NCBI GenBank assembly: GCA_013373635.1
Contig: JABXHN010000010.1
Coordinates: forward strand, 62,001-126,000
Length of the DNA: 64,000 nt
From: Flavobacteriaceae bacterium
GTDB lineage: Bacteria; Bacteroidota; Bacteroidia; Flavobacteriales; Flavobacteriaceae
Direction of reading: 5' to 3'
Part shown: positions 1 to 64,000 of the stretch, piece by piece
Position numbering within the stretch: position 1 is the stretch's first letter
Layout of the letters: the number at the start of each line of letters is the position of its first letter
Translations under genes and position numbers: made by a program
Notes under the pieces: model-generated
Seen by the model: only the letters and a program-made list of their open reading frames with translations
What the model was told of the DNA's origin: nothing
Database searches by the model: none

Positions 1-990
1 TTATTCGACTATTTCAAGTGTTTTTATAATCGCTTCTAGTTCAAATAAAAGGTTGCGCTTGAGCTCATTTGGAGCAAAAACAAAGCCCTCGAGCACTAAT
101 ATGCGATCGTTTTTCTTGTCGTTGATAAAATAACTTACAAAGGGTCCTGCCATCGCATAGTTGTGCATTTCCCACATCCCTCTCATTTCAACAGCCGGCA
201 GTCCAGAAACTGTAACTGCTTTTACATAAGGTCTCAAGATGTTTTCGGTAAGCATATAAGTCGTTTTACCGGGGATATCTGGTCCTGGAATATTCTCACT
301 CACTACGGCATCTCTTCTAAAAATAAGGTCTCCAACTAAATCATTAGGCTGGGTAAACACGCCTGAGGGCAGTTCATATGCGATGAGGTTTAAAGTCCCT
401 TTTGGTACTGGGCGATCAAACCAAAGAAAATCATCGGTCTTTTTGCCAAGTTGATAGATCGACGGCATATTCAATCGAACTCCAAAGAGTTCTTCAAGGC
501 TTGTATCCTTACTCAGAGATCGCTTAAAGCGCTCCTGGGTCTCTGTTAGTTCAATTTCCCTAAACGCCTCTATAAACTCCTCAGAATGGTCGACAAAGGA
601 ATAGATCAACTCCTCTGTAGTTCTCCCTTTGATCACAGCAACCTGTTGGGGTGCAGCATAGACGTCTGGTCTCATATAGGCCTGAGAAATCGAATCTATT
701 TCCGCGAATAAAACCGTTCTATTTTGTTTGATGGTACCTGTAAAAATAGAGGGTGGAATATGCTGAATTTGCAGACGAGATTCCACAAGCGAAAGCCCTT
801 TGATGGGGGCGTAAAAAGAAGAGCGAATACTGTCTCCTAGAGCTGAATTCCAAAGCGCATCTTCCATTACAACTAATACCGAGTGAATGGGGCCAATGGA
901 TTTTGGCAAAAAGGTATAGTCGGGATCTGTAGTGTTCTTACAAGAGCCTAAGCTCAATAAAACAGCTAGAATGACAAGGGTTTTCTTCAT
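1..990 (-). CDS. DUF4837 family lipoprotein
   Basis: The protein has 329 residues and begins with a lipoprotein signal (LLSLGSC, Cys17), so it should be exported and lipid-anchored. The rest resembles the DUF4837 family of Bacteroidota, which has no established biochemical role. The start ATG and a TAA stop at the window edge are both present, so the gene is complete. It lies 3 nt downstream of the lytic transglycosylase gene in the same direction, and the two follow pgk, so all three are probably co-transcribed. Pairing with a murein hydrolase hints at a cell-envelope role, but that is inference from position only. Confidence 0.75.
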   Translation of the reverse strand: MKKTLVILAVLLSLGSCKNTTDPDYTFLPKSIGPIHSVLVVMEDALWNSALGDSIRSSFYAPIKGLSLVESRLQIQHIPPSIFTGTIKQNRTVLFAEIDSISQAYMRPDVYAAPQQVAVIKGRTTEELIYSFVDHSEEFIEAFREIELTETQERFKRSLSKDTSLEELFGVRLNMPSIYQLGKKTDDFLWFDRPVPKGTLNLIAYELPSGVFTQPNDLVGDLIFRRDAVVSENIPGPDIPGKTTYMLTENILRPYVKAVTVSGLPAVEMRGMWEMHNYAMAGPFVSYFINDKKNDRILVLEGFVFAPNELKRNLLFELEAIIKTLEIVE

Positions 991-993
991 AGT

Positions 994-2475
994 TTAAGGT
1001 GTACAGTTACACAAAAGCACCTTGGTTCCAACAGCAATATTGGACCCCAAATGTGCATTCCACTTCTTTAAATCCTCAAAACTTATGCCATTAAATTTCT
1101 TCGAGATACTCCAGAGCGAATCTCCAGAGCGAACCGTATAGTATTTTTGATTCGAACTACTTGTTGTAGATGAGGTCGTCTTTGGAAATTTTCTCGGATA
1201 AATAAGCAGCCGTTGACCAACTTTAATGGTGTTGGAACTCAAGTTATTCCAGCGCTTAATTTGACTGACGTAAACCCCGTATTTTTCAGCAATTTTTCCT
1301 AAGAAATCACCACTTTGAACACGATATCTCAGAGGTGCTTCAGCCTCTACGAGCATCGGACTTTTGGGCTTGTTGGCTTCAAACTCAGCTGCGATTACGG
1401 AATAGATACTATCTTCGTTGGCAACAAATCGACCAAGAGCCTCGAGTGGTAATCGAAGACTAAAGTCAGAGCCTTTTACATAGGGGACAATGTCGAGTTT
1501 ATAAGACGGATTGAGTTGTTTTATTTTTTCGATATCGACTTTCGCAAGTCTCGAAACCTGTTCAAAGTTGATCCAGTTCTTAACGTGAATGGTGTCCGTT
1601 GCATAAAGCGGTGTGTCAATGGCTCTATTTTGAAATCCGAGTTCTTCCGCATATTCAAAGATGAACATACTGGCCATAAAAGCTGGAACATATCCTGCAG
1701 TTTCACGTGGTAAAAAGGGGCGTATGGCCCAAAAATCTTTCTTCCCACCGGATCTTCGAATCGCTTTATTGACGTTTCCAGGACCCGAATTATAGGCTGC
1801 TAAAGCCAGGTTCCAATCTCCAAAAATCTTATAGAGTTGCTTGAGATAGGCGACAGCTGCTTTTGTGGATTTTACAGGATCTTGACGATCGTCCACATAG
1901 TTTGAAACAGAGAGCTTGTGCATCTTACCGGTGGCATACATAAACTGCCAAAGTCCAGTGGCTCCAACTCTTGATTTAGCCTGTGGATTTAAGGCTGATT
2001 CTACAATCGCCAAATACTTGATCTCCAGAGGTAATCCAGCCGCATCTAATTCTTGTTCAAATAGTGGAAAATAATATTTTGAACGGTCTAAAACACGCTG
2101 CATCAAGTCCCTTTTATCAGTTAAAAAGGTTCGAATAACCGATTCCAATGAAGGATGGTAGGCCACATTAAAAATCGTCTTCTGATCTAATAGATCTAAA
2201 CGACTCATAATGCTGTCTTTCTTAAAATCACTGTGATCGATAGGTTCTACTAAGTCAGAAGCGATTTCTCCAAGAGGAATCATCTCTGCTACAGAAGCAA
2301 GCCAGAGACTGTCGGTATGAGCAGTCGCTAAAAGATCCTGAAAGTCTCGAGGAGTTTCTTTCTTGCTTTTAATACTGTCTTTGGGTTTTTGTTCTAAAGA
2401 AACAGCTGTTCCCTCTTGAGCGCTGACCCCCAAGAATACAAGAATGAAAAACCCAAATACAGTTATTTTTTTCAT
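994..2475 (-). CDS. mltD: MltD-like membrane-bound lytic murein transglycosylase with two LysM domains
   Basis: This enzyme should cleave peptidoglycan glycan strands in the periplasm, forming 1,6-anhydro ends. The start is placed at the internal ATG (MKKITVFGFF) because it gives a clean signal peptide ending near VSAQ. The track start adds ten polar residues and would overlap pgk. An SLT domain carries the catalytic Glu (IVESALNP, about residue 159 of 493) and the GATGLWQFM motif. Two LysM peptidoglycan-binding repeats follow at about residues 384-427 and 446-490. The gene lies 4 nt after the pgk stop on the same strand. Confidence 0.9.
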   Translation of the reverse strand: MKKITVFGFFILVFLGVSAQEGTAVSLEQKPKDSIKSKKETPRDFQDLLATAHTDSLWLASVAEMIPLGEIASDLVEPIDHSDFKKDSIMSRLDLLDQKTIFNVAYHPSLESVIRTFLTDKRDLMQRVLDRSKYYFPLFEQELDAAGLPLEIKYLAIVESALNPQAKSRVGATGLWQFMYATGKMHKLSVSNYVDDRQDPVKSTKAAVAYLKQLYKIFGDWNLALAAYNSGPGNVNKAIRRSGGKKDFWAIRPFLPRETAGYVPAFMASMFIFEYAEELGFQNRAIDTPLYATDTIHVKNWINFEQVSRLAKVDIEKIKQLNPSYKLDIVPYVKGSDFSLRLPLEALGRFVANEDSIYSVIAAEFEANKPKSPMLVEAEAPLRYRVQSGDFLGKIAEKYGVYVSQIKRWNNLSSNTIKVGQRLLIYPRKFPKTTSSTTSSSNQKYYTVRSGDSLWSISKKFNGISFEDLKKWNAHLGSNIAVGTKVLLCNCTP

Positions 2476-2479
2476 ATGA

Positions 2480-3676
2480 TTATGCCATTTCGTAGATCGC
2501 AGCAATCCCTGGAAGAGTTCTTCCTTCTAGGGATTCTAACATCGCTCCACCTCCAGTTGACACATAACTCACTTTGTGTTCAAATCCAAATTGTTTAACA
2601 GCCGCAACTGAGTCACCTCCACCTACAAGTGAAAAGGCTCCTGCTTTAGTTGCATCAGCAATTGAATTTCCGATATTGATGGTACCTTTTGAGAAGGTAT
2701 CCATTTCAAAAACTCCTACTGGTCCATTCCACAAAATCGTCTTAGAAGCCAATAAAACTTCTCTTGAGTGTTTTTGAGTTTCAGGTCCAGAATCCAATCC
2801 TTCCCATCCCTCTTCGATGGCATTACTTGGAAATACTCTAGTGTTGGCGTCATTGCTAAAATCATCACCAGCTACAACATCTACTGGTAAGTGAATTTGA
2901 ACACCTTTAGCCTTCGCTTGTTTTAAAATCTCAAGAGCTAATTCCATTTTATCGTCTTCACAAATAGAGTTTCCAATCGATCCTCCTTGTGCCTTAATAA
3001 AGGTATACGCCATACCTCCACCGATAATCATATGATCAACCTTGTCTAAAATGTTTTCTATAATGGTGATTTTTGAAGAAACTTTAGATCCTCCAAGGAT
3101 TGCCGTAATTGGCTTTTCTCCAGTTCTCATCACCTTTTCAATCGCGTCAATTTCCTTGGCCAAAAGACTTCCAAAACAACAGTTTCCTTTAAAGAATTGT
3201 GCGACTACAGTCGTAGAAGCATGGGCTCTATGAGCCGTTCCAAAAGCATCATTGATATAAAAATCAGCTAACTCAGAAAGTTCTTTTGCAAAAGCTTCAT
3301 CTCCAGCAGTTTCTTCCTTGTGAAATCTCAAGTTTTCCAATAATAGGATTCCTCCAGCAGCTAGTGAATCAACCGCATCTTTTGCAGTAGCCCCTACACA
3401 TTCTTCTGAAAAGACAACATTCTGTCCTAAAACCGCCTCTACTTCAGATAAAATATGCTTTAGTGAAAAATCAGGGTTTCTCTCACCGTTAGGCCTTCCT
3501 AAATGGCTCATTAAAACGGCTTTTCCTCCTCCTTTTACAACTGCGTCAATTGTTGGTTTTGCAGCAGTAATTCTATTGTTATCTGTTACTTTTTTATCCT
3601 CGTTTAATGGCACATTGAAGTCAACACGAATTAGTACTGTCTTATTGCTAAAATCAATTTCAGAAATGCTTTTCAT
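2480..3676 (-). CDS. pgk: phosphoglycerate kinase
   Basis: Glycolytic enzyme that transfers phosphate from 1,3-bisphosphoglycerate to ADP in the cytoplasm, or the reverse in gluconeogenesis. Family signatures are present throughout: VDFNVPLN and SHLGRPNG in the N-terminal substrate domain, LLENLRFH, GGSKVSSK, WNGPVGVFE, and the C-terminal nucleotide-site loop STGGGAMLE. The 398-residue length is normal for bacterial Pgk. It is the first gene of a probable pgk-mltD-DUF4837 transcript and has a good flavobacterial promoter just upstream. The divergent neighbour is holB. Confidence 0.97.
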   Translation of the reverse strand: MKSISEIDFSNKTVLIRVDFNVPLNEDKKVTDNNRITAAKPTIDAVVKGGGKAVLMSHLGRPNGERNPDFSLKHILSEVEAVLGQNVVFSEECVGATAKDAVDSLAAGGILLLENLRFHKEETAGDEAFAKELSELADFYINDAFGTAHRAHASTTVVAQFFKGNCCFGSLLAKEIDAIEKVMRTGEKPITAILGGSKVSSKITIIENILDKVDHMIIGGGMAYTFIKAQGGSIGNSICEDDKMELALEILKQAKAKGVQIHLPVDVVAGDDFSNDANTRVFPSNAIEEGWEGLDSGPETQKHSREVLLASKTILWNGPVGVFEMDTFSKGTINIGNSIADATKAGAFSLVGGGDSVAAVKQFGFEHKVSYVSTGGGAMLESLEGRTLPGIAAIYEMA

Positions 3677-3698
3677 AATATTTTAAATTTTTGAAATA

Positions 3699-3706
3699 CA
3701 AATGTA
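3699..3706 (-). promoter_or_regulatory. Bacteroidota-type promoter of pgk
   Basis: On the minus strand the box reads TACATTTG, a perfect match to the flavobacterial -7 consensus TAnnTTTG. A TTG about 18 nt further upstream (3725-3727) fits the -33 element. It lies 22 nt before the pgk ATG. Confidence 0.6.
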
Positions 3707-3813
3707 CTTAATTCTACCTAAAACCAACAGTTCAAATGTTAATTCTAAAATGCTCCTTTTAATTATTTAACGAACTGTAGAAGCTGATTAACCGGTCTTT
3801 GTTATATTAGCGC

Positions 3814-4965
3814 ATGCAATTTGAAGAGCTTATTGGAAATACACTTATTGCGGAGCAACTTAAAGCCTCGATTGACAAATCTAGAGTGGCTCACGCACAC
3901 CTATTCATTGGAGAAGAGGGTAGTGGGACTTTAGGAATGGCCCTGGCCTTTGCGACAGAGCTCGTATCTAGTAAGCACCAAGATCCACAACAAAGAGATT
4001 CCTGTCTAATCAAATGTTCTCATTTTAATCATCCCGATATCCACTTCGCATATCCGGTGGTTCCGACACCTGAATTTAAAAAGCCAGTCAGCGATCACTT
4101 TATAGAACAGTGGAGAAACTTCCTAATCGATCAGCCCTACGGGAATCTTTTCGACTGGTATCAGGTCTTAGGAGTTGAAAACAAACAGGGGAGAATAGGG
4201 GTCAACGAAGCCTCTGAAATTGTTAAAAAGACCTCCCTTAAATCCTATGAAGGAGGCTATAAGGTATTGATTATATGGAGGGCAGATACCATGAATACCG
4301 AGACGGCTAACAAATTGCTCAAGCTCTTAGAAGAACCTCCAAAAGACACGGTCTTTATTCTAGTTGCCGATGCCGTTGAAAATATATTACCGACGATTCG
4401 TTCTCGTTGTCAAATGAGTTTTTTCAAACGAATCTCAGAATCAGAAATTGAAGTAGCGCTTATCGATAAAGGGGTTTCCTTTGACAAGGCAAAAGAACTC
4501 GCTCATAGGGCCCATGGAGATCTCAACAAGGCTTTTGATTTGATTCACAATACTTCAGAAGACCAGGTCTTTGCCAGGTGGTTTGTGCATTGGGTTCGAA
4601 CGGCATTTAAAGCCAAAGGAAACAAAGCTGCTGTACACGATTTGTTGATGTGGGCTACAGAAGTGTCAAAAACAGGAAGAGAAACCCAAAAGAATTTTTT
4701 GAATTACGCTTTAAGAATGATGCGTCAAGCCCTTATGGCCAACTACGGTGTCGATAAATTGTGTTTTATGAAGGTGGAAGTTGACGGTTTTGACTTCGAC
4801 AAATTCGCTGTTTATGTTCACGAAAACAATATTGAGTTAATCGTCGAGGCGCTTGAAAAGGCCATGTATCACATCGAAAGAAATGGAAATTCTAAAATCA
4901 TACTAACCGATATGGCTCTGGAGCTCACAAGATATATTCATAAAAAACCAACTGGTATAAAATGA
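3814..4965 (+). CDS. holB: DNA polymerase III delta' subunit (clamp-loader)
   Basis: Subunit of the replicative clamp loader that helps place the beta clamp on primed DNA. The N-terminal part matches delta' (FEELIGNTLIAEQL, VAHAHLFIGEEGSG). The P-loop-like segment GEEGSGT lacks the Walker A lysine, as expected for a non-hydrolysing delta' subunit. A Cys/His segment (CLIKCSHFNHPD) resembles the zinc module. LLKLLEEPP and the sensor-like TIRSRC motif are typical of clamp-loader AAA+ proteins. The 383 residues fit the Bacteroidota form. Its last 4 nt overlap the next gene. Confidence 0.88.
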   Translation: MQFEELIGNTLIAEQLKASIDKSRVAHAHLFIGEEGSGTLGMALAFATELVSSKHQDPQQRDSCLIKCSHFNHPDIHFAYPVVPTPEFKKPVSDHFIEQWRNFLIDQPYGNLFDWYQVLGVENKQGRIGVNEASEIVKKTSLKSYEGGYKVLIIWRADTMNTETANKLLKLLEEPPKDTVFILVADAVENILPTIRSRCQMSFFKRISESEIEVALIDKGVSFDKAKELAHRAHGDLNKAFDLIHNTSEDQVFARWFVHWVRTAFKAKGNKAAVHDLLMWATEVSKTGRETQKNFLNYALRMMRQALMANYGVDKLCFMKVEVDGFDFDKFAVYVHENNIELIVEALEKAMYHIERNGNSKIILTDMALELTRYIHKKPTGIK

Positions 4966-5357
4966 TAAGTTCCACGGCAGTTACACTTTTGTCATTGAGC
5001 TTACTAATCACATTTGTCTTTAGTATTGGTGAAAAAATAGTAGACATTTCATCGTATCAAAATTGGCTAAAAGAACATTTCAAAAACACCTTTGTTCTTC
5101 CCGTTCTCAATCTTCTATTCTATTTAATTATCATCCTGGAATTGATCAGCAGTGTGTTATTGCTCTATGGTCTCTATGAACTAATTCGATTTGAGAATTT
5201 TCAATTTGTTTATCTCGGAGGTATTGCTTCGTTTATATGTTTTTTGATCTTACTCATCGGACAACGAATTGCAAAAGATTATCAGTCCTCTGCAAATTTG
5301 ATGATCTATATTTTAGTTTCCATAGCAAGCATCTATCTATCAGAAATGGCTCTTTAA
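4962..5357 (+). CDS. small four-helix membrane protein, DoxX-like
   Basis: The 131-residue protein has four hydrophobic segments (about residues 4-22, 43-68, 78-98 and 110-128). The loop between the first two contains a KIVDISSYQNWLKEHF stretch. This layout resembles small DoxX-family membrane proteins, but I see no diagnostic catalytic motif and the assignment is tentative. Its ATG overlaps the holB stop by 4 nt, so it should be translationally coupled to holB. No function can be read from the sequence. Confidence 0.6.
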   Translation: MISSTAVTLLSLSLLITFVFSIGEKIVDISSYQNWLKEHFKNTFVLPVLNLLFYLIIILELISSVLLLYGLYELIRFENFQFVYLGGIASFICFLILLIGQRIAKDYQSSANLMIYILVSIASIYLSEMAL

Positions 5358-5360
5358 ACA

Positions 5361-5382
5361 ACTATAAGCGTTTCTTATAGTA
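5361..5382. other. inverted repeat between convergent genes
   Basis: A near-perfect hairpin, ACTATAAG-loop-CTTATAGT, lies between the ends of the membrane-protein gene and the convergent methyltransferase gene. There is no clear T-tract on either side, so it may be a weak terminator or only an RNA-end stabiliser. Confidence 0.35.
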
Positions 5383-5501
5383 AAACACATAATTAATAAT
5401 CAATTTTTATCAAAACAGGCTTCAAATAAAGCCCTCTAAGCGACTTTTGAAAAATTGGAGGGTAAATCCTTTTATTTAAAAAATTAAAAAAGCTGTGGTC
5501 T

Positions 5502-6344
5502 TTATTTCACCTTTTTGGGCTTTTGAAGGATGTAAAGTTGGGAAGAATGCTCCTTTTTTAAGAATCCTACAGCATTGGAAAGAAATCCAATAAAGATTCC
5601 CTTAATGAATGGGATTTTGGACCCTTTGTTTTTTTCTGATAAATAGCTCACATAAAAAGAATCAAAAAGCATGGGTTGGATCTTACGAACTTTAAAATTA
5701 AATTCTTGAGCGAGAATATGAATTGATTCTTTTGAAAAATGATAAGCGTGTCTTGGAACATCATAGGCGGCCCAAAAAGAATTATAATAAGTTGCGTCCC
5801 AAGAATTGTAATTAGGTAATGCTAAAATCAAATAGCCCTCCTCTTCTAAAAGAGCGGTCAATTGCGTAAGGACTTCTTTGTAATTTGGAATGTGTTCTAA
5901 AACATGCCAGAGACTTATCGCTGAAAATTTTTGTGTGCTAAGCTCTTCTAATGAAGAATAAAGTTTAATATTAAATTGCTCCGCCTGCTTACGTGCAAAT
6001 GAACTCGGTTCAACTCCAAAAGCACTCCAGTTTTTCATTATGAGTTTGGAAACTAAAAAGCCATTTCCAGCTCCGTAATCTAAAACAGAAGAGGAAGAGT
6101 CAACTAGTTTTTGAAACAATTTAATTTTTCGAGAGCTTGTATAGTTTTTGACTATTTGATAAACGGAACTTACCAATCCTTTAGCTTCGTTTTGATGAGA
6201 GATGTATTCCTCCTGTGGATAATACTTTTCAATATTAGATGGAAAAGGAGTTGTGCTTAATAGTTTATAATGAGCGTCGTATTCCAAGCTGAAGTCTTCT
6301 AAACTACAGCTAAAATCTTTTACTTTAAGTGGGAATCTGCTCAT
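5502..6344 (-). CDS. class I SAM-dependent methyltransferase
   Basis: The protein has 280 residues with a Rossmann-type methyltransferase core. Motif I is LDYGAGNGFL at about residue 89, followed by an acidic GVEPSS segment and SLWHVLEHIPNY, typical of the Methyltransf_23/11 group. The first 80 residues form an extra N-terminal region (KYYPQEEYISH) seen in relatives that act on lipids or polysaccharides. The substrate cannot be identified from sequence. It lies 46 nt downstream of mnmG in the same direction, with a parS-like palindrome in the gap. Confidence 0.8.
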   Translation of the reverse strand: MSRFPLKVKDFSCSLEDFSLEYDAHYKLLSTTPFPSNIEKYYPQEEYISHQNEAKGLVSSVYQIVKNYTSSRKIKLFQKLVDSSSSVLDYGAGNGFLVSKLIMKNWSAFGVEPSSFARKQAEQFNIKLYSSLEELSTQKFSAISLWHVLEHIPNYKEVLTQLTALLEEEGYLILALPNYNSWDATYYNSFWAAYDVPRHAYHFSKESIHILAQEFNFKVRKIQPMLFDSFYVSYLSEKNKGSKIPFIKGIFIGFLSNAVGFLKKEHSSQLYILQKPKKVK

Positions 6345-6368
6345 AATTTGAATATAAAAAAACCAATA

Positions 6369-6384
6369 TGTTCCACGTGGAACA
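6369..6384. promoter_or_regulatory. parS-like centromere site (perfect 16-bp palindrome)
   Basis: TGTTCCACGTGGAACA is a perfect palindrome identical to the ParB-binding parS sequence described in Pseudomonas-type chromosomes. It sits in the 46-nt gap between mnmG and the methyltransferase gene. A second identical copy lies 1.9 kb away on the other side of mnmG. Confidence 0.72.
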
Positions 6385-6390
6385 ATTTGA

Positions 6391-8259
6391 TTATCTTCCT
6401 AAAGCTACCAATAAAACACTTATGTCTGATGGAGAAACGCCACTGATTCGAGAAGCCTGTGCGATACTTACTGGTTGTATTGACTTTAGTTTTTCGCGAG
6501 CTTCAAAAGACAAAGATTTTAATTTTGAATAGTCAAAGTGTTCAGGAATTTTAACGTATTCCAAGCGGTGTAATTTATCAGCATTGTTCTTTTCCTTTTC
6601 AATGTATCCAGCATATTTGACTTGAATTTCTGCTTGTTCTAAAACCTCTACGTCTAGGTTATTTTCGTCAATATAAGAAGCAACTACATCTAACTTTCTA
6701 AGGTGTTCCAAGCTTACTTTTGGGCGAGAAAAAACTTTAAATAGTTTTCCCCCTTGCTTTACTGTAGCAGAACCAACCTCTTCTAAAATTGGATTGATTT
6801 GCTCTGGTGTAACAGAAGTTTCTTTAAAGAATTCTACAAACCCTAGAGATTCTTTCATCTTTTGCTCCATTCGGATCATACGATCTTGTTTTGCAATACC
6901 TAATTTATAGGCGCGGGCAGTTAGTCTGAAATCCGCATTGTCTTGGCGAAGTAAGGTTCTGTATTCCGCCCTAGAGGTAAACATACGATAAGGCTCTTCA
7001 GTTCCCTTGGTGATTAGATCATCAATCAAAACTCCAATATAGGCTTCGTCCCTTTGAAGCACAAAGGACTCCTCTTCGTTGATTTTTAAATGGGCATTAA
7101 TTCCGGCCATTAGACCTTGTGCTGCTGCTTCTTCATAGCCGGTGGTTCCATTGATTTGTCCTGCAAAAAATAGGTTGGAAATTAATTTAGTTTCCAAGCT
7201 GTGCTTTAATTGAGTAGGAGGGAAGTAGTCGTATTCGATGGCATAACCTGGTCTAAAAAACTTAACTTTTTCAAAGCCTTTTACAGAACGCAACGCCTTA
7301 AATTGAACATCTTCTGGAAGTGAAGTTGAGAATCCATTTACATACACTTCGACAGTATTCCACCCTTCTGGTTCAACAAAAATTTGATGAGCATCTTTAT
7401 CAGCAAAACGATTGATCTTGTCTTCAATAGAAGGACAATAACGAGGTCCTAAAGATTTGATTCTACCATTAAACATTGGAGATCGATCAAAACCTTCTTT
7501 TAAAAGATTGTGTACCTCAATAGAAGTATGCGTCATATAACAATCCAATTGGCGCTCCAAGGACTTAGTGTTTGTATAAGAAAATTTTGCAGGGATTGAA
7601 TCTCCTGGTTGAGGTATCATCAAATCGTAATTCAAGGATCTGCCATCAACTCTTGGTGGAGTACCTGTTTTCATTCTTCCAGAATCAAAACCTAAATCAA
7701 CTAATTGCTCGGTAATTCCTGTTGCTGCTTTTTCACCAGCACGTCCTCCTCCAAATTGCTTTTCTCCAATATGAATAAGGCCATTTAAAAAAGTACCATT
7801 AGTTAGAATTACAGCATCAGCTTCAATGGAAATTCCAAGGGATGTTTTAACTCCACATACTTTAGAATCTCTGATGATTAACTCATTGACCATGTCTTGA
7901 TAAAAATCGACGTTGGGTGTTTGCTCTAACATCAATCGCCAGTGCTCTGCAAAAAGCATGCGATCGTTTTGAGTTCTTGGACTCCACATCGCAGGACCTT
8001 TTGATTTATTGAGCATCTTAAATTGTATGGCTGAAGTATCAGATACAATTCCGCTATATCCTCCTAAGGCATCAATTTCACGAACTATTTGTCCTTTAGC
8101 AATTCCGCCCATAGCAGGATTACATGACATTTGAGCAATATTTTGCAATTGCATAGTCACTAATAGGGTAGAGGAACCCATATTAGCTGCCGCAGCTGCT
8201 GCTTCTGCACCCGCGTGTCCTCCACCTACAACTATTACATCGTACTTTTTATCGAACAT
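6391..8259 (-). CDS. mnmG: tRNA uridine-5-carboxymethylaminomethyl modification enzyme MnmG (GidA)
   Basis: FAD/NADH enzyme that, with MnmE, installs the carboxymethylaminomethyl group on U34 of certain tRNAs. The N-terminal FAD motif VVGGGHAGAEAA is at residues 10-21. The family signatures SCNPAMGGIAKGQ, FGGGRAGEKA, GLMAGINA and the C-terminal VSIAQASRISG region are all present. The 622-residue length is normal. It is encoded 3 nt after the ybeY stop in the same direction. Both flanks carry a perfect parS palindrome, recalling the gidA-parAB neighbourhood near origins in other phyla, although parAB is not seen here. Confidence 0.97.
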   Translation of the reverse strand: MFDKKYDVIVVGGGHAGAEAAAAAANMGSSTLLVTMQLQNIAQMSCNPAMGGIAKGQIVREIDALGGYSGIVSDTSAIQFKMLNKSKGPAMWSPRTQNDRMLFAEHWRLMLEQTPNVDFYQDMVNELIIRDSKVCGVKTSLGISIEADAVILTNGTFLNGLIHIGEKQFGGGRAGEKAATGITEQLVDLGFDSGRMKTGTPPRVDGRSLNYDLMIPQPGDSIPAKFSYTNTKSLERQLDCYMTHTSIEVHNLLKEGFDRSPMFNGRIKSLGPRYCPSIEDKINRFADKDAHQIFVEPEGWNTVEVYVNGFSTSLPEDVQFKALRSVKGFEKVKFFRPGYAIEYDYFPPTQLKHSLETKLISNLFFAGQINGTTGYEEAAAQGLMAGINAHLKINEEESFVLQRDEAYIGVLIDDLITKGTEEPYRMFTSRAEYRTLLRQDNADFRLTARAYKLGIAKQDRMIRMEQKMKESLGFVEFFKETSVTPEQINPILEEVGSATVKQGGKLFKVFSRPKVSLEHLRKLDVVASYIDENNLDVEVLEQAEIQVKYAGYIEKEKNNADKLHRLEYVKIPEHFDYSKLKSLSFEAREKLKSIQPVSIAQASRISGVSPSDISVLLVALGR

Positions 8260-8262
8260 AAT

Positions 8263-8682
8263 TTAGTGTTCCACGTGGAACATTTTAAGTTTTTCGTCTT
8301 CCTTTAGAGTCATCAATTCTTGTTCTTCATCCGTCTTGTCATTGTAATTCATTAAATGAAGTAGGCCGTGAACCATGACTCTGAGTAGCTCATTTTCAAA
8401 TGAAACATTGAAAACTACTGCATTTTCCTTAACGCGATCAACAGAAATAAAGATATCTCCTGAAACTATCTCATTTTCAACATAATTAAAGGTTATTATA
8501 TCTGTTAAAGTATTGTGATTCAAATACTTAACATTCATTTCATAGAGTTCTTCATCCGAAACAAACACATAATTTAAATCTGCTATCTCAAAATTCTCAG
8601 ATTTAGCTACATTTTGCAACCACAGGCTGATTTCATCAGCTTGTGTTAAGTCAAAATCAGTATTATAAGAATATTCGATCAC
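8263..8682 (-). CDS. ybeY: endoribonuclease YbeY, 16S rRNA maturation factor
   Basis: Zinc-dependent endoribonuclease involved in 16S rRNA 3' end maturation and ribosome quality control. The metal motif reads HGLLHLMNYND. The first two His ligands are present, while the third position is Asp rather than the His of E. coli; to my knowledge this is usual in Bacteroidota. The only plausible start is GTG at 8680-8682. The last codons (MFHVEH and stop) are made by a perfect parS palindrome, so the C-terminal tail is probably dictated by that DNA site. It leads the ybeY-mnmG-methyltransferase transcript. Confidence 0.9.
   Translation of the reverse strand: MIEYSYNTDFDLTQADEISLWLQNVAKSENFEIADLNYVFVSDEELYEMNVKYLNHNTLTDIITFNYVENEIVSGDIFISVDRVKENAVVFNVSFENELLRVMVHGLLHLMNYNDKTDEEQELMTLKEDEKLKMFHVEH
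8267..8282. promoter_or_regulatory. parS-like centromere site inside the 3' end of ybeY
   Basis: A second perfect TGTTCCACGTGGAACA palindrome. Read on the minus strand it encodes FHVEH and the flanking bases of the YbeY tail, ending just before the TAA. It is identical to the copy at 6369-6384. Confidence 0.72.
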
Positions 8683-8702
8683 CTTTAAGTATATTGTGAT
8701 TG

Positions 8703-8710
8703 CAAAGATA
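8703..8710 (-). promoter_or_regulatory. Bacteroidota-type -7 box for ybeY-mnmG
   Basis: The minus strand reads TATCTTTG, a perfect TAnnTTTG match 20 nt before the GTG start of ybeY. No convincing -33 TTG is seen at the ideal distance. Confidence 0.45.
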
Positions 8711-8774
8711 CAAAATTACTGTTGCTGAAATACTTCTTCAGTGTCATTAGGCCTTCTTAGTAAACAATAGTAAT

Positions 8775-8782
8775 TATATTTG
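8775..8782 (+). promoter_or_regulatory. Bacteroidota-type -7 box for gltX
   Basis: TATATTTG, a perfect TAnnTTTG match, lies 17 nt before the gltX ATG. It is divergent from the ybeY box in the same 117-nt gap. Confidence 0.5.
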
Positions 8783-8799
8783 CAAAGTAAAACTAAAAG

Positions 8800-10305
8800 A
8801 TGAAAGATCAAGTACGCGTAAGATTTGCACCAAGTCCAACTGGCCCCTTACATATTGGAGGGGTGAGAACTGCATTATTCAATTATCTATTTGCAAAGAA
8901 TAAGGGTGGTACATTTATCCTTAGAATTGAAGATACTGATCAAACTAGATTTGTTGAGGGCGCAGAAGATTATATAGTAGAAAGTTTAAACTGGTGTGGA
9001 ATTCCTTTTGATGAGGGCCCAGGAAAAGATGGGGGATTTGGTCCCTATCGCCAAAGTGAGCGCAAAGCACTTTACAAGGATTACGCTCAACAACTGATCG
9101 ATAATGGTAGTGCTTATTACGCCTTTGATACTCCAGAAGAATTAGACCAACTTCGGAAGGAAGCAGAGGAAAACAAATCTACATTTACCTATAATTCATT
9201 TAATAGAGAGGGCTTAAACAACTCTTTGAATTTGTCAAAAGAAGAAGTTGAAGTAAAATTGAATTCAAATACTCCTTTTGTGATTCGTTTTAAGACACCA
9301 TCAAACACTCAAATAAGTACACAAGATTTGATTCGAGGACATGTGGTTTTTAATACCAACACCTTGGACGATAAAGTGCTTTACAAGTCTGATGGAATGC
9401 CAACCTATCATTTGGCTAATATTGTAGATGATCATTTGATGAATATTTCTCATGTTATCAGAGGAGAAGAATGGTTGCCATCACTTCCTTTACATATACA
9501 ACTCTATCAAGCCTTTGGTTGGGATATACCTGAGTTTGCTCACTTACCGCTTATTATGAAGCCTGTTGGAAAAGGGAAACTCTCTAAAAGAGATGGAGAT
9601 AAAATGGGCTTCCCTGTATTTCCATTGGCGTGGAATGATTCCACAGGTTATAGAGAGGAAGGATTCGAACCAGAAGCAGTCATCAACTTTTTAGCGCTCT
9701 TAGGCTGGAATCCTGGTGATGAAAGAGAAGTCTTTAGCCTTGGTGAATTGGTACAGCTTTTTGATCTATCAAGAGTCAATAAATCAGGTGCTCGTTTCGA
9801 TCCTGAAAAGAATAAATGGTTTAACCAACAACAATTGCAACTCAAATCAGAGGGAGAACTACTAGAAGGATTTAAACAGCTTTTAGCGGCTCATCAATTA
9901 TCTAGTTCCTATTCTGATCAAGAATTAGCAAAGATTATTTCGCTTGTAAAAGAGCGTGCTGTTTTTGCAAAAGATTTATTGGAGCTATCTGATTATTTCT
10001 TTGTAGCTCCTGAATCTTATGATGAAAAAAATCTTAAAAAACAGTGGAAGGAGCAGAGCCCGGAAATCATGAAAGAACTTATTGAATTATGGAATTCTAT
10101 CGAGTCTTTTGATTCTGCCTCTCTAGAAGAAGAAACTAAAAAATGGATCGAAGCAAAGGCCTATTCTTTTGGTCAGGTCATGCCGCCTCTTCGATTGGTG
10201 TTGGTTGGTGCTCTAAAGGGTCCTCATCTTTTTGATATCGCTGCGCTGATTGGTAAACAAGACTCTATTTCAAGGATTGAAACAGCCTTAAAACGTTTGT
10301 CTTAA
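8800..10305 (+). CDS. gltX: glutamyl-tRNA synthetase
   Basis: Class I aminoacyl-tRNA synthetase that charges tRNA-Glu. The HIGH-type motif appears as PTGPLHIGGVRTALFNYLFA at the N terminus. The KMSKS-type loop is GKLSKRDGD near residue 265. The C-terminal half carries the helical anticodon-binding region. At 501 residues it is the usual bacterial length. It is transcribed divergently from ybeY and is followed 50 nt later by the SPFH protein gene on the same strand. Confidence 0.96.
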   Translation: MKDQVRVRFAPSPTGPLHIGGVRTALFNYLFAKNKGGTFILRIEDTDQTRFVEGAEDYIVESLNWCGIPFDEGPGKDGGFGPYRQSERKALYKDYAQQLIDNGSAYYAFDTPEELDQLRKEAEENKSTFTYNSFNREGLNNSLNLSKEEVEVKLNSNTPFVIRFKTPSNTQISTQDLIRGHVVFNTNTLDDKVLYKSDGMPTYHLANIVDDHLMNISHVIRGEEWLPSLPLHIQLYQAFGWDIPEFAHLPLIMKPVGKGKLSKRDGDKMGFPVFPLAWNDSTGYREEGFEPEAVINFLALLGWNPGDEREVFSLGELVQLFDLSRVNKSGARFDPEKNKWFNQQQLQLKSEGELLEGFKQLLAAHQLSSSYSDQELAKIISLVKERAVFAKDLLELSDYFFVAPESYDEKNLKKQWKEQSPEIMKELIELWNSIESFDSASLEEETKKWIEAKAYSFGQVMPPLRLVLVGALKGPHLFDIAALIGKQDSISRIETALKRLS

Positions 10306-10355
10306 ACCCTTTCTTTTAATAGGCTTTTTTCGTAACTTGATAAGAAAATATCAAG

Positions 10356-11294
10356 ATGAGCTTTCTATTGTACCCCCTTTATGTCATTTTAGCATTTTTG
10401 CTATTGGCGTCCTTTTTTACAGTTAAACAACAAACTGCTGTTATCATTGAGCGTTTTGGTCGCTTTTTAAGCGTCCGTAATTCCGGTCTACAAATGAAAA
10501 TACCATTAGTAGATCGTATTTCTGGTCGAGTGAGTTTAAAGATTCAACAACTCGATGTGATTGTCGAAACTAAGACCTTAGACGATGTATTTGTCAAGCT
10601 AAAAGTTTCAGTTCAATTCGTTGTGATCAAAGAAAAGGTTTACGAGGCCTTTTACAAATTAGAATTTCCTCATGATCAGATAACTTCATATGTATTTGAT
10701 GTAGTTCGCGCCGAAGTTCCTAAGATGAAATTAGACGATGTGTTTGTTAAGAAAGACGATATCGCTATCGCAGTAAAAGGCGAATTACAAGACGCAATGC
10801 TCGACTACGGATATGATATCATTAAAACACTTGTAACGGATATCGATCCAGATGCACAGGTGAAGGCGGCGATGAATCGCATTAACGCTTCTGAAAGAGA
10901 AAAAATTGCTGCTCAATTCGAGGGTGATGCTGCTCGTATATTAATTGTTGAAAAAGCAAAAGCAGAGGCTGAAAGCAAACGTCTTCAAGGGCGTGGTATT
11001 GCCGATCAACGTCGTGAAATTGCTAAAGGGTTAGAAGAATCTGTCGATGTACTCAACAATGTGGGTATTAATTCTCAAGAAGCCTCAGCACTTATTGTAG
11101 TCACTCAACACTATGATACCTTACAATCGCTTGGAGAAGAAACGGATTCAAATTTAATCTTGCTTCCTAACTCTCCTCATGCCGCTTCAGACATGCTTAA
11201 CAATATGGTAGCCTCCTTTACGGCCAGTAACCAAATTGGAGAAGTGATGAAGGCTAATAAAAACAAGCGATCAAACGATAAAAACAAAGAGTAA
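10356..11294 (+). CDS. SPFH/Band 7 (stomatin-prohibitin-like) membrane protein
   Basis: The 312-residue protein has one N-terminal membrane segment (residues 4-22) followed by a Band 7 domain (VKQQTAVIIERFGRFLSVRNSGL; KIQQLDVIVETKTLDD). An Ala/Glu/Lys-rich coiled coil follows (AKAEAESKRLQGRGIADQRREIAKG). Such proteins form oligomeric membrane scaffolds and often influence membrane proteases or lipid domains. No NfeD partner gene is adjacent. It converges on glnS with a single base between stop codons and no terminator hairpin. Confidence 0.88.
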   Translation: MSFLLYPLYVILAFLLLASFFTVKQQTAVIIERFGRFLSVRNSGLQMKIPLVDRISGRVSLKIQQLDVIVETKTLDDVFVKLKVSVQFVVIKEKVYEAFYKLEFPHDQITSYVFDVVRAEVPKMKLDDVFVKKDDIAIAVKGELQDAMLDYGYDIIKTLVTDIDPDAQVKAAMNRINASEREKIAAQFEGDAARILIVEKAKAEAESKRLQGRGIADQRREIAKGLEESVDVLNNVGINSQEASALIVVTQHYDTLQSLGEETDSNLILLPNSPHAASDMLNNMVASFTASNQIGEVMKANKNKRSNDKNKE

Positions 11295-11295
11295 T

Positions 11296-12975
11296 CTAAG
11301 AATCTAGTTTAGCCCAAGTATCGCGAAGTCCAACTGTTTTATTGAAAACTAGTTGTTCGCTCGTACTGTCTTTATCTACCACAAAATATCCGATGCGTTG
11401 AAATTGAAAACGGTCTTCTACTTTAGCGTCCATTAATGAAGGCTCTACAAAGGCTTCGATTTCTTCGAATGAATTTGGGTTGACAAATTCCATAAAGTCT
11501 TTGTCTTTATGAGCGTCAGGTGTTGGATCTGTAAACAATCTATCGTAAAGACGAACTTTTACGCTCTTAGCGTGTGTTTTAGACACCCAGTGAAGTGTTC
11601 CCTTTACTTTTCGTTTAGAAGCTTCGCTACCACTCCCTGAGCGCGTATCAGGATCGTAAGTACAGTAAACCTTAGTAACATTTCCATCAGCGTCCTTATC
11701 ACAAGAAACAGCCTTGATGATGTATCCGTTTTTAAGTCGTACCTCTGAATCTAATTTTAATCTAAAGAACTTGCGATTTGCTTCTTCTTTAAAATCTTCT
11801 TTTTCGATATAAAGGTATTTTGAAAAAGGAACTTTTCTACTTCCAGCGTTTTCATCTTCTGGATTGTTTTCTGCTTCAATCCATTCTTCTTGGTCTTCTG
11901 GATAATTGGTGATTTCGAGAAGTAGTGGGTCTAAAACAGCGTGAACTCTATCAGCTGTCTTGTTGAGATCCTCTCTCACTGTAAATTCTAAGAGGGATAA
12001 ATCAACAACGTTGTCGCGTTTTGCAATTCCGATGGTATCGGCAAAGTTTCTAATAGACATCGGCGTATAACCTCTTCTTCGAAGTCCTGAAATAGTTGGC
12101 ATTCGTGGATCATCCCAACCAGAAACAACTCCTTGTTCCACTAATTGTAACAATCTTCTCTTGCTGACAACCGTATGTGAAAAGTTTCTTCTAGCAAACT
12201 CACGTTGTTTTGGTCTTAAATTTTCTGGAGTTACCACTTGATCTAAGAACCAATCGTAAAGCTCGCGATGCATCGCAAATTCAAGTGTACAAAACGAATG
12301 TGAAATGCTTTCTATATAATCACTTTCACCATGGGTCCAATCGTACATTGGATAAATACACCAATCATTTTTGGTTCGGTGATGAGATTTGTGAAGAATG
12401 CGATACATAATAGGATCTCTCATCAACATATTCGATGAGCTCATATCTATTTTTGCTCTTAGCACATGTTCACCTTCTTTGTATTTTCCTTCTTTCATCT
12501 CTCTAAAAAGACGAAGGTTTTCTTCAACTGTTCGATCTCTAAAAGGACTTGCGGTACCGGGTTCTGTAGGTGTTCCCTTTTGCTGTGCAATAGCCTCAGC
12601 ATTTTGACTATCCACATAGGCCTTCGATTGCTTGATGAGTTCCTCTGCCCAATCGTATAATTGTCCAAAATAATCAGAAGCATAGCACTCCTTATCCCAC
12701 TCAAATCCCAACCACTCAACATCTCTTTTGATGGCGTCTACATATTCCTGTTCTTCTTTTGTAGGATTGGTGTCGTCAAACCTTAAATTAACAGGAGCAG
12801 AATAACGCAATCCTAGACCAAAATTTAAACAAATAGAACTAGCATGTCCTATGTGTAAATATCCATTTGGTTCAGGTGGAAAACGAAAACGCAAACTACT
12901 CTTAGAGTAGTCTTTAGCTAAATCTTCTTCTATGATATGCTCTATAAAATTAAGCGATCGCTTTGTGGAACTCAT
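11296..12975 (-). CDS. glnS: glutaminyl-tRNA synthetase
   Basis: Class I synthetase that charges tRNA-Gln directly. The motif FPPEPNGYLHIGHA is the HIGH signature, and VVSKRRLLQLVE carries the KMSKS-type lysine. The C-terminal beta-barrel anticodon-binding domains follow. The start is set at the internal ATG (MSSTKRSLNFIEHI), where family similarity begins. The longer track start adds 17 atypical residues and overlaps the -7 box. Having both GltX and GlnS in one window argues for direct Gln-tRNA charging in this organism. Confidence 0.95.
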   Translation of the reverse strand: MSSTKRSLNFIEHIIEEDLAKDYSKSSLRFRFPPEPNGYLHIGHASSICLNFGLGLRYSAPVNLRFDDTNPTKEEQEYVDAIKRDVEWLGFEWDKECYASDYFGQLYDWAEELIKQSKAYVDSQNAEAIAQQKGTPTEPGTASPFRDRTVEENLRLFREMKEGKYKEGEHVLRAKIDMSSSNMLMRDPIMYRILHKSHHRTKNDWCIYPMYDWTHGESDYIESISHSFCTLEFAMHRELYDWFLDQVVTPENLRPKQREFARRNFSHTVVSKRRLLQLVEQGVVSGWDDPRMPTISGLRRRGYTPMSIRNFADTIGIAKRDNVVDLSLLEFTVREDLNKTADRVHAVLDPLLLEITNYPEDQEEWIEAENNPEDENAGSRKVPFSKYLYIEKEDFKEEANRKFFRLKLDSEVRLKNGYIIKAVSCDKDADGNVTKVYCTYDPDTRSGSGSEASKRKVKGTLHWVSKTHAKSVKVRLYDRLFTDPTPDAHKDKDFMEFVNPNSFEEIEAFVEPSLMDAKVEDRFQFQRIGYFVVDKDSTSEQLVFNKTVGLRDTWAKLDS

Positions 12976-12993
12976 ATTCGTATATTTGAGTGG

Positions 12994-13001
12994 CAAAGAT
13001 A
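12994..13001 (-). promoter_or_regulatory. Bacteroidota-type -7 box for glnS
   Basis: The minus strand reads TATCTTTG, matching TAnnTTTG, 18 nt before the chosen glnS ATG. This supports the shorter glnS start. A suboptimal TACTTTTA sits in the divergent direction just before folB. Confidence 0.5.
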
Positions 13002-13061
13002 GGGATTCAAAAGGAGAAAATTTCATTAAAATACTCCTATCGAAAATTGTACTTTTACCGT

Positions 13062-13418
13062 ATGGGAAGAATTGATTTAAAAAATATTAGAGTATACGCT
13101 TATCACGGATGCTTAAAAGAAGAGACGGCTATTGGTAGCGATTATTTGGTGCAACTAAGTGTTGAAGCGGATCTATCAAAAGCATCTATTTCAGATGATC
13201 TCACAGATACTGTTGACTATGTCGATCTCAATGCTATTGTCAAACAAGAAATGGCGATTCCAGCTAAACTATTAGAATTTGTAGCAAAACGAATTGTGGA
13301 TCGAGTATTTAATGAACATTCGTTGGTAACTAAAATAAGTGTGGAAGTTGAAAAAATGAATCCTCCAATAGGAGGAGATGTTCAGGCGGTTTCAGTCATT
13401 CTTACTAAAAGCCGTTAA
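13062..13418 (+). CDS. folB: dihydroneopterin aldolase
   Basis: Folate-pathway enzyme that converts 7,8-dihydroneopterin to 6-hydroxymethyl-dihydropterin and glycolaldehyde. The start is the internal ATG giving MGRIDLKNIRVYAYHGCLKE, a classic FolB N terminus. The upstream 24 residues of the track ORF lie in the glnS/folB promoter gap. Tyr/His in YAYHGCLKEE, DYVDLNAIV and LEFVAKRI match the family. The resulting 118 residues are the normal length. It is divergent from glnS and followed by tRNA-Cys 47 nt downstream. Confidence 0.92.
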   Translation: MGRIDLKNIRVYAYHGCLKEETAIGSDYLVQLSVEADLSKASISDDLTDTVDYVDLNAIVKQEMAIPAKLLEFVAKRIVDRVFNEHSLVTKISVEVEKMNPPIGGDVQAVSVILTKSR

Positions 13419-13465
13419 ATTTTGTTGGGAATTTAAAAAAACTATTAACTTTGCAGCCTGTAAAT

Positions 13466-13536
13466 GGCATCGTGGCCGAGTGGCTAGGCAGAGCTCTGCA
13501 AAAGCTTGTACAGCAGTTCGAATCTGCTCGATGCCT
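13466..13536 (+). tRNA. tRNA-Cys (GCA)
   Basis: A 71-nt cloverleaf. The acceptor stem GGCATCG pairs with CGATGCC, followed by discriminator T. The anticodon stem GAGCT/AGCTT encloses the loop CTGCAAA, giving anticodon GCA. The T arm is AGCAG-TTCGAAT-CTGCT. CCA is not encoded. A terminator hairpin follows 6 nt later. Confidence 0.95.
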
Positions 13537-13542
13537 CAAAGA

Positions 13543-13565
13543 ACCCGTCAATCGACGGGTTTTTT
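13543..13565 (+). terminator. Rho-independent terminator after tRNA-Cys
   Basis: ACCCGTC-AATC-GACGGGT followed by a run of T residues. The convergent LysE gene ends inside this hairpin (TGA at 13548-13550), so the last codons of that gene help form the stem. Confidence 0.85.
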
Positions 13566-14225
13566 ATGTTCTATAAGTTCTATTCCCTTTTCTATATTTA
13601 ATTGTTCTTTTGGTAAAAAACCTTTTACAATTAGAACTAAACCACATACAAATAAGATAATCCCGATCGTTTTCTTCAAAACAAAAATTCTTCGAAAGGT
13701 GAGTTTGGATTTGAGTTGCTTGGCTAGAACTACTTTAAAAATATCAGTAATAAAATACGTGGTTAAGATCGTTCCAAAAAACAATCCAATTCTACTGGGA
13801 TCATTGTCTAAGCTCGGTCCTGTTATAACCAATAAGCCCAACCAAAATATTAAGACCCCTATATTGACAAAGTTTAACAAAAAGCCTTTGATGATTAAAT
13901 GAAGATAATCGTCGTTTAAGGATTTAGGTCTAAAGTCTTTTAAACGTACTTTTTTTAGGTAAATCACCAATCCGTAAACCGATAAGATCACGCCTCCAAA
14001 AATAAAAACCGCCGGTAAATTAGTGAGTTGATCTAGAAGTTGATAGGAAGAAAAATACGCTAAAGCGATAAAGACAATATCTGCTAAAACAACCCCTAAA
14101 TCAAAGAGTAAAGCACAGCGAACACCTCTGATTACTGAGGTTTCAATAAGGACAAAAAACACTGGTCCTATCATAAAACTCAATAGGATGCCAATAGGAA
14201 TCGCTGCTTGTATATCTTCAAACAT
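13548..14225 (-). CDS. LysE/RhtB-family amino-acid exporter
   Basis: The 225-residue integral membrane protein has about six hydrophobic segments. Its N-terminal GILLSFMIGPVFFVLIETSVIRG matches the LysE family signature (pore-lining GP-FF motif). Members export amino acids or related metabolites using ion gradients, but the substrate here is unknown. Its ATG overlaps the stop of the upstream GIN-domain gene by 1 nt, so the two are likely translationally coupled. The gene ends inside the tRNA-Cys terminator. Confidence 0.87.
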   Translation of the reverse strand: MFEDIQAAIPIGILLSFMIGPVFFVLIETSVIRGVRCALLFDLGVVLADIVFIALAYFSSYQLLDQLTNLPAVFIFGGVILSVYGLVIYLKKVRLKDFRPKSLNDDYLHLIIKGFLLNFVNIGVLIFWLGLLVITGPSLDNDPSRIGLFFGTILTTYFITDIFKVVLAKQLKSKLTFRRIFVLKKTIGIILFVCGLVLIVKGFLPKEQLNIEKGIELIEHKKPVD

Positions 14226-14908
14226 CAGTTGTCCATTCTTTTGATAAAACCTCCAAAGAGTTTTTTCTCATCAACTTTTTTAGGGTTGCCATAAATCAAT
14301 ACCGTCCCTCCTGCTTTTACATTAGCATTGACGTAATCTGTTGCGTTAACCGAGGCGTTACCTCCAGCATTAACCGCTATGGTGGTAAAAGAAGATTTGA
14401 GATTTTCTCCTGAATAAATTCCTCCAGTATTGATAGTGATATCTTGTAGTTTAGTGGTTCCTCTTAATTTTACTTCTCCGTTAAAAAAAGCCTTAACTAA
14501 TAATTGATCGAGTTCTAAATTTGCTTCTATTAAAGCACTTTCATAAGCTTCTAATAAAAGTTTATCTTGGCTAATGGTTTCTTTTATCGATATAAAACTC
14601 TCATCATTAGCTTGAATAATTGAAAGAGGATCTTTGTAGTATAGTTTTACAAAAGTTTTATATCCTGAAAACAACTTAGAAATCTTCATTCGGATAACAA
14701 GTGTTCCTTTTTTATTTTCGATCTGAATATTGTCTTTTTCTTGACCACTGAGTTCGACGGCGTTTTTATCTGAAGCAATTAATTCAACTGCTAAGCCGTC
14801 ATAGGTTTTAATCTCATTAAAATCACCTAAATCTTGTGCAGCTCCAATTAGACTACTTAGAATAAATAGAACAAATAGACGATATGTTAGTCTCAATTGT
14901 AAACTCAT
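14225..14908 (-). CDS. GIN-domain (DUF2807) exported protein
   Basis: The 227-residue protein has a signal peptide (LFVLFILSSLIGAAQ) and a head-GIN-like beta-helix: repetitive strands such as GTTKLQDITINTGGIYSGE and AVNAGGNASVNATDYVNANVKAGGTV. This matches the DUF2807 putative adhesin-like family common in Bacteroidota, whose function is not established. It is transcribed after rnr on the same strand with a 34-nt gap and is coupled to the LysE gene. Confidence 0.8.
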   Translation of the reverse strand: MSLQLRLTYRLFVLFILSSLIGAAQDLGDFNEIKTYDGLAVELIASDKNAVELSGQEKDNIQIENKKGTLVIRMKISKLFSGYKTFVKLYYKDPLSIIQANDESFISIKETISQDKLLLEAYESALIEANLELDQLLVKAFFNGEVKLRGTTKLQDITINTGGIYSGENLKSSFTTIAVNAGGNASVNATDYVNANVKAGGTVLIYGNPKKVDEKKLFGGFIKRMDN

Positions 14909-14942
14909 TGATGTCTTAAAGATAAAACTAAGTTACAAATCT

Positions 14943-17138
14943 TTAACGATCCGAAGCTTGGATAAGATTAAAATCCATTTGCCTTTTCTCTAGATTAGTT
15001 TGCTTGATACTTACAGTTACCTCATCTCCAAGTTGATAGGTTTTTTTAGTATTCACACCAATCATTGAATAGTGCAGTGGATCAAAAGTGTATAAATCAC
15101 CTGGTATATCTTTAATACGAACCATTCCCTCACATTTGTTTTCGATGATTTCAACATACATACCCCATTCAGTCACACCCGAAATAACACCTAAAAACTC
15201 ATCTTGATCTAAAGATTCCATGTATTTAATCTGCATATACTTGATCGATTCACGTTCTGCAGAAGTAGCCACAGCTTCCATTTTAGAACAGTGTTTACAA
15301 GCTTCTTCGATTACTTTTTGTTTTCTAGACTTAGCGCCATTTAAATAAAACTCTAAAAGGCGGTGAACCATTACATCTGGATAACGTCGGATCGGTGAAG
15401 TAAAATGGGTGTAGTATTCAAAAGCCAATCCATAATGACCAATGTTTTCAGTAGAATATTCCGCCTTAGACATGGATCGTATCGCAAGTGTATCTACTAA
15501 ATTCTGTTCTTTTTTTCCAACGACATCTTTGAGTAATTGATTGAGTGATTTACTCAAACTGAGATGGTCTTTTAAATTAAGACTGTGACCATAACGAGCA
15601 ACAACTTGGTTTAAAGCGGTTAGTTTATCTATATTTGGTTCATCGTGAACACGGTATACAAAGGTTTTTGGTGGATCTTGTTTTCCAATAAATTCAGCTA
15701 CTTTTTTATTAGCGAGTAACATGAATTCTTCAATGAGTTTATTAGCGTCTTTTGACTCTTTGAAAAAGACAGAGGTCGGTTGATTTTCTTGATTTAAATT
15801 GAATTTAACTTCGATCTTATCAAATGAAATAGCCCCAGAACTCATTCTCTTTTTTCTGAGTTTTTTAGCGAGTTTATCTAATGTAATAATCGCATCAACA
15901 AAAGTATCATCTACACTATAAGAAGAGGATCGAATCGAAATATGTTCTGGTATTTCATTGGACTTTGTTTCGATAATGTGTTGTGCTTCTTCGTATGAAA
16001 AACGCTCGTTTGAATCGATGACTGTTCTTCCGATCCACTGGTTTTTGATTTGAGCATTTTTATCGATAATAAATACGATCGAAAAAGTGTACTTTTCTTC
16101 ATTAGGGCGAAGTGAACAGGCTTGATTGGAGAGAATCTCTGGAAGCATAGGAACTACTCTATCTACTAAATAAACAGAAGTCGCTCTTGAAAATGCCTCA
16201 TCGTTTAACACGGTATCAAATTTTAAATAATGCGATACATCTGCAATATGGATTCCTATTTCATAATCTCCATTTTCTAAAGCAGTAAACGACAGCGCAT
16301 CATCAAAATCTTTAGCATCTTTTGGATCAATGGTAAAGGTAAGATCTGATCGCATATCTCTACGCTTTGCAATTTCATCTGCAGTAATGGAGGTGTCTAT
16401 TTGATCAGCGTATTCCAATACTTCTTTTGGAAATTCATGTGGTAATCCATAAGATGCTAATATGGAATGTATTTCTGTTTGATGTTCTCCTGGTTTTCCT
16501 AAAACTTCGATCACCTTTGCAGAAGGAGAGTCTGTTTTATCAGACCAATGTGTAAACTCAATAAGAACCTTATCACCGTCATTAGCCTTGTTTAAATCGG
16601 AAAGAGGCACGTAGAAATCCTTGTGTAACTTTGGATCAGAAGGTACAACAAAAGCAAATTTATCTTGTAAATCAACCCTACCTACAAATCTTGTTTTAAA
16701 TCGTTCTACAACACTAACTACTTCACCTTCAACTTTACTTCCTTTTCGTTGAGGGAATATGTAGACATTAACGATGTCTTTATTAAAAGCTTTATTGGTA
16801 TTTCTTCCAGAAATAAACACATCTTCATCTCTTCCTTCAATGCTTACATAAGCATTTCCTCTAGAAGTAATATCGATAACTCCTTTTTCGTATTTCTGAA
16901 AACTAGGTACTGCTTGATATTGACCCTTACGTACTTGTTTGACTGCATTTTTTTTCACTAAAAACTGAACTGCAGCAACCATTTGTCTCTTTAAAATCTC
17001 ATCCTGAAGATTGAGTTTATGAGCTATTTGTCTGTAAGTAAAGGATTTATTGGGAGCGTCATCTAAAAATTGCATTACTAATTTTGTAATCCCATTCTTT
17101 TGACTCGAATTCTTTTTATTTTTCTTTTTCTTTCCCAT
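14943..17138 (-). CDS. rnr: ribonuclease R
   Basis: Processive 3'-5' exoribonuclease that degrades structured RNA. The order of parts is a basic N terminus, a winged-helix-like segment (KSFTYRQIAHKLNL), cold-shock OB domains, the RNB catalytic domain with the metal-binding Asp cluster (TIDPKDAKDFDDALSF, about residue 270), HFTSPIRRYPDVMVHRLL, and a C-terminal S1 domain (LGVISGVTEWGMYVEI). The 731-residue length is normal. It is divergent from rpiB across the long AT-rich gap proposed here as an origin candidate. Confidence 0.96.
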   Translation of the reverse strand: MGKKKKNKKNSSQKNGITKLVMQFLDDAPNKSFTYRQIAHKLNLQDEILKRQMVAAVQFLVKKNAVKQVRKGQYQAVPSFQKYEKGVIDITSRGNAYVSIEGRDEDVFISGRNTNKAFNKDIVNVYIFPQRKGSKVEGEVVSVVERFKTRFVGRVDLQDKFAFVVPSDPKLHKDFYVPLSDLNKANDGDKVLIEFTHWSDKTDSPSAKVIEVLGKPGEHQTEIHSILASYGLPHEFPKEVLEYADQIDTSITADEIAKRRDMRSDLTFTIDPKDAKDFDDALSFTALENGDYEIGIHIADVSHYLKFDTVLNDEAFSRATSVYLVDRVVPMLPEILSNQACSLRPNEEKYTFSIVFIIDKNAQIKNQWIGRTVIDSNERFSYEEAQHIIETKSNEIPEHISIRSSSYSVDDTFVDAIITLDKLAKKLRKKRMSSGAISFDKIEVKFNLNQENQPTSVFFKESKDANKLIEEFMLLANKKVAEFIGKQDPPKTFVYRVHDEPNIDKLTALNQVVARYGHSLNLKDHLSLSKSLNQLLKDVVGKKEQNLVDTLAIRSMSKAEYSTENIGHYGLAFEYYTHFTSPIRRYPDVMVHRLLEFYLNGAKSRKQKVIEEACKHCSKMEAVATSAERESIKYMQIKYMESLDQDEFLGVISGVTEWGMYVEIIENKCEGMVRIKDIPGDLYTFDPLHYSMIGVNTKKTYQLGDEVTVSIKQTNLEKRQMDFNLIQASDR

Positions 17139-17696
17139 TACTTACAAAACTACATCCTATAAGTTTTCAAACAACGAAAGGACTAAAATGTTATAAACAC
17201 TTTTAAATACAATTATTATTTTATTTTTTATTTAAATGCATTTTTTATGATTATAATAGTGTGTTAATAAGGTTGATAATAAACTAGAGTCTTTTTGAAT
17301 ATCAATATCTTTTTTAGTTTTTCAACAAGTTTTCATTTAATTAAAACACAATATATCAATTAGTTGATTTACTTATTAAAAGCTGTTCATAAGTTGTGTT
17401 GACAACTAAAATTTAATAAGTATTTTTAAAATAAGTGTCAATAATTACAGTTTTTATTCTGATAAAAAGTCAACAAACTTTCAAAAGAAAACAACTATAG
17501 ATACAAGAATAATTATATAAGGGAATTGGTTTTAAACAGGCAATTTTTTAAACCTCAAATTTTAAGTCTTTTTATTAACAAGACTGTTAATAGCTAACTG
17601 ATTGGTATGGTGAATATTAAACAATACTTATTAATAAGTATGTTTATAATGACATTTTAGTGAATAGTTGTAAATTTACCCTATAAATATCTACTT
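17139..17696. other. AT-rich 558-bp gap between divergent rnr and rpiB; candidate replication origin
   Basis: No ORF or RNA gene is recognisable. The stretch is much more AT-rich than its flanks and contains repeated DnaA-box-like nonamers of the form TTATNAACA: at 17191-17199 (+), 17262-17270 (-), 17384-17392 (-), 17572-17580 (+) and 17641-17649 (-). Weaker relatives occur at 17319-17327 and 17397-17405. No canonical TTATCCACA is seen. Divergent flanking genes and parS-like sites 9-11 kb away are consistent with an origin region, but this is inference. It also must contain the rnr and rpiB promoters. Confidence 0.45.
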
Positions 17697-18128
17697 ATGA
17701 AAATCGCTATTGGAAATGATCACGCTGGTCCTTCTTATAAGGAGGCAATCGTAAACCTATTAAAAGAAAGAAATATTGAAGTTATCAACTACGGAACCAA
17801 CTCAGAGGACTCTGTAGATTATCCTGATTTTATTCACCCTGTTGCTGAATCTGTAGCTACAGGAGATTCTGATTTAGGAATCATTATATGTGGTTCTGGA
17901 AACGGAGCGGCAATAACCGCAAACAAACACCAAGAAATTAGAGCTGCTCTTTGTTGGAATAAAGAAATAGTGGCCTTAGCAAAACAACACAACAACGCTA
18001 ATATTCTAAGCTTACCAGCCAGATATATTTCAATACCGCAAGCGCTTGCAATGGTTGAAACTTTTTTAGACACTGAATTTGAAGGAGGAAGACACCAAAA
18101 CAGAATTGATAAAATTCCCTGCGCTTAA
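17697..18128 (+). CDS. rpiB: ribose-5-phosphate isomerase B
   Basis: Interconverts ribose-5-phosphate and ribulose-5-phosphate in the pentose phosphate pathway. At 143 residues it has the RpiB/LacAB fold signatures: GNDHAGPSYKEAI at the N terminus, YGTNSEDSVDYPDF, and the catalytic-Cys loop CGSGNGAAITANKH, with ARYIS further on. It is the first gene of a compact unit. The next ATG begins immediately after its TAA. Confidence 0.94.
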   Translation: MKIAIGNDHAGPSYKEAIVNLLKERNIEVINYGTNSEDSVDYPDFIHPVAESVATGDSDLGIIICGSGNGAAITANKHQEIRAALCWNKEIVALAKQHNNANILSLPARYISIPQALAMVETFLDTEFEGGRHQNRIDKIPCA

Positions 18129-19025
18129 ATGGGACATCACCACCACCATAACAGAAGAGAATCTTCTTTAAAATGGTCTATTTTTTTAAATGTGATCATT
18201 ACAGCAGCTCAAGTGGTGGGTGGTATTATATCAGGTTCTTTAGCGCTTTTATCAGATGCTTTACACAACTTTTCTGATGTTATTTCTCTAATAGTCAGTT
18301 ATGTGGCTTTGCTTTTAGGTAAAAACGACGCGAGTCAAGACAAGACATTTGGTTATAAACGAGCAGAAATCATCGCTGCATTTGTCAACGCTTCGACCTT
18401 AATCATCGTAGGAGTGATGTTAGTCATTGAAGCGGTCGAGCGATTCATTAATCCTCAACCAATCAATGGAGGATTAGTGGTTTGGTTTGCTGTCTTAGGA
18501 ATTGCTGTGAATGGATTTTCTGTTTTGTTAATCAAAAGAGATGCTCATGTCAATATGAATATGAAATCAGCATACCTCCATTTGTTAACTGACATGTTAG
18601 CTTCTGTTGCTGTTCTCATTGGAGGAATATTGATGTATTTTTTTGACTGGTATTGGATAGATGCCTTACTTACTTTAAGTATTGCTTTGTATTTAATCGT
18701 AATTAGTTATAGCTTACTTGTAGACTCTACTCGGATCTTAATGTTATTTACTCCAAAAGACATCGATTTAGCAGCTTTAGAAAAAGACATTAAAACAATT
18801 GAACTGGTTAATAATGTTCATCATGTTCACGTATGGCAACTCAATGAAGACGAAGTTCATTTAGAGGCCCATATCGATTTTGATAAAGACATCAGTTTGA
18901 TTGATTTTGGAAACAAACTCAAGGAAGTGGAGCAGATGCTGTTAGAAAAATACAAGATCAATCACGTGACACTTCAACCTGAGCACGGATACGAAGAAGA
19001 GAAACCTCTAATCGTTCAAGACTGA
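18129..19025 (+). CDS. cation diffusion facilitator (CzcD/ZitB-like) metal efflux transporter
   Basis: The 298-residue protein has six hydrophobic segments and a cytoplasmic C-terminal domain. It should export Zn2+ or similar divalent cations in exchange for protons. Metal-site motifs are SDALHNFSDV in TM2 and HLLTDMLAS in TM5 (HxxxD). The N terminus is unusually His-rich (MGHHHHHNRR), a natural metal-binding tract. The C-terminal domain also carries NNVHHVHVWQL, typical of the CDF metal-sensing domain. It starts directly at the rpiB stop and overlaps the following gene by 1 nt. Confidence 0.93.
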   Translation: MGHHHHHNRRESSLKWSIFLNVIITAAQVVGGIISGSLALLSDALHNFSDVISLIVSYVALLLGKNDASQDKTFGYKRAEIIAAFVNASTLIIVGVMLVIEAVERFINPQPINGGLVVWFAVLGIAVNGFSVLLIKRDAHVNMNMKSAYLHLLTDMLASVAVLIGGILMYFFDWYWIDALLTLSIALYLIVISYSLLVDSTRILMLFTPKDIDLAALEKDIKTIELVNNVHHVHVWQLNEDEVHLEAHIDFDKDISLIDFGNKLKEVEQMLLEKYKINHVTLQPEHGYEEEKPLIVQD

Positions 19026-19465
19026 TGGATTTTTTAATTAAATCGTATAGTGAACTCACCAAAGAAGAGCTTTATGAGATGCTTCGATTACGAGCGGAGG
19101 TTTTTGTAGTAGAACAAGATTGTCCTTATCAAGATGTTGACAACAAAGATCAAAAAGCTTATCACGTCTTAGGATATGATCAAGATCATTTAGTTGCTTA
19201 TACCCGATTTTTTAAAGCGGGAGACTATTTTGATAAAGCATCTATCGGAAGGGTAGTAGTTAAACAATCACATAGAGGTTCTCAATTAGGTTACGAGTTG
19301 ATGAATGCTACTATTAAAGCATTAAAAGAAACGTTTTACACTAACAGTATCGAGTTATCTGCTCAAGAATATTTACTTGAGTTTTATAAAAAACTAGGAT
19401 TTAATCCAATAGGAGCAACCTACTTAGAAGACGGCATCCCACACCGCAAAATGATTAAAGACTAA
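19025..19465 (+). CDS. elaA: ElaA-type GNAT N-acetyltransferase
   Basis: The 146-residue GNAT fold protein is of the ElaA subgroup. LYEMLRLRAEVFVVEQDCPYQDVD is the family N-terminal signature, and RVVVKQSHRGSQLGYELM is the acetyl-CoA-binding loop. The substrate is unknown. It overlaps the CDF gene by 1 nt (TGATG), indicating translational coupling. Its end overlaps the convergent GH130 gene by 4 nt. Confidence 0.87.
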   Translation: MDFLIKSYSELTKEELYEMLRLRAEVFVVEQDCPYQDVDNKDQKAYHVLGYDQDHLVAYTRFFKAGDYFDKASIGRVVVKQSHRGSQLGYELMNATIKALKETFYTNSIELSAQEYLLEFYKKLGFNPIGATYLEDGIPHRKMIKD

Positions 19466-20547
19466 TTGGTCTCGGCGACTGCTACTTTGGAATCAGCTGT
19501 TCCATAATAAAGCAACCAACGCTCATTAAAATAAACCAATCCTTCAACAAAACACACTTCATTAACCTCTCCAACACGCTCGTAATCTTTGTCGGGCTTT
19601 ATAAAATACGACTCTGAACGATCGATGAGTTTATAGGGAGTATTGCTATCAAATAAGGCTTGACCAGCTGCATAGGTAAATTCGGGTAAGTTTGGATCGT
19701 TATTGTTTTTGGCGTTAGAGGCATTGTAAATCAGCTTAATGCCTTCTTTAGTATACAGCGCAAAAGGACCAGGTTCTACTAATCTGGAATCGAAATAACC
19801 AGGTCTAGGATGTAAGACAGAAATCATTTCTTGGCTCTCTGCGTTTTCAAGAACCGACCAAGAGATGAGGTCCTCAGAGCTCGCCATAAATAAATCAGTA
19901 TCGCCAAAATACATCCAATAACGTCCGTTTATTTTTTTTGCTATAAAATCAGCACCCCTTTGCTCGGCTACAATAGCTCCTGATTTTGACCACATATCGA
20001 TGTATTTCTCATCTTTAAAAATAGGTCCGCGTTTTTGCCAGTTATAGAGATCTTTAGAGGTAGCCACAAAGAGTCGAGCAGTTGTTCCATCGTAAGAGGT
20101 ATAAGTTAAAATATATCGACCATCTTCTGAAAGCACAATTCTTGGATCTTCAACTCCTCCAGGCCATTCGTAAGACTTTAAATGATCCTCATCTGGATAA
20201 AAGACAGGAGCGGCCTGTTTTTCAAAGTGCACTCCATCGGTTGATATCGCTAAAGCGATACGAGAAGTCATCATTGAATCTTGAGCTCTGTACAAAAGAT
20301 AAACCTTGCCATCTTTAACAACAGCGGTAGGGTTCAGCACGTTTTTTTCTTCAAAAAAGACCTCCTCTTTTCGAATGGGATCCATAAAAGAAAGATCTGT
20401 GCTGGGTTTTAAAATAGGATTGACTTTATCGAGTTTTTCAAAGGGACCTAATTGCCATGATTGTTCCTCCTGAATCTGAGGAGTATTTTGACAAGATAGA
20501 ATTGTGAACAGCGTTGCGATGCTAAATAGGTGGTTAAGCTTTTTCAT
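19462..20547 (-). CDS. GH130-family glycosidase/phosphorylase lipoprotein
   Basis: The 361-residue protein has a lipoprotein signal (TLFTILSC, Cys19) and a five-bladed propeller of the GH130 type: NPTAVVKDGKVYLLYRAQD, GGVEDPRIV with the likely catalytic Asp, and SRLVEPGPFAL, ending in LYYGTADSKVAVAE. GH130 enzymes are mannoside phosphorylases or mannosidases. The exported lipoprotein form favours hydrolysis of mannose-containing glycans, since phosphate is scarce outside the cell, but substrate is inferred. Its start overlaps rnpA by 14 nt, the last link of a five-gene operon. Confidence 0.8.
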   Translation of the reverse strand: MKKLNHLFSIATLFTILSCQNTPQIQEEQSWQLGPFEKLDKVNPILKPSTDLSFMDPIRKEEVFFEEKNVLNPTAVVKDGKVYLLYRAQDSMMTSRIALAISTDGVHFEKQAAPVFYPDEDHLKSYEWPGGVEDPRIVLSEDGRYILTYTSYDGTTARLFVATSKDLYNWQKRGPIFKDEKYIDMWSKSGAIVAEQRGADFIAKKINGRYWMYFGDTDLFMASSEDLISWSVLENAESQEMISVLHPRPGYFDSRLVEPGPFALYTKEGIKLIYNASNAKNNNDPNLPEFTYAAGQALFDSNTPYKLIDRSESYFIKPDKDYERVGEVNEVCFVEGLVYFNERWLLYYGTADSKVAVAETN

Positions 20548-20890
20548 TCGATAGTTTTTTTAAAAGGTTGTTCATTAATTCACAAAGTTCCTCATATTCA
20601 GGAATGGTTTTTCCTAAATAGATAAACATCATAAGCATTCCCTTTTCTAGAGAAGAATCATTTTGAATTCTCAGACTTTCACGCATGAGTCTTTTGATTC
20701 TATTTCTATGGACCGCTAAGGCGTGATTTTTCTTTGGAACAGAAAATCCAAACAAAGAATCTTCTTCACTATCGACATCCAAATACCTCAAGTGCAAAGG
20801 ACCCACGTTAAGGCGCTTTCCTTTTTCAAAGAGCAGTCCGATTTTTTTCTTACTCTTTAATCTTGAGGTATTTGCGATAGAGATACTCAT
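20534..20890 (-). CDS. rnpA: ribonuclease P protein component
   Basis: Protein cofactor of RNase P, which matures tRNA 5' ends. The 118-residue protein has KSKKKIGLLFEKGKRL, FGFSVPKKNHALAVHRNRIKRLMRE (the RNR-type signature) and a typical C terminus. It is not next to rpmH, its partner in many bacteria. Instead it sits inside a minus-strand operon between an M1 peptidase (1-nt overlap) and a GH130 gene (14-nt overlap). Confidence 0.93.
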   Translation of the reverse strand: MSISIANTSRLKSKKKIGLLFEKGKRLNVGPLHLRYLDVDSEEDSLFGFSVPKKNHALAVHRNRIKRLMRESLRIQNDSSLEKGMLMMFIYLGKTIPEYEELCELMNNLLKKLSNEKA

Positions 20891-22746
20891 TATTCTTCCC
20901 CTTGGTAGCTGTTGTTTTCTAAATCGATATCAGCCATTAATCCAGAAGGGTCAATTTGTATTCCCTTGATGCTATTCATGGGTCTGTCAATAGTAATCTC
21001 ATAAGTTGGATAGGCCCACGGCCATGATTTTAAAACAGTTCTATCAATGGTTGGATAGGGATTTTCTTTTTGCCCATACATCATACGAAGTGGCGCATAA
21101 AATGTTTCAGAAGAACCGTCTTTATATACCACTAAAAGATCTATAGGCATAGGCATCAGACCTTTGCGCTCTAATACAATTTTAGTTCCATTGGCGTTTT
21201 CTTCAACACTTTTAATGCCGTAGTCGATGGTGTTTGTGGTTTTAGTCCAATCGGTTAAATACCAATCCAATTCCATATCAGAAACCTTTTCAGCGACTCT
21301 TTTAATATCGTTTGGAGTTGGGTGTTTAAACTTAAAATCCTCATAATACTTCCTAATGGTTTTCATTAAATTTTCTTGACCGATGATATAACCGAGCTGA
21401 GACAAAAACACAGAACCCTTAGAGTAGGCCGCAATACTGTATGCAAAATTTAAATCGTATCGATCTGAGTGGGTTGTTTGTGGTTGTTCTTTTCCAGAAT
21501 TTACAAGCGCTCTATAACCTCTGTACGATCCTTCAAAGGGGTTGTCTAAGTTTTTCTCCATGAGTTGATTCATACAAAGTGAAGAGATAAAAGAGGTGAA
21601 TCCTTCGTCCATCCAAGAGTGTTTGGTTTCGTTGGTTGCCAAGATGTGTTGAAACCAAGAATGAGCCATTTCATGAGCCATTACTCCCACAAGAGAACCG
21701 AAGTCACGGCCACCTGTAATAAGGGTGCTCATCGCGTATTCCATACCGCCATCACCTCCTTGAACAACTGAATATTGATCGTAAGGGTATTTGCCAACAT
21801 TGTTACTAAAGAAGCGCATTGCTTCCTCAGTTTTAGGCTGTAGTTTTTTCCAGTTTTCGATTAGTTCTTCATCGTTTTTATAGAAGAAATGAAGAGTAGG
21901 TCCATCTTCCATTTGTCGAACATCGTGGATGTAATTTGGGTCAGCAGCCCACATAAAATCGTGAACCATCGGCGCTTTAAAATGCCAGGTTAATTTTTTG
22001 CCACGAGTCTTTACTTGGGTTCCTGGAGTTTGATAGCCATGTCCAATTTCTTGAGGGTTTTGTAAGTATCCAGTTCCCCCAACCGTATAGTCTTTGTCGA
22101 TGGTGATTTTAACATCAAAATCTCCCCAAACTCCGTGAAACTCTCTAGCGATATAAGGTGTGGCATGCCATCCTTCATAATCGTACTCCGCTAATTTGGG
22201 ATACCATTGCGACATCGAAAGGGCAACGCCCTCTTTTGAATTGCGACCTGATCTTCTGATCTGTTCTGGAATTTGTCCCGAGAACTTGAGCTTAAAAGTG
22301 GTCGAAGCGCCACTTGCAAGAGGTTGGTCGAGAATGATTTTAGCGATAGTTCCCTCTTCTACAAACGAAACTGAAGCCCCGTCTTGAGTTACTTCGCTGA
22401 TGTGTAGATATCCAATTTGTTCAGGAGTAAGAGAAGCAATTCTGCTCTTCTTGTCTTCAGTAATCATTCTGCGATCTGGATCAGCAATGTTTTGTAGTCG
22501 AATGTCCATTTCACTCCCTGGCTGAAAGGCATTGTAGTACAAATGAATGAAGACCTTATTTAATTCATCAGGAGAATTATTAGTGTAGATCAGCTGCTGC
22601 GTTCCTGTATAGGTAAAGTCTTTAACATTGAAGTCAACATCCATCTGATAGTCGACTTTTTGTTGCCAATAAGAGGATTGTTGCGCAAGAGCAAGTGTGC
22701 TGATGCTTAAAAATAAAGCAAAAGTTTTGAGGGTTTTAATATTCAT
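20890..22746 (-). CDS. M1-family zinc metallopeptidase, secreted
   Basis: The 618-residue protein has a signal peptide (ALFLSISTLALAQQ) and M1 gluzincin features. GGMEYAMSTLI (residues 333 on) replaces the GAMEN exopeptidase motif. The zinc site is HEMAH (358-362) with the third ligand Glu381 in SWMDEGFTSF. It should be a periplasmic or surface aminopeptidase-like enzyme feeding on peptides. Its first 11 nt overlap the upstream S8 protease gene, so the two proteases are co-expressed. Confidence 0.92.
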   Translation of the reverse strand: MNIKTLKTFALFLSISTLALAQQSSYWQQKVDYQMDVDFNVKDFTYTGTQQLIYTNNSPDELNKVFIHLYYNAFQPGSEMDIRLQNIADPDRRMITEDKKSRIASLTPEQIGYLHISEVTQDGASVSFVEEGTIAKIILDQPLASGASTTFKLKFSGQIPEQIRRSGRNSKEGVALSMSQWYPKLAEYDYEGWHATPYIAREFHGVWGDFDVKITIDKDYTVGGTGYLQNPQEIGHGYQTPGTQVKTRGKKLTWHFKAPMVHDFMWAADPNYIHDVRQMEDGPTLHFFYKNDEELIENWKKLQPKTEEAMRFFSNNVGKYPYDQYSVVQGGDGGMEYAMSTLITGGRDFGSLVGVMAHEMAHSWFQHILATNETKHSWMDEGFTSFISSLCMNQLMEKNLDNPFEGSYRGYRALVNSGKEQPQTTHSDRYDLNFAYSIAAYSKGSVFLSQLGYIIGQENLMKTIRKYYEDFKFKHPTPNDIKRVAEKVSDMELDWYLTDWTKTTNTIDYGIKSVEENANGTKIVLERKGLMPMPIDLLVVYKDGSSETFYAPLRMMYGQKENPYPTIDRTVLKSWPWAYPTYEITIDRPMNSIKGIQIDPSGLMADIDLENNSYQGEE

Positions 22747-24379
22747 AGTGTTTTAGTTTAAATCGTTTTTTTGTGATGAGATCTGCTAGTTTTAAAGCTT
22801 GATAAGCATTGACGATACGACCGCTTTTTGAAAAGGAATCAAAAGGCTTTAAGGTCTCTTCTTCTTGACTTACATCGATGACGTCTAAATTGATTTTAGT
22901 TCCCGATAGCATTAGAATTTTTTTGAGTTCAGAAGCTTTTAAGTTTGGATATCTAGACCATACTAAGGCAGCAATTCCAGACACCACTGGGGCCGCCATA
23001 GAGGTTCCTCCTTCGTATTTGTATTTGCTCTGGGGAATGGTTGAATAAATCTCATCTCCTGGAGCAAACACATCGACATTTTCTTTTCCAATATTGGAGA
23101 AGGAAGCAATCATATCAGTTCCAAAACTCGGAGCTAATGCTCCTACTGAAATGAAGTTCTTTACAAATTCACCTTTCGTTCCTTTGTGGTCGTTAGGATA
23201 GTTTGGGTTTTTTGAAACTAAGTCAATGTCTTTTGAATCATTACCCGCCGCGTGAACGATCAGTACATTCTTGCTTTGAGCGTATTTAATCGCATCGTAA
23301 ACCCATTCTTTGTTTGGAGAATAGCGTTTTCCAAAACTGCAATTGATGATTTTAGCACCATTGTCTACCGCATAGCGAATACCCAAGGCGATATCTTTGT
23401 CGTATTCATCTGCATTGGAAACAGAGCGGATGCTCATCAGTTTTACGTTGTCGGCTACTCCATAACTACCTAGCTCATTCATTCGACTCGCGCCTACAAT
23501 ACCCGCTACATGGGTTGCATGGGATTCTTCAGGAAAGAGGTTTTTAGGATTCCCATTTCCATAAGGTACATCCAATAAATCATAGGGATTATCCCCAACA
23601 GAAGTCCTTCCATTAAAGTTGACGTTATAGCTGTAATCAACCTGATCGCTGAAGTATTGAATACCAGAATCGATTTCTTCAAGAGCCATTTCAACAGAAT
23701 CAGCGAAGCCTAACATCTGTTTTAGTAAGCCAATATGGCCTTTTAAAATGATATTGGTAGTCTCAAAAGATTCGAGATCTTCAATGCTGTACTGCTCTAG
23801 AGCAGCAGCCTTTTTAAAGGCTTTGTCGGCTTCGATTACAGCCATCTTAATACTCTTATAACGATCTCTGTTTTGAATCGCTTCGACTAACGCTTTTTCA
23901 ACCTCAGCCTTGACTTTTTCTTGAAGGCTGGCATCTCCAATTTTGTTGGCGAGAATTCGAGTGTTTTCGAGCTGTTCTTGATAGGCATCTCCTAAGAAAT
24001 TATAACCGTGAATATCATCGATATACCCATTTTGGTCGTCGTCAATACCATTGTTGGGAATCTCGTCTTCATTTACCCATAACATACCCTTGAAATCTTC
24101 GTGATCTAAATCCATACCTGAATCTAAAATAGCGACAATCAGTTCTTTTGAAGGTTTGTCAGCGATAAATTCATAGGCCTTGTCCAAACTTATTCCAGGG
24201 ATAGAATCTCTAAAAGGGTCTGCAAATCGCCACTGTTGTTTTTGAGATTCAGTCAAGGCTTCTTTTTTCTCGGCAAAGGCATAAGAATCAATGACAAATT
24301 CAGGAATGAGCAAACTCTTACAAGAGGCAAAAAGTAACAGTAGCAAGAGACTAATGGGTTTAAAGATCGAGTACTTCAT
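22736..24379 (-). CDS. S8 subtilisin-like serine protease, lipoprotein
   Basis: The 547-residue protein has a lipoprotein signal (LLLLFASC, Cys20). The catalytic triad is visible: Asp86 (AILDSGMDLDHEDF), His287 (ESHATHVAGIVG) and Ser460 (GGTSMAAPVVSG), with oxyanion Asn380 (HAAGND). About 200 residues separate Asp and His, much more than in subtilisin. The extra part (about 130-250) is charged and probably helical. No type IX tail is seen. It follows the MBL gene by 9 nt and overlaps the M1 peptidase gene. Confidence 0.92.
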   Translation of the reverse strand: MKYSIFKPISLLLLLLFASCKSLLIPEFVIDSYAFAEKKEALTESQKQQWRFADPFRDSIPGISLDKAYEFIADKPSKELIVAILDSGMDLDHEDFKGMLWVNEDEIPNNGIDDDQNGYIDDIHGYNFLGDAYQEQLENTRILANKIGDASLQEKVKAEVEKALVEAIQNRDRYKSIKMAVIEADKAFKKAAALEQYSIEDLESFETTNIILKGHIGLLKQMLGFADSVEMALEEIDSGIQYFSDQVDYSYNVNFNGRTSVGDNPYDLLDVPYGNGNPKNLFPEESHATHVAGIVGASRMNELGSYGVADNVKLMSIRSVSNADEYDKDIALGIRYAVDNGAKIINCSFGKRYSPNKEWVYDAIKYAQSKNVLIVHAAGNDSKDIDLVSKNPNYPNDHKGTKGEFVKNFISVGALAPSFGTDMIASFSNIGKENVDVFAPGDEIYSTIPQSKYKYEGGTSMAAPVVSGIAALVWSRYPNLKASELKKILMLSGTKINLDVIDVSQEEETLKPFDSFSKSGRIVNAYQALKLADLITKKRFKLKHYEY

Positions 24380-24388
24380 TTGAGTGTA

Positions 24389-25240
24389 TTATAGAGAATT
24401 AAAAGTAATGATTTTATCGGAGCGAATCCCTCTTTCGGTGTTCTTTAAAGAACAGAGCTCGTGATGAGCATCGTGCTCAAAAAAGAGCAGCCAATTGTTT
24501 TTAACAGCGAGATCCAAGACCTCTTTCTTTTCTTTAAGAGTGATCAGTGGCCGTACGTCATAACCCATGACATAAGGAATAGGAAGGTGCCCTACTGTAG
24601 GGATTAAATCAGCGGTGTAAAGAAGGCGCTCTCCTTTATATTCAATCAGGGGCAACATTTGTTTTTCGGTATGACCGTCCACTAGAACCATTTGAAAACC
24701 AAAAGGCGTCTCTTGAACGAGCTGATCATCAATATCTAAAAAATGCAGTTGACCACTTTCTTCTAAAGGCAACAGATTTTCACTTAAAAAAGAAGCTTTT
24801 TCTCGGTCATTAGGACGGATGGCCCAATCCCAGTGTTTTTGGTTGGTCCAATAACGGGCATTTTTAAAAGTGGGTTCATAGGCTGTGCGGTCTTTGTTCC
24901 AGGATACAGCTCCACCACAGTGATCAAAGTGCAGGTGTGTTAGAAATACATCGGTAATACTATCGGGATCAATTCCAAAAGCAGCTAAAGAACCTTCTAA
25001 TGTTGCGTTTCCCCACTGATAGTAATAACTAAAAAACTTTTCTGACTGTTTGTTTCCCATTCCGGTGTCGATGAGGATTCTTCGATCAGAGGTCTCAACA
25101 AGTAAGCACCTAGCAGCAATATCTATCATATTGTTTTGATCAGCTGGATTGGTTCGATTCCAAATGCTTTTGGGAACCACTCCAAACATAGCACCTCCAT
25201 CGAGCTTAAAATGACCGCTTTCAATAGGATAAATTTTCAT
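24389..25240 (-). CDS. MBL-fold metallo-hydrolase
   Basis: The 283-residue cytoplasmic protein of the metallo-beta-lactamase fold has the metal motif THLHFDHCGG at about residue 111, a downstream VDGHTEKQM His and FFEHDAHHE. The arrangement resembles N-acyl homoserine lactonase or other small-lactone or phosphodiester hydrolases, but a substrate cannot be assigned. It is the first gene of the MBL-S8-M1-rnpA-GH130 run and is divergent from the antiporter gene. Confidence 0.85.
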   Translation of the reverse strand: MKIYPIESGHFKLDGGAMFGVVPKSIWNRTNPADQNNMIDIAARCLLVETSDRRILIDTGMGNKQSEKFFSYYYQWGNATLEGSLAAFGIDPDSITDVFLTHLHFDHCGGAVSWNKDRTAYEPTFKNARYWTNQKHWDWAIRPNDREKASFLSENLLPLEESGQLHFLDIDDQLVQETPFGFQMVLVDGHTEKQMLPLIEYKGERLLYTADLIPTVGHLPIPYVMGYDVRPLITLKEKKEVLDLAVKNNWLLFFEHDAHHELCSLKNTERGIRSDKIITFNSL

Positions 25241-25371
25241 CGTATCTTTGTTTTCTCCTTGTTTGATGTGTGAAATTAATCATTTCATACAGGAATTAAA
25301 CAAGGATAACACAATTTTAAGGATTGTGGCAGGAATTTTTAGTACCTTGAAATTGAAATCAAACAGCTATT

Positions 25372-27195
25372 ATGATTGAATTAGCAGGAATCATTGTTTT
25401 AGGAATCATCGCTCAATGGATGGCGTGGAGATTGAAATTACCCGCGATCTTACCCCTGATCATCATCGGTTTATTAGTGGGGCCTTTTTCCACACTTTAC
25501 ACGGTGGATGGATCAAAACTCATTGAGCCGGTTTGGAATGGATCTTCGGGATTATTTCCCGGGGAAATGATTTATTATATCGTTTCATTATCGATTAGTA
25601 TTATTCTTTTTGAGGGAGGCTTGACCCTCAAGCGATCAGAACTTTCCAATGTGGGTCCTGTGATTTCAAAATTAATCACCCTTGGTTCCGTTGTAACCTT
25701 CTTTGGAGCGGGAATTGCCTCTCATTATATTTTTGGTCTGAGTTGGCCTATTTCATTCTTGTTTTCTTCACTGATCATCGTTACAGGACCAACGGTAATT
25801 ACTCCTATTCTCAGAAACATCCCCCTTCGAAAAGAGGTGTCCGCTGTTTTAAAGTGGGAGGGAATTTTAATTGACCCCATCGGAGCTTTGGTTGCGGTAT
25901 TGGTCTATGAATTCATCAGTATCGAAGCTGGAGCTGGATTTACCAAAACAGCACTTATAGCTTTTGGAGAGATCATCCTTTTTGGAATTTCTTTTGGATT
26001 TACTTTTGCTCATGCACTTGGATTTGCTATTAAGAAAAAATGGATTCCTCACTATTTACTCAATGTAGTAACTCTTTCAATGGTGTTATTGGTTTTTGTG
26101 GGCTCTGATATATTTGCACATGAATCAGGATTATTGGCTGTAGTGGTGATGGGAATGGTTCTTGGAAACATCGACCTTCCAAATATCAAAGAACTCCTCT
26201 ACTTTAAAGAATCCTTGAGTGTTCTGTTAATTTCTTTTCTGTTTATTCTATTAGCAGCAAACATCAATTTAGATGATTTACTATTGGTATATAACGAAAA
26301 AACAGCGATGCTTTTTGGTGCAGTTGTGATCCTTATTAGACCACTGGGAGTCTTTTTGAGTTCACGTGGCTCCTCTCTTAAGTTTAACGAGCGCTTCTTT
26401 ATTTCATGGGTGGGACCAAGGGGAATTGTTGCTGCTGGGATTGCCTCTCTTTTTGGATCCAAACTTGTGGCCGCTGGAGAACCAGGAGCAGAGTACATCA
26501 CCCCATTGGTTTTTGTAGTGGTACTCGGAACAGTTCTTTTAAATGCTACTACAGCGAGAATAGTCGCTAAATGGTCTAAGGTATATTTAGACAGGTCTGA
26601 TGGAATACTTATCGTTGGAGCTTCTAAAACTTCTCAACTCATCGCTCAATACCTTCAAGAAAACGAGCGTCATGTGGTGATCATGGACAATAATGAAATC
26701 AATATTCGAAAAGCGGCCGATAGAGGATTGGACGCCTTTAAAGGAAATATATTTTCTGATACTATAACCGACAATATTGAGCTCAACGACGTGGGATATT
26801 TATTAGCCTTTACAGGGAATGAAGAAATCAATGATTTTGCACTTGCAAAATTTAAAAACAACTTTGGCGAAAACGGAACGTTTCGATTGATGCATGCTGA
26901 TGAAAAGGGCAATGATCTCAGCGGTAAAACCGATCAGTTATTTTCTTGTGAAGACGATTTTGCTTCCTTTGAAGAAGTCTCTTTTAAGTATCCAAAAGTC
27001 AACGAGGTTCATTTTGAAACCTTGGATCAGTACAAAAAACTTATGGAGATTTGCTCTTCAGATTCAGACATGGCTCCGATCTTTATCAAAGACCTAGACG
27101 GAACCCTGCATATGCTCCATCAAATTAATCTCGAAGGAGTTGAAAATTTAAAAGGATATGCCTTGGTTTATATTGGTAAACCAGATATACATTAG
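25372..27195 (+). CDS. CPA1-type Na+/H+ antiporter with C-terminal TrkA-N (RCK) domain
   Basis: The 607-residue protein has about 12 transmembrane helices in residues 1-400 (family segments IILFEGGLTLKRSEL, GPTVITPILRN, WEGILIDPIGALVAVLVYE, SWVGPRGIVAAGIASLFG). A cytoplasmic Rossmann domain follows at about 410-530 (DGILIVGASKTSQLIAQYL; VVIMDNNEINIRKA), expected to bind nucleotide. It probably exchanges Na+ (or K+) for H+ across the inner membrane, fitting a marine ion economy. The last 70 residues are unassigned. lepA follows 28 nt later with its own promoter box. Confidence 0.9.
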   Translation: MIELAGIIVLGIIAQWMAWRLKLPAILPLIIIGLLVGPFSTLYTVDGSKLIEPVWNGSSGLFPGEMIYYIVSLSISIILFEGGLTLKRSELSNVGPVISKLITLGSVVTFFGAGIASHYIFGLSWPISFLFSSLIIVTGPTVITPILRNIPLRKEVSAVLKWEGILIDPIGALVAVLVYEFISIEAGAGFTKTALIAFGEIILFGISFGFTFAHALGFAIKKKWIPHYLLNVVTLSMVLLVFVGSDIFAHESGLLAVVVMGMVLGNIDLPNIKELLYFKESLSVLLISFLFILLAANINLDDLLLVYNEKTAMLFGAVVILIRPLGVFLSSRGSSLKFNERFFISWVGPRGIVAAGIASLFGSKLVAAGEPGAEYITPLVFVVVLGTVLLNATTARIVAKWSKVYLDRSDGILIVGASKTSQLIAQYLQENERHVVIMDNNEINIRKAADRGLDAFKGNIFSDTITDNIELNDVGYLLAFTGNEEINDFALAKFKNNFGENGTFRLMHADEKGNDLSGKTDQLFSCEDDFASFEEVSFKYPKVNEVHFETLDQYKKLMEICSSDSDMAPIFIKDLDGTLHMLHQINLEGVENLKGYALVYIGKPDIH

Positions 27196-27210
27196 GATGT
27201 AGTTTTTAAC

Positions 27211-27218
27211 TATATTTG
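27211..27218 (+). promoter_or_regulatory. Bacteroidota-type -7 box for lepA
   Basis: TATATTTG, a perfect TAnnTTTG match, lies between the antiporter stop and the lepA ATG, only 5 nt before the start codon. If it is used, the transcript would be nearly leaderless. Confidence 0.45.
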
Positions 27219-27223
27219 CAGCC

Positions 27224-29020
27224 ATGAAAAATATCAGAAACTTCTGTATCATTGCCCATATTGACCACGGTAAGAGTACCTTGGCCGATCGCCTATTGGA
27301 TTTTACGGGCTCTGTAACCGAAAGAGAGAAACAAAACCAGTTGTTGGACAATATGGATTTGGAACGAGAGAGAGGAATTACCATTAAGAGTCATGCGATT
27401 CAAATGGAGTATGTTTACAAAGGAGAGACCTACATACTCAATTTGATCGACACTCCAGGTCACGTGGATTTTTCTTATGAAGTTTCTAGATCGATTGCAG
27501 CCTGTGAAGGAGCGCTACTGGTTGTCGATGCAGCTCAAAGTATTCAGGCTCAAACCATCTCAAATCTCTATTTAGCTTTAGAATCCGATTTAGAAATCAT
27601 TCCAGTACTCAATAAAATTGACCTTCCTTCTGCAAATCCTGAAGAGGTTACTGATGATATTGTAGATCTGATCGGTTGTGACCCAGATGAGGTAATACCT
27701 GCATCTGCAAAATCAGGAATAGGAATTGAGGAAATCTTGGCAGCAATTATCGAGAGAGTTCCGCCTCCATCAGGAGAAGCTGAGGCGCCGCTTCAGGCAT
27801 TGATTTTCGATTCTGTATACAATTCCTTTAGAGGAGTCGAGACCTATTTTAGAGTTTATGATGGCTCTATTAAAAAGGGACAGCAAATCAAATTCATGAA
27901 TACCGGAAAAACGTATTTTGCCGATGAGATCGGAACCTTAAAGCTCACTCAGCAACCTAAGAATGAAATTAAAGCAGGAGATGTTGGTTATTTGATCACT
28001 GGGATCAAAGAAGCAAAAGAAGTAAAGGTAGGTGATACCATTACGGACGCAAAGAATCCTACTACAAAAGCAATTTCTGGTTTTGAGGATGTAAAACCCA
28101 TGGTGTTCGCAGGAATTTATCCCGTTGATACAGAGGATTATGAAGACCTTAGAGCTTCGATGGAAAAGCTACAACTCAATGACGCTTCTTTGGTATTTAC
28201 TCCTGAGAGTTCAGCAGCTCTAGGTTTTGGTTTTCGTTGTGGATTCCTTGGAATGCTCCATATGGAAATCATTCAAGAACGCTTAGAACGCGAATTTGAA
28301 ATGACCGTGATCACTACGGTTCCAAACGTATCGTATCACGCCTATACCAAGAAAACGCCAGACACTCCAGTTATCGTAAATAACCCTTCGGATCTTCCGG
28401 ACCCTTCTTACTTAGATCGTGTGGAAGAACCTTATATCAAGGCGACCATTATCACTAAGGCAGATTTTGTGGGGAATGTGATGTCGCTTTGTATTGAAAA
28501 AAGAGGGCAGATTACCAATCAAACGTATTTGACAACCGATAGAGTGGAACTCAGTTTTGATATGCCACTTGCAGAAATTGTATTCGATTTTTACGATCGA
28601 TTAAAAACCGTATCAAAGGGCTATGCTTCTTTTGATTACGCTCCAATTGGTATGAGAGAATCCAAGCTTGTTCGTGTGGATATCTTACTCAACGGACAAT
28701 CTGTGGATGCGCTTTCAGCATTGATTCACTTGGACAATGCTGAGTCTATCGGACGCAGAATGTGTGAAAAACTAAGAGAACTTATCCCAAGACAACAGTT
28801 CGACATTCCAATTCAGGCAGCGATTGGCGCAAAGATCATCTCTAGAGAAACCATCAAAGCCCTTCGTAAAGATGTGACTGCGAAATGTTATGGAGGAGAT
28901 ATTTCTAGAAAGCGTAAGCTCCTAGAAAAACAGAAGAAAGGTAAAAAACGCATGCGTCAGGTGGGTAATGTTGAGATTCCTCAACAGGCATTTATGGCGG
29001 TTCTTAAGCTCAACGACTAA
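27224..29020 (+). CDS. lepA: elongation factor 4 (LepA)
   Basis: Ribosome-binding translational GTPase implicated in back-translocation and subunit assembly. GTPase motifs are [14 protein letters not shown] (G1), [12 protein letters not shown] (G3) and LNKIDLPSA (G4). The LepA-specific C-terminal domain is present ([40 protein letters not shown]). The 598-residue length is exactly usual. It is followed 16 nt later by dusB on the same strand. Confidence 0.97.
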
Positions 29021-29036
29021 GTTTTTATAAATCACT

Positions 29037-30014
29037 ATGGCTAAAATTGGAGACATAGAACTCGGAGATTTTCCACTACTGCTCGCACCCATGGAAGATG
29101 TGAGCGACCCTCCTTTTAGAGCGCTTTGTAAAGAGCAGGGAGCCGATGTGGTTTATACCGAATTTATTTCTTCAGAGGGACTCATCAGAGATGCTGAAAA
29201 GTCCACTCAAAAACTCGATATTTACGACGAGGAACGCCCTGTAGGGATTCAGATATTTGGAGCCAACCTCGACTCGATGCTTCAGGCAATCGATAGAGTT
29301 GAAGCTTCTAATCCAGATATCATCGATATTAACTTTGGTTGTCCAGTTAAAAAAGTAGTCAGCAAAAATGCAGGTGCTGGAATACTCAAAGATATTCCAC
29401 TGATGGTGCAACTGTCAGAGGCCATGGTCAAGAGAACTAAGTTGCCTGTTACCGTAAAGACAAGACTCGGTTGGGACCACGATTCCATTCAAATCATGGA
29501 AGTCGCTGAGCGACTTCAAGATGTCGGAATTCAAGCTTTATCCATACACGGAAGAACCAGAGCTCAGATGTATAAAGGAGTAGCGGATTGGGCTCCAATC
29601 GCTGAGGTTAAAAACAACCCCAGAATTCACATCCCTATCTTTGGGAATGGCGATGTAGACAGTCCAGAAAAAGCAATGTCGATGCGAGATGATTACGGCT
29701 TGGACGGAGCGATGATTGGAAGAGCGTCTATTGGAAACCCTTGGTTTTTTAAGCAGGTAAAACACTTCTTTAAAACAGGAGAACACCTTCCAGAGCCAAC
29801 TCTTGAAGAAAAGGTTGAGATCGCCAGAAGACATCTACAAATGGCGATTGATTGGAAGGGAGAAAAGCTCGGAGTTTTTGAAACCAGACGCCATTACACT
29901 AATTATTTTAGAGGAATTCCAAACTTTAAACCTCTTCGTATGAAGATGGTAACCTCTGATGATGCCCAGGATGTTTTTAAAGCCTTTGATGAGGTTTTAG
30001 AACAATTTGCATGA
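29037..30014 (+). CDS. dusB: tRNA-dihydrouridine synthase (DusB type)
   Basis: FMN enzyme that reduces uridines in the tRNA D-loop. The 325-residue TIM barrel starts with LAPMEDVSDPPFRALC. The catalytic-Cys motif is INFGCPVKKVVSKNAGAG, and SIHGRTRAQMYKG and GNGDVDSPEKA are phosphate/FMN-binding segments. It shares the lepA transcript. It ends one base before the convergent regulator gene, with no terminator between them. Confidence 0.94.
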   Translation: MAKIGDIELGDFPLLLAPMEDVSDPPFRALCKEQGADVVYTEFISSEGLIRDAEKSTQKLDIYDEERPVGIQIFGANLDSMLQAIDRVEASNPDIIDINFGCPVKKVVSKNAGAGILKDIPLMVQLSEAMVKRTKLPVTVKTRLGWDHDSIQIMEVAERLQDVGIQALSIHGRTRAQMYKGVADWAPIAEVKNNPRIHIPIFGNGDVDSPEKAMSMRDDYGLDGAMIGRASIGNPWFFKQVKHFFKTGEHLPEPTLEEKVEIARRHLQMAIDWKGEKLGVFETRRHYTNYFRGIPNFKPLRMKMVTSDDAQDVFKAFDEVLEQFA

Positions 30015-30015
30015 T

Positions 30016-32841
30016 TTACAAATTGTTGATGTAATCACTTAAACTCACTTCTTCATTCAGTCCAATTTTTTTTCTCAAACGATAACGCCTCATTTCAACG
30101 CTTTTAACACTGATGCCGAGCACTTGTGCGATGTCTTTAGAATTCATACCTCCTCTTATATAGGTCATGAGTAAAAAGTCCTGTCTAGAGATTGTTCCAT
30201 AGAATTGATTTTTAATTCGCTTCACAAAATCTTCATCGTAATCGGCTAAGGCTTTCTCAAAGCGATTCCAATCTTTTTTCTCTTTAATATTATTATTGAT
30301 GAATTCATGTAGACTGCTGAGGTCAATTTGATGCTTTTTTTCAACTTCATTGATTTTTTTACTTAACTGGTGTAACAACCGATTTTTTGATAGCAGGTGT
30401 TCTGTTGAAATGGTTAATTCTCTTTTCTTGGTTTTTAATTGATTTTCTAAATTTTTTTGATGGATTTTATTGATCCGTTCTTTTTCTTTGAGTTGTAGAA
30501 TATCCAATTTTTTTTGATTTTTCAACTTTAATTCAAGCTCTCTTTTTTTATAGGTTCTTCTTGTAAAATAAAACGCTAAAAACAAGGTTACGAGAATGAG
30601 AAGTGAAAACAGGATTTGAATAAATTCTTTAAGAAACCAAGGTTTATCAATAATAAAAGAGTACGAAGCGCTTATGTTCGATTTTTTTGAAACAGGATCG
30701 AATACGATCACTTGAAATTCATAGGCCCCCGGTTCTAAGTTTATAAATTCTAGCTCGGAACGCATTCGATCCATTGAATAAAGCGCACCATCGCGTAGTA
30801 ACTCAGTTTGAAACACCATTGGAGCATACTTGGCATACGAAGGTTTTTTTAAGTAAAATCGCATCGAGTTATTCTTGAAATTCTGTTTTGAATTATCAGG
30901 AATTAGTGGTTTTGTAACCCAGGAGTTTTGTATCAATTGTTGAACGTTATCAATGGTAGGAACCTCGAGTTGATCCCCGGTTAAATATTCTAGATCAAGG
31001 ATCACAAAACCATCAGATAAACCAATTAAATAACGTTCATCGGAAAGATGATTGATGTTTTCAAACCCCGAATTCCCTAAATTTTCGTAAACATATGGAG
31101 GTAATTCATATTCAAATGAAGTGTAGGTATTTTCAATAAACGTTCGTTGTATGCCATATATTGATTGTGCTTTAAAACCAATCAAATTCTTCGTTCCTCC
31201 CCTAATGAAGCCAGACGAAATTAAATCTTCTGGCTCCAATAGTTGAGTTAAAAGCGAATCTTTCCGAAACGCTTTTGACTTAAGATCGATGGTATATATT
31301 CCTTCAGAGGATTTATAATAGACCTGATCATCGAGTTGAAACAACGCGCTTTTCAAACCATTTTTTTCAATAGTCCATTGATTGGTTAACTGCGAAAAAT
31401 TGTTGTCAAACTCTAAAACGAAGACCCCAAGATACTCGTTGTTGATGTATACTTTTTCGTCTTTAACTTCTATAAATCGAGATGAGACCTTAAAGGTTTC
31501 TGGAGCAGTTTTGAGGATCGGATTACCATTTTGAAAATCATATACATAGATCCCTTCATAGGTACCCCCTATAAGGTGCTTCCCTTCTTTTTGAACACCC
31601 CAAAAACCCACATCTTCGGATAGCGTTCTGATGGTAGTTGGATCCTTAACTTGAAAAAGACCGCTATTGCTAGAGCAATACAAATCATTATCAATAAGAT
31701 CTAGTTTCCATATTTGTCCTTCGATTCCTTTGATTTTTTCAGGAGCTTCCAGTTCTGAATTTAAGTAGTAAAGTCCTTGATTGGTTCCGATATAAATAGT
31801 GTTATTCCACTCGATTGCGGTATAAACCGATCCGATATCTTTAGAGCTGTTTCGATGCTCTAAATGGGGACTGGAGATATTCACCAACGCAATTCCTCGA
31901 TCCATACCTGCCCATAGGTTGGAATTATGATCTTCAAATAAAGAAAGGATGGTATTGTTACCAAGCCCATTACTCCTTTTTAAGGCCCCATCTATCTTTA
32001 AGTTGTCATCCAACCAAACAATTCCATCTCCAATCGTCCCAAGTACGATGACCCCCGTTTTCATTTGATGAAGCGAATAGATGTTTTCCTTTGGTAAACG
32101 CAGGTTCTTTTGAGGAAGTATTAAGTTTTTTTCCCATTGGTACAAAGATCCGTTATTAGAAACCAAATAATTTCGCTGTTGCCAGCGTATGGTTCCTACA
32201 ATGGAGGACCAATTAATTTCAGATGAGAAATGATAGCTTTGCGAATCCTCAAAGATGTTGAGCAATCCTTTTTGCAAATCGATTAGGAAGGGCTTCCCTT
32301 CTAGCGTAACTAAACTATTATTATTAAAATCGCCATAGATTTGTTGATAGCTCTTCAATTTTGAATCAATGATCAGCGCTCTATTAAAGGACTGAAAAAC
32401 GAGATATCCTTTATATGCAACAATGTTCCAAAAGGATTCTCCATCAATAATTTCAATATTCATCTTTTGAGCTAATGACTCATATTCAAAAGTCCCATAT
32501 TCATTTTTGGTCCAAAGTCCAAACTCCATCAATCCTCCGCTGAGAATTTGGTCTTCCAATGCATATACCGTTCTGAAAATAGTAGGTTTTTCTATTTTCA
32601 AAACCTCCCATTGATGGCCATTGTAGCGCAGAAGTTGATCGTGATTGGCAAAAAACACGTCCCCCTCTTTATTTTGAGCAATGTTCCATATCTGATTTCC
32701 CCCTTTATACTCATTTGGATGAAAGTTCATCAAAGGTGGGGTTAGTTGGCCATAGGTTACTTTTATTGGAATTAAAAAAAGCCAAACAAGCGAACAAATA
32801 AGCGAAAAATAGGTTTTTTTAACCTCTACATTACCTCTCAT
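30016..32841 (-). CDS. membrane-spanning propeller sensor with cytoplasmic LuxR-type HTH
   Basis: The 941-residue protein has a signal peptide (1-31), a long periplasmic region of propeller repeats (about 35-640, e.g. SLFEDHNSNLWAGMDRGIAL), a Y_Y_Y-like Ig domain (about 650-735) and one membrane helix (IQILFSLLILVTLFLAFYF). A basic coiled coil and a LuxR-type helix-turn-helix end the protein (GMNSKDIAQVLGISVKSVEMRRYRL). There is no kinase or receiver domain, so it looks like a one-component transmembrane regulator. Divergence from the glucan genes at 33 kb suggests it senses their oligosaccharide and controls them. Confidence 0.85.
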   Translation of the reverse strand: MRGNVEVKKTYFSLICSLVWLFLIPIKVTYGQLTPPLMNFHPNEYKGGNQIWNIAQNKEGDVFFANHDQLLRYNGHQWEVLKIEKPTIFRTVYALEDQILSGGLMEFGLWTKNEYGTFEYESLAQKMNIEIIDGESFWNIVAYKGYLVFQSFNRALIIDSKLKSYQQIYGDFNNNSLVTLEGKPFLIDLQKGLLNIFEDSQSYHFSSEINWSSIVGTIRWQQRNYLVSNNGSLYQWEKNLILPQKNLRLPKENIYSLHQMKTGVIVLGTIGDGIVWLDDNLKIDGALKRSNGLGNNTILSLFEDHNSNLWAGMDRGIALVNISSPHLEHRNSSKDIGSVYTAIEWNNTIYIGTNQGLYYLNSELEAPEKIKGIEGQIWKLDLIDNDLYCSSNSGLFQVKDPTTIRTLSEDVGFWGVQKEGKHLIGGTYEGIYVYDFQNGNPILKTAPETFKVSSRFIEVKDEKVYINNEYLGVFVLEFDNNFSQLTNQWTIEKNGLKSALFQLDDQVYYKSSEGIYTIDLKSKAFRKDSLLTQLLEPEDLISSGFIRGGTKNLIGFKAQSIYGIQRTFIENTYTSFEYELPPYVYENLGNSGFENINHLSDERYLIGLSDGFVILDLEYLTGDQLEVPTIDNVQQLIQNSWVTKPLIPDNSKQNFKNNSMRFYLKKPSYAKYAPMVFQTELLRDGALYSMDRMRSELEFINLEPGAYEFQVIVFDPVSKKSNISASYSFIIDKPWFLKEFIQILFSLLILVTLFLAFYFTRRTYKKRELELKLKNQKKLDILQLKEKERINKIHQKNLENQLKTKKRELTISTEHLLSKNRLLHQLSKKINEVEKKHQIDLSSLHEFINNNIKEKKDWNRFEKALADYDEDFVKRIKNQFYGTISRQDFLLMTYIRGGMNSKDIAQVLGISVKSVEMRRYRLRKKIGLNEEVSLSDYINNL

Positions 32842-33000
32842 AGTTAATTTTTATACCTACAAAGTAAGTGAATTAATTTATTGTAAATGAATATTTTATA
32901 AGTTATTTAACCGATGGTAGTAATGATGTAGTGTTCAAATTTATAGAAATACACGAATCCCGTTATAATTTAGTGGAATTAACAAACAATTCAATTTAAA

Positions 33001-34653
33001 ATGAAAGCAACAATTTCGAATTCAAGTAAAATTTTGACAATGATGGCGCTCAGTTCGCTATTGTTCATTAACTGTACTAAAGAGACTCAACCCGAACCAG
33101 AACCAGAACCAGATCCAGATCCAGTTTCTGTTGTAGAAGGATGTGATACGTTTACAGAGCAAGATCCAAGTTTAAACACTGCAGCAATTGATTTTGAGTG
33201 CACAGGAAATGCTTTTTTAGAAGAAGATGCACTCTCAGCTGACAATTTAGACGGTAACTGGGGACGATTTGGCGGTCCAGATGGGCAAGCTTATTTAAAG
33301 CTTAATTATATTGACAATCCTAACGCCTCTGGAATTAATACCTCAACTAAGGTTTTATCGATTACTGAAAATGCAGGGATCGAACCTTGGGCAGGTTTTT
33401 TCTTTAACTTAAATGAAAAAGTAAACTTTCCTTCAGGACAAGAAGCTATTGCGATTGATGTTCATTCAGCAGCTCCAGGACAAGATGTTTTATTCAAAAT
33501 GGAGGACAGCACTAACTCTGATGTATTTAAAGAGTCACGTGTCGTTACCACAGCTGAAGGAGCATGGGAAACACTAACCTACAACTTTACAGCTGAGGAT
33601 TCAGGTAAGTACGACCGTATTGTCATCATTGCCAATATTGTGAAAACGAACGATGCTGAGGCTGTTTATTATATGGATAACATTCGTTTTACGACTCCAG
33701 AGGAGGTTACCGAGAACGGTTCAGCTCCAACAGCAGAAGCAGCAGCTCCTACTAAAGACGCATCAGAAGTAATGTCAATATTTAGTGATGCCTACACAGA
33801 TGTTGAGGGAACGAATTTTAATCCCAACTGGGGTCAAGCAACCGTAGCTACTATTGAAGAAATCGCTACAGATAAAAATGTCCTAAAATACGAAGGAATC
33901 AATTATCAAGGAACAGAATTTGCGTCGGCTTTAGATGCTTCTGCATACCAGTTTATACATCTTGATTATTGGACTGCTGATTCCACAGCACTTAATTTCT
34001 TTTTAATTAGTACAGGACCAGCTGAAACAGCTAAGGCTCTTGATGTAACTACAAAAGAGCAATGGATTTCTGTTGATATTCCGTTAAGTGATTTTTCAGG
34101 GGTTGATCTTGCTGACATCATTCAGTTTAAAGTTGATGGAAATGGAACGGTATTCTTTGATAATATCTATTTCCACACTCCTGCTGATGCTGCAACAGAA
34201 CCAACATCGGCAGCTCCAGCTCCAACAGCAGCAGAAGGAGTAATGTCAATCTTTAGTGATTCATACACGGATGTTGAGGGGACTAATTTTAACCCAGACT
34301 GGGGACAAGCAACAGCATCTACTATTGTTGAGATCGCAACGGATAACAGTGCAATTAAATATCAAGGCTTAAACTATCAAGGAACTCAATTTGCGTCTGC
34401 TTTAAACGTGAGCGCTTACCAATACATCCACATTGACTATTGGACAGCAGATTCAACGGCTCTCAATTTCTTTTTGATCAGTACAGGTCCACAGGAAACT
34501 GCAAAAGCATTGGATGTTTCAACCAAAGGAGAATGGGTTTCAGTAGACATTCCTTTAAGTGATTTTACAGGCGTAGATTTAGCAGATGTAATTCAATTTA
34601 AGGTTGACGGAAACGGAACGGTTTTCTTTGACAACATTTATTTTCACAACTAA
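33001..34653 (+). CDS. modular glucan-binding-like surface lipoprotein with tandem repeat domains
   Basis: The 550-residue protein has a lipoprotein signal (SSLLFINC, Cys25) and a Glu/Asp-Pro linker (PEPEPEPDPDP). Next comes an N-terminal beta-rich module (about 45-238, GCDTFTEQDPSLNTAAIDFEC) shared with the GH16 protein at 36.4 kb. Two near-identical modules of about 138 residues follow (about 257-395 and 413-550, each starting MSIFSDxYTDVEGTNFNP and ending VFFDNIYFH). No catalytic motif is present. I infer a SusE/F- or SGBP-like role in holding beta-glucan at the surface. It is the first gene of the GH16 cluster. Confidence 0.75.
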   Translation: MKATISNSSKILTMMALSSLLFINCTKETQPEPEPEPDPDPVSVVEGCDTFTEQDPSLNTAAIDFECTGNAFLEEDALSADNLDGNWGRFGGPDGQAYLKLNYIDNPNASGINTSTKVLSITENAGIEPWAGFFFNLNEKVNFPSGQEAIAIDVHSAAPGQDVLFKMEDSTNSDVFKESRVVTTAEGAWETLTYNFTAEDSGKYDRIVIIANIVKTNDAEAVYYMDNIRFTTPEEVTENGSAPTAEAAAPTKDASEVMSIFSDAYTDVEGTNFNPNWGQATVATIEEIATDKNVLKYEGINYQGTEFASALDASAYQFIHLDYWTADSTALNFFLISTGPAETAKALDVTTKEQWISVDIPLSDFSGVDLADIIQFKVDGNGTVFFDNIYFHTPADAATEPTSAAPAPTAAEGVMSIFSDSYTDVEGTNFNPDWGQATASTIVEIATDNSAIKYQGLNYQGTQFASALNVSAYQYIHIDYWTADSTALNFFLISTGPQETAKALDVSTKGEWVSVDIPLSDFTGVDLADVIQFKVDGNGTVFFDNIYFHN

Positions 34654-34699
34654 TATCTAATTTAGAGCACAAAAGAGATTAATTTAATATTTTTATTTG

Positions 34700-35542
34700 A
34701 TGAAACAGATACGATTATATTCACTTTTGTGCTCTTTCTTTTTTCTTTTTGGTTGCGAAAAAGAGCCGACAACAGATCCAGACCCTAGCTCCAAGGAGGA
34801 GCCAGGACTTACGTTGACTGAACAAGACAAGATAGGGCTGGTATGGTCTGAAGAATTTGAGGGGAGCACTCTTAATTCTCAGCTTTGGAGTTATGATTTA
34901 GGAGATGGTTCTGCTTATGGAATCCCAGGTTGGGGAAATCAAGAAGAACAATCCTACACTTCAAATTCCAAGAACATCAAGTTGGAAAACGGATATCTTA
35001 AGATTACCGCCCGAAAAGAAAATATCGATAACAAAAGCTACTCCTCTGCTCGAATAAAAAGTCAAAATAAATTTGATTTTAAGCACGGTAGGTTAAAAGT
35101 TCGCGCTAAGTTTCCTCAATCCAAAGGAACTTGGCCTGCTATTTGGCTTATGGGTCAAAACATCGATCAGGTGGGATGGCCTAGTTGTGGAGAAATTGAC
35201 TTAGTAGAACAAAACGGTCAAGAAAAAAATAAAATACTGGGTACGGTTCACTGGTTGAACTCAACGGACAATTCAAATGCCAAATACGGTACTGATCTAG
35301 TTTCGAATAGTATTGGCGATTCATTTAAAGAGTACATTCTCATTTGGGATACGAATTCCATCAAAATGTATGTTGAAAGCGTGAAGTATTTTGATATGAG
35401 TATCAATTCAAGTATGCCTTTTGACCAACCATTTTTTTTATTGTTAAACTTAGCCATGGGAGGGAGCTTAGGAGGCACCATTGATTCTAACTTTAGCAGT
35501 GATACCTTTACCATTGATTATATCAGACTTTATGAAAATTAA
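34700..35542 (+). CDS. GH16 beta-glucanase (laminarinase-like) lipoprotein
   Basis: Endo-acting beta-1,3(4)-glucanase candidate. The start is the ATG just after the track TTG and gives a lipoprotein signal (FFFLFGC). The GH16 domain begins at LVWSEEFEGSTL. The catalytic signature is CGEIDLVEQNG (nucleophile and acid/base Glu in ExDxxE), preceded by GTWPAIWLMG and followed by FFLLLNLAMGGSLGG. The 280-residue length is a single catalytic domain. Its 3' end overlaps the next GH16 gene by 11 nt. Confidence 0.92.
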   Translation: MKQIRLYSLLCSFFFLFGCEKEPTTDPDPSSKEEPGLTLTEQDKIGLVWSEEFEGSTLNSQLWSYDLGDGSAYGIPGWGNQEEQSYTSNSKNIKLENGYLKITARKENIDNKSYSSARIKSQNKFDFKHGRLKVRAKFPQSKGTWPAIWLMGQNIDQVGWPSCGEIDLVEQNGQEKNKILGTVHWLNSTDNSNAKYGTDLVSNSIGDSFKEYILIWDTNSIKMYVESVKYFDMSINSSMPFDQPFFLLLNLAMGGSLGGTIDSNFSSDTFTIDYIRLYEN

Positions 35543-36332
35543 CATTTTAATTGCAGCGGCACTCACGCTTATTTTAGCGAGTTGTGCGGAGACTGCAACG
35601 CAAGAAAAGACATACCAACTTGTTTGGGCAGATGAATTTGAAACAGAAGGCGTATTGGACGCTCAAAAGTGGTTTTTAGAGACAGTTGCTCCAGAAAACG
35701 GAAGTTGGTACAACAATGAATTGCAACATTATACCGATCGAGAGGACAATGCTTATATCAGCGAAGGAACCTTAAAAATTGTTGCTAAGAAAGAAGAATT
35801 TACATCTACGGGAACTACGAAGCAATATACTTCGGCGCGTTTAAACTCAAAATTTCAATTTACTTACGGAAAGGTGGAGGTTCGTGCAAAACTTCCAAGA
35901 ACACAAGGAACGTGGCCTGCAATATGGGCTTTAGGCGCCAACATCAATGAAGTGCCTTGGCCAAAATGTGGTGAGATTGACATCATGGAACAACTCTTTG
36001 AGGATCATTTAATGGTGCAATCAGCGGTTCATGTTCAAGGGCGTTATGGAGATCATCCTGCTCTGAAACAGATCAATGTTTCTGATGTGACCGAAAACTT
36101 TCATATTTACGGAATGATTTGGGATGAAGAAAAGATTGATTTTACCGTTGATGGAAACGTGTTTTTTACATACAATCCAGAAGATCGTTCAGAGGATTTT
36201 TGGCCCTTCAACAAAGACCAATTTTTACTCTTAAATGTTGCCGTTGGAGGAAGTTTAGGAGGAGAAGTGAGCCCAGAATTTGAACAAGATCAAATGGAGG
36301 TAGATTACGTAAGGGTCTACCAAAAGAATTAA
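35532..36332 (+). CDS. GH16 beta-glucanase lipoprotein (second copy)
   Basis: The 266-residue protein begins at the internal ATG (MKINILIAAALTLILASC), which gives a perfect lipoprotein signal. The longer track ORF starts inside the preceding gene. GH16 features are LVWADEFETEG, GTWPAIWALGAN, the active-site CGEIDIMEQ and QFLLLNVAVGGSLGG. It resembles the third GH16 enzyme more than the first (shared ENGSWYNNELQHYT-type segment). It is translationally coupled to the upstream gene and followed by a strong terminator. Confidence 0.92.
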   Translation: MKINILIAAALTLILASCAETATQEKTYQLVWADEFETEGVLDAQKWFLETVAPENGSWYNNELQHYTDREDNAYISEGTLKIVAKKEEFTSTGTTKQYTSARLNSKFQFTYGKVEVRAKLPRTQGTWPAIWALGANINEVPWPKCGEIDIMEQLFEDHLMVQSAVHVQGRYGDHPALKQINVSDVTENFHIYGMIWDEEKIDFTVDGNVFFTYNPEDRSEDFWPFNKDQFLLLNVAVGGSLGGEVSPEFEQDQMEVDYVRVYQKN

Positions 36333-36343
36333 ACGATCACCAT

Positions 36344-36367
36344 AAAGCTCCTTCAGGAGCTTTTTTT
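36344..36367 (+). terminator. Rho-independent terminator after the second GH16 gene
   Basis: AAAGCTCC-TTCA-GGAGCTTT followed by a T run. It separates the 33.0-36.3 kb unit from the third GH16 gene, so the latter may be expressed by read-through or from a promoter I cannot identify. Confidence 0.85.
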
Positions 36368-36384
36368 ATTTTAAATTAAAATCC

Positions 36385-37800
36385 ATGAAACGACAACAGT
36401 TTGCAATTCTAATTATAATCGGTTTTCACTTTGTTTCCTGTACCAAAGAACGCAATAATCCGATTGAAGCGACCCTTGTGGAGGGCTGTAAGACTTTTGA
36501 ACAATTGCAACCGAATCTCAATTCATCGGGTATCGATTTTGAATGCCATGGTAACGCATTCTTAGATCTTGATCAACGCAATGATTCGAATCCAAATGGA
36601 ACTTGGGGCTTTTTTGGAGGAACTGTTAACCTCCATTATCAAGACAATCCATTCGTAGATCAAACCAATGCTTCATCCAAAGTTCTGGCCGTTGTAGAGG
36701 ATTCTTCTAACATGCCTTGGTCTGGTTTCTTTTTTGACTTAGAAGCTCCTGTTCAATTTCAAGGAGACTTGACCGCTATTGCTCTTGAGGTGTTTTCCAT
36801 TGTGCCAGGACAATCCGTATTGTTAAAACTCGAAAACAGCAACAATCCGAGTCAATTTAAAGAATTGGTTCAAGTCACTACCTCTGAAAATCAGTGGGAA
36901 CGTTTGACCTATCATTTTTCAGTAGCAGATTCCAATCAATTTGATCGTTTGGTGTTGATTATGAATTCTACCTTTCAAAACACTGAGCAAATGACCTATT
37001 ACTTGGACTCAATCACATTGACCGAACCTAAAGAAGTTCCTGTTGCAACTCCAAGTTTTACCAACCTAGTTTGGAGTGATGAATTTGATTATCAGGGAAG
37101 ACCAGACGAAACCAAATGGCACCATCAAACCTTTGCTCCTAATAACGGCAGTTGGTTCAATGGAGAATTACAACATTATGTCAATAGCGAAGAAAACACC
37201 TATGTAAGTGATGGAACGTTGAAGGTAAAAGCGATTAAAGAGTCTTATACAACTCAAAGCTCTACAAAGGATTATACTTCAGCCAGGCTTAACTCAAAAT
37301 TTAGCATGACCTATGGAAAAATTGAAGTTCGCGCTAAACTTCCATCAGGAGCAGGTACCTGGCCGGCAATTTGGACTCTGGGTGCCAATATTGATGAACC
37401 TGGAAATTTTTATGGAGATTCTCAGGGAAGTGTCGGTTGGCCACTATGTGGTGAAATAGATATCATGGAACAAAACGGTTGGGATAAAACTCAGGTTTAC
37501 GGACATTTTCATTGGGGAAACACCGCAACTGCAGCTTATGAGAATTATGGAAAGATAGCAACTGTAGCCAATACGAGCACAGAATTTCATGTGTATTCAT
37601 TGGTTTGGACCGAAACAGAATTGCAAATATTCATCGATGATGCCTTAAATGTGGTCCTAGATAATACAGCACTCAACCCCTATGACAATCCGCATTATTT
37701 ACTTTTAAACATCGCTGTAGGAGGGAACTTAGGAGGCACTGTTCCCGCGAACTTTAGTCAGGAAGTGATGGAAGTTGACTATGTGCGATTTTATCAGTAA
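36385..37800 (+). CDS. GH16 beta-glucanase lipoprotein with N-terminal binding-like module
   Basis: The 471-residue protein has a lipoprotein signal (FHFVSC, Cys19). An N-terminal module (about 33-210, GCKTFEQLQPNLNSSGIDFEC) is homologous to the N-terminal module of the 33-kb lipoprotein. A GH16 domain follows (about 215-471) with TNLVWSDEFDYQG, GTWPAIWTLGANID, catalytic CGEIDIMEQNG and HYLLLNIAVGGNLGG. Sharing of the module suggests a beta-glucan-binding function for it. The gene lies 52 nt after the previous one, beyond a terminator. Confidence 0.9.
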   Translation: MKRQQFAILIIIGFHFVSCTKERNNPIEATLVEGCKTFEQLQPNLNSSGIDFECHGNAFLDLDQRNDSNPNGTWGFFGGTVNLHYQDNPFVDQTNASSKVLAVVEDSSNMPWSGFFFDLEAPVQFQGDLTAIALEVFSIVPGQSVLLKLENSNNPSQFKELVQVTTSENQWERLTYHFSVADSNQFDRLVLIMNSTFQNTEQMTYYLDSITLTEPKEVPVATPSFTNLVWSDEFDYQGRPDETKWHHQTFAPNNGSWFNGELQHYVNSEENTYVSDGTLKVKAIKESYTTQSSTKDYTSARLNSKFSMTYGKIEVRAKLPSGAGTWPAIWTLGANIDEPGNFYGDSQGSVGWPLCGEIDIMEQNGWDKTQVYGHFHWGNTATAAYENYGKIATVANTSTEFHVYSLVWTETELQIFIDDALNVVLDNTALNPYDNPHYLLLNIAVGGNLGGTVPANFSQEVMEVDYVRFYQ

Positions 37801-37805
37801 CATGC

Positions 37806-39098
37806 TTACAGGTAGTTCTCAATATAATTCGCATCAAACAGCAAATAGCCAGAATCAGACGAAAGCTGCAGGTAAGTCTGCAGATGATCCTGTTGTTTTT
37901 TTCCCTCAAACAATTGGTATCCCAAAACCGAATAGAATAGCATAAATTGTTCTTTCCACGAGCTATTCCCAAGTAAATTCAATTGAAGGGATCCAAATAA
38001 TGCATTGGCGATTTTTGTATTGTCTTGATAAAGGGAGCAAAAGGCGTCTGCTAGGGTATACAAAAATCGTTCAGCGTCTGTATGAAAGTGGTTGCTTTCA
38101 TAGAGCGCTTCATAATAATCTTTGATTAAATGACTCAAGGTGTCAAGTCGTCTGATCAAAAGAAGAGCTAAAACAACTTCAAACATAAAATAGGGGATGC
38201 TTTCACGATTCTTGTGGCAAAAAGAATGGATGGAAACCAACTGCAGATCATACCCGTGGAGGTCGTTGTGGTGATATGCATACAGTAGTTGATAGCCCCA
38301 ATAACGACCGATTAAAGGAACCGGGTAGTGCATCAATTGTTGTTCATCCCAGTCGATTTTTTTAATTGACTTTAAATTGTAATAGGATTTTAATTCCAAA
38401 ATAAGGGTTAAAAACAATTGTTCACTGGGGCGCTTACTAATTTTCTTGATACGCTCCAGTATGGCCCCGTAATTGCTGTTGAGCTCGTGCGATTTGATGT
38501 AGTTGTAAACGATGTAATCTCTAAACAGTTCTTGTTTGAGAAGGGCCTTCAATAAAGCTGGTCGAGGCGAGGCATGCTCTATCGTATTGTAAATTAGAAA
38601 TGCAGTTTTAAAAACGATGCTATTGACGTGATCAGGTTCTTGAAACAAAATCAAATCTCTATTTTCAAACAGTGCATTTAGAAAGGATTTTTGTTCTTCT
38701 AAATAGGCGTATTCAAAAAGTCTCGAAAACAGTACTGGAAAATCTTTGTTCTTATAGAGTTGATTTAAATAGGCAATATGTTCTTGTTTTAAAACGGGGC
38801 TTTTTTTGATTTCGATGAGTCTTAATTCGTCAATCCAACCTTTGCTATCAATTCGGTATTGGTTGTAACTAGAAAATGATGAAAACCCTAGAAAGTTTGA
38901 AAGCGTATCTAAAGTAGCTTTTTGAGGGGTTCTCGAGGGAATTAATCCGAAAAATCTACGAATCGTACTCAAGCTAACAGAGTGATCTACTTTTGATTGA
39001 AGCTCATCAGTGAGCATTCCAGCTTCTTTGGTTGTTGTGATCTTATACCCAATTTTATGTTGAAGATCCAAACGCAATTGTTGAATGGAATCCGTCAT
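37806..39098 (-). CDS. uncharacterised protein with possible N-terminal DNA-binding segment
   Basis: I do not recognise this 430-residue protein. Residues 1-80 (LRLDLQHKIGYKITTTKEA through STIRRFFGLIPSRTPQKATL to LSNFLGFSSFSSY) look like a helix-turn-helix-type segment. The remaining 350 residues are predicted largely helical and rich in aromatic and Leu residues, like a helical repeat sensor. There is no signal peptide, so it should be cytoplasmic. Its ATG overlaps the stop of the upstream transporter-like gene by 4 nt, so the two are co-translated. It ends 5 nt from the convergent GH16 gene. Confidence 0.7.
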   Translation of the reverse strand: MTDSIQQLRLDLQHKIGYKITTTKEAGMLTDELQSKVDHSVSLSTIRRFFGLIPSRTPQKATLDTLSNFLGFSSFSSYNQYRIDSKGWIDELRLIEIKKSPVLKQEHIAYLNQLYKNKDFPVLFSRLFEYAYLEEQKSFLNALFENRDLILFQEPDHVNSIVFKTAFLIYNTIEHASPRPALLKALLKQELFRDYIVYNYIKSHELNSNYGAILERIKKISKRPSEQLFLTLILELKSYYNLKSIKKIDWDEQQLMHYPVPLIGRYWGYQLLYAYHHNDLHGYDLQLVSIHSFCHKNRESIPYFMFEVVLALLLIRRLDTLSHLIKDYYEALYESNHFHTDAERFLYTLADAFCSLYQDNTKIANALFGSLQLNLLGNSSWKEQFMLFYSVLGYQLFEGKKQQDHLQTYLQLSSDSGYLLFDANYIENYL

Positions 39099-39943
39099 AA
39101 TCCTAAAAAATAATACCCAATAAGCATGATTATAAATGCTAAGTAGGTGGTAAATTGATGTCGTTCTTTAGCCAAAACCATGGCTAAAACCACCGATAAT
39201 ACGGGGCCTAACAATCCAAATAGCTTTTCATAAAAGGGATTGGTTAACTGTAAGCCCTGTAAATTACTCAGTTGCGCTATGCTGATTGGAAGTGCGATTA
39301 AAAAGTATTCGTACCATTGAACAGGCTGTTTTACAAAAGAAGTTTTTTCTTTTTTAAGAAAAAGTAATAAGCTTGAGAACAGCAGTACGGTGAGCTCTTG
39401 ATAAAACGCAATATCCACAGCGCTAAAAACAGACAAGTATTCGTATTGCTGAAGGACCAAAACAATAAAGAATAGTTGGGCTACCATAAAGTAGAGGTGG
39501 GATTTGTAAGTACTCGAATTCTTTAGGTGTGTTTTTAATTGATGATAGATAAAGAATCCAAAGCCAAAACCAATGCACAGCAGTGAGGGAATAAAAGAAC
39601 TCAGTGTGATGTAATTGTTGAAATTGCTAATGAGGCCAACAACCGTAGTGGTAAGTAAAATGTAGATACAAAATTGGACAATGCTGCCCTGTTGAAACCC
39701 TTTCACCAAAAAATAAAGCCCCATGAACCCAATACTTGAAACCCCTAATAGTTTGAGACTGTTAGTACCCTCCAAGACCAAACCAAGATCTTTTGAGTAG
39801 AATACAAAAAGCAACCCAACGAATATCGATGTATAAATTGATCGATTTTGAATAAGCGCCAAAGGGCCACTCTTTTTAGAGTAGATGGACCATAAAAAGT
39901 CGTTAATAGAATAAAATAGAGTTGCAATAAGTAGATAGGCCAT
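39095..39943 (-). CDS. EamA/DMT-like multi-helix membrane protein
   Basis: The start is placed at the internal ATG (MAYLLIATLFYSINDFLW). The 282-residue protein has about ten hydrophobic helices in a layout like the drug/metabolite transporter superfamily, with a terminal GLLGPVLSVVLAMVLAKERH segment typical of EamA domains. The transported compound is unknown. It is the first gene of a two-gene unit with the HTH-like protein gene, which it overlaps by 4 nt. Confidence 0.72.
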   Translation of the reverse strand: MAYLLIATLFYSINDFLWSIYSKKSGPLALIQNRSIYTSIFVGLLFVFYSKDLGLVLEGTNSLKLLGVSSIGFMGLYFLVKGFQQGSIVQFCIYILLTTTVVGLISNFNNYITLSSFIPSLLCIGFGFGFFIYHQLKTHLKNSSTYKSHLYFMVAQLFFIVLVLQQYEYLSVFSAVDIAFYQELTVLLFSSLLLFLKKEKTSFVKQPVQWYEYFLIALPISIAQLSNLQGLQLTNPFYEKLFGLLGPVLSVVLAMVLAKERHQFTTYLAFIIMLIGYYFLGL

Positions 39944-40008
39944 TCGTAAATTTAAAAAAAATGAACAAACAATGAACACAGATCGTTCTTTTTTTAAGCA
40001 ATTTTACA

Positions 40009-40308
40009 ATGCTAAATACAACAACATCCGTCATGACAATCAACCAACTACTGACCAAGTATTCTAAGACGAAGTATATTTCTAAGTTCAACAATCGAAG
40101 ATTGATTTACTTATCTGATTTATATCCGTTTCATAATAAGGGAATGTTAGAACAAGTGATTTCTGATATAGTGAACGAAAATCTTGAAGACAAAAAAGTG
40201 ATTTATAAGATTTTAATTAGAGAAATCATAGTGTCAAAAATTAAAAATACGATCAGTTTAGTCTTGATGATTATTACAGTCGTATGGATTCTAAAATATT
40301 CAATTTAA
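40009..40308 (+). CDS. small protein with C-terminal membrane helix, unknown
   Basis: The 99-residue ORF has no recognised family. A basic, polar N-terminal part (SKTKYISKFNNRRLIYLSDLYPF) is followed by a helical segment and a C-terminal hydrophobic tail (TISLVLMIITVVWILKYSI), suggesting a tail-anchored inner-membrane protein. It is divergent from the transporter-like gene and lies 13 nt before the repeat lipoprotein gene on the same strand. That spacing supports it being a real gene in that transcript, but coding evidence is modest. Confidence 0.5.
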   Translation: MLNTTTSVMTINQLLTKYSKTKYISKFNNRRLIYLSDLYPFHNKGMLEQVISDIVNENLEDKKVIYKILIREIIVSKIKNTISLVLMIITVVWILKYSI

Positions 40309-40321
40309 AACTACCCAACCA

Positions 40322-42130
40322 ATGAAACCTACCTTTAAACGAGAGCGAATGATTCACTGCATCAAATTTATATCACTAATTGTTTTGGTATTATCGAGTT
40401 GTTCAAAACAGGAAGTCCCTATAGAAATCACTAAATATACTCTAGAAATTTCTGCTGGAATTGGAGGGAGTGTTTCTACTACTGGAGGAAAATTTGAAGA
40501 GGGTTCTACAGTATCAGTTAGCGCAATTCCTAACTCAGAATACCTGTTTGCAGGATGGAGCAATGGAGCCACTACCAACCCCTTGAACATAACGGTTAAT
40601 GAAAACATTTCTATCACTGCTAATTTTATTAAAAAGAAATACGCATTAACAATTGATGTAGTAGGAGAAGGAACCGTTACGGAGGAAATCCTTAGCTCAG
40701 GAAAGGAATACAATTCAGGAACTGTTATTAAACTGACGGCAAATCCAGCTCAGGGATGGGAATTCAAACAATGGACAGGAGCTATCAGTTCTTACGATGA
40801 ATCGATTGAATTGAGTCTTGATGCTGCCAAGTCTTTAACCGCTGAATTTCAAGTTATTGATGATCAAAACGCTTTGAATGTAGTATCATATATTTTTAAA
40901 AATATAGATCCAAATGCCGGTATATGGCCTCCCGGATCACAGAACTTACTCGGTATAGCTTCAAAGTATTCTCGTTCGAATAAAACAGCAGAAGAATTTT
41001 ATAATCAAATGCAAGAACTCTACAATCAAATAGATGTTCATATCGAAGAAGAATTAGAAATTTTTAGTAATTTGAGAAATTGGTCTAACGAGCTTAATTC
41101 TTCTGAATTGGAATCAAAGCAGGTATATTTGAAATTTCAAGATTCATTAGGAGTCGCTTCTGCGATTCATGAGTTGATTTTGACTAAAAGAAATCAGCTT
41201 ATACAGATTTCATCTGAAGCTCCCACAATAAGTGGCATTAACTTAGAACAAGTAAATCGCTACATAGGTCACGTTGGTGAAATTAACGGTCTAACTAATG
41301 ATGCTGCTCACGTAACTTATTTATTGGTTCAGTTGATGAAAAGAACAAATGATGAATTTGAAATTTCAAATTCCAACGAAATTCAAAGTATCTATGATGA
41401 ATTTTCGAACATTGACCAACAATTAGAGACTATTTTATTCACTCCAAGAGAAGACCTTCTTAGAAATCACATTTACACTAATGGAATTGATGTTGTTCTC
41501 CAAAATCTTGGATTATTAACTTTTGAGCAGTTGTCATTTGAAGAAAAGGTCGCTCAATTTGATTATTACACTGAGTTGTCTTCTCAAGAGGTTGATCGAT
41601 TTAAAGGGTTCTACCAACAGGCTTTACTGATTGATCAAAACTCAGATGATTTAGCAGAAGCAATGGTTCATGTGTTTAATGCCAATTACACAAAAACAAA
41701 AGCTAGTGCAGCTAAAATAGGTCCTGAAGCGGCTTATCGCTATTCGGTGCAAAATGCATTTAAGAGATACACACTTTTTCGCTACACGGAAGCAAAGTAT
41801 TTTCTTTGGTATGAGAAACCTTATGAAAACACATTAGAGGGCTTAAAAGCTAGAAAAGCTGACTTAATTGGGATACGAGAGGAAAATGAAAGGTTGGCCC
41901 CACAATTTGGAAAAGTTGAAACCGCTTCAACTGGAGTTGATTGGGAAGGTTATGATTCGGTTTTTAACCCCCTGTTTTTTAGAAATTCACGAATCACTGA
42001 ATTTAATGCAAATATTGCTAATTTGGAGCGACAAATCCTCGATTTGGGGGGTGGTCATGATTCGGGAGGCTCCCACGATTCAGGTGGGGATTCCCACGAT
42101 TCAGGTGGATCAGATTCAGGTGGAAATTAA
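40322..42130 (+). CDS. lipoprotein with two InlB-type B-repeats and a Gly/His/Asp-rich tail
   Basis: The 602-residue protein has a lipoprotein signal (IVLVLSSCSKQ). A second ATG at 40349 would give a shorter signal of the same type. Two divergent bacterial B-repeat modules follow (about 37-94 and 97-172, LEISAGIGGSVSTTGG...FAGWSNGATTNP and LTIDVVGEGTVTEE...FKQWTGAI). A long, probably helical region of about 380 residues with no recognised family comes next, then a C-terminal tail of HDSGG/SDSGG repeats. It is likely surface exposed. It overlaps the convergent permease gene by 4 nt. The same B-repeat recurs alone at 61.2 kb. Confidence 0.75.
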   Translation: MKPTFKRERMIHCIKFISLIVLVLSSCSKQEVPIEITKYTLEISAGIGGSVSTTGGKFEEGSTVSVSAIPNSEYLFAGWSNGATTNPLNITVNENISITANFIKKKYALTIDVVGEGTVTEEILSSGKEYNSGTVIKLTANPAQGWEFKQWTGAISSYDESIELSLDAAKSLTAEFQVIDDQNALNVVSYIFKNIDPNAGIWPPGSQNLLGIASKYSRSNKTAEEFYNQMQELYNQIDVHIEEELEIFSNLRNWSNELNSSELESKQVYLKFQDSLGVASAIHELILTKRNQLIQISSEAPTISGINLEQVNRYIGHVGEINGLTNDAAHVTYLLVQLMKRTNDEFEISNSNEIQSIYDEFSNIDQQLETILFTPREDLLRNHIYTNGIDVVLQNLGLLTFEQLSFEEKVAQFDYYTELSSQEVDRFKGFYQQALLIDQNSDDLAEAMVHVFNANYTKTKASAAKIGPEAAYRYSVQNAFKRYTLFRYTEAKYFLWYEKPYENTLEGLKARKADLIGIREENERLAPQFGKVETASTGVDWEGYDSVFNPLFFRNSRITEFNANIANLERQILDLGGGHDSGGSHDSGGDSHDSGGSDSGGN

Positions 42131-43320
42131 TCGAGAAGGTTTTTGTTAATTCGAATCGAAGCTACATAAGCAGCCAGTGCTCCTAGCACAAAAATAGTTC
42201 CTAAAACTAAAATGAAATTTTCGAGAGAGAATGCTACGGGATAGGACAACTCCATGCCGATTTTAACAAAGCCAAAGAGGAGTTGAGCACCTATGACAAG
42301 GCTAGATATAATGACACCGATTAGACCTCCTAGTGCCGAGAGTAAAAAGCCTTGAAAGAAGTAGATTCTTCTGAGTTGTGGTAGTTCAAGGCCCATAGCA
42401 AATAGAGTTTTTAAATGAGCTCGTTTATCTAAGATAACCATCAGTGTTGCACCAACTACATTAAATAGGGCGATAATTAAAACTAGGGTGAAAATTAAAT
42501 AAGTAGCTGCATTTTCAGTGTTGAGCATTTTATAAAGGGAGGCATTGAGCTGTTCTCTGGTTTTGACTTCAGCACTAGGAGCAAATAGCTCATTGAGAGA
42601 ATCGATAAGATCTTCTTTGTAATCGTCTTCGATTTTAAGATTAATTCCAGAGATCTCAGAGGGAGATTTGCGCAATAATGCTCTTGCAAAATCGATAGAG
42701 CTGAAGAGGTATTTGTTGTCCAAATCTATTTCGACTGCATAGACTCCACTAATACTTAAAAAGGACTCGTAATAGGGCAGAGAAGTAGGATTAAAACCAC
42801 TGCCTTCTAGAGGCTTGGGAAGCAATAAACGAATAGGGTCAGTATAATTGTCAACGGTAACGCTTAAGAGGTTAGCAAGGCCAATTCCAATGACGCCTTG
42901 ATCGCTTAAATTCCAAGAACCAAAATACAATCCTTCTTCGATTGGGATGACCTCTGTATAAGAAGGAGAAACCCCTTTGATATAGGCAATTTGACTCTTG
43001 TTTTCATGAGAGAGATAGACTCGTTCTTCTAGCTCTTCGCTAAAAGCTAGGATACCTTCCATAGAACTCAAAGCTTGACGCTGCTCTTCTGAAAACTCAA
43101 AGAACTTTCCTGAGACTGGAATGACTTTTAATTCTGGATCGGTAAGCTCACTAAATTGTAGCCCTAAATTCTTAAGCCCTGAAAATGCAGAGAGTACAAT
43201 AAACAAAGATGCAGACCCCACCACTACTACAAAAAAGGTGATATAGTTAATGATATTGACTGCGTTTTGGCTGCTTTTAGCCTTTAGGTAACGCTTTGCT
43301 ATGTAAAAGGGAAAATTCAC
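42127..43320 (-). CDS. FtsX/LolE-like ABC transporter permease
   Basis: The 397-residue protein has an N-terminal membrane helix (FVVVVGSASLFIVLSAFSGL), a periplasmic MacB-like domain (about 50-250) and three C-terminal helices. This is the topology of LolC/LolE/FtsX permeases that drive lipoprotein or periplasmic release. The N-terminal FYIAKRYLKAKSSQNAVNIINYI is characteristic of LolC/E in Bacteroidota. No ATPase gene is adjacent. rbfA precedes it by 5 nt on the same strand. Confidence 0.86.
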   Translation of the reverse strand: MNFPFYIAKRYLKAKSSQNAVNIINYITFFVVVVGSASLFIVLSAFSGLKNLGLQFSELTDPELKVIPVSGKFFEFSEEQRQALSSMEGILAFSEELEERVYLSHENKSQIAYIKGVSPSYTEVIPIEEGLYFGSWNLSDQGVIGIGLANLLSVTVDNYTDPIRLLLPKPLEGSGFNPTSLPYYESFLSISGVYAVEIDLDNKYLFSSIDFARALLRKSPSEISGINLKIEDDYKEDLIDSLNELFAPSAEVKTREQLNASLYKMLNTENAATYLIFTLVLIIALFNVVGATLMVILDKRAHLKTLFAMGLELPQLRRIYFFQGFLLSALGGLIGVIISSLVIGAQLLFGFVKIGMELSYPVAFSLENFILVLGTIFVLGALAAYVASIRINKNLLD

Positions 43321-43325
43321 CCGAG

Positions 43326-43721
43326 CTATTTTTTCTTTCTTCGCTCTAAAAGATCGGGATTGCTAATGGGGTTTTCTTCCCCCCTGAGAGACTTTTCGAT
43401 GCTTTCTTGATACGACAGTGTATCGTCAATATAAAATAGCATTTCTGGCATTCTACGAAGTTGATTGCGCGTTCGAGCAGCCAGTTCTTTTCGAATTAAG
43501 GGTTGATTGGAACGAATACCCGCTATCAGCTCATCTGCTTTGTTTTCAGGAAAGACAGAGATGTAGACTTTGGCTACTGATAAATCGACTGTGACACTAA
43601 CTTTTGTAACAGAGATTAAAGTACCCATAAGGCCACCATCACTTGCAGCGCGTTGTAAGATATCCGCCAAATCTTTTTGGAGCACTCCTCCTATCTTTTT
43701 CTGTCTTTGTGATTCTTCCAT
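43326..43721 (-). CDS. rbfA: ribosome-binding factor A
   Basis: 30S maturation factor binding near the 16S rRNA central pseudoknot. The start is the ATG at MEESQRQKKIGGVLQKDLAD, where RbfA similarity begins. The track start lies in the upstream promoter area. VTVDLSVAKVYISVFPE and RTRNQLRRMPEMLFYIDDTL are family signatures. The 131 residues are normal. A TATTTTTG box (minus strand, 43726-43733) lies only 4 nt before the ATG, so the leader may be very short. Confidence 0.92.
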   Translation of the reverse strand: MEESQRQKKIGGVLQKDLADILQRAASDGGLMGTLISVTKVSVTVDLSVAKVYISVFPENKADELIAGIRSNQPLIRKELAARTRNQLRRMPEMLFYIDDTLSYQESIEKSLRGEENPISNPDLLERRKKK

Positions 43722-43781
43722 GGGACAAAAATACAACATTATACGTACCTTAGTATCACTTCGAAAAAAGAATCGAATCAT

Positions 43782-44189
43782 TTGAATTACAAATTAGAAC
43801 ATATTGGCATCGCTGTAAGAGACTTAGAAGTTTCGATTAAGACCTATGAAACCCTATTAAACACAAAATGCTTCAAGAGAGAAACAGTAGAAAGCGAAGG
43901 GGTCATTACTGCTTTTTTTCAGACAGAGAACACCAAGATCGAACTCTTGGAAGCCATAAATGAAAACAGTCTCATCCACAAATTCATTCAAAAGAAAGGA
44001 GAGGGAATCCACCATATGGCATTTGAAGTTAAAGATATTAAAACTGAAATGAGCCGACTAGCAGAAGAAGGATATCGGCTTTTAAACAAAGAACCAAAGC
44101 AAGGAGCAGATCAGAAACTTGTCTGTTTTATTCACCCAAAAGATACCAGCGGGGTGCTTCTTGAACTTTGTCAAGAGCTCAATTCTTGA
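43782..44189 (+). CDS. mce: methylmalonyl-CoA epimerase
   Basis: Interconverts (2R)- and (2S)-methylmalonyl-CoA in propionate metabolism. The 135-residue vicinal-oxygen-chelate protein has KLEHIGIAVRDLE (metal His), GEGIHHMAFEVKDI and SGVLLELCQE (metal Glu). The start codon is TTG because no ATG fits the conserved N terminus. It is divergent from rbfA. Its 3' end overlaps the convergent blh gene by 11 nt. Confidence 0.93.
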   Translation: MNYKLEHIGIAVRDLEVSIKTYETLLNTKCFKRETVESEGVITAFFQTENTKIELLEAINENSLIHKFIQKKGEGIHHMAFEVKDIKTEMSRLAEEGYRLLNKEPKQGADQKLVCFIHPKDTSGVLLELCQELNS

Positions 44190-45078
44190 GAACTGTTTTT
44201 TTGTTTTTTGAATAAAGCAGGGCAATCAGAACAATATGCACAGAGGTAATGGCGATTCCTAAAGAGAAAATTAATTGATTATTTATGAGGTTGTCTCTCG
44301 AAGCGACACTTATCAATCCAAACAATCCTATTAGAGCAACCAACCAGTAGGGAAAAGCTGCTTTGGAATACGAAAGAGTGTTGGAACGATTGAGGGAATG
44401 ATAGTGAATTTTTATTTGATCCATGATCGAAGGAATCGCATGCCAAATAATAAAATAAAAAGCGAATGAAAAGTACAAACTCGTGCTCTTAAAAATGATT
44501 ATAAAGAAGGCCATGTAGAGTAGTTCTCGAATCTTTTGTCCAATAGTCATGGATTGATTGACCCCAATTAAAAGTACAAACAGAAGGCCACAACACCATT
44601 GTAAGAAACTCCAAATCCTTTCATCAACGGTTGTTTCAATAAAAAGAAGTAGAAGTTCATCAACCGTTTCTTGATGGGAACTCGCTAAAATAGAAAACAA
44701 CAATATACCATAAGAGGTGTAATATAGAGAACGAACAGCTTTGATAGAATGGGAGTGGGCGATTAATTGTTGCTCTCCAAAATGATAACTACTGAAGACC
44801 AAGAAGAATAAAAATCCAATCAGCGGCATGAGGTTGACTAAAAAGGTCATCATTCCTGCAAGGGATATATAGAGAATGGTGAATTGAATAGTGTTATAAG
44901 ATTTTTTTTGATACTGCTTTTGAAGAAGGTACACATCAAAAGATCCGTGGAAAATTCCCAGAGTGACTACTGCAATGACTGCAGAAATTTCTTCAATTTC
45001 AATGGGCAGAAACAAACTTAACCATATTACGAACACCGTAAGTATTAACTTAAAATTTTGATAATATCCCATTTTCAA
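44179..45078 (-). CDS. blh: beta-carotene 15,15'-dioxygenase, Brp/Blh family
   Basis: Membrane enzyme cleaving beta-carotene into two retinal molecules, supplying the chromophore for the adjacent rhodopsin. The 299-residue protein has about seven to eight hydrophobic segments. The His motifs expected to bind iron are seen in TLGIFHGSFDVYLL, FSSYHFGEQQL and FYFIIWHAIPSIM. It is transcribed divergently from the proteorhodopsin gene across an 87-nt gap. No carotenoid-synthesis genes are in the window. Confidence 0.93.
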   Translation of the reverse strand: MKMGYYQNFKLILTVFVIWLSLFLPIEIEEISAVIAVVTLGIFHGSFDVYLLQKQYQKKSYNTIQFTILYISLAGMMTFLVNLMPLIGFLFFLVFSSYHFGEQQLIAHSHSIKAVRSLYYTSYGILLFSILASSHQETVDELLLLFIETTVDERIWSFLQWCCGLLFVLLIGVNQSMTIGQKIRELLYMAFFIIIFKSTSLYFSFAFYFIIWHAIPSIMDQIKIHYHSLNRSNTLSYSKAAFPYWLVALIGLFGLISVASRDNLINNQLIFSLGIAITSVHIVLIALLYSKNKKTVLKN

Positions 45079-45131
45079 AAAAATATTTTATCAAATTAAC
45101 AATTTATATTTTGAAATATCAACTTTTTGTC

Positions 45132-45139
45132 TAACTTTA
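45132..45139 (+). promoter_or_regulatory. putative proteorhodopsin promoter
   Basis: TAACTTTA matches TAnnTTTG at seven of eight positions. A TTG at 45111-45113 lies 18 nt upstream. This predicts a short leader of about 20 nt before the ATG at 45166. A weaker box for blh (TTAATTTG on the minus strand, 45092-45099) occupies the other side of the gap. Confidence 0.5.
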
Positions 45140-45165
45140 CATCACAAACATTAAACAAAAATATT

Positions 45166-45888
45166 ATGTTAGATTTATTTACATCAATTCCATTAGCGGC
45201 CAAGATGGCTTCTAATGATTACGTGGGCTTCACCTTTTTCGTAGGGTGTATGGCCATGATGGCAGCTTCTGCATTTTTCTTTTTATCCATGAATGGATTT
45301 GATAAAAAATGGAGAACATCGGTACTCGTATCGGGGTTAATCACCTTTATTGCGGCCGTTCACTATCTGTACATGAGAGACTATTGGGCTGATTTTGGCG
45401 AGTCTCCAACATTCTTCAGATACGTGGACTGGGTGTTGACAGTTCCTCTTATGTGCGTTGAGTTTTATTTAATTCTCAAGGCTGCAGGCGCTAAAAAATC
45501 ACTCATGTGGAAGATGATTGTTTTATCACTAATCATGTTAGTGACAGGGTATTTTGGAGAAGCAGTTGATCGTCCAAATGCCCAAATTTGGGGATTGGTA
45601 TCCGGAATTGCTTACTTTGCAATTGTGTATGACATTTGGATGGGAGAATCGAAGAAGCTTGCAACAGCAGCAGGAGGTTCGGTTCTTTCAGCACACAAAA
45701 TGTTGAGTTGGTTCGTACTAGTCGGGTGGGCCATTTATCCTTTAGGCTATATGGCTGGAACTCCAGGTTGGTATGATAGTATTTTTGGAAACTTAAACTT
45801 AGATGTGGTATACAATATCGGAGATGCCATTAACAAAATTGGGTTTGGTTTGGTAGTTTATGGTTTAGCTACAGATCAATCCAAATAG
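45166..45888 (+). CDS. proteorhodopsin, green-tuned proton pump
   Basis: Seven-helix retinal protein of 240 residues that pumps H+ out of the cell in light. The start is the ATG (MLDLFTSIPLAAKM); the upstream TTG of the track lies in the promoter. Key residues match the proton-pump pattern: His66, Asp88 (acceptor), Thr92 and Glu99 (donor) in RYVDWVLTVPLMCVE, and retinal-binding Lys224 in DAINKIGFG. The spectral-tuning position (105 in green proteorhodopsin) is Met96, indicating green absorption. A strong terminator follows 17 nt after the stop. Confidence 0.97.
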   Translation: MLDLFTSIPLAAKMASNDYVGFTFFVGCMAMMAASAFFFLSMNGFDKKWRTSVLVSGLITFIAAVHYLYMRDYWADFGESPTFFRYVDWVLTVPLMCVEFYLILKAAGAKKSLMWKMIVLSLIMLVTGYFGEAVDRPNAQIWGLVSGIAYFAIVYDIWMGESKKLATAAGGSVLSAHKMLSWFVLVGWAIYPLGYMAGTPGWYDSIFGNLNLDVVYNIGDAINKIGFGLVVYGLATDQSK

Positions 45889-45904
45889 AAAACTAACTAC
45901 ACTT

Positions 45905-45931
45905 AAAAGCCTCTATTCATAGAGGCTTTTT
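45905..45931 (+). terminator. Rho-independent terminator after proteorhodopsin
   Basis: A long perfect stem AAAAGCCTCTAT / ATAGAGGCTTTT closing on a tiny loop, followed by T residues. It makes the rhodopsin a monocistronic unit. Confidence 0.88.
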
Positions 45932-45964
45932 CTATTTCAAGAAACATTATAAAATCGTTTAAAG

Positions 45965-46435
45965 ATGCATACATCCCACACAAATCAACGAAGAGATTTT
46001 CTTAAAAAAGTATGTCCAACCGTAGCTTTTGCATTTTTTGGACTGTCATTTTTAGAAGCCTGCTCTAAAGAAGAAACTGCAGATACCACACCGCCAACTA
46101 CATCAAACCCCGACAAAGGTTATACATTAAGCAATGGAGTTTATACCATTGATTTAACCAATACTAATTTTTCTTCATTGAACACCGTTGGAGGCTGGAT
46201 GAATGGCTACAGCATCGGCTTGAACATGCTTTTTTTAAGAACAAGTTCCGACCACATACAAGCCTATACCAATAGTTGTCCCCACCAAGGCGCTCGCAAT
46301 CAGTGGGAGTTGGTTGGATCTAATTTTAGGTGTAACAATCACAACAACTCCTTTAGCAGTGATTGCGAAGGTGCGAATGCACTTCCTTGTTACACTTCTT
46401 CCATTCAAGGGACCACGCTTTCAGTAGTTTTATAA
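45965..46435 (+). CDS. Tat-exported Rieske [2Fe-2S] protein
   Basis: The 156-residue protein has a twin-arginine signal (QRRDFLKK) running into a lipobox-like FLEAC (Cys33), then a Rieske domain with cluster ligands Cys105/His107 (SCPHQG) and Cys123/His126 (RCNNHNNSF). The cofactor-loaded export route fits an extracytoplasmic electron carrier. No cytochrome b or dioxygenase partner is adjacent, so its redox partner is unknown. It sits between proteorhodopsin and katG, but a terminator precedes it. Confidence 0.87.
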   Translation: MHTSHTNQRRDFLKKVCPTVAFAFFGLSFLEACSKEETADTTPPTTSNPDKGYTLSNGVYTIDLTNTNFSSLNTVGGWMNGYSIGLNMLFLRTSSDHIQAYTNSCPHQGARNQWELVGSNFRCNNHNNSFSSDCEGANALPCYTSSIQGTTLSVVL

Positions 46436-46551
46436 AGTCAGGAATTAGTGATCTAAGTTCGCACGATTGAAAAAGACGATAATTTGAGTAACAACCTATT
46501 TTAAAGTTTCGATTTAAGTTGTTTGAAATTCATGCCTTGCGTTATAAGTTG

Positions 46552-46571
46552 TTCTTATTTTTAAATAAGAA
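46552..46571. promoter_or_regulatory. inverted repeat upstream of katG
   Basis: TTCTTATTT-tt-AAATAAGAA is a perfect 9-bp inverted repeat in the 208-nt gap between the Rieske gene and katG, 73 nt before the katG ATG. It could be an operator or a weak hairpin. No known regulator motif is assigned. Confidence 0.35.
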
Positions 46572-46637
46572 GAATCAATGAACTCAATTGATTTGGAGTC
46601 TGTTAGATCAATAATTTTAATGAAAATTTAAAATTGA

Positions 46638-48899
<2,262 letters not shown>

Positions 48900-48915
48900 G
48901 ATGGCTAGGGATAGA

Positions 48916-48948
48916 GAAGCCACGTCTTAGATGTGGCTTCTTTTTTTT
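48916..48948 (+). terminator. Rho-independent terminator after katG
   Basis: GAAGCCAC and GTGGCTTC form the stem, followed by eight T residues, starting 17 nt after the katG stop. Confidence 0.88.
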
Positions 48949-48968
48949 GCTAAAAGCTCCAACTAATT

Positions 48969-49151
48969 ATGCTAGAACAGGATTTTTTATGCCCACATTG
49001 CTGGGAGGAACAATATAAATTAATTGACCCTTCGTTTTCAACGCAGGAATTTATTGAGGACTGTGAAGTTTGTTGTAATCCCATTAGTTTCCATATTCAT
49101 ATAGAGGATTATGAAATTATAGGATTTGAAGCGCTGCCAATAGGTCAATAA
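48969..49151 (+). CDS. CPXCG-motif cysteine-rich small protein
   Basis: The 60-residue protein has the paired motifs CPHCWEE (residues 8-14) and CEVCCNPI (about 33-40), as in the CPXCG family of small, probably zinc-binding proteins. Acidic residues dominate. The family has no established function. It lies just after the katG terminator and converges on the outer-membrane barrel gene. Confidence 0.82.
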   Translation: MLEQDFLCPHCWEEQYKLIDPSFSTQEFIEDCEVCCNPISFHIHIEDYEIIGFEALPIGQ

Positions 49152-49172
49152 GGTCCAATAGGCTTCTGGAAT

Positions 49173-51890
49173 CTATAAATTGTAAATCATCCTCAAAGAA
49201 ACATATCTGGGTTGGATAAATGTCTCAAATGAAAACACAGAAATATTTGTCGCATTGTTTCTGATCTGTGAGGCGACATCCAATAAATTAGATCCATTGA
49301 GCTCATATTCCCACTTGGAATCTTTATCGCGTTTATAAAAAATCGAAGCGTTTAAATTTTTGAAATACTGAACATTTTGATTGTTGTTGATCTGTTTGAT
49401 GTAAGAAAAGTCAGATTTAAAGGTCAATTTATCTTTAATAAGGGCATCAAATGAGGTGGTTAATGAATTTCTCTCAAATTGTGTTTTTCTTGCCCCTTGA
49501 TTATTACTTGTCAAACTGTGATTCAAATTGATTCGCAGGTTCGGTGCATACCTAAAACTAGTTCGGATACCTGGAGTAAGACTTCGAGTAACTCCTTTAT
49601 TTAGGGATGGAACTTCTTGTATGAACTGATAAATCTTAGAGTAATTTATGGCACTGTTGAGGTTTACTTTTATTTTCCCATAGGTTTTTTCAATCCGCCC
49701 AAAAACATTAAAATTTTCATCGTTAAAATTCGAGTTAAAAAAACTACCTGTTCGAATGACATTTTCAAAAGAAGTCACAGAGCGGATTTGATCGAGATTC
49801 GAGGTGTAAGCAGCGCGAATAAAAACATTGGTGTAGTTAAATAAATTGAAGCTTCGATACAGCAAACTCAAATTGTGTGCTAATGCATTTTCTAACTCAG
49901 GGGCACCGTATTGAAAACTATTGTAAGAGTTGATGCGCAAGCCTCTAGAGAGTCTTGTGATATCGGTAAATTGATTGATGATGTTGTAGTTGAATGTTAA
50001 AGATTCACTTTTCTTAAATTGAATTCGCGTTTCAAAATCTGGAAGAACTTTGATAAAATTCGTTTTGTAATCGATTCCTGATTGGGTGTTGAGAGTGGTG
50101 TAATTTCTCAAACTAAATCCAGGGGTTACCGTAAAAATACCTGATTTAAAACGAAGGTGAGCGCTGAGGTAATAATCGTAAAATTGATAAGCTGTTGTAT
50201 TGTTAAATTCAAAGGCAGAAGTAGTTGCTGCAGCTGCGATTTGATCATTTCCAATCCTTTGAAACAAGTCAGTCTCTAAGTCCTGTCGACTGTAAATTCC
50301 TCCTAGGGTTACATTTAAATTACTTTTGTTATTGATGATGTGGTAATAGTCTACCTTGGCATCGAGTTGTTGTGATGTGATGAGTTGATTTTGACCAATA
50401 TCAAATTGTTCAAGGTCCGTAAAGAAACCAAGAGCAGCTGCTGTCGTATCAAAAGCACTTCCCTGAGATCCATTGGCATCAATTAGCAAGTTGTAAAAAG
50501 GATTTTCTTTTTTGTACAACTGTTGAATTTCAGCCGCTATAATATTATTTTCATCAAGTGTGAAATAGTAATTCAACTCTTGATTTAGAATGGCAGGTGT
50601 AATGGTTTCTTTTTCAGTAGTACGCCCGATGATGGAAGAAAGGGTATTTAGTTCTTGGCTGTTTTCAGACAGACGACCAAAAAATTTGTAATCCAATTGA
50701 TGATTGTAATTCGGTTTATAGCTAAGGCTCAATCGAGTCAGTGCCTGATTTGATTCCTCAACACTTGCTTCATCAGTGTTTTCATCTGGAATCAGTAAAC
50801 TGGAATTCGTGTATTGGATTTCTCGTTGTTCAAGCGCATTGACAAGGCTGTAGTTGTATATAAAAAAACCACTGATGTCGAATTGTTTGGTAGGACTGTA
50901 GCTAAAATTTAATGATCCCAATTTATTTTCGATCCGTTGCGCATTGTTTTGGTTCGTATTAAAACTAATATCATTATTTCCTAAGTTGATATTGGTACCA
51001 CTCCTATTTTCGGAGGTTCTCGTTCCCGATGAAAATCCTTGGAGGTCTCTTCTGCTAATCGCAATTTCACCAATATTATTGAGGTCTCCGATAAAATTGA
51101 TGCTATACTTAGGATTGTAGAAAAATAATTTGGGTTGCGCTAAGTAAAGGGATTCCTTTTCAGAATCACCATAGCCGCCTTTAATGTTCCCAAAGAGGAA
51201 ATTTTCTTTACCCTGTTTCAGCTTGATATTGATCGCAAAGTTATCCTGATTGTTTCGAACACTAGATAGCTGATTGACGTTTGAATAGTTACGTAAAACT
51301 TGAATTTTATCAACAGCACTCGAGGGAATATTTTTAGTTCCGATCTTGGTGTCTCCTTCAAAAAATTCTTTTCCATTGACCAAGAGTTTGTTTACCACTT
51401 TACCCTCTACTTCTATTTGATTGTTCTCATTTATTTCAACGCCAGGAAGGTTGTCTAAAATATCCTCAAGTTTCCGTTCGGTTCCGTTTTTAAAGGAATC
51501 TGCATTGTAAATAATCGTATCGCCACTTACGGTAACGGGAAGTTTTACAACTACTTCATCAAGAACAATATCATTGCGAAGTACAAAGTTCTTTTCGACG
51601 GGTTCTTTCAAAACAATAAGTTCCTCGTTTAGCGTGCGAAGTCCAAAAGCGCTTACTTGAATTTTATAGGTTTTGTTGGAACTAATTTGCAACTCAAATC
51701 GACCTTCAGCATTGGTGATACCATAGGTTTCCATTGCATTTGATTCTTTGTCTAACAAAACAACACTTGCCATTTCGATGGGTTGGTTGACACTGTCTTT
51801 TACCACACCCTTAAAAGCGACTTGAGCTTGCGCTAATGAAATGCCCCATCCCATTAACAAACTAATAATATAGGTTTTTGGACTGATCAT
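49173..51890 (-). CDS. outer-membrane beta-barrel protein with carboxypeptidase-like plug (TonB-receptor-like)
   Basis: The 905-residue protein has a signal peptide (SLLMGWGISLAQAQ), an N-terminal carboxypeptidase-regulatory-like domain (VAFKGVVKDSVNQPIEMASV, about 24-105), a plug-like region (LEDILDNLPGVEINENNQIEVEGK, VNGKEFFEGD) and a long barrel rich in alternating aromatic residues. This matches the Bacteroidota family of TonB-receptor-like proteins that lack a SusD partner. The substrate is unknown. The GLPGLI gene abuts its start without a gap, so they form one unit. Confidence 0.86.
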   Translation of the reverse strand: MISPKTYIISLLMGWGISLAQAQVAFKGVVKDSVNQPIEMASVVLLDKESNAMETYGITNAEGRFELQISSNKTYKIQVSAFGLRTLNEELIVLKEPVEKNFVLRNDIVLDEVVVKLPVTVSGDTIIYNADSFKNGTERKLEDILDNLPGVEINENNQIEVEGKVVNKLLVNGKEFFEGDTKIGTKNIPSSAVDKIQVLRNYSNVNQLSSVRNNQDNFAINIKLKQGKENFLFGNIKGGYGDSEKESLYLAQPKLFFYNPKYSINFIGDLNNIGEIAISRRDLQGFSSGTRTSENRSGTNINLGNNDISFNTNQNNAQRIENKLGSLNFSYSPTKQFDISGFFIYNYSLVNALEQREIQYTNSSLLIPDENTDEASVEESNQALTRLSLSYKPNYNHQLDYKFFGRLSENSQELNTLSSIIGRTTEKETITPAILNQELNYYFTLDENNIIAAEIQQLYKKENPFYNLLIDANGSQGSAFDTTAAALGFFTDLEQFDIGQNQLITSQQLDAKVDYYHIINNKSNLNVTLGGIYSRQDLETDLFQRIGNDQIAAAATTSAFEFNNTTAYQFYDYYLSAHLRFKSGIFTVTPGFSLRNYTTLNTQSGIDYKTNFIKVLPDFETRIQFKKSESLTFNYNIINQFTDITRLSRGLRINSYNSFQYGAPELENALAHNLSLLYRSFNLFNYTNVFIRAAYTSNLDQIRSVTSFENVIRTGSFFNSNFNDENFNVFGRIEKTYGKIKVNLNSAINYSKIYQFIQEVPSLNKGVTRSLTPGIRTSFRYAPNLRINLNHSLTSNNQGARKTQFERNSLTTSFDALIKDKLTFKSDFSYIKQINNNQNVQYFKNLNASIFYKRDKDSKWEYELNGSNLLDVASQIRNNATNISVFSFETFIQPRYVSLRMIYNL

Positions 51891-52691
51891 CTAGTTGCGT
51901 CTTCTTCCGTAGCTATTGCGCATTTCAGACATTTTGTCTTTAACGGTCCCCCTGTAGTTTTCAATCGAAATCGGCTCTCCTTTATCTGGAGGATTGATCG
52001 CGATGGGTTCCTTTGGATTTAAAATAATTTCAGAGCACAGCATTGTTGTATTGCCGGCACTTACCTCTAGAATAAATCCGGGAAGTCCCCAGAATTCTGC
52101 AGGCCCATGATTCAATGGAATTTGGAGGGTGTACCAGGCCTCAACAGGAGTCATGCTAATTTCATCAGCTGGCTTGTCGCTAAGATCGTTCCAAGAGAAG
52201 TCAAACCAATTTAATGCCCTTGTTGGAACCGTGGTTACGGCTTTGAAACACAAATAGTTTCCGATTTGTTTGGTTTCAGATTGTAAAATCCATTGAAAGG
52301 GTAAAAGTTGATCTTTGACTAAAAATCGTTTGCCGTAGAATTCTTGAGATTGTACCAATGTGGAATCTTTGAGATTCTTGTATTGATGTCCCCTCGAAAA
52401 ATTACTTCCCCAAGAATCGGTAGCACCTGAAAGCGCATCGATTTTATCTTCTTCTACAAACAAGGATTCATATCGGTTAAACGTCAGATGATAGGTTTTT
52501 TCGAGTCTATTTTTTAATCGTTCTTGAACTTGTTTTTTCTGAGCTTCACTCATTCGAGCACCCCAACTACCAAGTTCCATTTTTGTTTTCGTATAATAAG
52601 TGGCTTTCCCTTCTATTTTTGTTTGAAGGGGGGTGAATTCATTCAATGGAAGGACCATTGTGAGAATTAAAAATAGAAAAAAGGGTTTCAT
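51891..52691 (-). CDS. GLPGLI family exported protein
   Basis: The 266-residue protein has a signal peptide and the family hallmark WGLPGFILEVSAG (about residue 204), preceded by a typical VEAWYTLQIPLNHGP segment. GLPGLI proteins are Bacteroidota-specific, usually encoded beside TonB-dependent receptor-like barrels, and have no demonstrated function. Here it is directly upstream of, and abuts, such a barrel gene. Confidence 0.88.
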   Translation of the reverse strand: MKPFFLFLILTMVLPLNEFTPLQTKIEGKATYYTKTKMELGSWGARMSEAQKKQVQERLKNRLEKTYHLTFNRYESLFVEEDKIDALSGATDSWGSNFSRGHQYKNLKDSTLVQSQEFYGKRFLVKDQLLPFQWILQSETKQIGNYLCFKAVTTVPTRALNWFDFSWNDLSDKPADEISMTPVEAWYTLQIPLNHGPAEFWGLPGFILEVSAGNTTMLCSEIILNPKEPIAINPPDKGEPISIENYRGTVKDKMSEMRNSYGRRRN

Positions 52692-53031
52692 AGTATTTTG
52701 TTTTGTTCAAAGATAAATAAAAAAGATTAAACAAAATTAAATTTATTGTATAGTCTCTTGTAAACGAGAACATTACTGGTAATTTTTCAAGATATAACTC
52801 GATTGACAGCATGAGAATGGGAAGTATTTCTTCGAATGGTGGTCCTACTAAAGCCCCTACATATTAACTACATCAAATGTGCTTTATAATTGAAATACAA
52901 TTGATTAGAACAATTTCATTTCTTGACGAATTCAATTTCACTTTCGATTCCCTTGATTTTAGATTAGGTTTGTTAGGAATTCCATTTTGTTTTCGCAGTT
53001 GAAATCACATGTAGAGTTCTTAAAATTCTAT
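52692..53031. other. 340-bp divergent intergenic region between the GLPGLI gene and GH81
   Basis: No gene is seen. It holds the GLPGLI promoter box on one side and a TAGGTTTG box (52965-52972, plus strand) about 60 nt before the GH81 ATG on the other. A TTG-initiated extension of the GH81 ORF (from 52987) is not credible because the signal peptide begins later. No clear operator was found. Confidence 0.5.
52708..52715 (-). promoter_or_regulatory. Bacteroidota-type promoter of the GLPGLI-barrel unit
   Basis: The minus strand reads TATCTTTG (TAnnTTTG match), with TTTTG about 16-17 nt upstream as a -33 element. It lies 16 nt before the GLPGLI ATG. Confidence 0.5.
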
Positions 53032-56000
53032 ATGATGATCTTCAAAAAACTAATACCTCTATTTTTTTTATTTAATACGTTTGTGATTCATGCTCAAATC
53101 AGTGTGGGTCAAGGAAGCTATAGTACTTCCTTTCCTGGTGTTGATGCAGCTGGACGAAACAGCTATCCCTCTGGAACTCCCTATGTTTCAGGATGGGCCA
53201 AAGACCAACCGATCCCAACAAATGATTGGTGGTCAAAATTAGTTAAAGAAGGAAGTGCGGATAACCTTTTTAATTACCCTTTTACAATGAAGACCCTAAG
53301 TGATGGTTTGATCGTATCTTATATTCCATGGGGAGTTATTGGAGACTCAGCTCCCATCAAAGTTGGTCTAACAGGCTTGAACACTTCGAGTACCACCATT
53401 TCAAATTACAGCGATTGGACCGTAACTATGGATTGGACCGATTCATCCAAGCAAATGCAAGTCACCTCGGGCGTAGGAATGCCTTTTTTATACTTTACAA
53501 AAAGTCCACAAGACAAAGTTTCCATTACCGTTGACAGTGGAACAGTCACTACAGATGGATCTCGTTTGATTATTGAAAATGCGAGTCATGGAGCAGATTT
53601 TGTTGTTTTTGCTCCTAATGGAAGTAATTGGAATAAGTCTGGAACAACCTATACTTCCAATTTAAATGGTCAGAACTATTGGTCGATGGCGATGATAGCC
53701 CCTTCAGAATCTAATTTAACAGCTTCTGTAAATGAACTTCAAGAATTTGCATTCGTATTTCCAACGAACACCACTGTAGCCTGGTCTTATGATGAGGCGA
53801 CCTCCAAAGTAACTTCGACTTACAGCATTGAAACGGAAGTCAAAGAGGGCAACCATTCCACATTCTATCAAGGTATGTTGCCACATCAATGGGCTCATCT
53901 CGCTTCGACAAGCCCTCAGCCTAGTGGTCCCAGTTATACAACTGTTAGAGGTGAAATGAAAATTTTAAAGGGCTCCAGTTTTTCTTTAGAAAATACCTTT
54001 AACGGGATCTTACCGACGCTTCCCAATCGACCCCACTACAGCGATACCTTTGATATTTCTCTATTAACTTCAAAGGTTCGAGATTTGCAAAACAGCAAAT
54101 TGGACACTTGGACGGATTCCTATAACGAAGGTCAGTTGATGAATCGTTTAATTCAAACTGCTCGAATTGCAGATGAAATACAACTGTTCGATGCAAGAGA
54201 TCAATTAATCGCGACCATCAAGGAACGATTGGAGGATTGGTTGACCTATAGTTCTGGAGAAGTAGCTTTTCTGTTTTATTATCAACCACAATGGACTTCA
54301 TTAATTGGCTATCCTGCGGGTCACGGTCAAGATTCTAACATCAATGATCATCATTTTCATTGGGGATATTTTATTCATGCAGCTGCTTTTATGGAGCAAT
54401 TTGAACCGGGTTGGTTGTCCCAATGGGGAGGCATGATTGACCTTTTAATTCGAGATGCTGCAACGGCGGATCGAGATGATGATCTTTTTCCATTCTTAAG
54501 AAATTTTAGTCCCTATGCCGGTCATTCTTGGGCGAATGGGTTTGCAAGTTTTCCACAAGGAAATGATCAAGAGTCAACCTCAGAGAGTATGCAGTTTAAT
54601 TCTTCCTTAATTCACTATGGAAGTATAACGGGGAATGATGCCATCAGAGATTTAGGAATCTTTTTATACACAACAGAGCAATCTGCGATTGAAGAATATT
54701 GGTTTGATATTCACGAACGTAATTTTCGTTCCAATCAGCAGTATGGTTTAGTTTCAAGAGTTTGGGGAAACTCTTATGACAATGGGACGTTTTGGACGTC
54801 TGATATAACAGCTTCTTATGGAATTGAATTTTATCCGATTCATGGAGGATCCTATTACTTAGCCTCAAACTCAAATTACACTCAAAAAATATGGAATGAA
54901 ATAGAACAGTATACAGACATCCTCAATCCAAATGCTACCAATCCAAATTTATGGTACGATACTTTTTGGAAGTATTTGGCGTTTATTAATCCTGAGAAAG
55001 CGCTGGATTTATACAATCAAGCACCAAATCGAAACTTAAAATTTGGAATTTCAGATGCTCAAACTTATTATTGGCTCCACGCATCCAATGCTTTGGGAGT
55101 CGTACGAACTGATCTAACAGCCGATGAGCCATTAGCGATGGCTTTTGAGAAAAATTCCAAAATTACTTATGTGGCTCATAATTACAGTTCGGTCAACAAA
55201 AAAGTTACATTTTCAGACGGATATGAACTTCTTGCACTGGCGGGTCAGATGACCACCAGTGAGGATCTTGAGGTATCAGGTGAACTTTCGACCAATTATA
55301 ATGAGGCCTATGCGAACAATACCATATCCCTTCAACTGAACACCACTTCTCCTTTAATTACCAAGGTTGAATTTTATTCTGGAAGTACCTTGTTAAGTTC
55401 GGATGAACAAGCTCCATTTGAGTATGTTACCGAACCTCTTTCGTTAGGATCCCATTCGTTCTATACCCGAATGTACATTGACTCTAAGTTTGAACTCTCG
55501 AATGCGGTCAACGTGAATGTAGGGGAACAGGTTCCTTATCAGGGTCATCTACATCAGATCCCTGGAACAATTAATTCAGGTCATTATGACGAGTTTGAAG
55601 GGGGATCTGCACAGAATATTTCTTACGTAGATTTATCGACAGGGAATCATGGCGATCATCGACTCAACGAATCTGTGGATGCTTCCCTGAACACTAACGA
55701 AGGTCCTACAGTTGGATGGATTGAACCTGGAGAATGGCTTGAATACACAGTTGAGATTCAACAAACAGGATTCTACACCCTTGATTTTAGGTATTCAAGC
55801 GCCAATACCAGTGGAGGGGGTCCTTTTCATTTACTTGTTGATGGGAAAAAAGTAACGGAGGACATAGCAGTTGACCCTACTAGTGATAGCAATTGGAGTG
55901 TCTTTAAAACGGCTACCGTAGCTAACATACCTCTTGTCAAAGGGAAACGAGTAATGAGAATTCAATTTACGAGAGGGGAGTTAAATTTAGGAAGTTTTAA

Positions 56001-58350
56001 TTTCACCTATACGCGTCCGCTTGATTATGAAGTTCCTATCGCAAACGCAGGAGAGAACAAATCAGTCATTCTTCCAGCAGCGACTTCACAATTAGATGGA
56101 TCTCAAACCGAGTATTTAGGTTCCGAGTCGCTTTCCTATCAGTGGACTCAAGTCTATGGACCAACTGTCGTTACATTTGAGGAGGCTACTGCAAAGTCAA
56201 CCCAGGTATCAAATTTAGCGAAGGGGGTTTATAAATTCCAGCTAGAGGTAAGTAATGGAGTCGATTCTGACAGTGATCAGGTGATGATTGCAGTTAATGA
56301 AACAGGGAATCAGCCTCCAGCGATAGCGATCAGTTTGCCAAAAACAAATAGCGATGTTCGAGAGGGGACATCCATCTTGATCAATACACGAACAAGTGAC
56401 TTAGATGGGACGGTAGCACAAGTAAAATTTTATGTCAATGCAGCGCTTGTTGCTGAGGTCAATCAAGCTCCATTTAACTACGAGTGGACCCCTCCACAAG
56501 TTGGGAGTTATTCTTTAACTGCAGTTGCGTATGACGATAAGGGACTCAGCACGGAGTCAACAGCTGTAGTTGTTCATATACAATCCGTTAAGCAATGCAT
56601 CAGCTCTGGAGAACAAGCACAACAAGGATCTTTTTCAATTGGATACCGATCCATTTTTGAAACGGTTGGAAATTCTGTTACCATTACCTTTGAGATTTTA
56701 GATACCGATAAGTCAGGGTTGATTGCTTATTTATGGCAAGAGAGTCCTTTTCAAGAATTTGAATTAGAACAACTTTCAGAAAGAGTTTTTTCTAAAACTA
56801 TCAGTGGATTTGATCAAGGTGAGATCATCCGCTTTGCGGCTAAATTTGCATATGCAGGAGGATTGTCTGTAACTCCATATGTAGAATATGTAGTTGGATC
56901 TGATTGTAGTGCTCAAACAGATTTAGAAGCTCCTACGAACTTTTCAGCAAGTTTGAATTCAATCGCTGCAATAGCGGTTAATTTTGATTTATATGCGGAA
57001 GATAATTCGGGAGCTGTGATATACTCGATTACACAAAACAATGATGAACGCGTATTTAGTGGAGTCTCAGCACAAACTACAACAGTAGCTTATTCAGGAT
57101 TACAGCCAGAAACCAATTATGAATTTTCAGTAGCCGTATCAGACGCTAATGGCAATAAAGCTGAAACGATCAAGACTTTTAGTGTTCTGACATCTGCTAG
57201 TACTAATACAGACTGTTCTGGTGAATCAAATCTAGCACAACAGGGAAGCTTTGATCAAGGATACACCTATCGTTTTGAAACGCAGGGATCCAATGTGATC
57301 GTTGAATTTAAACTATTAGATGACCGACCAGATTTAGTCGCTTATCTTTGGAAGGAATCTCCTTTTGCAGAGCTTCCCATGAGTTCTGTCTCAGAAAATA
57401 CATTTAGAGCGGTTTTAACCAATCAAGTCATCGGACAATCCATTAGTTATGGTGTAAAATTCGCCTTTGCTGGGGGATTAGCGGTCACTAAATATTTTCA
57501 ATATGTCGTTGGAGACAACTGTATTTCAATTGACGATGAAGATCAAGATGGTGTTGCAGATGAATTTGATTTGTGCCCCAACACCCCACAGGGAACAATT
57601 GTTGACTTCAACGGTTGTGAACTTTTCAACCTCCCACAAGACAACTATTCGGTGGAGGTGACCTCAGCTACTTGTGTGGACACAAGCAATGGAGCGATCA
57701 CCATGAGCGCACAAGCGCATCAATACACCTATAATGTTACCGTAAGTGGTCAAGACTCATTGACACTGAGCACTGACAATGAGCACCAGGCACTTCTAAC
57801 CAATATTGCAGCAGGCACCTACGAGATCTGCTTCACAGTGGAGGGAGAAGACAACTACCAGCAGTGCTACAGCGTTCAAATAGGAGAACCTCAACCGCTT
57901 TCTGCAAGTTCAAAGGTGAATTACTCAAGTAGAACAGTGAACCTCTCTATGAGCGGCTCTGAGCTTTATACAGTGACAGTGAATGGCAAATCGATGATGA
58001 CTACTGATTCATCCATCAACGTGAATCTCAAAGCAGGAATGAATACCATTGAGATTAGTACGGATTTAGATTGTCAAGGAAGCTATTTTGAAGAGATCTT
58101 TGTCTCTGAAGAAGTACTGGCTTATCCAAATCCAACAAAGGACTGGGTACAGCTCTATGTAGGAGGAGTGGATCCCACTACTACGATGATCCTCACCGAT
58201 GTAAGTGGTTACCAATACTTTGTCAAAGAAGTAGCAATTCCACAAAACCGAGTTATCGAACTCAACCTGTCGGATTACCCCACAGGAATGTACTTCATCA
58301 GACTTGGCGGAAGTACCGTGCAATCGAATCTTAAAGTGATTAAAGAGTAA
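53032..58350 (+). CDS. multidomain GH81 endo-beta-1,3-glucanase secreted by the type IX system
   Basis: The 1772-residue protein starts at MMIFKKLIPLFFLFN (signal peptide to IHAQ). In track numbering, the order is GH81 catalytic domain (about 35-780, active-site GNDQESTSESMQF); Ig-like (785-850); CBM6-like (855-1010, YDEFEGGSAQN, WIEPGEWLEYTV); PKD (1018-1100); Ig-like (1108-1198); a Cys-bounded module (1203-1305); FnIII (1312-1405); a second copy of that module (1410-1515); TSP3-like Ca loops (DEDQDGVADEFDLCPNTP); and a type IX C-terminal region (YPNPTKDWVQL). It should hydrolyse beta-1,3-glucan outside the cell. Base composition shifts near 57.6 kb. Confidence 0.9.
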   Translation: MMIFKKLIPLFFLFNTFVIHAQISVGQGSYSTSFPGVDAAGRNSYPSGTPYVSGWAKDQPIPTNDWWSKLVKEGSADNLFNYPFTMKTLSDGLIVSYIPWGVIGDSAPIKVGLTGLNTSSTTISNYSDWTVTMDWTDSSKQMQVTSGVGMPFLYFTKSPQDKVSITVDSGTVTTDGSRLIIENASHGADFVVFAPNGSNWNKSGTTYTSNLNGQNYWSMAMIAPSESNLTASVNELQEFAFVFPTNTTVAWSYDEATSKVTSTYSIETEVKEGNHSTFYQGMLPHQWAHLASTSPQPSGPSYTTVRGEMKILKGSSFSLENTFNGILPTLPNRPHYSDTFDISLLTSKVRDLQNSKLDTWTDSYNEGQLMNRLIQTARIADEIQLFDARDQLIATIKERLEDWLTYSSGEVAFLFYYQPQWTSLIGYPAGHGQDSNINDHHFHWGYFIHAAAFMEQFEPGWLSQWGGMIDLLIRDAATADRDDDLFPFLRNFSPYAGHSWANGFASFPQGNDQESTSESMQFNSSLIHYGSITGNDAIRDLGIFLYTTEQSAIEEYWFDIHERNFRSNQQYGLVSRVWGNSYDNGTFWTSDITASYGIEFYPIHGGSYYLASNSNYTQKIWNEIEQYTDILNPNATNPNLWYDTFWKYLAFINPEKALDLYNQAPNRNLKFGISDAQTYYWLHASNALGVVRTDLTADEPLAMAFEKNSKITYVAHNYSSVNKKVTFSDGYELLALAGQMTTSEDLEVSGELSTNYNEAYANNTISLQLNTTSPLITKVEFYSGSTLLSSDEQAPFEYVTEPLSLGSHSFYTRMYIDSKFELSNAVNVNVGEQVPYQGHLHQIPGTINSGHYDEFEGGSAQNISYVDLSTGNHGDHRLNESVDASLNTNEGPTVGWIEPGEWLEYTVEIQQTGFYTLDFRYSSANTSGGGPFHLLVDGKKVTEDIAVDPTSDSNWSVFKTATVANIPLVKGKRVMRIQFTRGELNLGSFNFTYTRPLDYEVPIANAGENKSVILPAATSQLDGSQTEYLGSESLSYQWTQVYGPTVVTFEEATAKSTQVSNLAKGVYKFQLEVSNGVDSDSDQVMIAVNETGNQPPAIAISLPKTNSDVREGTSILINTRTSDLDGTVAQVKFYVNAALVAEVNQAPFNYEWTPPQVGSYSLTAVAYDDKGLSTESTAVVVHIQSVKQCISSGEQAQQGSFSIGYRSIFETVGNSVTITFEILDTDKSGLIAYLWQESPFQEFELEQLSERVFSKTISGFDQGEIIRFAAKFAYAGGLSVTPYVEYVVGSDCSAQTDLEAPTNFSASLNSIAAIAVNFDLYAEDNSGAVIYSITQNNDERVFSGVSAQTTTVAYSGLQPETNYEFSVAVSDANGNKAETIKTFSVLTSASTNTDCSGESNLAQQGSFDQGYTYRFETQGSNVIVEFKLLDDRPDLVAYLWKESPFAELPMSSVSENTFRAVLTNQVIGQSISYGVKFAFAGGLAVTKYFQYVVGDNCISIDDEDQDGVADEFDLCPNTPQGTIVDFNGCELFNLPQDNYSVEVTSATCVDTSNGAITMSAQAHQYTYNVTVSGQDSLTLSTDNEHQALLTNIAAGTYEICFTVEGEDNYQQCYSVQIGEPQPLSASSKVNYSSRTVNLSMSGSELYTVTVNGKSMMTTDSSINVNLKAGMNTIEISTDLDCQGSYFEEIFVSEEVLAYPNPTKDWVQLYVGGVDPTTTMILTDVSGYQYFVKEVAIPQNRVIELNLSDYPTGMYFIRLGGSTVQSNLKVIKE

Positions 58351-58355
58351 AGACG

Positions 58356-59078
58356 ATGAACAAGACAGCATACATACAACAGTTAGCACTTACAGTAGTA
58401 ATGAGTATTGTACTACTCTCGTGCTCCAAAGACAGTCCAACACCGACTCCGACCCCAACACCGACACCAACCATAGAAGCACCTGGGAAGGCTACCTTGA
58501 GCACTCCTGAGAACAACAAGGCTTGTGAAGAGCTCAACTCAGCAGGACAGGTATCCTTTTCTTGGAATGCTTCAACAGAGACTGATAGTTATGATTTAAA
58601 GATTACCAATCTCAACAATCAACAACAAATCAATCAAAACAATATTACCACCAACTCAAAGGCTGTAACCCTGACCAAGGGCATCCCGTATTCTTGGAAC
58701 ATTACCTCCAAGAACAAGGGTGATAAAACAACAACCTCAGACACTTGGCAGTTTTACCTAGCAGGAGATGGAGAAGTGAACTTTGCACCCTTTCCAGCAC
58801 TACCTATAAGTCCAGCACCAGGATCACAGGTGACTCCTACCGATGGAGCGATTACCCTAGCGTGGAGTGGATCGGATGCCGACGGTGATGCATTGAGTTA
58901 TACCATTGAGATGGATACCACCGATGGCCTGCAGGGAACCGTGGTAGCAGAAAACACCACAGAGACAAGTGTAAGTGTAACAGTCACAGCTGATACCATT
59001 TACTACTGGAGAATCATCACCAGTGACGGATTCAATAGTGCAACGAGTATCGTGTATTCTTTTAGAGTCATTTTGTAA
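58356..59078 (+). CDS. lipoprotein with Pro-Thr linker and FnIII-like domains
   Basis: The 240-residue protein has a lipoprotein signal (MSIVLLSCSKDSP), a PTPTPTPTPTPT linker coded by a hexanucleotide repeat, and two FnIII-like domains (about 42-128 and 135-239, e.g. VSFSWNASTETDSYDLKI and LAWSGSDADGDALSYTIEM). No enzyme motif is seen. It starts 5 nt after the GH81 stop and shares the shifted base composition of the GH81 tail, so the two probably travel and are expressed together. Function is unknown. Confidence 0.8.
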   Translation: MNKTAYIQQLALTVVMSIVLLSCSKDSPTPTPTPTPTPTIEAPGKATLSTPENNKACEELNSAGQVSFSWNASTETDSYDLKITNLNNQQQINQNNITTNSKAVTLTKGIPYSWNITSKNKGDKTTTSDTWQFYLAGDGEVNFAPFPALPISPAPGSQVTPTDGAITLAWSGSDADGDALSYTIEMDTTDGLQGTVVAENTTETSVSVTVTADTIYYWRIITSDGFNSATSIVYSFRVIL

Positions 59079-59151
59079 TCCACATGCAGTATTTAAGTGT
59101 TTTTCTTGTACTGCTTTAAAATATGTAGTAATATTGCATCCGCGAAAGCGA

Positions 59152-59225
59152 GGTCCTATAGCTCAGTTGGTTAGAGCACCTGACTCATAATCAGGTGGTC
59201 CCTGGTTCGAGCCCAGGTGGGACCA
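59152..59225 (+). tRNA. tRNA with CAT anticodon (elongator Met, or Ile2)
   Basis: A 74-nt cloverleaf. Acceptor GGTCCTA/TGGGACC with discriminator A, D arm GCTCAGTTGGTTAGAGC, anticodon stem CCTGA/TCAGG around loop CTCATAA, and T arm CCTGG-TTCGAGC-CCAGG. The paired first base excludes initiator tRNA. Separating Met from lysidine-modified Ile needs identity-element comparison; Met is favoured. CCA is not encoded. Confidence 0.93.
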
Positions 59226-59231
59226 CAAAAC

Positions 59232-59267
59232 AAAACCCTTTTAATGTTAATTTTAAAAGGGTTTTTT
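59232..59267. terminator. bidirectional Rho-independent terminator
   Basis: AAAACCCTTTTAA and TTAAAAGGGTTTT form the arms. The hairpin has a T-tract in one direction and an A-tract read as T in the other, so it serves both the tRNA and the convergent polysaccharide gene, whose stop codon it overlaps. Confidence 0.82.
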
Positions 59268-60063
59268 ATTTAAAAGGACAGGCTGCTTTAAGTCTTTCTA
59301 GATCAATAGCGATCGTATAATCCTCAAAGGAATTTAAGAGTTCTTTTACAGATGTAGTGTCTTTTATGACATGAGGTTTCTTTTCCTCTCTACCAACCGA
59401 CAAGAAATAGTCTTGAAATTTAAAACCTTCTCCCAACACTTTGTCTGAAAAACTAATCCAGAGTGAAGGAATTTGATAAGCATCTGCGACGATGATTCCG
59501 TGAAGTGAACTTGATATCACTTTTTCACAGGCAAGCATATCATCAATCACTTTCAATGGGTTCTTTTGTTGAACATCAATGATTTTAATGTTCTCGTTAT
59601 CCTTGAATTGTTCGAGCCAAGGGTGTTTTTTGTCTACATAATGAGGGATGATTCCCAGCTTGTAGGATTTCTTTATCGCTTGTTTTGGCTGATAGATTTC
59701 AGGCATAAGCAAGGCAGGATCTCCGTAAACCTCAGGGCATTCAATACCTTCCTTCAGGAGTTTCTCTCTTGTTTTTGGTCCTCGAACTGCATATATTTTT
59801 TGTGGAGTTTGTGCACAATGCGCCTCAGATGAAATAAATCCAGATCCCCATACACTGGTGGTTTTTCGACTCTTTTGAAGAATGGAACCAATAACAAAAA
59901 AGTGATTGTAATACGGAAATAACTTAGAGGAGATTCTATTGATTTTTTTGTCTGTAAAGTACTCGACAATATAAGGAGTGAGAATGTCTCCAAAATTATC
60001 TCTGTGAGCATCCCACGAGACCCAAAAGGCATTGTTGTTATTTTTGTTAAAAAGGATTCCCAT
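59266..60063 (-). CDS. polysaccharide pyruvyl transferase family protein
   Basis: The 265-residue protein has the CsaB/PS_pyruv_trans layout: [13 protein letters not shown] near the N terminus, [36 protein letters not shown] and [20 protein letters not shown] near the C terminus. Family members transfer pyruvate from phosphoenolpyruvate onto sugars of exopolysaccharides or cell-wall polymers. The acceptor here is unknown. It directly abuts the upstream glycosyltransferase gene (1-nt overlap). Confidence 0.88.
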
Positions 60064-61067
60064 TAGCTTTTATTGATTGAACGCAAATATACCTCTTTTA
60101 AAGCATCAGCCTCTTTTTGAGCACTCCAGTTATGTTCGATATAAGTTCTAGCCTCTTTGGTGGATATTTGGTGATTGTTACTTACAATTGCATTTAATAT
60201 TGAGTTTAATTCGTTGTGATTGCCAGCCTCGAACAAAACCCCTGTCTTGGTATCTTCTATTACATTTGAATGTACCCCAACATCTTTTGTAGCAACACAG
60301 ATCGATTCACAGGCCATAGCTTCTAAACAAACCAAAGAAAACCCCTCTGAATGAGAAGGAACAACAGTCGCTTTTGATGCTTGATACCATTCTTCTATCG
60401 CTCTAGTTTCTTCAATAAAGTAGAATTGATTTTCAAGTTTGTTCTCCGTTATTAACTTTTTGAGGTTCAAAACAAATTTTTGATCATCTACTTTGCCAAT
60501 AATCACTCCAGCCCAATCAGGACGTTCTTTTAGAATTGGAATAAACGCCTTTACAAAAGTCTCATGGCCTTTTTTAGGTCGAACTCTTCCAGCGACCACC
60601 ATAAAATGGGGCTGTTTTATTTGAGATATTTTTATGTTTTCCTTTGGAACAAAACGCTTGGTATCTACTCCATGACCAATGATGGAAATTTCAAAAGGCA
60701 ATTCTTTCATCGAATCAATCAATCCTATTCTCACATCCGCTTTTTTCATTAACCACAAGGTAAATTTTGAAGGCTTGGTGGCCGCATGTCTTGAAACGAT
60801 CAATTTAAATCGATAACCTAAAAACCTAAGCCAAAGAGCTTGTTGAATTTCTTTATTACGATGTGCGTGAATAATTATTTGGTCGTATTCTCGCAGCTTT
60901 TTTTTAAGCTCTTTTAAACTTAATAAATGATCCCAACTCACTTGATCCCCATAAATATAGGTGTCAAAATCTTTTTGAAGAAAAGGCAAAACGTTCTCCA
61001 CGCTTGAGGTCACACCAGTTTTTCGGTGGTGTTTATGAAAATGTACGAGTAAGGGTTTTTTCTTCAA
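60063..61067 (-). CDS. GT4-type glycosyltransferase
   Basis: The 334-residue GT-B enzyme has [21 protein letters not shown] in the nucleotide-sugar domain, and [32 protein letters not shown] as the EX7E-type donor site. The likely role is surface polysaccharide or lipopolysaccharide assembly with the coupled pyruvyl transferase. Donor and acceptor are unknown. The start codon is TTG ([14 protein letters not shown]). I see no ATG that would keep the N-terminal Rossmann strand. Confidence 0.88.
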
Positions 61068-61208
61068 ACTAGATTAGTGTATATTGATTTCACAAATTTA
61101 AGCAAATAAAAGGGTTTCGTTCCTCTTTATTAAATCTGTGAATTTAATCTTAGTGTTGAATGTTTTCAAGACGAGTGAATTTTAATATCTTTATAAAAAA
61201 CTCCATCC

Positions 61209-61520
61209 ATGCTAAGAACACTTTTTTTATCCTTAGGGCTACTAATCTTATTGGGATCATGTACTAAAGAAACAGAGGATGTTTATTACACATTGAAGAT
61301 CTTTCCTGAATCAGGTGGATCGGTCAGTAATACTGGATACCCAAGCATCCCAGGAGCGACGGTGACGCTTACGGGTAAAGCAGGTACATCTGTAACCATT
61401 CAGGCATTTGCGGAGGAAGGCTATCAATTTGATGGATGGTCTGATGGTAAAAGAACCAATCCCTACACTCTAGTCTTGGATCGCAACATCAATCTTGAAG
61501 CATACTTTTTGTCAAATTAA
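61209..61520 (+). CDS. small lipoprotein with one InlB-type B-repeat
   Basis: The 103-residue protein has a lipoprotein signal (LLILLGSCTKE, Cys18) and a single B-repeat domain (SGGSVSNTGYPSIPGATVT through FDGWSDGKRTNPYTLVL to ending EAYFLSN). It is clearly related to the first B-repeat of the 40.3-kb lipoprotein (GGSVSTTGG, FAGWSNGATTNPLN). It is complete and may be a stand-alone surface module or the remnant of a longer gene. It is followed by a 183-nt gap. Confidence 0.72.
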   Translation: MLRTLFLSLGLLILLGSCTKETEDVYYTLKIFPESGGSVSNTGYPSIPGATVTLTGKAGTSVTIQAFAEEGYQFDGWSDGKRTNPYTLVLDRNINLEAYFLSN

Positions 61521-61703
61521 TTGCAATACCTCATTTGCAATAATCTTATTTAGAAGAGATTAATATTTGAATTCCTGACAATTTTTTTAATTTTTGTAAC
61601 TTATGCAGAAATATTCTCATTATAATGAGAGTAATTAAATATTGAATTTATTGAATGTTAAAGCATCTTTGATTTCAATTATACTAACTACATACATATT
61701 CTC

Positions 61704-63074
61704 ATGATCAGAGTATTAATTCTGTTTTTGTTTTTTTCGCTTCATCTACACTCACAAAACTATAAGATCGACGATAATCTTCCATTGTACAATCAAGGAG
61801 TTATTTTTAGAGATAGTTTAGCAATTTTTTCCAGCAATCAGATATTCATGTATCCACTTGAACGAGAATCGCACCCGATTGTAAGGACGATTTATAACGA
61901 AATCTTGAATCAAGATAGCGAAGAAAGTTCAAGCGAAATGCATCAATATGTTCCAGTGGTGTCGAATGAGGAACTTTATTTCATTCAACACAAAGGAGGG
62001 TTGGTTTTTAAATACAAAAATGATTCAATAGTTCGAGTTGATCGTTCTTTTACGCATCGAATGCAAATAGGCTCCAATGTATTTAGTCATAACAATACCA
62101 TCTATCGATTTGGCGGTTATGGATTTTGGTCTTTTAGAAACTTTTTTACCTTTTTTTCTGAAGAATTTCACGAATGGGAGGCGTTGTCACCCGTTAATAC
62201 AACGGTATCTCCTCCAGGTATAGCAAATGGATTGTTTGCACATTCAAATGATTCCTTTGTAACCTTCAATGGAAGAATAAGAAACCCCCACGATTTAACC
62301 AATACTTCGGATTCAAGTAATGAAGTATGGAGTTATGATTTTAAGTTAAATCGATGGGAGAATCTTGGAAGATTAGAGTACGATCTTTCAAATATGAAAG
62401 GCGTAGCACAATTGGAGGACGAGTTATTAGTAAGTTCTTCAGGAAGTTTTTTAACTAGAATAGAACCCTTTAAAAATCGTGTTCGAAATTACAAACTAAC
62501 TTCCTTACAGTATAAATTGTTCAGTTCTAATGGTCTATTAGGCATTTATAAAAACAGAAATAAGTATTACTCATTTGTAAAGTTTGACAATGTCAATACG
62601 GTTGAACTCATTGAACGAAATGACGATGAATTTTTTGGTGAACTCATAGAAGAAACAAAACTTTACCAGGATTTAAGTCCTTGGAGGTATATGCTTTTGA
62701 TATTAGTCTTACCGATCCTCTATTATGTTCGCAAATTCTACCTTTTAAGCAAGGAACGCAATTCAAAAGTTATTATCAAAAGCGAAGGACTTATTTATCA
62801 CAAGGTCTTTTTTGAATTTGAACCCAAGGAACTCGAGGTGATCAATTTACTTTTAGATTTTGACACGGTGCATTCATCTGATATACTGGTGTTGGTAGAA
62901 AACCCCAATCACAATTATTCTCATAACATGAGAACGAAGAATCAATTAATCGACAAGATTAATTACAAGTTCAAAACAATGTTAAAGATTGATTACGATT
63001 TGATTACTTCCGAAAAATCAGCAGAAGACAAACGCATCATAGACTATAAAATTGACAAATCATTCTTTAATTAA
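61704..63074 (+). CDS. membrane protein with periplasmic kelch-like propeller and cytoplasmic tail, possible one-component regulator
   Basis: The 456-residue protein has a signal peptide (LILFLFFSLHLHSQ), a periplasmic region with kelch-like strands (NTIYRFGGYGFWSFRNFF, NEVWSYDFKLNRWENLGRL, about 20-320), a single membrane helix (YMLLILVLPILYYVRKF, about 330-347) and a cytoplasmic tail of about 105 residues. The tail (FEPKELEVINLLLDFDTVHSSDIL, MRTKNQLIDKINYKF, EDKRIIDYKI) looks like a winged-helix DNA-binding segment. I infer a transmembrane transcription regulator; no target is evident. Confidence 0.65.
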   Translation: MIRVLILFLFFSLHLHSQNYKIDDNLPLYNQGVIFRDSLAIFSSNQIFMYPLERESHPIVRTIYNEILNQDSEESSSEMHQYVPVVSNEELYFIQHKGGLVFKYKNDSIVRVDRSFTHRMQIGSNVFSHNNTIYRFGGYGFWSFRNFFTFFSEEFHEWEALSPVNTTVSPPGIANGLFAHSNDSFVTFNGRIRNPHDLTNTSDSSNEVWSYDFKLNRWENLGRLEYDLSNMKGVAQLEDELLVSSSGSFLTRIEPFKNRVRNYKLTSLQYKLFSSNGLLGIYKNRNKYYSFVKFDNVNTVELIERNDDEFFGELIEETKLYQDLSPWRYMLLILVLPILYYVRKFYLLSKERNSKVIIKSEGLIYHKVFFEFEPKELEVINLLLDFDTVHSSDILVLVENPNHNYSHNMRTKNQLIDKINYKFKTMLKIDYDLITSEKSAEDKRIIDYKIDKSFFN

Positions 63075-63079
63075 CTTTT

Positions 63080-63352
63080 ATGCATTACGTCTTGTTTTAC
63101 AAGTTTGTTGAGAACTATTTAGAAGCTCGAATTCCTTTCAGATCGGAACATCTAGAACTTGCATCCAAAGCAAAAGAGTCCGGTGAATTGATCCTAGCAG
63201 GCGCTTTAGAGGATCCCCAAGACGAAGGAATGCTTATTTTTAAAACAGATCTTCCTTCTAAAGTAAGTGACTTTGCTCATAGTGATCCTTATGTAAAAAA
63301 CGGTGTTGTAAAGCATTGGGTTATATCAAAATGGAATGTCGCAATTGACTAA
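63080..63352 (+). CDS. YciI-family protein
   Basis: The 90-residue protein has the small ferredoxin-like YciI fold: HYVLFYKFVENYLE, HLELASKAKESGELILAGAL and DPYVKNGVVKHWVISKWNV at the C terminus, with the conserved His and Asp of the putative active site. The biochemical role of the family is mostly unknown. It lies 5 nt after the propeller gene stop, so it is probably co-transcribed. Confidence 0.88.
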   Translation: MHYVLFYKFVENYLEARIPFRSEHLELASKAKESGELILAGALEDPQDEGMLIFKTDLPSKVSDFAHSDPYVKNGVVKHWVISKWNVAID

Positions 63353-63403
63353 TGTCAATTTTTTTTCATATCTTAATATTGTTAAACCAATAAATATTTA
63401 GGT

Positions 63404-64000
63404 ATGAGAACAATAAAAAGATTAAGCTTGCTATTTTTTGTACTAATTAGTTTTGCTGCTTTTGCTCAAAAAACTGCTTCAGTAGGAATTAAAGCAGGGT
63501 TCCCAAATGTTGCAGGAGCCAATGCTGAATTAATTCTTCCATTACTCGACAACCGACTTTCTGTCTATGTAGATTACAGCAAGTTTGAAATTGAACCAGA
63601 AGATGATGCTTCAGTAGATTTTAAATACAAAGAGTATGGAGCTAACTTCTACATTGGACCAAGAGCTGGCAGAGGTTTGTATCTCAGTGCTGGTAGAGGA
63701 GATTTTGATTCTAAAATATTATTGACAAATATTGAGCTCGATGGAGGAAGAACCGGAGAGGGGGATACTCGACTTCGATTTGAATCTACCAATTTTAAAA
63801 TTGGTCTTAGAACAGGAGGAATGGTTTACTTTAGAATCGAAGCCGGATATGGCTTTGGAGAGATCCCTGAAGAAATTGTTTTTGAAGCGCGATCTAGCGA
63901 CGGTTATAAGGAAACAGTAACAGAACCAATACCTGACATACCAGGAATAAGCGGCTCAGGCGTTGCAATCCTAAATATTGGTTTTGGAATAGCATTCTAG
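63404..64000 (+). CDS. small outer-membrane beta-barrel-like protein
   Basis: The 198-residue protein has a signal peptide (LSLLFFVLISFAAFAQ) followed by alternating polar and hydrophobic strands with many Gly and aromatic residues (VSVYVDYSKFEIEPE-type, YGANFYIGPRAGRGLYLSAGRG, MVYFRIEAGYGFGEIP). It ends in a hydrophobic strand VAILNIGFGIAF whose terminal Phe is typical of outer-membrane barrels. No specific family is recognised. The TAG stop falls exactly at the window end, so the gene is complete. Confidence 0.75.
   Translation: MRTIKRLSLLFFVLISFAAFAQKTASVGIKAGFPNVAGANAELILPLLDNRLSVYVDYSKFEIEPEDDASVDFKYKEYGANFYIGPRAGRGLYLSAGRGDFDSKILLTNIELDGGRTGEGDTRLRFESTNFKIGLRTGGMVYFRIEAGYGFGEIPEEIVFEARSSDGYKETVTEPIPDIPGISGSGVAILNIGFGIAF

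Follow-up and report, generated by a model that had tools for sequence, protein, structure and literature searches.

In B. subtilis, box-bound DnaA extends along a series of trinucleotides (consensus 3'-GAT-5'), one DNA strand being stretched in the process, and the basal unwinding system (BUS) of this bacterium includes DnaA-boxes #6/#7 and DnaA-trios (PMC6669920, PMC8287927). According to the authors who described the trios, there may be deviant trios in which the middle adenine is missing. Lineage-specific box variants, together with changes at DnaA position 435, have been described in Epsilonproteobacteria, where a C-to-A change at box position 6 is tolerated, although few boxes have A6 and T5 is invariant; DnaA positions 399, 423, 432–435 and 438–439 were described as base-contacting in the same work (PMC5043019). 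Within the family Flavobacteriaceae, Ori-Finder 2022 placed the oriC of Mariniflexile 'adjacent to mnmG', and the skew did not agree with dnaA (PMC11278836); the oriC of Algorimicrobium was likewise predicted at mnmG (PMC12843772).

The window analyzed here, namely the whole stretch of 64,000 nucleotides, belongs to contig C32 (247,567 bp) in the draft assembly (2.53 Mb) of a Flavobacteriaceae bacterium. Judging from its sequence, the gap that separates the genes rnr and rpiB is very probably the chromosomal replication origin (oriC). Like origins of the E. coli/B. subtilis type, it has a cluster of 9-mers on both strands, an unstable AT-rich tract and a skew switch, with mnmG and parS nearby; unlike them, it lies away from dnaA, between rnr and rpiB, and its boxes are mostly TTATNAACA, not TTATNCACA. 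The tandem boxes, the short spacer, the element phased at 3 nt on the opening side and the A/T tract resemble the BUS of B. subtilis. However, the triplets have the form 3'-RNT-5', with the middle base free or G/T instead of a fixed A, and the tract ends, about 71 bp away, at a box of opposite orientation. As in Epsilonproteobacteria, a lineage-specific box occurs together with a change at DnaA position 435, but here A6 predominates and position 5 is not fixed. The predictions for Mariniflexile and Algorimicrobium concern the same family and put the origin away from dnaA in the same neighborhood (9 kb separate mnmG from the gap in the present genome), but they name mnmG rather than the rnr–rpiB gap and describe no core module. 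The origins named after mnmG may be the same origin as the gap. A literature search, with DoriC records outside it, found no published report that names the rnr–rpiB gap as an origin. What is new here is a family-wide core with position-6-A boxes and deviant phased triplets, for which a putative mechanism is given below.

Location and Composition of the Gap

The candidate oriC (17139–17696, 558 bp; C32:79,139–79,696) takes up exactly the space between rnr (14943–17138, minus strand) and rpiB (17697–18128, plus strand). The initial annotation had described it as the longest non-coding and most AT-rich stretch of the window, flanked by divergent genes, and this description holds: the next non-coding stretch in the ORF lists has a length of about 295 bp, and the GC content is 20.8% in the gap vs. 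37.6% in the window. A stability scan of contigs C32 and C34 of the same genome (547 kb) revealed that the least stable 500 bp are those of the rnr–rpiB gap, i.e., by predicted duplex stability the gap contains the easily melted AT-rich element expected of an oriC. A search for non-coding RNA found no Rfam family at 17139–17696.

DnaA-Box Cluster

Five TTATNAACA nonamers on both strands, noticed earlier by eye, were recovered at positions 17191 (+), 17262 (−), 17384 (−), 17572 (+) and 17641 (−). They account for five of the six such words in the window, the sixth being located at 51307. In shuffled sequences that kept the gap's own composition, the mean count was 0.24–0.31 and the maximum was 4, so that none of the 8,000 trials reached five. 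When the TTTT and TTGT relatives of the word were included (pattern TT[AGT]TN[AC]ACA), the gap was found to hold a cluster of eight boxes, as expected of an oriC, whereas the densest other 558-bp stretch in C32 and C34, with overlapping frames of the cluster excluded, held four.

The candidate boxes start with box1 (TTATAAACA, 17191–17199, plus strand) and box2 (TTATTAACA, 17262–17270, minus strand). Box2 is abutted by a degenerate box (TTATCAACC, 17271–17279, minus strand), whose TTAT half is retained in relatives and which in the window is one base off TTATCAACA. Then follow a weaker box TTTTCAACA (17319–17327, plus strand), the box TTATGAACA (17384–17392, minus strand) and, 4 bp from the latter, the box TTGTCAACA (17397–17405, minus strand), a word that is enriched in the gaps of the family. 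A weaker box TTTTAAACA (17530–17538, plus strand) precedes a second copy of TTATTAACA (17572–17580, plus strand), the alignment block of which is among the best conserved outside the core, and the last box is TTATAAACA (17641–17649, minus strand). The boxes at 17397 and 17271–17279 were added to the earlier reading. A near-perfect inverted repeat of 18 bp (ATACTTATT/AATAAGTAT, 17624–17641) was also observed upstream of rpiB, next to the last box.

A strict word search found no canonical TTATNCACA in the gap. Its absence, which the initial annotation had regarded as the main weakness of the origin reading, is a lineage trait, judging from the sequences compared: A6 is the common form in the family, and the DnaA of the family differs from that of E. 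coli at two base-contacting positions.

Conservation in Related Genomes

Eighty named genomes were collected by means of Rnr, including Maribacter, Zobellia, Muricauda, Flavobacterium, Aquimarina, Winogradskyella and others. Conservation of the nonamers in the same gap of relatives had been proposed as a check of the origin reading, and it was borne out: the density of boxes within 700 bp upstream of rnr was 2.83/kb vs. 0.27/kb elsewhere in the same loci, i.e., about ten times higher. In a set anchored on rpiB, 71 boxes were observed in 22 gaps vs. 5.5 expected. As the loci share ancestry, numbers of loci are not numbers of independent events. What is informative is the comparison within one and the same gap, where the alignment shows a few conserved blocks while most of the sequence drifts. 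Among the conserved blocks, promoter-like ones were found near the rnr start and the rpiB start. Exact boxes are scarce in or absent from the gap of several relatives, e.g., L059 and L060. Overall, the gap is conserved in relatives as an oriC should be, and the same putative start site, with boxes of a form specific to the family, occurs across Flavobacteriaceae.

A conserved core was present in 73–74 of about 80 Flavobacteriaceae loci. Its elements follow one another in a fixed order, namely box1, an A/T tract, five phased triplets (3'-RNT-5'), a 2-bp spacer, box2 and the degenerate abutting box. In the aligned loci, box1 is followed by ~45 bp of A/T, ATGATGGTTATNATRG, two free bases and box2, which on the plus strand reads TGTTNATA and is near-invariant in the family. 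Box1 and box2 are oppositely oriented, and the distance between them is 69–73 bp (about 71) across the family, with box1 marking the far edge of the proposed opening region. In the window, the A/T tract (17200–17244, 91% A+T) is proposed to be the DNA unwinding element by its composition and low predicted stability; the least stable 50 bp of the gap start at 17211. The five triplets TTA-TGA-TTA-TAA-TAG (17245–17259, plus strand) are DnaA-trio-like (3'-RNT-5') and are separated from box2 by the spacer (17260–17261), which is constant in length and variable in its bases. At the five positions 3 bp apart beside box2, T had a mean frequency of 0.95 (n = 73 loci, picked by the two boxes alone). The third base of the triplets is mostly a purine, so that 5'-(TNR)5-3' becomes 3'-(RNT)5-5' when read away from box2. 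The assembly contains one exact match of the whole module.

DnaA Protein and Family-Specific Boxes

The gene dnaA is located on contig C34, far from the gap. Its neighborhood was considered as an origin and rejected, since no boxes were found within ~1.5 kb. In the family, the boxes have the form TT[A/G/T]TN[A/C]ACA, where position 6 is mostly A rather than C. A comparison with domain IV of E. coli DnaA (PDB 1J1V) showed that R399, D433, H434 and H439 are kept in this DnaA, while P423 and T435 are both replaced by A. The A423/A435 pair is common to the sampled Flavobacteriaceae and several sister families; other Bacteroidota have K423 and S/T435. The joint occurrence of A423/A435 and position-6-A boxes is, in the sequences compared, a correlation.

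GC Skew and Chromosome Layout

A GC-skew switch at the gap had been named as a further check of the origin reading, and this check was passed as well. In C32, the best single change point of the skew was 79,500, from minus to plus, inside the gap; the bootstrap gave a 16–84% range of 76.0–84.5 kb and a broad 95% range of 62.0–99.5 kb that includes mnmG. Three complete relatives were sampled every 180–200 kb, and in each of them the minus-to-plus switch fell, at this sampling, in the interval with the same gap, as expected of an oriC. In G032, it was found at 1.01–1.21 Mb (gap at 1.19 Mb), and in G025 at 0.81–1.01 Mb (gap at 0.91 Mb). In G036, the switch coincides with the ends of the record, which was opened inside the gap. 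In all three, the reverse switch lies roughly across the chromosome from the gap. On C34, the skew goes from positive to negative near 169.5 kb, in the direction predicted for a terminus. Coding-strand bias from long open frames was left out of the analysis as too noisy. A likely terminus region was observed at C34 ~165,000–169,500; the 500-bp stretch that ranks second for low stability in the 547 kb starts there, at 165,261.

parS-Like Sites and ParB

The gene mnmG (gidA; 6391–8259, minus strand; Pfam GIDA 1e-161) is a classical neighbor of replication origins. The two perfect parS-like sites reported at 9–11 kb from the gap flank it: the exact palindrome GTTCCACGTGGAAC occurs at its downstream end (6370–6383) and at its upstream end (8268–8281), and no third copy exists in the 2.53-Mb assembly. 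A profile search revealed a ParB family match above the cut-off on contig C70. By sequence, the two exact palindromes, close to the candidate origin and accompanied by a ParB gene elsewhere in the assembly, have what is expected of a parS centromere (ParABS). A second, weak ParB-family match, below the curated cut-off, was found at C52:3064–3591 and perhaps belongs to a mobile element. In four relatives (L083, L093, L096 and L117), exact parS pairs ~1.9 kb apart are located 5–12 kb away on the rnr side.

Proposed Mechanism and Alternative Explanations

The gap combines box enrichment, conservation, a skew switch, low duplex stability and proximity to parS. From these features we infer DnaA binding, the place and polarity of opening, helicase loading, initiation and ParB action at the gap, as follows. 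DnaA, encoded far off on C34, would bind the cluster of family-specific boxes. ATP-DnaA would spread from box2 and the abutting degenerate box over the phased triplets and open the A/T tract, the far side of which would be bounded by the oppositely oriented box1. After opening, helicases would load and forks would go both ways, and the newly formed origins would be segregated by ParB acting at the parS pair that flanks mnmG.

It could be argued that the origin adjoins mnmG, 9 kb off, and that the gap is merely a DnaA-titration or regulatory site, given that mnmG is flanked by the parS pair, lies within the 95% range of the skew change point and is the gene named by Ori-Finder 2022 in both Flavobacteriaceae reports (PMC11278836, PMC12843772). 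However, only two box-like sites are located near mnmG vs. eight in the gap, the best change point and the least stable region are in the gap, and the reports may designate the same origin by mnmG as an indicator gene; we consider this explanation very improbable. Still less probable is an ordinary promoter function, in which the gap would drive both rnr and rpiB, would owe its AT-richness to this role and would contain the conserved module as a regulatory element of rnr. The divergent genes and the promoter-like blocks near both gene starts agree with such a function, but it would leave the skew switch and parS unexplained. Moreover, the module and the box cluster are not tied to the rnr start: they occur together at a distance from rnr of ~2.1 kb in G060 and G136 and of ~0.8 kb in Aquimarina, which separates the module from the rnr promoter.

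Another question arises even if the gap is the origin, namely whether the phased triplets are a DnaA-trio. The strand relation of box and trio is taken here from the B. subtilis sequence and the 3'→5' notation of the BUS papers. A box or tandem boxes within 16 bp are present here, since box2 lies at 2 bp and is abutted by the degenerate box. A run of three or more 3'-NAN-5' triplets (consensus 3'-GAT-5') was not found in the conserved frame: the middle A occurs in the proximal triplet(s) only, and the conserved form is 3'-(RNT)5-5'. The triplets are therefore not a trio by the published rule, as the non-proximal ones lack the middle adenine. In most relatives, the box-proximal TAG (3'-GAT-5') is the sole triplet that fits the consensus, and the triplets could instead be the site of another origin protein or a DNA-shape feature, to which we assign something close to an even chance. 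On the other hand, their position, strand, polarity, 3-nt phase and spacer, within the limit of 0–16 bp, are all compatible with a trio, and variants without the middle adenine were expected by the trio authors. Because deviant trios are allowed by these authors, we hold with moderate confidence that the triplets probably act like a DnaA-trio, without being classed as one.

Flavobacteriaceae might thus share one origin architecture, in which DnaA with A423 and A435, position-6-A boxes and a deviant trio (3'-RNT-5') would open the DNA between inverted boxes ~71 bp apart; this generalization is tentative, and we rate it slightly below even. If true, it would provide an example of the 'deviant trio' class suspected by the trio authors. 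The core can serve to recognize by sequence the origin in a large family, where it is often assigned to dnaA or loosely to mnmG. With the origin precisely placed, growth rates can be estimated from metagenome coverage, and origin-based vectors can be built. In addition, the family is a natural test of joint change in the base-reading residues of DnaA and the box, and the phased triplets are a natural test of the strictness of the trio rule in origin opening.

Occurrence Outside the Family

In other families, whose origins were not located, the core pattern with one mismatch was found only at the level of the reversed control. In the family f5 of the same order, domain IV of DnaA is very different (T423, S435, M438 and Y439 in L265–L267), and in its member G053 rpiB and rnr are co-directional. 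Therefore, the origin and the box of f5 are probably different.
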